Assembly (NCBI GenBank): GCA_029259455.1
Contig: JAPDIT010000053.1
Span: forward strand, 1-33,037
Direction of reading: 5' to 3'
Origin: Archaeoglobi archaeon
GTDB lineage: Archaea > Halobacteriota > Archaeoglobi > Archaeoglobales > Archaeoglobaceae
DNA: 33,037 nucleotides
Part shown: in pieces, positions 1-33,037 of the stretch
How the letters are laid out: each line of letters begins with the position of its first letter
Numbering within the stretch: position 1 is the first letter of the stretch
Program-made: the position numbers and the translations under genes
The notes under the pieces: generated by a model
The model's database searches: none
The model's input: only the letters and a program-made list of their open reading frames with translations
Told to the model about the DNA's origin: nothing

Positions 1-75
1 TACTTTATTTCTCTCGAAGATGTTGAATCTCAGCATCTCAATCAGGTCATTTTCTGCTATATCCGCCGTCACCAT
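1..75 (-). CDS. 5' end of an unidentified protein, truncated by window edge (MVTADIAENDLIEMLRFNIFERNKV...)
   Basis: Open reading frame from an ATG at 75-73 (minus) to the window edge; a TATA-like element (tataaatata on the minus strand, about 98-110) lies at the expected distance for a nearly leaderless start. Only 25 codons visible. Confidence 0.4.
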   Translation of the reverse strand, partial: MVTADIAENDLIEMLRFNIFERNKV

Positions 76-97
76 AAAGTGAATAGATGCTGCCCAA

Positions 98-110
98 TAT
101 ATTTATACTA
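98..110 (-). promoter_or_regulatory. Putative archaeal TATA/box A for the minus-strand gene at the left edge
   Basis: Minus strand reads agtataaatatattgg about 25-30 nt upstream of the ATG at 75; it overlaps the stop codon of the ABC permease. Confidence 0.4.
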
Positions 111-879
111 TTCTATGCTTATTCGGATACATCCCAGTACTTCTCTCAAAGGAAACCATTGCAGTGTAAAGCATTACTGCTGTTAGCACCAGAAGGATTA
201 GCAGGCTTTGGTGAAGTGGAAAAATCCCGCTCGCTCCAGTAAGCAGAACTCTTGATGCTTCAACGGCGTAAGTGAGCGGATTGACGAGTGCGAGTACTTT
301 CATCCATGAAGGCATGAAAGAAATGGGATAAATTGCTCCGCTGAGGAAATCAATGGAAGCATCACGAGAGCCATCATCATCTGAAAGCCCTCCATGCTTC
401 TCATTCTTGCTGCAATGCTCACTCCGAAGCTGGAGAAGGCGACAGCAAGAAGAAATCCAACCAAGAGCCAGAATCACACCGAAAATGTCGATTTTGGCAA
501 TGAACAGAGTAAGGGAGAGTATAATGGCACCCTGAAGTGTTGCTACTGCTGAATCACCAAAAATTCTGCCAGCTATCGTTTCCTTTCTCGATGCAGGGGC
601 GACAAGCACTTCTTTCAAAAATCCGAATTCCCTGTCCCAAATGACGCTGATCCCACTCACAAAGCTCTGGTTGAAGACGGTCATGGCGAATATACCGGGG
701 GAGAGGTAGGTGAGGTAGTCAACCCCACCGAAAATGCTTGTATCTCTAAAAGCGCGGCTCCATCCGATGCCGAAGAAAGTCAGCCAGACAAGAGGGTTTA
801 TAATCATCCCTGCAACTCTTGATCTGGCCCTCAAAAACCGTTTTACCTGCCTGTAAACCATGATTTCAAACGCCCTCAT
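103..879 (-). CDS. ABC-2 type (DrrB-like) exporter permease with an apparent internal out-of-frame segment
   Basis: N-terminal (MRAFEIMVYRQVKRFLRARSRVAGMIINPLVWLTFFGIGW...YLTYLSPGIFAMTVFNQSFVSG) and C-terminal (FLSGAIYPISFMPSWMKVLALVNPLTYAVEASR) motifs of ABC-2 permeases. The middle (RLLQLRSEHCSKNEKHGGLSDDDGSRDAS) is atypical, and a normal hydrophobic segment lies in another frame. Confidence 0.8.
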   Translation of the reverse strand: MRAFEIMVYRQVKRFLRARSRVAGMIINPLVWLTFFGIGWSRAFRDTSIFGGVDYLTYLSPGIFAMTVFNQSFVSGISVIWDREFGFLKEVLVAPASRKETIAGRIFGDSAVATLQGAIILSLTLFIAKIDIFGVILALGWISSCCRLLQLRSEHCSKNEKHGGLSDDDGSRDASIDFLSGAIYPISFMPSWMKVLALVNPLTYAVEASRVLLTGASGIFPLHQSLLILLVLTAVMLYTAMVSFERSTGMYPNKHRIV

Positions 880-880
880 G

Positions 881-1848
881 CTACCGCCTTATCCTTGCCC
901 TGGTAATCCCCTTCATCAGATTTCCACCCTCACCCCTAATCTCTCTCCCGGTGAGGTGAAGGAAAACATCGTTGAGAGTGGGTCTGTGATATGCGATCTC
1001 TAAAATTTTAATGCCCTTCCTTTCTGCGGCCTCAAAAATTTTGGGAATGGCCTCACTTGCATTTGAAACATCAATTCTGATTCTGCCGTCTGGCAAAACA
1101 ACACAATTGCCCAAATCAGTTTCAAAGCACTCAGCCCCATTTTCAGCCTTCAGATAAACCACGTCACTCCCCACAAGCTTTTTGAGCTCTTCAACAGTTC
1201 CATCTGCAATAATCCTGCCGTGGTCGATTATCGCAACTCTGTCTGCAAGCCTTTCCGCCTCCTCCATATAGTGAGTTGTAAGGAAAATCGTCATTTCCTG
1301 CTCTCCTTCATCGCCTCAATGTAACTCCACACGTGGGCTCTTGTTTGAGGGTCTAGGCCAAGTGTAGGCTCGTCCAGAAATAGCACTTCGGGATGATGCA
1401 GCAGAGACCTCGCTATTTCCAGCCTCCTCTGCATCCCCCCACTGAAGTATTTGACAAGCTTGTTTCGAAACTCCCACAGTTCCACAAACTTCAAAAGCTC
1501 CTCAACTTTCTCCTTCAGCTCTCTGCCTTTCAAACCATAAACCCCACCGTGAACGAGCATGTTCTCGTAAGCTGTAAGGTCTCTGTCCACGCTCGGATCC
1601 TGAAAAACTATGCCAATCCTTTTTCTCACCTCCTTGGCATCTTTCACAACATCGTAGCCCGCAACAATTGCCTTTCCTGAAGTGGGCTTGAGAAGTGTCG
1701 TGAGAATATGAACAGTCGTTGTCTTTCCAGCCCCGTTTGGGCCGAGAAAGGCGAAAATCTCACCTTTTTTCACCTTGAAGCTGACACCTTTAACCGCCTC
1801 GAAATCCCCAAATTTCTTTACGAGATTCTCAACTTCGATGGCATACAT
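881..1848 (-). pseudogene. DrrA-like ABC transporter ATP-binding protein split by a frameshift (ORFs 1291..1848 and 881..1294)
   Basis: N-terminal ORF has Walker A (GPNGAGKTT), signature (YFSGGMQRRLEIARSL) and Walker B (VLFLDEPTLGLDP) and stops at IEAMKESRK*. The following ORF in another frame resumes with the H-loop region ([28 protein letters not shown]). Together they make one normal ATPase. Confidence 0.8.
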
Positions 1849-1867
1849 TCTCCCCCCTCACCACACC

Positions 1868-1884
1868 GACAAATATATCTGTCT
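1868..1884 (-). promoter_or_regulatory. Putative TATA element for the ABC exporter operon
   Basis: Minus strand reads cagatatatttgtcgg about 25-35 nt upstream of the ATG at 1848. Confidence 0.35.
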
Positions 1885-1916
1885 CTTCTGCATTTGCTTG
1901 TATCTGCGGAGCACGA

Positions 1917-1931
1917 AAAAGATTTAAATCT
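1917..1931 (+). promoter_or_regulatory. Putative box A/TATA promoter for tRNA-Lys and possibly the RNAP operon
   Basis: aaaaagatttaaatc located about 25-30 nt upstream of the tRNA 5' end. Confidence 0.5.
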
Positions 1932-1951
1932 TCACCCTTCCACATAGTTGA

Positions 1952-2025
1952 GGGCTCGTAGCTCAGCCAGGCAGAGCGACGGGCTTTTAACCCGTCGGTC
2001 GCGGGTTCAAATCCCGTCGAGCCCG
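1952..2025 (+). tRNA. tRNA-Lys (anticodon TTT)
   Basis: 74 nt with 7-bp acceptor stem GGGCTCG/CGAGCCC, anticodon stem-loop ACGGG-CTTTTAA-CCCGT (anticodon TTT), and T arm GCGGGTTCAAATCCCGT; no CCA encoded. Confidence 0.95.
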
Positions 2026-2049
2026 TATTTAAAAATCGGGAGGATCAAA

Positions 2050-2280
2050 ATGAAGTTCAAACTGCAGGACCATATGTTCGTTCCAAAGCATGAAGTTTTG
2101 AGTAAAGAGGAAGCAGAAGAGCTTTTAAAAATACTGGGAATTGGAAAAGAGCAGCTTCCAAAAATTAGGGCGGACGATCCAATAGCCAAGGAGATTGGAG
2201 CCAAACCTGGGGATATTGTGAAGATAACAAGGAAAAGCTTAACTGCAGGAGAGAGTGTTTTTTACAGATTGGTTGTATGA
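2050..2280 (+). CDS. rpoH: DNA-directed RNA polymerase subunit H
   Basis: Protein [76 protein letters not shown] is typical RpoH/RPB5 C-terminal domain; SD gggagg precedes the ATG at 2050. The longer ORF in the track reads through the tRNA. Confidence 0.95.
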
Positions 2281-2302
2281 TGGAGTGTGAAGGTGAGATA
2301 GC

Positions 2303-3841
2303 ATGCTCGACACTCGCGTTTTGGCTAGGGCATACTTTACTCATGAAAGATTGGTGAAGCACCAGATCGACTCATTCAACAGGTTCATAGATGAGGGTTT
2401 GCAGAATGTGATTGACGAGCAGGGGGTTATTGAGCTCGATATACCGGATACTTACGTTGAGCTGGGGAGAATTAGGGTCGGTACACCCATGATAAAGGAG
2501 GCAGAGGGGACAACAATGCCTCTGCTACCAGCAGACGCAAGGCTGAGAAACCTTAACTACGCTGCACCAATCTATCTCGAATGCACTGTTTATGATGAGG
2601 GAAAACCCCTCGAAACGGAGTATGTGCAGATTGGAATGCTTCCTGTGATGGTGAAGTCCAAAATCTGCAATCTCAATCCTGCTTTCATCGACTCTGTGCT
2701 TGAGAGGGTAAGGAAAGTGGATAACCTTCAGGATCTCAGCTATGAAGAGAAGCTCTGCATCGCCGGTGAAGATCCCTACGATCCGGGTGGATATTTCATA
2801 ATTAACGGAACGGAAAGAGCACTCGTAACGCTGGAAGATTTATCACCGAACAAGATTCTGCTTGAAAGGGAAGAGAAGTACGGAGAAATGGTTGAGCTTG
2901 CAAAGTGCTTCTCTCAGAGGGCAGGCTACAGAGCTCTTATCGTGGTTGAGAGGGGAAGGAACAACATACTTGAAGTAACCTTCCCGCAACTTCCCAAACC
3001 AATCAAGTTCGTCACGCTGATGAGAGCTCTTGGCGTTGAGACTGATCAGGAAATCGTTGAGATGGTGAGCACGAATCCCGAAATAATGAAGTACATGCTT
3101 CAGAACATCGAGGAGGCTGATGTAGGTAGTCAGGAGGAGGCTATAGAATACATAGGAAGGAGGGTAGCTCCGGGCCAGAGCAGAGAATACAGGTATCAGA
3201 GGGCTGAGCAGGTTCTCGACCAGTACTTCCTGCCACATCTCGGGACGGATAAGGAATCAAGGAGAGCAAAGGCCTTCTTCCTTGCAAGAATGGCAGAAGC
3301 AGTTTTCGAGCTTTATCTGGGTTATAAAAGGGAGGACGATAAAGACCACTACGCCAACAAGAGATTAAAGCTCGCTGGAGACCTCATGGAGGAGATATTC
3401 AGAGTTGCGTTTCTGAGGCTAATCAAGGACGTGAAATATCAGCTTGAAAGGGCGAAAATCAGGGGAAGGCCGCTTAAGATGTCAACAGCTGTGAGGAGCG
3501 ACGTTTTAACTGACAGGCTCATGCATCCGATGGCCACAGGAAACTGGGTTGGTGGAAGGACTGGTGTATCACAGCTAATCGACAGGCACAACTACATTTC
3601 CGTTCTCTCTCACCTCAGAAGAGTTGTTTCACCACTTTCAAGGTCTCAGCCCCATTTCGAGGCGAGAGATTTACATCCCACACAGTGGGGCAGAATATGT
3701 CCGAGTGAAACTCCTGAAGGCCCGAACTGTGGCCTTGTTAAGAACTTTGCCGAGTATGCTGAAGTTAGTGTTGGTACAGACGAGGAGGAAATTAAGAAGG
3801 TCGTTTTCAAGCTTGGTGTTGAGCCGATAAGAGGTGAGTGA
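2303..3841 (+). CDS. rpoB2: DNA-directed RNA polymerase subunit B''
   Basis: N-terminal half of RPB2 (GYFIINGTERALVTLEDLSPNKILLERE; MATGNWVGGRTGVSQLIDRHNYISVLSHLRRV; DLHPTQWGRICPSETPEGPNCGLVKNFA). Confidence 0.97.
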   Translation: MLDTRVLARAYFTHERLVKHQIDSFNRFIDEGLQNVIDEQGVIELDIPDTYVELGRIRVGTPMIKEAEGTTMPLLPADARLRNLNYAAPIYLECTVYDEGKPLETEYVQIGMLPVMVKSKICNLNPAFIDSVLERVRKVDNLQDLSYEEKLCIAGEDPYDPGGYFIINGTERALVTLEDLSPNKILLEREEKYGEMVELAKCFSQRAGYRALIVVERGRNNILEVTFPQLPKPIKFVTLMRALGVETDQEIVEMVSTNPEIMKYMLQNIEEADVGSQEEAIEYIGRRVAPGQSREYRYQRAEQVLDQYFLPHLGTDKESRRAKAFFLARMAEAVFELYLGYKREDDKDHYANKRLKLAGDLMEEIFRVAFLRLIKDVKYQLERAKIRGRPLKMSTAVRSDVLTDRLMHPMATGNWVGGRTGVSQLIDRHNYISVLSHLRRVVSPLSRSQPHFEARDLHPTQWGRICPSETPEGPNCGLVKNFAEYAEVSVGTDEEEIKKVVFKLGVEPIRGE

Positions 3842-5656
<1,815 letters not shown>

Positions 5657-5667
5657 GGTGAAGTGAA

Positions 5668-9667
<4,000 letters not shown>

Positions 9668-9686
9668 TCCTTTTGGGGGGTTCGGC

Positions 9687-10106
9687 ATGAGCGTTAAACT
9701 GTCGGCAGATGGCATCAGATATCTAACCCTTTTTGAAAATCTTACGGGGGCGAGCGTCAAGGACTGCTTGGTCTACGACGATAGGGTGGTTTTCGTTGTA
9801 AGAAGGGGACACATGGGCATTGCAATAGGCAAAGGTGGCATTAACGTCGAAAGGGCGAGAGAGTTAATAGGGAAGCGAATTGAAATCATTGAGCATTCAG
9901 AAGACCCGGCGGAGTTTATTGCCAATATTTTTAAACCCATTAAGGTCAACGTCAAATTAATGGAGAAAGAGGGTGCGAAAATAGCAGTAGTTAGTGTAAG
10001 TCCAGATTTAAAAGGAATAGTGATTGGAAAAGGTGGTAAAAACATTAATAAAGCCAAAGAACTGGCTAAGAGGCATCACGATATTGAGGATGTAATAGTA
10101 AGGTGA
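9687..10106 (+). CDS. nusA: Archaeal NusA-like KH-domain transcription factor
   Basis: Two KH-like GxxG segments (GHMGIAIGKGGINVERARELIG; LKGIVIGKGGKNINKAKELA); conserved neighbourhood. Confidence 0.92.
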   Translation: MSVKLSADGIRYLTLFENLTGASVKDCLVYDDRVVFVVRRGHMGIAIGKGGINVERARELIGKRIEIIEHSEDPAEFIANIFKPIKVNVKLMEKEGAKIAVVSVSPDLKGIVIGKGGKNINKAKELAKRHHDIEDVIVR

Positions 10107-10112
10107 TGAAAT

Positions 10113-10541
10113 ATGGGTAGAGGATTATTCGCAGCAAGAAAGCTCATGGAAAACAGGAAGAAGTTCAGGTGGAGTGACAGGAGATTCGTCAGAAGAGTCC
10201 TTGGTCTTGCTGCCAAAGCTGATCCGCTTGAAGGAGCACCGATGGCGAGAGGAATAGTTCTGGAGAAGATAGGAATTGAGGCCAGACAGCCCAACTCTGC
10301 CATTAGAAAGGCTGTCAGGGTTCAGCTAATTAAGAACGGCAGGCAGATTACGGCCTTCTGTCCCGGGGACGGAGCGATAAACTTCATCGACGAGCACGAT
10401 GAAGTGATTGTCGAGAAAATCGGAGGAAGGATGGGGAGGAGCATGGGTGACATTCCTGGAGTGAGATACAAAGTAGTCAAGGTGAATGACACCAGTCTCA
10501 AGGAGCTTGTAAGGGGCAGAAAGGAGAAGAGGCTGAGGTGA
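10113..10541 (+). CDS. rps12: 30S ribosomal protein S12
   Basis: [10 protein letters not shown]...[56 protein letters not shown]. Confidence 0.97.
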
Positions 10542-10545
10542 AGGT

Positions 10546-11130
10546 ATGAAATACGGTTTTACAAAGGAGGAACTTCTGGTTTTCGGCAAATACGATCCGA
10601 GTGAAGTACAAATTAACGACCCGGCACTGGAGAGCTACATCTGTCTTGAGCCGAAGTACGTCCCGCACAACCACGGAAGGCATGCAAATATTCCATTTGC
10701 TAAGCAAAAGGTTTTCATCGTTGAAAGACTGATTAACAAGGTAATGAGAAAAGGTCACAATACTGGAAAGAAGATTCTCGCCTACAACATCGTTAAAGAG
10801 GCCTTTGAAATTATTGAGAAAAAGACAAAGAAGAACCCTATTCAAGTTCTTGTTGATGCGATTATCAATGCGGGGCCGAGGGAGGAGGTTGTAAGGCTTA
10901 AGTATGGAGGCATAGCCGTTCCCAAGGCTGTTGACACCTCAAGCTCAAGGAGAGTTGATGTCGCTCTCAGAAACATCGCTGAGGGGGCGAGAAGAGCGGC
11001 ATTTAAATCAAAGAGAAATATAGCCCAGTGTCTGGCGGATGAGATTATCGCTGCTGCAAATAATGAAAGCAGGAGCTATGCTATTGCCAAGAAGGAAGAA
11101 GTTGAGAGAGTGGCTAAGTCAGCGAGGTGA
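10546..11130 (+). CDS. rps7: 30S ribosomal protein S7
   Basis: [79 protein letters not shown]. Confidence 0.97.
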
Positions 11131-11135
11131 TTTCA

Positions 11136-13322
11136 GTGGCGAGAGCAAAGAAAGTTGACAAGATTAAAGAGTTAATGTGGAAACCGGAGTTCATAAGGAA
11201 CATAGGGATTGTTGCCCACATCGATCACGGTAAAACGACTCTGAGTGACAATCTTCTCGCAGGAGCGGGAATGATCAGCGAGGAACTTGCAGGGCAGCAG
11301 CTTTATCTTGATTTCGACGAGCAGGAGCAGGAGAGAGGGATTACAATCAACGCAGCAAACGTTTCGATGGTTCACGAGTATGAGGGAGAAGACTACCTCA
11401 TCAACCTGATAGACACTCCAGGACACGTGGACTTTGGAGGAGACGTGACGAGAGCGATGAGAGCTGTTGATGGTGTCATTGTGGTCGTTGACGCTGTTGA
11501 AGGAGTGATGCCCCAGACCGAGACCGTTTTGAGACAGGCGTTGAAGGAGAACGTTAAGCCAGTCTTATTCGTCAACAAGGTAGACAGGCTCATAAAGGAG
11601 CTTGAACTCACACCACAGCAGATGCAGGAGAGGCTGGTAAAAGTCATTACTGAAGTCAACAAGCTCATAAAAGCGATGAAGCCAGACAAGTACTCAGAGT
11701 GGAGGATAGATGTTGCCAATGGAAGCGCAGCGTTCGGTTCTGCACTTTACAACTGGGCTGTAAGCGTGCCATCACAGAAGAAGACAGGTATCGGTTTTAA
11801 GGAGGTTTACGAACACCTTAAGGAGGGTAAGGTTAAGGAGCTGGCAAAGAAGAGTCCTCTTTATCAGGTCGTCCTAGATATGGTTATAAGGCATCTGCCG
11901 TCACCAATACAGGCTCAGAAGGAGAGAATAGCCGTAATCTGGAAGGGAGATATCAACAGCGAAGTGGGAAATGCGATGGTAAACTGCGACCCGAATGGGC
12001 CAGTTGCGTTAATGATCACCAAAATCGTTGTTGAGCCTCAGGCGGGTGAGATTGCCGTCGGGAGACTTTACAGCGGAACCATAAGACCGGGTATGGAGCT
12101 TTACATAGTCGACAGAAAGGCGAAGAACAGAATCCAGACAGTTGGCCTTTATATGGGGCCAAGAAGAGTTGAAGTCGAGGAAATTCCTGCGGGTAACATT
12201 GTTGCAGTTGTAGGACTTAAGGACGCTGTTGCGGGTTCAACGTGCACTACAGTTGAGGATCTGACACCTTTCGAGAGCATAAAGCACTACAGCGAGCCCG
12301 TTGTGACGATGGCAATCGAGGCCAAAAACCCAAGGGATCTGCCGAAACTTATTGAGGTGCTGAGGAAGCTCGCGAAAGAGGATCCAACACTTCAGGTAAC
12401 TCTGAACGAGGAAACTGGAGAGCATCTAATAAGCGGAATGGGTGAGTTGCATCTGGAGGTTAAGGTTGAGAAAATCAGGAGAGACTACAAGCTTGATGTA
12501 ATTACCTCTCCGCCGATTGTTGTGTTCAGAGAGACCGTCACTGATACTTCACCTGTTGTTGAGGGCAAATCACCGAACAAGCACAACAGGTTCTACATCG
12601 TCGTTGAACCTCTACCAGAAAAGGTAATCCAGCTATTTAAAGAGGGCGTAGTTGACATGAAAATGGACAAGAAAGAAAGGAGGAGAATTTTACAGGAAGC
12701 TGGGCTCACAAGCGAGGAAGCTGCGGGAGCTGAAGAGTACTATGAAGGAAACCTCTTCTGTGACGTCACGAAGGGTATCCAGTACCTCAACGAGACTATG
12801 GAGCTGATCCTTGAGGGGTTCAGGGAGGCTATGAGGGCTGGGCCGATTGCAAGAGAACCGTGCATGGGAATAAAGGTGAAGCTTGTCGACTGTAAGCTGC
12901 ACGAGGATGCTGTGCACAGAGGACCAGCACAGGTAATTCCAGCGGTAAGGTCAGCAATTTTTGCAGCGATGCTGCAGGCAAAGCCAGCACTGCTTGAACC
13001 GTACCAGAAGATATTCATCACAGTCCCGCAGGACATGCTTGGAAACGTTACGAGGGAGATTCAGGGCAGGAGAGGACAGATACTCGAAATGAAAACAGAA
13101 GGTGACATGGTAACGATAATCGCAAAAGCCCCAGTTAAGGAGATGTTTGGGTTTGCTGGAGCAATAAGAGGTGCAACTTCCGGAAAGGCAATCTGGAGCA
13201 CCGAGCATGCGGGATTTGAACTCGTCCCGCAGAACCTTTTCGAGGAATTCGTGATGGAAGTGAGAAAAAGGAAGGGCCTGAAGCTTGAAATGCCAAAGCC
13301 TGAAGACTTTGTCGGGCTATAA
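11136..13322 (+). CDS. fusA: Translation elongation factor 2 (EF-2)
   Basis: [47 protein letters not shown], and domain IV with the diphthamide-site segment ([30 protein letters not shown]). I prefer the GTG start at 11136 (SD aggtga) over the track start at 11127. Confidence 0.96.
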
Positions 13323-13336
13323 TTTTATCTTTTACC

Positions 13337-13966
13337 ATGCAAGAGCTCGAACCTGTTGATAGATTCACCTTTGCGTGTTATCCTGGAATAAAGTGTTTTA
13401 ACGAATGCTGTAAAAATCTGAACCTTGCCCTAACACCCTACGATGTCCTAAGGATGGCAAGAGGGCTGGGGATTACAACAACAGAATTTCTGGAAAAATA
13501 TACTTCAAGACACGTGGGCATCGCGACAGGACTGCCAGTTGTTGTGTTAAAGATGGTGGATGGAAGGTGTCCATTCGTAACTGACAGGGGTTGCAGCATC
13601 TATGCTTACCGCCCCACTCCGTGCAGACTCTACCCGCTTGCAAGGGTTAGGACTGGGGAAGAGGTGCACTATTATCTGCTGAAGGAGGACTTCTGTCTCG
13701 GACATGAAGAAGAAAGGGAGTGGAGTCCTGAAGAGTGGGTTGAAGACCAGAAAGCGATGGATTACAACAGTATGAACGACCTCTTTTTCGAGCTGATTTC
13801 GGCGAAAAACAGGTCGGGAAAGATGCTGAATGAAGAAGAAATTGAAGAAATCTACAGATGCTGCTTCGATATTGACAGCTTCAAGCTTGAGGTGGGGTTG
13901 AAGGATGATGTTGAGGCGCTGAAAGAGGGGATAAGGTACTCGATAGAAATCGTTTCCTCACTTTAA
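13337..13966 (+). CDS. YkgJ/UPF0153-type cysteine-cluster protein (putative Zn or Fe-S binding)
   Basis: FACYPGIKCFNECCKNLNLALTPYDVLRMA...GRCPFVTDRGCSIYAYRPTPCRLYPLA is the characteristic Cys-rich pattern of this family. Confidence 0.8.
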   Translation: MQELEPVDRFTFACYPGIKCFNECCKNLNLALTPYDVLRMARGLGITTTEFLEKYTSRHVGIATGLPVVVLKMVDGRCPFVTDRGCSIYAYRPTPCRLYPLARVRTGEEVHYYLLKEDFCLGHEEEREWSPEEWVEDQKAMDYNSMNDLFFELISAKNRSGKMLNEEEIEEIYRCCFDIDSFKLEVGLKDDVEALKEGIRYSIEIVSSL

Positions 13967-14000
13967 AAAAGGTTAAATAGTTTCTACTTTTATCGCTTCT

Positions 14001-14603
14001 ATGAAACTGCTGGCAATAAATGGAAGTCCGAACAAGAGAAACACTCTCTTTTTGCTTGAAGTGATTGCGGAAGAGGTTAGGAAACTCGGTCATGAGGCGG
14101 AGATAATCCACCTGAAGGATTACGAGATTAGAGAGTGCAAGGGCTGTGACGCCTGTCTCAAAGGAGAGTGCAGCCAGAAAGACGACATCTACAAGGTTCT
14201 TGAGAAAATGCAGGAAGCGGATGCGATTGTTATAGGTGTTCCGACCTACTTCGGAAATGTACCGGGAATTGTGAAAAACTTAATCGACAGAAGCAGAATG
14301 GCGAGGATGGGAAACTACAAGCTGAGAAACAGAGTTTTTGCCCCAGTGTTAACCTCTGGTCTAAGGCACGGAGGGGCTGAGTATGCAGCGATGAGCCTCA
14401 TTGTTTACGCACTCGGTCAGGCAATGCTTCCAGTCTCAATAGCTGAGAACCCCATAACCACCGGAAGTTTCCCTGTAGGTGTGATTCAGGGAGATGCAGG
14501 ATGGAGAAGCGTAAAGAAGGATGAAATTGCAATTAACTCTGCGAAAGCTCTAGCGAAGAGAATTGTAGAGGTTGCTGAAGCCACAAAGAGTTTGAGGGGT
14601 TAA
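14001..14603 (+). CDS. Iron-sulfur flavoprotein (Isf)-like NADPH-dependent FMN reductase family protein
   Basis: Flavodoxin-like start MKLLAINGSPNKRNT, compact motif CKGCDACLKGEC (C-x2-C-x2-C-x4-C), ADAIVIGVPTYFGNVPGIVKNLIDR. Confidence 0.85.
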   Translation: MKLLAINGSPNKRNTLFLLEVIAEEVRKLGHEAEIIHLKDYEIRECKGCDACLKGECSQKDDIYKVLEKMQEADAIVIGVPTYFGNVPGIVKNLIDRSRMARMGNYKLRNRVFAPVLTSGLRHGGAEYAAMSLIVYALGQAMLPVSIAENPITTGSFPVGVIQGDAGWRSVKKDEIAINSAKALAKRIVEVAEATKSLRG

Positions 14604-14605
14604 TT

Positions 14606-15658
14606 CTAAACAACCCAGTCTTTCAACTCTATTTTTCTACCCCTGATTTTCGCAAACACGACTCTCAGAAGTGATAGAAGGCAAATTATCGTCCAGAGAG
14701 GGGAGTAAATGAAGTAATAGATAGGCAGGACTTTCAGGTCTATCCTGTAGTCAAGCGATTTGGATGCGAAAAGAATTATAACTGACCAAGCAGTGAAAGA
14801 TGCAAGTCCTGCAATCAAATTTCTCAGGTTCTCAATCTCGTAAAAGGCCAGTATCGTTACCGAAGCGATTTTTGGTGAAAGCAGGGCTAAGAAAGGTAGT
14901 ATTAGGTAAAGAAGTTTTGTGATGTGGCTTTCCGTGAAAAGCAATGACACCATCAAACCGAAAATTGCCGGGTAGAAAAGCACCAGATACGGCACCCACA
15001 AACGGGGTCGCAGGAGGATTGCGGAGATGTTTTCAACGAAAACCTCCGCTCCACCGATACTCCACCTCTCCCTCTGCCTGAACCACTCCCCAATGGTTTT
15101 TGGGGGTGCTGTGAAGGCCTTTCCGCACACTGCAAACCTGTATCCTTTCAACGCAGCCCTCACACCAAGTTCTGTGTCCTCGTTCACCTTACCTCTGAAT
15201 CCACCCAATTCCTCAAAAACTCGCTTTTTTATCAAAAAAGCCGCACCGTTGACTCCGAGGCACGAGCCAAACTTTGATGCCAGCTTGGCACACATCGCCA
15301 TAACAAGGTAGTCCACAGCAACAAGTTTCTCAAGCAGCCCTTTTCCCCTGACCTCCTTTACGACCTCAACAACATCCGCCCCGTCTAGACCGGAAAGGTT
15401 GCTGATCACCGTGTCCGAATCCAGGAAAAGCAGAAACTCACCATTGGCCATTCTCGCAGCGTCATTCAAAGCTCTCCATTTTCCCCTCCTCTTTTCGCTT
15501 ACCGTAGCCCTGATATTGTACTTTCTCACCACCTCCATAACTTCCTCGTCTGGCTCGTCAGCAGCGAGAATTATATCAAAACCTTCCTTTTTCAGCCGTC
15601 TGACGTTCTTTTCAAGAAGCTCAGCATTTTTGTACACCGGAATCACTGCTGTTTTCAC
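14606..15658 (-). CDS. Membrane-associated family 2 glycosyltransferase
   Basis: GT2 motifs: DSDT, NEDTELG, QRERWSIGG (D,D,D,QxxRW type) followed by several hydrophobic segments at the C-terminus. Confidence 0.85.
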   Translation of the reverse strand: MKTAVIPVYKNAELLEKNVRRLKKEGFDIILAADEPDEEVMEVVRKYNIRATVSEKRRGKWRALNDAARMANGEFLLFLDSDTVISNLSGLDGADVVEVVKEVRGKGLLEKLVAVDYLVMAMCAKLASKFGSCLGVNGAAFLIKKRVFEELGGFRGKVNEDTELGVRAALKGYRFAVCGKAFTAPPKTIGEWFRQRERWSIGGAEVFVENISAILLRPRLWVPYLVLFYPAIFGLMVSLLFTESHITKLLYLILPFLALLSPKIASVTILAFYEIENLRNLIAGLASFTAWSVIILFASKSLDYRIDLKVLPIYYFIYSPLWTIICLLSLLRVVFAKIRGRKIELKDWVV

Positions 15659-15705
15659 AAGGAGTCAACATCGCCTCGCTACAAAAAGGTTATAGGAATG
15701 GCTAA

Positions 15706-15719
15706 GTTTTTAAATTCCT
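15706..15719 (+). promoter_or_regulatory. Putative TATA element upstream of the response regulator
   Basis: aagtttttaaattcc about 25-30 nt upstream of the start region, in the intergenic gap divergent to the glycosyltransferase. Confidence 0.35.
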
Positions 15720-15746
15720 CAGGCCTAATTTTTACAGGTGTGGAGA

Positions 15747-16100
15747 ATGATCAAGATTATGGTCGTTGATGATGAAGTTGCCATGAGAGAAATCCTCAAA
15801 ATAATGCTTAAAGATTACAGGGTGATTGAAGCTTCAAATGGGAGGGAAGCTGTTGAGCTATACAAGAAAGAAAAGCCCCACGTCGTGCTGATGGACATCA
15901 TGATGCCTCTTATGAATGGTATTGAGGCCACGTCTGAAATCAAGAAAATTGACCCTGAGGCAAAAATAATTGCCATTACAGCTTACGCAAGTTCTAAAGG
16001 AGAGAAGGTCTTGGATGCTGGAGCTGATCACATCCTTAAGAAACCGTTTACGAGGAGGGAAGTTGTTGAGCTTATAAACAGTATTCTAAACTCGACCTGA
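15747..16100 (+). CDS. CheY-like single-domain response regulator (receiver domain only)
   Basis: MIKIMVVDDEVAMREILKIML..., phosphoacceptor region VVLMDIMMPLMNGIEA, conserved K (HILKKPF). The track starts at a GTG at 15738; the ATG at 15747 matches the usual N-terminus better. Confidence 0.9.
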   Translation: MIKIMVVDDEVAMREILKIMLKDYRVIEASNGREAVELYKKEKPHVVLMDIMMPLMNGIEATSEIKKIDPEAKIIAITAYASSKGEKVLDAGADHILKKPFTRREVVELINSILNST

Positions 16101-16113
16101 TGGTGTTGCAATA

Positions 16114-16124
16114 ACTATATATAA
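16114..16124 (+). promoter_or_regulatory. Putative TATA promoter for dnaG
   Basis: aactatatataag at the expected distance (about 25 nt) upstream of the 16146-16148 region; SD aggagg at 16165-16170. Confidence 0.5.
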
Positions 16125-16180
16125 GGCCGAACAGGAATTTTTACTGGATGTCATCCGACATTAAAGGAGGTATGGTAACA

Positions 16181-17347
16181 ATGAAAGCTAATGACACTAC
16201 GAAATACTTAATTCATGCTGAAATAGAAGCAGAAGGTGTTGTCGAGCGTCCTGACGTAGTGGGGGCTATATTTGGTCAAACAGAGGGGTTGCTGGGTGGA
16301 GACTTGGATCTGAGAGAGCTGCAGAAGACGGGCAGAATAGGAAGAATTGAGGTGAAGATAGAGAGCAAGGGAGGAAGAAGCGCTGGGGAAATAAAGGTAC
16401 CATCGAGCCTCGATAAGGTCGAGACTGCCATACTCGCTGCCGCGCTTGAAACGATTGAGCGAGTTGGACCATGCTCTGCAAGGATTAAAGTGCTTAAAAT
16501 CGAAGATGTGAGGGCAAGCAAGAGAAAGAAAATAGTGGAGAGGGCAATGGATATCCTCAGGGAGCACTTTGAAGAACCAGAAATTGAATCGGAGAGAATA
16601 GTTGAAATTGTAAGGCAGGCGATAAGGGCTGACGAGATTGTTGAGTACGGAGAGGAAAAGCTTCCGGCAGGCCCGGCGATTGATGAATCAGATGCGATAA
16701 TCGTTGTTGAAGGGAGGGCTGACGTGCTGAACTTGCTGAGGCATGGAATCAAGAACGTGATTGCAGTGGAGGGAACGAACATTCCAAAAACTATCGTAGA
16801 ACTGAGCAAGAAAAAGACTGTTACGGCATTTCTCGATGGAGACAGGGGTGGAGACCTCATTCTGAAAGAGTTGCTGCAGGTTGCTGAGGTTGACTACGTA
16901 GCAAGAGCGCCAGAAGGAAAGGAGGTTGAGGAGTTGACTCAGAAGGAGATACTGAAGTCCCTCAGAAACAAGGTGCCGGTTGAGCAGCTTCACGTACTGA
17001 AAAAGGAGGTAAGAGAGGGCAGGGAGAAGGAGAAAACGGTAGAAAAACCAAAGGAGGGCATTTCTGACGTCCTCAGGAAGCACACGGAGTCTGTGAAGGG
17101 CAGGCTGGCTGCAAGAGTTCTTGACAGGAACTTGAACCTCATAAAGGAGGTTCCTGTAAGAGATCTCGTAAAGATTTTGAAAACGAACAATATGAAGGGC
17201 AGCGCAATAGTGTTTGATGGAATTATAACGCAGAGGCTTATTGACCTTGCAGCGAAAAAGGAGTTTGATTACATTGTCGGAGTCAGACTTGGAAGCGTTG
17301 TTAAAGTTCCCACATCACTCAGAGTCATCACTTTCGATCAACTTTAA
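16181..17347 (+). CDS. dnaG: Archaeal DnaG-like primase (TOPRIM domain; exosome-associated in other archaea)
   Basis: DDTTKYLIHAEIEAEGVVERPDVVGAIFGQTEGLLG-type N-terminus and TOPRIM motifs AIIVVEGRADVLNLLRHGIKNVIAVEGTNIP and TVTAFLDGDRGGDLILKELL. SD spacing favours the ATG at 16181 over the track start at 16148. Confidence 0.93.
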   Translation: MKANDTTKYLIHAEIEAEGVVERPDVVGAIFGQTEGLLGGDLDLRELQKTGRIGRIEVKIESKGGRSAGEIKVPSSLDKVETAILAAALETIERVGPCSARIKVLKIEDVRASKRKKIVERAMDILREHFEEPEIESERIVEIVRQAIRADEIVEYGEEKLPAGPAIDESDAIIVVEGRADVLNLLRHGIKNVIAVEGTNIPKTIVELSKKKTVTAFLDGDRGGDLILKELLQVAEVDYVARAPEGKEVEELTQKEILKSLRNKVPVEQLHVLKKEVREGREKEKTVEKPKEGISDVLRKHTESVKGRLAARVLDRNLNLIKEVPVRDLVKILKTNNMKGSAIVFDGIITQRLIDLAAKKEFDYIVGVRLGSVVKVPTSLRVITFDQL

Positions 17348-17869
17348 TTTTTTAACTTCTACAGCTTTGAGTATTAAATCTGCAACTCCTTCTGCATCAA
17401 AGCTTCCCGAATTTATTATTAAATCGTAAATCGTCCAGTTGTCTATGTCAATGCTGTAGAATTTCCAGTATCGCCTCTTTTCGAGCTCTTCTCTCAACTT
17501 CGTTTCCTGCCTTACAGCTGCTAAATCTTTTCCCTCTCTCTTCGCTATCCTCGAATACCTTATTTCAGGATCGGCAAAAATCCAGACTTTGAGGTCAGCG
17601 TTTTTAACGAACCAGCCTGAGAGTCTACCCTCCACTACGACGTCTTTCTCCTTCTCCGCCATCTCTTTTTGAGTCTGGTCTATGAGATTGTCAATCTCCG
17701 GGTTCTCCTCTGCGTACCGACTGAATTCTTCAACCGTCATCCCTTTTTTTGCTGCCAACTGTCTGAAAACATCTCCGGCAGAAATGAGCTTTAACCCAAG
17801 CTTTTGAGCAACAATTTTTGCAACAGTCGTTGTACCACTTCCAGGAGGTCCAGAAATGGTTATTTTCAT
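17315..17869 (-). CDS. cmk: Cytidylate kinase (archaeal type)
   Basis: MKITISGPPGSGTTTVAKIVAQKLGLKLISAGDVFRQLAAKKGM...VVVEGRLSGWF...KVWIFADPEIRYSRIAKREG. The track starts at a GTG at 17878. Confidence 0.93.
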   Translation of the reverse strand: MKITISGPPGSGTTTVAKIVAQKLGLKLISAGDVFRQLAAKKGMTVEEFSRYAEENPEIDNLIDQTQKEMAEKEKDVVVEGRLSGWFVKNADLKVWIFADPEIRYSRIAKREGKDLAAVRQETKLREELEKRRYWKFYSIDIDNWTIYDLIINSGSFDAEGVADLILKAVEVKKLKLIESDDSE

Positions 17870-17870
17870 A

Positions 17871-18536
17871 TCAAACACCGACCTTCAAGATCTTTTTTAT
17901 GACCTGACCAAAGGTTATCGAGCAGAGCAGATACCAGAAAAGCCACCAGGGGAAAATCAGAACCGGCGTAACGACGTGAATCTGACCTAAAAACGGTGAG
18001 TTTACGGTATACAGGTCTGGATTAAGGGTTTTCAAAAAAGTTTCGGGAAGCTTTGTAGTAAGGTTACCGTAGTTTGTTGTTCCGGTTATAAGCTCATAGC
18101 TTGCTGATGCTTTCTCCCAGAGCCAGGCAAAAATTGGTATAGTAACGACAAAGGTGTAGAACATAGGCTTGAACTGCATCGACATCATTTCACTCTGAAG
18201 CTGCTGAATTTCCTGCTTTTTTTCTTCAAGCTGCTTCAGCTTGAACTGGTTTTTCTGCTTCGTAGCTTCCATGTACTCCTTTTGGTACTCCCTCATAATC
18301 TCCTGCAGTTCTTTCAGTCTTCTGTGGTTTATGGTGTACTTCTGAATGAGGTTAGAATACATGCCGGTGAGAATGGACATTATCAGGATAACGATGTGGA
18401 ATGGATATGAAGAGAAAGGAAACATTACCGACTCTACAATCAGTCCAAGTTCAAGGCGAAAGTCCCTGCTGAATATTATTCCAACAAAAAGGAGGGCTCC
18501 AAGTATCATTATGAACCTTGAAATCACGCGCTTCAT
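17871..18536 (-). CDS. DUF106 membrane protein (archaeal YidC-like / EMC3-TMCO1 superfamily)
   Basis: N-terminal hydrophobic segments, a central cytoplasmic coiled-coil (LKELQEIMREYQKEYMEATKQKNQFKLKQLEEKKQEIQQLQSEMMSMQFKPMFYTFVVTIPIF), and location beside secY. Confidence 0.88.
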   Translation of the reverse strand: MKRVISRFIMILGALLFVGIIFSRDFRLELGLIVESVMFPFSSYPFHIVILIMSILTGMYSNLIQKYTINHRRLKELQEIMREYQKEYMEATKQKNQFKLKQLEEKKQEIQQLQSEMMSMQFKPMFYTFVVTIPIFAWLWEKASASYELITGTTNYGNLTTKLPETFLKTLNPDLYTVNSPFLGQIHVVTPVLIFPWWLFWYLLCSITFGQVIKKILKVGV

Positions 18537-20023
18537 ACTTCTTCACCGAGCATCCTTCTGATGAGCGGGTGCATTTCGGTAAGCCGCTCTTTCGCCAAGT
18601 CTTCGTAGAATCTGTATGCGATGCTGACTGCCAGCAGCAATCCTGTACCGCTCACATTTCCAATTGTCCCGAGCATGTTCGCGATGAGTGTCAGGATGCC
18701 GATTATTGCTCCGCCAAGAACTGTAACCTTTGGGATGTATCTTGAGAGAACTCTCTCAAGGACTTGAGGGGACTTCCTGAATCCCGGGACCTGCATTCCC
18801 GACTTGGCTATCTGAGATGCGACGGTTCTTGCGTCCATTCCGCTTGTCTCGACCCAGAACCAGGCAAAGAGTATGCCACCCGCAATAAGTATTGTGGCAT
18901 CAACGATGAGGTGCAGAATTATCATCCAGTCTGGAATCGATGCAAATGCAGCCCCTTGAGATTTGAACAGCGCTGGCACCCAGTCGTATGGACTTCTTAT
19001 TGGCTGCAGGAAGAACATCAACCCGCTGACAGCTTTGCCATTAACAAATTCACCGAAAATTGTTATCCCCCTTGCGTGCAAAATCTGACCAAAAGCTACG
19101 ATGTTCGCCTGCAAAGCTCTGACGAAGATCATGGGCAAAACGCTGGCGTAAATGAGCTTTATTGGAAATCTACCCCTCGCACCTCTCGCCATTGCATGGG
19201 CGAGCGGGATTTCAACTCTCGTCCCCTCAAAGAATACAACGAGTAGGATTATTATAGCAGTGGTTATCAAAGCCAGAATTCCTCCTTGGATGAACAGGAA
19301 TGCAAGACCGCTTCCGGTGAAAAGCTGATCGAGCGGGTAGTTCTGAACTATCCATATCCACCTTGGTATAATTCCTGCCGGTATCTTTGAGTTCGGCGGG
19401 ATGACCCAGTTGAAAAGTCCTACAACGATGGATTGAGCTATTCCAGCCAGGATGAAGAGCGAGACACCACTCCCAATACCCCACTTGGAAACAACCTCAT
19501 CCATATAAACGATAAGAACTCCACCTATGAAGAGCTGGATGAATATCAGGAAAGATATTAAGCCGGGTGGAACGCCAAGCTGGGCTGCGAGGTTTAAGTC
19601 TGGCTTTAAAAGTCCTCCGGCAACTTGAGGAAGAGCCTCAGCGGCTATCATCACAAATACGAGGAAGCGCTGGAAGTCCTGATATGCAGCCCTATCTTCG
19701 GGATTGGCTAAATCAAGACGTATTATTCCCGCTCCGACGAGAAGCTGAAGTATGATTGAGGCTGTAACGATTGGCCCTATACCTAGGGCTATAATAGAGC
19801 CCGTAGCACCAGCAAAAAGAGCTCTGTATGCAGCAAAAATATCTATGGATTCTGGCGACAGTCCAAAAACGGGAACGTTTGAGAGGATGAAGTACAGGAG
19901 AAGTATGGCCACAGTCCAAGCAAATTTCTCTCTGAAGTGGACATGACCCTTTGGTCTCTCAACACTGGGAATACGTTCAAAATAAGGTTGTAGGGCTCTT
20001 ATCATTGAGTCCAATTCGACCAA
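18533..20023 (-). CDS. secY: Preprotein translocase subunit SecY
   Basis: Multi-spanning protein with GSGVSLFILAGIAQSIVVGLFNW, FEGTRVEIPLAHAMARGARGRFPIKLIYASVLPMIFVRALQANI and C-terminal GTGLLLAVSIAYRFYEDL; actual start may be the Met at 20005. Confidence 0.97.
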   Translation of the reverse strand: MVELDSMIRALQPYFERIPSVERPKGHVHFREKFAWTVAILLLYFILSNVPVFGLSPESIDIFAAYRALFAGATGSIIALGIGPIVTASIILQLLVGAGIIRLDLANPEDRAAYQDFQRFLVFVMIAAEALPQVAGGLLKPDLNLAAQLGVPPGLISFLIFIQLFIGGVLIVYMDEVVSKWGIGSGVSLFILAGIAQSIVVGLFNWVIPPNSKIPAGIIPRWIWIVQNYPLDQLFTGSGLAFLFIQGGILALITTAIIILLVVFFEGTRVEIPLAHAMARGARGRFPIKLIYASVLPMIFVRALQANIVAFGQILHARGITIFGEFVNGKAVSGLMFFLQPIRSPYDWVPALFKSQGAAFASIPDWMIILHLIVDATILIAGGILFAWFWVETSGMDARTVASQIAKSGMQVPGFRKSPQVLERVLSRYIPKVTVLGGAIIGILTLIANMLGTIGNVSGTGLLLAVSIAYRFYEDLAKERLTEMHPLIRRMLGEEV

Positions 20024-20028
20024 CCCCT

Positions 20029-20559
20029 TTACTCGGCAATCACCTTACCGTCGGCAGCTTCAATCTTCTCCACAGCTTTAGGTGTGGCCTCAAAAACTCT
20101 AACCTCGATTTTCCTCGTAACTTTTCCGCTACCAAGGAGCTTGGAGTATCCGAGTTCAGTCAGGTCAATTTTGTAGACATCCCCATCCTTTTCTGCCAGA
20201 CCGAGACTCGCAAGTCTGTCGATGATTTCATCAAGTTCACCGGCATTTAGCTCGGGCCTTGAGTAAAGGAAGCGGTAGGTGTAGTCGTCGAGCCTTCCTT
20301 CTTTTTTGAGCCACCTGAGAGTCTCTCTTACTGCCTGAGCGTTAGGATACTCTTTTGTGAGTACCTTAGGCCTAGTAAACCCATGCTTGCCAAACTGGTA
20401 CTCCCCCTTCTTTGCGAGTTTGATGAATTTGAGGTACTTGTGCTTGTGAACACCTGCATTACCAGCTCCTCCTCTGCTGCCCCTTCCCCTTCTCTTCTTG
20501 TGGCTTCCCCAGCCGAATGTTCTTGATCCACGGAACTTCTTAACTTTCTTCTTTGGCAT
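20029..20559 (-). CDS. rpl15: 50S ribosomal protein L15
   Basis: MPKKKVKKFRGSRTFGWGSHKKRRGRGSRGGAGNAGVHKHKYLKF. Confidence 0.95.
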   Translation of the reverse strand: MPKKKVKKFRGSRTFGWGSHKKRRGRGSRGGAGNAGVHKHKYLKFIKLAKKGEYQFGKHGFTRPKVLTKEYPNAQAVRETLRWLKKEGRLDDYTYRFLYSRPELNAGELDEIIDRLASLGLAEKDGDVYKIDLTELGYSKLLGSGKVTRKIEVRVFEATPKAVEKIEAADGKVIAE

Positions 20560-20563
20560 AGAC

Positions 20564-21022
20564 TCACCTCATCTTGTAAAGCAATTTGTTTATGTCTTCA
20601 CCATGGTAACCCAAATTGCCTCTCGGATAGTGCCATTTAATGTTTTTTATCCCCTTTCTCGGTGGGTGCAACCTGAACACTGGCTTCAAGTCCGGCAAGT
20701 CCTTGAGGCTTGCCTTCCCCTCGACAACGGCTTTTGCGAAGTCCTCAATAGTCTCGTAACCAGTTTTTTCCTTTACGTACTCATCCGTCAGCTTCCTGTC
20801 TCCAGTAAGCCTTCCTCTCAACCTAAGAAGCAGTGCAAGAGTCTCTGCGTTGATCTCGCCAAACGCAACGTAATCCTTAACAACCTGGAGCATTCCTCTG
20901 TAGGAAGGTGTGTCTGGAACAACAACGCAGTGGTATTTCCTGTGTAACCTGAGCATTTTCAGCGTTTCCTTTATCTTGCGATGCACATCAACTGTCCCCC
21001 TCATCCTAACAACTGCAAACAT
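20564..21022 (-). CDS. rpl30: 50S ribosomal protein L30
   Basis: [57 protein letters not shown]...[37 protein letters not shown]. Confidence 0.95.
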
Positions 21023-21028
21023 CTTCGA

Positions 21029-21625
21029 TCACCTCTTTATGTACATTGTCTTCTTCAAAGCTTCATAGGTCGCCTTTGCAAAGTTTACGGTCGTCTTGGT
21101 CTGCCCCTTGGTAAAGCTCCAGACATCCTTGACTCCAGCAAGCTCTATAACCCTCTTTGCCACGTCTCCAGCCACAATTCCGAGACCCTTTGGTCCTGGA
21201 ATCAGTGTAACCCTGACACTTCCACTTGTTCCGGTCACTTTAAATGGAAGTGAGTGGTCTCCACCGCACCCGCACTCCCATGAGCCGCAGCCTCTCTGAA
21301 CCTTGAAGATGTTGAGCTTAGCGTTGTTGATAGCCTTCTGAATTGCCGGAGCAACTTGAGAAGCTTTTCCTGTTCCAACTCCAACGTAACCGTTTCTGTT
21401 GCCGACCACAGCGGTAACTCTGAACTTCGTCCTCCTTCCGCTGTCGGTCATCCTCTGAACCATGGTAATCTCCAGAACGTCATCCTCCAAATCTGGAAGG
21501 AGCACATCAACTATTTCGGGCTCCTTGAGAGGAAGGTTGCTCGCAAGGGCCTCATCCATGGTCTTTATTTTTCCGTCCGCAACCAGTCTCCCGAGTTTTG
21601 TTCTTGGCACCCAGTCCTCGGTCAC
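21029..21625 (-). CDS. rps5: 30S ribosomal protein S5
   Basis: [52 protein letters not shown]...[30 protein letters not shown]. Confidence 0.96.
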
Positions 21626-22194
21626 GATATCACCATCAGCTTCTCCTTAACTTCATCAACGTGAGCAGGAAGATCTGAGGGCTTCAATCCTCTCTTCTCA
21701 TATTCACCAAACATTTCGGGTTTCATTTCATAGTAAGCTGCGATGTGCTCACCTCTAACTCTTGAATCATCCGGAAGAACTTCTTCGCTGTGGGGAATCT
21801 TAAGTCCCCCTTCAACAGCACCTCTCAACACCGCAAAAACCCTTGACCCCCTCGTTGGCGTGTGGAGGCCGATGTCCAGAACAGCCTCATTGACTCCCTT
21901 CTGAAGAGCTTTCTTGGCAATTAGGATGCCCGTGAGGAAGGCCGCAGGCGTGTTGTTCAAATCACCCTTCCAGCCATAATCTCTCAGCATCGTTGAATCG
22001 ACCCCCACCACCACTTTGTCCCCCTCAGGAGCGTATTCTACAATCTGGGCAATAACTCTCCTGTTGGTGATTCTAACCACTAACCTCGGCTTCCTTGAAA
22101 GGAGGAGCTTTAACCTCTTCCTGTAATTCGTCTTACCTTCCCTTCTTCTTCTTAGGGGAACCTTGTATCTCGGACCTCTTGCCAATTTCATCAC
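21622..22194 (-). CDS. rpl18: 50S ribosomal protein L18
   Basis: [57 protein letters not shown]; archaeal L18. Confidence 0.95.
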
Positions 22195-22640
22195 CTCTTC
22201 ATCTGCTCAACATAACTCTTAAGATGAGCAACGCTCCTGAATTCTCCACCCTTAGCCTTTCTGTAGAGTAGTCTGTACGTTGCTCTGTCAATAACACCCT
22301 CGGCTTTCATCTGCCTCAGCACCTTTCTTAGAGCCCTTATTCTGAGAATCCACATTCTCTTCCTTGCCATTCTTGCCCCCTTGGCCCCCTTTCTGCTACC
22401 GTGACCTCTTCTTCTCCCTTTCTTCTTCTGAAGCTTCTTTTTGTTTATTCTCGCCCTGCTAACACCATTTATGGGTTTTCTCTTTATAACACCCTGCTCG
22501 ATCAGTTCCCTTATATCCTGCTTCGTAGCTGCTGTTGCGATATCTTCCAGTGCTGTAGGATCGAACCATACCCTGTTCTCTCCGCACTTCAGTACAGATG
22601 CCGCAAGTCTGCGCTGCAATCTCAAATCCATAGCCATCAC
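22191..22640 (-). CDS. rpl19e: 50S ribosomal protein L19e
   Basis: [88 protein letters not shown]. Confidence 0.96.
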
Positions 22641-23029
22641 CCTGCAGGGTTGAGAACTTTAATTCCCAGTTCCTTTGCTTTATCCTCAATCGCTAACCTC
22701 TTCTTCATTCCAACACATGAGGCGATCCTTACCGCCTGCCTTTCTTTGTCAATTTTGTCCAAGTCTGCAGGATTATAGACAAGAACCTCCTCATAACCGC
22801 TCGGATGCAAACCTCTCACCGCTTTTGGAGAGCCGAATCCAACGTTTACCGGAATTCTGCCACTCCACTTACCGCCATATCTTCTTCTCAGCTTGTTGAA
22901 CAGACCTCTCGGCCTTCTCCAGCTTTTGTTTCTCAGCCTTAACTTCTTGTTCCAGCAGTACCTTCTGAACTCTGGCTTTCTTGCTTTCTGTCTTCTCCTA
23001 ACCTTAAGAAGTCTTTTCTGCTCCATCAT
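22637..23029 (-). CDS. rpl32e: 50S ribosomal protein L32e
   Basis: MMEQKRLLKVRRRQKARKPEFRRYCWNKKLRLRNKSWRRPRGLFNKLRRRYGGKWSGRIPVNVGFGSPKAVRGLHPSGYEEVLVYNPADLD; start refined from the track (23077). Confidence 0.95.
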   Translation of the reverse strand: MMEQKRLLKVRRRQKARKPEFRRYCWNKKLRLRNKSWRRPRGLFNKLRRRYGGKWSGRIPVNVGFGSPKAVRGLHPSGYEEVLVYNPADLDKIDKERQAVRIASCVGMKKRLAIEDKAKELGIKVLNPAG

Positions 23030-23036
23030 GATCACC

Positions 23037-23603
23037 TCAGGGCTTCTTGACGATGTAGATCCCGTCCTGGAAAACACGCGGGTCCCTTCTCTTAATTTTC
23101 GTCGCCTGTTCGAGGTTTGCTGCAGTTTGACCGCACTCCTCTATGTCTACTCCTCTCACGTAAATGTCCTGACCTCTCACTTCAACCTGTGCCCTTCCGA
23201 CTATCTTTGCCCTTCTTGGATGTTTCTCACCAATGAAGTTCTCAATTACGACCTCATTACCCTCAACCCTGACCTTGATCGGGAAGTGAGCATAAACAAC
23301 TTTCAAATGGTACTCGAAACCGTCTTTAACGCCAGTTATGAGGTTTTCAATGTGTCCTGCAAAGGTTCCAACAATCGCCTTGTGTTTTTTCTTTGGAGAG
23401 GTTGTGTAAACTCTCACTTTTCCGTCTTCAGCCTCAATGAAAACTCCTCTGTACTTCAGATATTTCGTGTTCTCCCCCTTTGGCCCAACGGCCTTCAATA
23501 TGTATCCTCTAAAGCTATCGCCCTCTATGGTTATCTGTACATCCTCTGGCACCTCAACAACTCTTTCCTCGTAAACCTCAGTAGACGTAAGCAAGGAGAA
23601 CAC
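23037..23603 (-). CDS. rpl6: 50S ribosomal protein L6
   Basis: [113 protein letters not shown]. Start codon uncertain (GTG at 23603 or TTG at 23594). Confidence 0.95.
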
Positions 23604-23967
23604 CCCCTAGTCTCATTTTTCTCGCATCTTTCTGGGACATAACACCTTTTGTAGTTGAGACTATCAGAATTCCGAAATCTCTTGCGGGGAGGTATCTTTT
23701 CTCGTACATCTCGTATTCTGTAACTGACGACGAGAATCTCGGCCTGATAGCTCCGCAATCGTTGATGTTTCCTGAAAGCTCAACAATGAACTTACCTCCT
23801 CTATGGTTTTCAACGTACTCAAAGCCTTTTATGTATCCGTAATCTTTCATGACTTTAAGCACGTTACCGATGAGCTTCGAAGCGGGCTTTATTTCACACT
23901 TCTTTTTACCGACCATTTCAGCGTTCTTTATTGCTATCATTGCATTAGACAGCGTATCGACGCTCAT
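23578..23967 (-). CDS. rps8: 30S ribosomal protein S8
   Basis: [69 protein letters not shown]...[37 protein letters not shown]; start refined from 23976. Confidence 0.96.
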
Positions 23968-23972
23968 AACCA

Positions 23973-24128
23973 TCACCAGTACTTTTTAAACCCGAGTTCA
24001 GCAGCAACTTCTCTAAAGCACTGTCTGCAGAGGTATAGACCGTACCTTCTGATCAATCCTCTCCTCCTTCCACATCTCCTGCACTCATTTGCTCCTCTAC
24101 CAAAAACCTTCGTTCTCTCTTTCTTCAT
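23973..24128 (-). CDS. rps14: 30S ribosomal protein S14 (zinc-binding type); absent from the supplied ORF track
   Basis: Minus-strand translation [51 protein letters not shown] (51 aa) has the CxxC...CxxC zinc pattern and sits between rpl5 and rps8 as expected. ATGA overlap with the rpl5 stop. Confidence 0.97.
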
Positions 24129-24667
24129 TCTACAATCACCCCCAGAGACTCAAGCCAGCGGATTGTATCATCTTTAGTCACTCTGTGTGATGATGCGATC
24201 TTCGACTTTTTTCTCCTTCTTCTCGCAACTCTGTAACCTCTTCTTTTGAGAGATACACATATGTCCATGCCGAAAATGCCGATATCAGGGTCGTAATCAA
24301 CTCCCGGCAGGTCAATATGCTCGGCGATACCAAATGCAAAGTAACCATCGCCAATCGACTTTCTGCTCAATCTGTTCTCTTTTACCGTGAGCGCATCCTT
24401 AAGGAACTTAAGCGCCTTCTCACCGCGCAGAGTAACTTTAACTCCAATCGCTTCACCTTTTCTAATCCCAAAGTTTTTGATCGTCATTTTAGCATAAGTT
24501 ATTGCGGGTCTCTGACCTACAAGTTCCTCTAAAAGGCTGTAGGCTTTTTTGTGCCTCTCTCCGCTCTCTCCAACGCCGATGTTGATGACAACTTTATCCA
24601 GCACAACCTCTTTCATTGGGTTCTCCTTCATCTCTTTCCCTTTCCTTTCAACTTCGACTGCCTGCAT
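24125..24667 (-). CDS. rpl5: 50S ribosomal protein L5
   Basis: [74 protein letters not shown]. Confidence 0.96.
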
Positions 24668-24670
24668 TAC

Positions 24671-25378
24671 TTACACCCCCAGGTCAATCACGGGCTTGCT
24701 GCTGTCCTTCTTACCCACCACGAACACGTAATCTTCAATCGTCGTAATGTCCCTCTCTTCACCCTCTACCGTCACTAAGTTGGGAGCTGAGCTTCTCACT
24801 ATCTTGTACTCCTTGAGTCTGCCGATTTCTCCGGCGTGAGTCCCACCTGTAATCATCACGAGAGCACCCTCTTCAAACTTCAGGTGGTCAACGACCTCCT
24901 TTTCGGGGATCCTTAGAAGAATGCTATCTTTAGTCTTGTACTCGTTACTGCCAAGGATGTTTGTGCCATCGAAAAGGTTGAGCTGAACTTTTCCGCCCCT
25001 CACAAGAGTCTTGTTGGTTATCTTGTAAAGCTTGAGGTTCGCATCTTCAACCTCCTTGGGAACGTATCTTCCCTTCTCGTCAAAGAGAATTCTGTAACTT
25101 TTTTCTAACTTCGGAATCGTAATGACGTCGAAAAGACCTACAGGGAATTTGTAGTCCTTCCTCACAATTCCATCAACGAGAATCTCGCCGGATGAGATTA
25201 TCCTTCTCGCCTCTCTCCCAGTATCGGCCAGCTCAAGGAAGTCTCTAACAAGTACAAGCAGTGGGATCGCCTCTTTGTTGTGTGGGCCAGGTGATGGCTT
25301 TACAATCCATTTTGAAACCTTTCTCGGTATTTTGTATGTTTTTGGAGCCGAAAGTCTCTTCTGATGCAACTCAATCAC
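24671..25378 (-). CDS. rps4e: 30S ribosomal protein S4e
   Basis: HQKRLSAPKTYKIPRKVSKWIVKPSPGPHNKEAIPLLVLVRDFLELADTGREARRIISSGEILVDGIVRKDYKFPVGLFDVI. Confidence 0.96.
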   Translation of the reverse strand: MIELHQKRLSAPKTYKIPRKVSKWIVKPSPGPHNKEAIPLLVLVRDFLELADTGREARRIISSGEILVDGIVRKDYKFPVGLFDVITIPKLEKSYRILFDEKGRYVPKEVEDANLKLYKITNKTLVRGGKVQLNLFDGTNILGSNEYKTKDSILLRIPEKEVVDHLKFEEGALVMITGGTHAGEIGRLKEYKIVRSSAPNLVTVEGEERDITTIEDYVFVVGKKDSSKPVIDLGV

Positions 25379-25737
25379 CTCTCAAGTATTTTCTTTCTGA
25401 CCTCGTCAATTTCACCGAGGTCTATGATCATGACATTTGACGGATGAATTGGGACGGCAACTTCAGTCCCATCGGACTTCGTAACCGTGGCACCGTCAAC
25501 CGTAATCTTACACCTCTTCATGTCAACCTCAAGCACCCTTCCCTCGTGGCCTGCAAACTGTCCGCGCATAATTCTAACCTTGTCTCCCTTTCTGACCCTT
25601 ATCGCCCTTTTCCCGTATTTCTTTCTGAGGTCTTTTGAAAGTGTGGCGTGAAGAAGTCTGTGTCTCTCATGAAGCTTTGACGTCTTGTAAAGCCATCTTC
25701 TCTGCTTCCTCGGTTGCTTTGACTTTGGAACAGCCAT
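25375..25737 (-). CDS. rpl24: 50S ribosomal protein L24
   Basis: MAVPKSKQPRKQRRWLYKTSKLHERHRLLHATLSKDLRKKYGKRAIRVRKGDKVRIMRGQFAGHEGRVLEVDMKRCKITVDG; start refined from 25746. Confidence 0.95.
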   Translation of the reverse strand: MAVPKSKQPRKQRRWLYKTSKLHERHRLLHATLSKDLRKKYGKRAIRVRKGDKVRIMRGQFAGHEGRVLEVDMKRCKITVDGATVTKSDGTEVAVPIHPSNVMIIDLGEIDEVRKKILER

Positions 25738-25747
25738 TTTTATCACC

Positions 25748-26146
25748 TCACACTATAACGGATGCGATTGTACCTATCTTCGCGAAGCGCTCCGCAGCCT
25801 CTCTTGCGACAGCCCCTCTGATTTCAGAACCTCTCGGTTCTCCTCTATCATTTGTTATAACTGCCGCATTGTCTTCGAACTTCACTCTCGTCCCATCCGG
25901 GCGGCGGTACTCCTTTCTCTGCCTGATAATAACCGCATAATGCACCTGCTTCCTGATTTCGGGAGTGCCTTTCTTAACCGTGACAACAACTATGTCCCCA
26001 ACACCAGCTGCGGGATATCTTCTCCTCACACCCTTGTAGCCCTTAACCGCTATAATCTCAAGTTCTCTCGCACCAGTGTTGTCTGCACAAACAAGCCTCG
26101 CTCCTGTTGGCAAAGCCCTTGGAATGTTAGCTCTTACTGCCTTCAT
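25748..26146 (-). CDS. rpl14: 50S ribosomal protein L14
   Basis: [86 protein letters not shown]. Confidence 0.96.
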
Positions 26147-26468
26147 TGCCTACCACCTCCAAAATAACGAAGCTTTTAGTCTTGCTAATCGGTCTGCACT
26201 CGCCAATCGTAACTATATCTCCCGGTTTTGCTCTGATGCATTCGGGATTATGAGCGTGAAGCTTGGATCTCTTCTTCATGTACCTCTCAAACTTTGGAAC
26301 GTATCTGATAAGCTCTCTTTCAATCACTGCAGTTTTTCCGTAGGTCTTAACCACCTTACCGCGAAGCAACTGCCCCCTCACCGAAAGCGTTCCGTGAAAC
26401 GGACAGTTTTTATCCTCACATTCCCTTTCAGGAGGTTTCACGTCAATACCAATATCCCTCATATCCAC
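26127..26468 (-). CDS. rps17: 30S ribosomal protein S17
   Basis: [102 protein letters not shown]. Confidence 0.96.
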
Positions 26469-26767
26469 ACACCTTTGGCTCTTTTAAGCAGCATCAACCC
26501 CCTCTTTATCCTATCCTCCGGTCTGAAATTTATCAGGTCACCCTTTATCCTCATGATTTTACACTTATACCACACTCTGAAGGTTCTATCACTCTTCGCC
26601 ACGACTTTTAAACCTTTTTCAGTCATTATTTTGAGCGTGTTTTGTGTCTCATCAACCACTTCTCCCTTTATCCCTACTTCATTTTCATTTGGGCTCTCAA
26701 CAACTTCCACCATCAGGCCAATCCAGTCCCTCGCTATCACTTCTACACCCTGTAGCCTTCCTCGCAT
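26459..26767 (-). CDS. rnp1: RNase P protein component 1 (Rpp29/POP4 homologue)
   Basis: [76 protein letters not shown]; conserved location between rpl29 and rps17. Exact start uncertain. Confidence 0.92.
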
Positions 26768-26949
26768 AATGCTGTCTTCAACCTTGCGATATCCTTTCTG
26801 ATGAGGTTAATTCTCCCCGGGTTTTCCACTGCACCGCCGCTCCTCACGATAGTTCTGAGCTTGAGAAGTTCAAGCTCCAGTTCCCTCAGCTTCTTGAGCT
26901 TCTCCTCCCTGCTCATCTCCCTTATCTCCCTCATCTTCACCGCCTTCAC
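26743..26949 (-). CDS. rpl29: 50S ribosomal protein L29
   Basis: [59 protein letters not shown]; start could be 26949 or 26934. Confidence 0.93.
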   Translation of the reverse strand: MKAVKMREIREMSREEKLKKLRELELELLKLRTIVRSGGAVENPGRINLIRKDIARLKTALCEEGYRV

Positions 26950-27559
26950 CCCTCAGCTGCTCCACATCAACATCCTTAACCTCAAACTCATCGGGCAAGG
27001 TTACATCGGGCGGGATTATCCTCACGCTAACTCCAAGGACTCCCAGCTTTTTGATAGCTATGTCAAAGCCCTTCTGAACCATACTCTCAGCGGGATCTCC
27101 GGTGTGAACAATTGTGCCCGCAACGAACTTCTCAGTTCTCGCCCTCTCGCTAACGAGCTTTCCGCTAATCTCAATCTCGCAGCCCTTTGCACCAGCCTCT
27201 ATGATTCTGTAGAGGAACCTGTAGCCAGCTCTTCTGAAGTACCAACCCCTCTCTAAAGCTCTTGCAAGCAGTGAAGCCATTAGCTGGGCGTTAAATTCTG
27301 GTTTTTCAACCTCATCAACGCTGACCTGTGGATTCTCGATGCCAAACTCCTTCAGCTTTTCCGTCAAAGCTTTGATTCTTCTTCCACCCTTTCCAATAAC
27401 CAGTCCTGGCCTCTCAACGAACAGCGTAACTTGAGTACCGAGGGGGGTTCGCAGTATGTCCATCCCTCCGAAACCTGCGCTCCTCACTTCATCCTTGATC
27501 CACTCCTTGACCATCAGCTTTTTCAGCCTGTCCTGAACGAACTTTCTCTCTACGGCCAT
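26870..27559 (-). CDS. rps3: 30S ribosomal protein S3
   Basis: MAVERKFVQDRLKKLMVKEWIKDEVRSAGFGGMDILRTPLGTQVTLFVERPGLVIGKGGRRIKALTEKLKEFGIENPQVSVDEVEKPEFNAQLMASLLARALERGWYFRRAGYRFL; acidic C-terminal tail. Confidence 0.97.
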   Translation of the reverse strand: MAVERKFVQDRLKKLMVKEWIKDEVRSAGFGGMDILRTPLGTQVTLFVERPGLVIGKGGRRIKALTEKLKEFGIENPQVSVDEVEKPEFNAQLMASLLARALERGWYFRRAGYRFLYRIIEAGAKGCEIEISGKLVSERARTEKFVAGTIVHTGDPAESMVQKGFDIAIKKLGVLGVSVRIIPPDVTLPDEFEVKDVDVEQLRGEGGEDEGDKGDEQGGEAQEAEGTGA

Positions 27560-28020
27560 TACCTCACCTCTGCTACAAGCTCTACTGTTGTAAGCTGCTG
27601 AAATCTCGGCGTTGCCCTACCGAATGCTCTCGGCATGTACCTCTTAATTACTCTGCCCTTCTGAGCCTGAGCGTGCACTATAACAAGACTCTCCATATCC
27701 AGACCCTTGTATTCTGCGTTTGCCCTGAGATTTTTGAGAACCTTCAGAACGTATTTCGCAGCCTTCTGTGGATACCTTCCTGCATACCACTTCTCTAAAC
27801 CTCTTTTGTGCGCTACCTTCTTCTTGTACTTTTTGAATGGTATTGGCCTTTTCATCTCAATTACATCCTCCAGAAGTCTCATCGCCTCCTCTACCCTCTT
27901 TCCCCTGATTTCTCTGCATATTTCGACAGCATGCTTGAAGCTGATTGGCATCTCGTAGCCCATCGCTTTAGCAGCTCTCGTTTCATCCTCAGGCTTGTAA
28001 GCGTAGTTCACTCTCGCCAT
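27559..28020 (-). CDS. rpl22: 50S ribosomal protein L22
   Basis: MPISFKHAVEICREIRGKRVEEAMRLLEDVIEMKRPIPFKKYKKKVAHKRGLEKWYAGRYPQKAAKYVLKVLKNLRANAEYKGLD. Confidence 0.96.
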   Translation of the reverse strand: MARVNYAYKPEDETRAAKAMGYEMPISFKHAVEICREIRGKRVEEAMRLLEDVIEMKRPIPFKKYKKKVAHKRGLEKWYAGRYPQKAAKYVLKVLKNLRANAEYKGLDMESLVIVHAQAQKGRVIKRYMPRAFGRATPRFQQLTTVELVAEVR

Positions 28021-28026
28021 AAGCCA

Positions 28027-28428
28027 TCACTTCAGCGGCACGTACTTGCTGCTCCTCGTAGCACCAACACCTGGACCGCTGTGCTTCTCGAAGCGTCTGG
28101 TTAGAGCAAACTCTCCCAGCCTGTGGCCGATCATCTCCGGCTTTATCTCCACTCTAACGAACTCCTTGCCGTTGTGCACAAACACAACCTTTCCAACCAT
28201 CTCAGGCAGCACAACCATATCTCTGCAGTGTGTCCTCGCCATTCCTTTCTTTCTGAGCTTTCTCAGGAGCTTTTCTTCCTGCTCGGTGAAGCCTCTCTTT
28301 ATCTTCCTCCTTTCCCTTGCCGGAAGAAGCTTTGCAAGCTCGTCAAGTGGTATTTTTTGAAGTTCTTCAAGCGTGTAACCGCGATACTTGAAGTCTCTCG
28401 GTCTGACAACCTTACTCTTTAACGCCAC
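28027..28428 (-). CDS. rps19: 30S ribosomal protein S19
   Basis: [47 protein letters not shown]...[49 protein letters not shown]. Confidence 0.97.
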
Positions 28429-28432
28429 ATTA

Positions 28433-29146
28433 TCACCTCCTCACGCCCGTCCTGCGGGCTGCAATACTTCCAACCTTCCTTCCTGGAGGAGCGTTACGGC
28501 TAACAGTCTTTGGCCTACCAACATGCTGGTGCTTACCTCCACCGAAGGGGTGATCCACGGCATTCATCGCAACTCCTCTCACCCTCGGCCACTTTGCAGC
28601 CTTGCTCTTCATCTTATGGTACTTCTTACCAGCCTTAACGAAGGGCTTGTCTGTCCTGCCTCCACCTGCCACAACACCAATCATCGCCCTGCAGTTCGGA
28701 TGGAACCACTTCTGCTTTCCAGAAGGCATCTGAACGAGAACCTTATCAGCCTCTCTTGAAACAACAAATCCGAACGTTCCGCTTGCCCTGATAAACTTCC
28801 CACCATCACCGGGCTGAGCTTCGATGTTGCAAACCGGAGTTCCCTCGGGAATGTTTTTCAGATAAGTCGTGTTCCCGGATGCAATCTCAACCTGATCGCC
28901 AGCGTAAATAACATCACCAGTCCCAAGACCTTCAACTGCAAGAATGTAAGTCTCAGAACCATCGGGGAGTTTAACCAGAGCAACAGGACCGTTTCTTGCA
29001 GAATCGTGCTGAATGTCAATAACTCTAGCCTGAATTACCTCGTCCTTAAACCTCAGAAGCTTTGCGTCAGTCTTATACTTATGAGAGGGGGCCCTGTACG
29101 TTGGGGTTCCTTTTCCTCTATTCTGGGAGATTATTCTTTTGCCCAT
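28433..29146 (-). CDS. rpl2: 50S ribosomal protein L2
   Basis: [25 protein letters not shown]...[50 protein letters not shown]. Confidence 0.97.
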
Positions 29147-29157
29147 ACATCACCACC

Positions 29158-29409
29158 TCAGAACACTCCGAGTTTGGAAAGAATTTCCTCTGCCGAATAA
29201 TCGGGCTTAAGCTTGATGTAGGCCTTCTTCTCACCTTTAGGGGTTATCAGCGTGTTCACCCTTTCCACTTCAACGTCGAACAGCTTCTCAATTTCTTTCT
29301 TGATTTGTTCTTTTCTCGCTCTTGTATCCACTATTGCCGTCAGAACGTTCTTCTCAAGCTCTGCAACGCTTTTCTCCGTAACAAGGAAGCATTTGATCAG
29401 CATAACCAC
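29158..29409 (-). CDS. rpl23: 50S ribosomal protein L23
   Basis: MLIKCFLVTEKSVAELEKNVLTAIVDTRARKEQIKKEIEKLFDVEVERVNTLITPKGEKKAYIKLKPDYSAEEILSKLGVF. Confidence 0.95.
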   Translation of the reverse strand: MVMLIKCFLVTEKSVAELEKNVLTAIVDTRARKEQIKKEIEKLFDVEVERVNTLITPKGEKKAYIKLKPDYSAEEILSKLGVF

Positions 29410-30161
29410 TCACCCAGATACTCAACCGCTGATTTCGTCCAGACAGTCAGCCTCCCCGGGTGGCAGCCGGGAGCGAGAAGTTCTACATTCAAGTCCTTAA
29501 CTACAACAGTGTCAACACCCGGCAGGTTCTTCGCAGCTTTTATAACTCCGTTATCTTTACTAACGACGAGCAGAACGCTCTTCTTTTTGACGTATCTTCT
29601 TCCTCTCATCTTGCCTTTGCCAGCTCTGTATCTCTTTCTCTCCTTTGCTCTCTCAACATCAGCGTAAACACCAATCGCCTTGAAAACCTCCGCAACGTCC
29701 TTCGTTCTGTTTACCGACTCGATGTCATCGGTCACAATTTTTGGCAAATCTCCGTCAAACAGGTGGTTTCTCTGCTTCACGATCTCCTCGTTGGCCGTTG
29801 CAGCGATTGCTGATCTAAGAGCTTTCCTCATTTCTTTCTTGTTAATCTTCTCTGCCCACTTCCTCTCAGGCTTTGGTGGATGAGCTCTTCTCCCTCCAAC
29901 AGCCTGAGGAACAACTACTGCCCTTCTGCCGAGCTTCCATCTCGGAACTCTTGCATATCCATGTCCCGGTCCCCAGTTCTCCCATGAGTAGTCAACACCA
30001 CTCAGCGGGTTCGGCCCGTAGGGCTGCCTGCGGTGAGATTGAATAGCCAGCACAGCTCTCTTAATTATATCCGGTCTGAACTCCTCTGAAAAAACCTTAG
30101 GAAGTTCTATCTCCTCTGTTACTTCTCCCTTCAGGCTCAAGACCTTTGCCCTCATACTCAT
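29397..30161 (-). CDS. rpl4: 50S ribosomal protein L4
   Basis: RPDIIKRAVLAIQSHRRQPYGPNPLSGVDYSWENWGPGHGYARVPRWKLGRRAVVVPQAVGGRRAHPPKPERKWAEKINKKEMRKALRSAIAATA. Confidence 0.96.
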   Translation of the reverse strand: MSMRAKVLSLKGEVTEEIELPKVFSEEFRPDIIKRAVLAIQSHRRQPYGPNPLSGVDYSWENWGPGHGYARVPRWKLGRRAVVVPQAVGGRRAHPPKPERKWAEKINKKEMRKALRSAIAATANEEIVKQRNHLFDGDLPKIVTDDIESVNRTKDVAEVFKAIGVYADVERAKERKRYRAGKGKMRGRRYVKKKSVLLVVSKDNGVIKAAKNLPGVDTVVVKDLNVELLAPGCHPGRLTVWTKSAVEYLGEWLC

Positions 30162-31147
30162 CTCCCCTGCTTGGATGTTGTGCTTACGTAAACAATACTC
30201 ACACCGTCAAACTCCGCCTTTGGTGGCCTGATTGCATCTCTCATTCTTATCAACCTCTTAACCGGCCCCGGAACCGAGCCAGTTATGAGGACATACTGAG
30301 TTCTGATTACTCCGTAGTGTAGGAATCCACCATTTGGAGTAATCTCTTCTCCGTTCTCCCCAATCTTGATTAGCCTCTTGTTGTACTCGGTTCTCTGGTG
30401 GAACCCCATCTGCCCTGCCTGCGGAACTGTCCACCTCACGCGGTGGGGATTCCAAGGACCTAGAGTTCCAACTCTTCTGTGCTTGCTGCTTCTCGCATGC
30501 TTTGCATCCAGCGTAATCACACCCCACCTCTTAACCGGCCCCTGGAATCCCTTGCCTTTCGTCACCGCTATTACATCAATAATCGCACCTTCCTCAAAAA
30601 CCTCAGAAACTTTTATTTCGCCACCGAGCTTGGATATTGCGTAATCGAGAGCCTCTTCAACATTTCCTCCAATTTTGTGCTCCATAACATCAGGAACCTT
30701 CTTCGGGACTCCCGTGATGAGGTAGGGCTGCGTGTAGGTTACAACCCTCACCTCTGAGGCGTTCTCAACTTTCTTGAGCTTATCCACATCGGGCTCCTTT
30801 CTGGGAAGATTCAGCCTCCTGTTGAGAAAATCATCCAGATTGTTGCTCCAGACCTCTGCTGCAATCTGCATTCCATACTGCGTTTTCTTGTAAACCCTCA
30901 CCGCTGCAACTTTCATCGGTGGCGTCTCTATTACTGTAACAGGAACCACGATCTCCTCACCGTAGGTGGGAGAGTTCTTTCTGTCATCTATCATCACCAC
31001 GTGTGTCATCCCTGCCTTGTAGCCCGCAAATCCCTGCATCCTCACCGTATCGCACTCTGGCCACGACCTGATTCTTGGAACGATACTCTTCGCCCTTTTT
31101 CTTGGAGAAAACCCTAAAGAACCCCTTCTCGGTCTGTGATACTTCAT
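30158..31147 (-). CDS. rpl3: 50S ribosomal protein L3
   Basis: MKYHRPRRGSLGFSPRKRAKSIVPRIRSWPECDTVRMQGFAGYKAGMTHVVMIDD...GVTKGKGFQGPVKRWG-type core (AVTKGKGFQGPVKRWGV), GTLGPWNPHRVRWTVPQAGQMGFHQRTEYNKRL. Confidence 0.97.
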   Translation of the reverse strand: MKYHRPRRGSLGFSPRKRAKSIVPRIRSWPECDTVRMQGFAGYKAGMTHVVMIDDRKNSPTYGEEIVVPVTVIETPPMKVAAVRVYKKTQYGMQIAAEVWSNNLDDFLNRRLNLPRKEPDVDKLKKVENASEVRVVTYTQPYLITGVPKKVPDVMEHKIGGNVEEALDYAISKLGGEIKVSEVFEEGAIIDVIAVTKGKGFQGPVKRWGVITLDAKHARSSKHRRVGTLGPWNPHRVRWTVPQAGQMGFHQRTEYNKRLIKIGENGEEITPNGGFLHYGVIRTQYVLITGSVPGPVKRLIRMRDAIRPPKAEFDGVSIVYVSTTSKQGR

Positions 31148-31914
31148 TTCAAACCACCCCAGTGGTCTGCAAAATTAACAAGTGAAAGAGTGGCGAAGAT
31201 AGCTTCCTCTAACCTCACAGTTTTCGTTCCCTGATTCGGCACCACATTCCAGCACTCTGCCTCCATCTTGATCCCCAACCTTTTCGCAATTTCGAACACG
31301 CCCTCTTCCGGATTTCCGAACACGAGCGTGACGTCACGTCTTAACGCTGGTGGCTTCACAACCTCACACTTTCGTGAGGTTACCACCAGATTTTCTCTCC
31401 TTACGAGCTCCTCCAGCCGGAGCTTTTTCACTCTGTAACCCCAATACTTTTGGGGCTTTGCCTCTTCAACCCGCAACGGCGTCTTCGAACAGATCCTGAC
31501 GGTCACGCGGGCGCCCTTTTCAGCATCACTTTTCAGGGGCGCCAGGGCGTCGATGCCGATATCCACCCATCGCGTCCCGTCAGGGGCAACGTGTCTTACA
31601 ACGCCCTCCCTCATTTCACCGACTTTTAAATGTTTCGACGTGTGAGAGGGAATGGCGAGAGGTGGGAGCAAACCAGCGTACCTCAATGATTTTTTGAGAG
31701 GAAAAAGCTGTTTCCTCAGGTACTGTGGTGTTTCGAGGTATTCGAGTATTTCGGCAATGAAGTCGGACTCATCAAGTATTGGGTCATAATATATTAGTAT
31801 TTCATCTACTCTGAAAACTGCCGCAGCTCTCGCTATCAGTCCCACCTTGTATGTTTTAATCTTCTCATCCCTCTCGTTTATTAGAGATGAAGAGGGTATC
31901 GCTATCGAGAGCAT
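31144..31914 (-). CDS. Predicted SPOUT-superfamily RNA methyltransferase (DUF171/COG2106-like)
   Basis: LSIAIPSSSLINERDEKIKTYKVGLIARAAAVFRVDEILIYYD...LPPLAIPSHTSKHLKVGEMREGVV and VTLVFGNPEEGVFEIAKRLG; conserved position upstream of rpl3 in archaea. Confidence 0.85.
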   Translation of the reverse strand: MLSIAIPSSSLINERDEKIKTYKVGLIARAAAVFRVDEILIYYDPILDESDFIAEILEYLETPQYLRKQLFPLKKSLRYAGLLPPLAIPSHTSKHLKVGEMREGVVRHVAPDGTRWVDIGIDALAPLKSDAEKGARVTVRICSKTPLRVEEAKPQKYWGYRVKKLRLEELVRRENLVVTSRKCEVVKPPALRRDVTLVFGNPEEGVFEIAKRLGIKMEAECWNVVPNQGTKTVRLEEAIFATLSLVNFADHWGGLK

Positions 31915-31945
31915 TGAGCTAACTACAAACAGGCGGTTGATAAAG

Positions 31946-31959
31946 GTATTTTAAGTTTG
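31946..31959 (-). promoter_or_regulatory. Putative TATA promoter of the long ribosomal protein gene cluster
   Basis: Minus strand caaacttaaaatacc about 30-40 nt upstream of the ATG at 31914. Confidence 0.4.
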
Positions 31960-32000
31960 CGTACAGAACCAACTGTGATATCCCGAAATAATTTCACTCT

Positions 32001-32810
32001 TCAAACAACCACCCTGCTATACTCAAAACCCCTTTCAGCAGGCAACTTCCTCAAAAAAGCCTGATAGGGAGTCTCCAGTTCATCAAAGTTCAGGCTCATG
32101 TGTGGCATAATTATACCAGTGAACAAACTCCTCTAAAGAATCAAACAAATGGAGCTTCTGCTCCATCAAACCAAAGAACCTCTCAATCTTCGTTTGTTTG
32201 TGGATGGTTTATTCTGGCAAGGATGTGCCTTACTCCATTCTCTTTCAGGAATTCTTTAAACTTGTGTTTAGCCTTCTCTCCTGATTTAGCAGCAACGAAC
32301 TGTTCAGGATCAGTAAGGATTTCATTGGAACTCCGTACTCAGCGGTTTTCTGTGGTGGCTGAGTCAAATACTCCGTAACAGGTTATGAAGCGGGAAGCAT
32401 CATCCATGAATGCGATTATCCATTCGCCGTTGAGCCTTTTCCAGTCTCCCTGCCATAGAGACATTGAATGCTCTCTTTCGTAGCGAACCCGCTTCCTTCT
32501 TGTTCACACCCTCCTCCACCAGATTGTGTTTTAACAGGACTATAGATGGTGTTGTGAGGGATATGGATGCCGTAGTCCCCTTTCTATCAGCTTTTCTAGT
32601 GGGACTTAGTTTGTACCTCTGCTAGACTTCCAAGACAATTCTTTCCGTTTTCTGTTTTGGTCTTCTTCCCGGCTGTTTCAGTCTGGTATTTCGCCACTTG
32701 GTGTTACTCTCATCACTGCTGTTATTTCCTTTACCAGAGTACCCTTGTTTAGTTGTTTGATTATCCATCTGATTTTGTTAGTTAGCTTTCTCGCAAGAGT
32801 TGGGTTTAGG
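32001..32810 (-). pseudogene. Degenerate DDE (rve/integrase-core) transposase remnant with several frame breaks and stops
   Basis: Minus-strand fragments in different frames: KLTNKIRWIIKQLNKGTLVKEITAVMRVTP; SIVLLKHNLVEEGVNKK; SLWQGDWKRLNGEWIIAFMDDASRFITCYGVFDSATTEN; TDPEQFVAAKSGEKAKHKFKEFLKENGVRHILARINHPQTN; IERFFGLMEQKLHLFDSLEEFVHWYN; SLNFDELETPYQAFLRKLPAERGFEYSRVVV*. Order and spacing fit one integrase-core transposase. Confidence 0.8.
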
Positions 32811-32874
32811 TTTGAAATAATTTTGACAACATGTTGGAATTTTCAGCAGACCGAGCCTGCAGTTAGTAGTATCC

Positions 32875-32891
32875 CTGCGCTAAAAGCGCGG
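32875..32891 (+). repeat. Short hairpin (CTGCGC-TAAAA-GCGCGG) just upstream of the IS110 transposase
   Basis: Inverted repeat GCGC/GCGC extended by C-G and T-G pairs around a TAAAA loop. Confidence 0.5.
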
Positions 32892-32927
32892 AATTTTGAC
32901 TTAACAGGCGAAAAGGATGGTGGTAGT

Positions 32928-33037
32928 GTGTTAGAAGCACGAATAGGTGAGTATCCGGTCTGCATTGGAATAGATGTTCACAAAAAGTACTCGTATGTGG
33001 CTATAGTTGACGAAACGGGAGAAATAGTAGAAGAGAT
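32928..33037 (+). mobile_element. 5' end of an IS110-family (DEDD) transposase, truncated by window edge
   Basis: GTG start, then LEARIGEYPVCIGIDVHKKYSYVAIVDETGEIVEE; GIDVHKKYSYVAIVDETG is the characteristic IS110 N-terminal motif. Confidence 0.8.

Follow-up and report, generated by a model that had tools for sequence, protein, structure and literature searches.

The 33,037-nucleotide stretch of DNA analysed here (the window) carries, near its start, the genes of a DrrA/DrrB-type ABC exporter disrupted by three short deletions. Two of these fall in the permease gene and sum to -3, which restores the reading frame after a stretch in the wrong frame; the third is uncompensated and splits the ATPase gene. 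We slightly favor the reading that all three are local consensus errors, to which we give a probability of about 0.52, over a real and very recent pseudogene. Whether error or recent decay, the drrAB case is an ordinary one. The window belongs to a draft genome (G000) of 82 contigs and 879 kb in total, which is 55% complete. Its features are listed in Table 1.

Table 1. Features of the window at the drrAB locus, with the evidence or remark that applies to each.
Feature	Position	Strand	Basis or remark
Window	33,037 nucleotides	forward	Entire contig C3 of the draft genome
Insertion-sequence end, including the first transposase codons	1-136	-	Homology to relatives begins at 137
DrrB-type ABC-2 permease ORF, 258 aa	103-879	-	Centre out of frame, C-terminus IS-derived
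1-base deletion site	348/349	-	Alignment to three same-genus genomes
Shifted-frame segment	349-462	-	Conserved ABC-2 membrane segment encoded in the next frame
2-base deletion site	461-463	-	Alignment to three same-genus genomes; exact place in a short C run ambiguous
DrrA-type ATPase gene, split into two ORFs	881-1848	-	ORFs, domain matches, relatives
ATPase ORF, H-loop and DrrA C-terminal domain	881-1294	-	drrA positions 175-302
ATPase ORF, Walker and signature part	1291-1848	-	drrA positions 1-173
1-base deletion site, uncompensated, ATPase gene	1303/1304	-	Alignment to three same-genus genomes

A preliminary description of this DNA had pointed out a 258-aa ORF with a polar centre and an ABC-2 segment one frame over, and our analysis bears out both observations. 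Within the shifted-frame segment the ORF encodes a polar peptide, and the next frame reads WLLVGFLLAVAFSSFGVSIAARMRSMEGFQMMMALVMLPL. Taken alone, WLLVGFLLAVAFSSFGVSIAARMRSMEGFQMMMALVMLPL matches PF01061 with an E value of 1.9e-4 at profile positions 135-173. The flanking in-frame pieces match the same profile at 2-133 and 175-209, and the three pieces together cover it without overlap and with almost nothing lost. A Pfam family search with the in-frame polar piece returned no match. The peak 19-residue hydropathy is 2.26 for WLLVGFLLAVAFSSFGVSIAARMRSMEGFQMMMALVMLPL versus -0.22 for the polar piece, which replaces about 37 residues of membrane segment in the window permease. Moreover, the syntenic genes in L009, L010 and L011, from three genomes of the same genus, share 95% identity with WLLVGFLLAVAFSSFGVSIAARMRSMEGFQMMMALVMLPL, which was matched in 75 of the 88 loci tested, some of which are one place counted twice. 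The syntenic relatives carry the normal-frame segment, and in close relatives the polar sequence is seen solely as their out-of-frame translation. The conditions that the preliminary description had set for its own refutation thus turned out in its favor.

The deletions were located by alignment to three genomes of the same genus: G003 (MAG S5B4_HD70, JAPDIW01), G001 (MAG GB_MAG2_100) and G004 (a single 2,178,400-bp contig). These share 31.8 kb of synteny with the window, with a DNA identity of 84-89%, and none of them has any of the three deletions. Synteny with all three ends in the window at 31952-33037, right after the gene at 31144-31914. In six same-genus copies of the locus the permease and the ATPase are each open in a single frame, and the compensating -2/-1 pair is present in none of these six relatives. 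The preliminary description had proposed two opposite single-base changes that cancel. The cancelling holds; the sizes do not, since the supposed gain of one base is actually a loss of two, which is the same modulo 3. Undoing the two changes was also said to restore a fully normal permease. This is incomplete at the C-terminus, where relatives end in FERSTVE*; in the window neither their final two residues nor their stop codon is present, and ten residues derived from an insertion sequence (IS) close the ORF instead. The preliminary description overlooked this IS and the deletion in the ATPase gene.

The ATPase gene of the window contains no continuous ATPase, and each of its two pieces scores under the drrA (TIGR01188) cut-off. 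The two ORFs overlap by four bases (ATGA, 1291-1294), and the restart methionine of the downstream ORF corresponds to an internal methionine in relatives. Upstream of the ATPase start codon, the stretch at 1850-1865 is shorter than in the three relatives, which also differ from one another there.

The IS at the start of the contig is multicopy (window 1-136; L002-L008, L143 and L144) and breaks contigs in both G000 and G003. Many contigs of the draft genome carry this sequence at an end or close to one. The start of its transposase resembles MVTADIAENNLVELLKEFDIFERNEV, and a relative matches DDE_Tnp_IS240 just under the Pfam cut-off.

Beyond the ABC genes, the window encodes tRNA-Lys, RNA polymerase, translation factors and ribosomal proteins. 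The ABC coding sequence, 1,745 bp long, has three frame-breaking indels and the contig's other 29,016 bp of coding sequence yielded no supported one, a distribution with a probability of about 2e-4 under uniform placement. The rest of the draft genome was examined as sampled stretches. Because tblastn frame-switch screens are blind to cancelled indel pairs, a gap-based screen was added, in which gene-end hits against one reference alone were not counted. ORF lengths were normal in 19 sampled contigs. On contig C29 (L034), a regulator-like gene at 5150-5750 has a 27-base gap and about six indels that break the frame, with an N/S not above that of relatives; its counterpart in G003 is the ORF at 4789-5568 of L122. 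Compared with three relatives, the same contig has a 2-base insertion at 674, close to where a thioesterase-like gene begins and 86 bases from an insertion-sequence end. A second ABC permease gene, at 2760-3130 on contig C26 (L037), differs from two relatives by gaps of -9, -5 and -1, of which the -5 and -1 cancel as well. A search for an intact second drrAB copy returned just a partial match of 38% identity on C26, itself gapped, in this 55% complete genome.

These observations limit the kinds of error that can be considered. Uniform sequencing error across the assembly is ruled out by the lack of any supported frame break in the contig's other 29 kb of coding sequence and by the normal ORF sizes in the other contigs sampled. 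Nor can error be general to contig ends or IS flanks, as the DNA adjoining the same IS on contigs C10 and C32 is clean. Hence, with the rest of the contig, the ORF lengths and these two IS flanks all normal, any errors must be very local. Consensus error is nevertheless slightly favored because the relatives compared at these sites all have the normal frames, because indels without decay recur in patches of the assembly (drrAB and C29), and because a repeat forms the contig end at which the locus lies. The dispensable kind of the affected genes counts against it. Both the attribution of the deletions to error and a low read support in the region are inferences. The locus is the ordinary two-gene DrrA/DrrB-type ABC exporter of this Archaeoglobus-genus lineage, adjoining tRNA-Lys and the RNA-polymerase/ribosomal-protein cluster. 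In this single draft assembly it carries a -2 and a -1 in the permease, cancelling by chance, together with an uncancelled -1 in the ATPase. On the favored reading, the errors would lie only within ~1.3 kb of the contig start, the place at which the multicopy IS would have halted assembly, and the living cell would possess a normal exporter save for the insertion at the permease C-terminus.

The main competitor is a real and very recent pseudogene, for which we see somewhat less than an even chance. In this scenario drrAB was dispensable, the IS hit the last codons of the permease and three deletions followed, two of which sum to -3. The position of the IS in the permease end fits such a course, as does the restriction of the breaks to a dispensable operon while the essential genes of the contig are clean. 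The likewise gapped permease paralogue on C26 and the bias of archaeal indels towards deletion (PMC9997560) point the same way. The substitutions specific to the window's branch speak against it, as they include neither an excess of nonsynonymous changes nor, in the reading frames, any substitution to a stop codon. The N/S count of drrAB on this branch is 14/39, versus 140/435 for other genes on the same branch (P 0.74; rpoH omitted from the totals) and 20/69 for the same drrAB genes in two relatives (P 0.69). By this measure relaxed selection was sought on this branch and none was found; gene death that is very recent would leave no trace in it. Mutation-accumulation lines of archaea show about 8.7 substitutions per indel (PMC9997560), so that three neutral indels should be accompanied by about 26 neutral substitutions. 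The drrAB data leave room for no more than roughly 10-15; three neutral indels together with so few nonsynonymous changes have a joint probability of 0.055-0.075. For the six-indel gene on C29, with its unrelaxed N/S, the same kind of probability is 0.0025.

The preliminary description had left the choice between paired sequencing errors, which remain plausible, and a second indel that rescued the frame of the first. Such a rescue, yielding a working protein whose central segment is new, is in our view very improbable. It can draw on a permease ORF that stays open across the shifted stretch and on the genuine compensated -2/-1 pairs of animal genes, although the quality filters of that survey, the one systematic survey found, retained 6 of its 624 candidate genes (PMC8935012). 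By chance alone, a pair of random frame-breaking indels restores the frame in about half of all cases, and what was put in place of a conserved hydrophobic segment is a polar stretch. The partner ATPase is frameshifted too, and since this third deletion is uncompensated and an IS occupies the last permease codons, no working exporter has been rescued. Programmed recoding is just as hard to credit. Here stop-restart at the ATGA overlap would give the ATPase as two polypeptides, and frameshifting would give the permease. The four-base overlap would suit this, but each gene is single-frame in relatives, the restart methionine is their internal one, and three recoding sites would be needed within 1 kb of one genome. 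Least probable of all is a combination of a genuine pair with a shifted permease that functions alongside a split ATPase produced by stop-restart; this would be an archaeal compensated frameshift that replaces a transporter membrane segment.

The case matters mainly as a caution. Despite its shifted centre, the window permease ORF scores 296 bits against drrB (TIGR01247), in two stretches, and passes the curated cut-off of 223; the permease of an intact relative scores 382. After a cancelled indel pair the ORF thus keeps its full length and a score above the family cut-off, and checks of ORF length or family score will miss the pair. The present case was exposed by the neighboring uncompensated frameshift and by comparison with relatives.

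The locus resembles known DrrA/DrrB-type ABC-2 exporters (TIGR01188, TIGR01247, PF01061, PF00005 and PF13732) in its gene order, in its domains and in the full-length scores of its intact relatives. It departs from them in an ATPase split by a frameshift, a permease centre that is out of frame and a C-terminus that runs into an IS. The permease deletions also recall the compensatory frameshift pairs of Biba et al. (2022; PMC8935012), being likewise losses of two bases and of one base, separated by about 110 bases; in RAB36, deletions of the same types lie 99 bases apart (PMC8935012). Unlike those pairs, the one in the window occurs in one assembly alone, is known from DNA only and has a partner gene whose frame is broken. 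A third comparison is with the gene-fragmenting indel errors of draft assemblies, such as the problem addressed by Kastor (PMC12007338). The indels of the window's genome lie in patches and not across the whole genome; the two cases share short indels, intact close relatives and a lack of substitutional decay.
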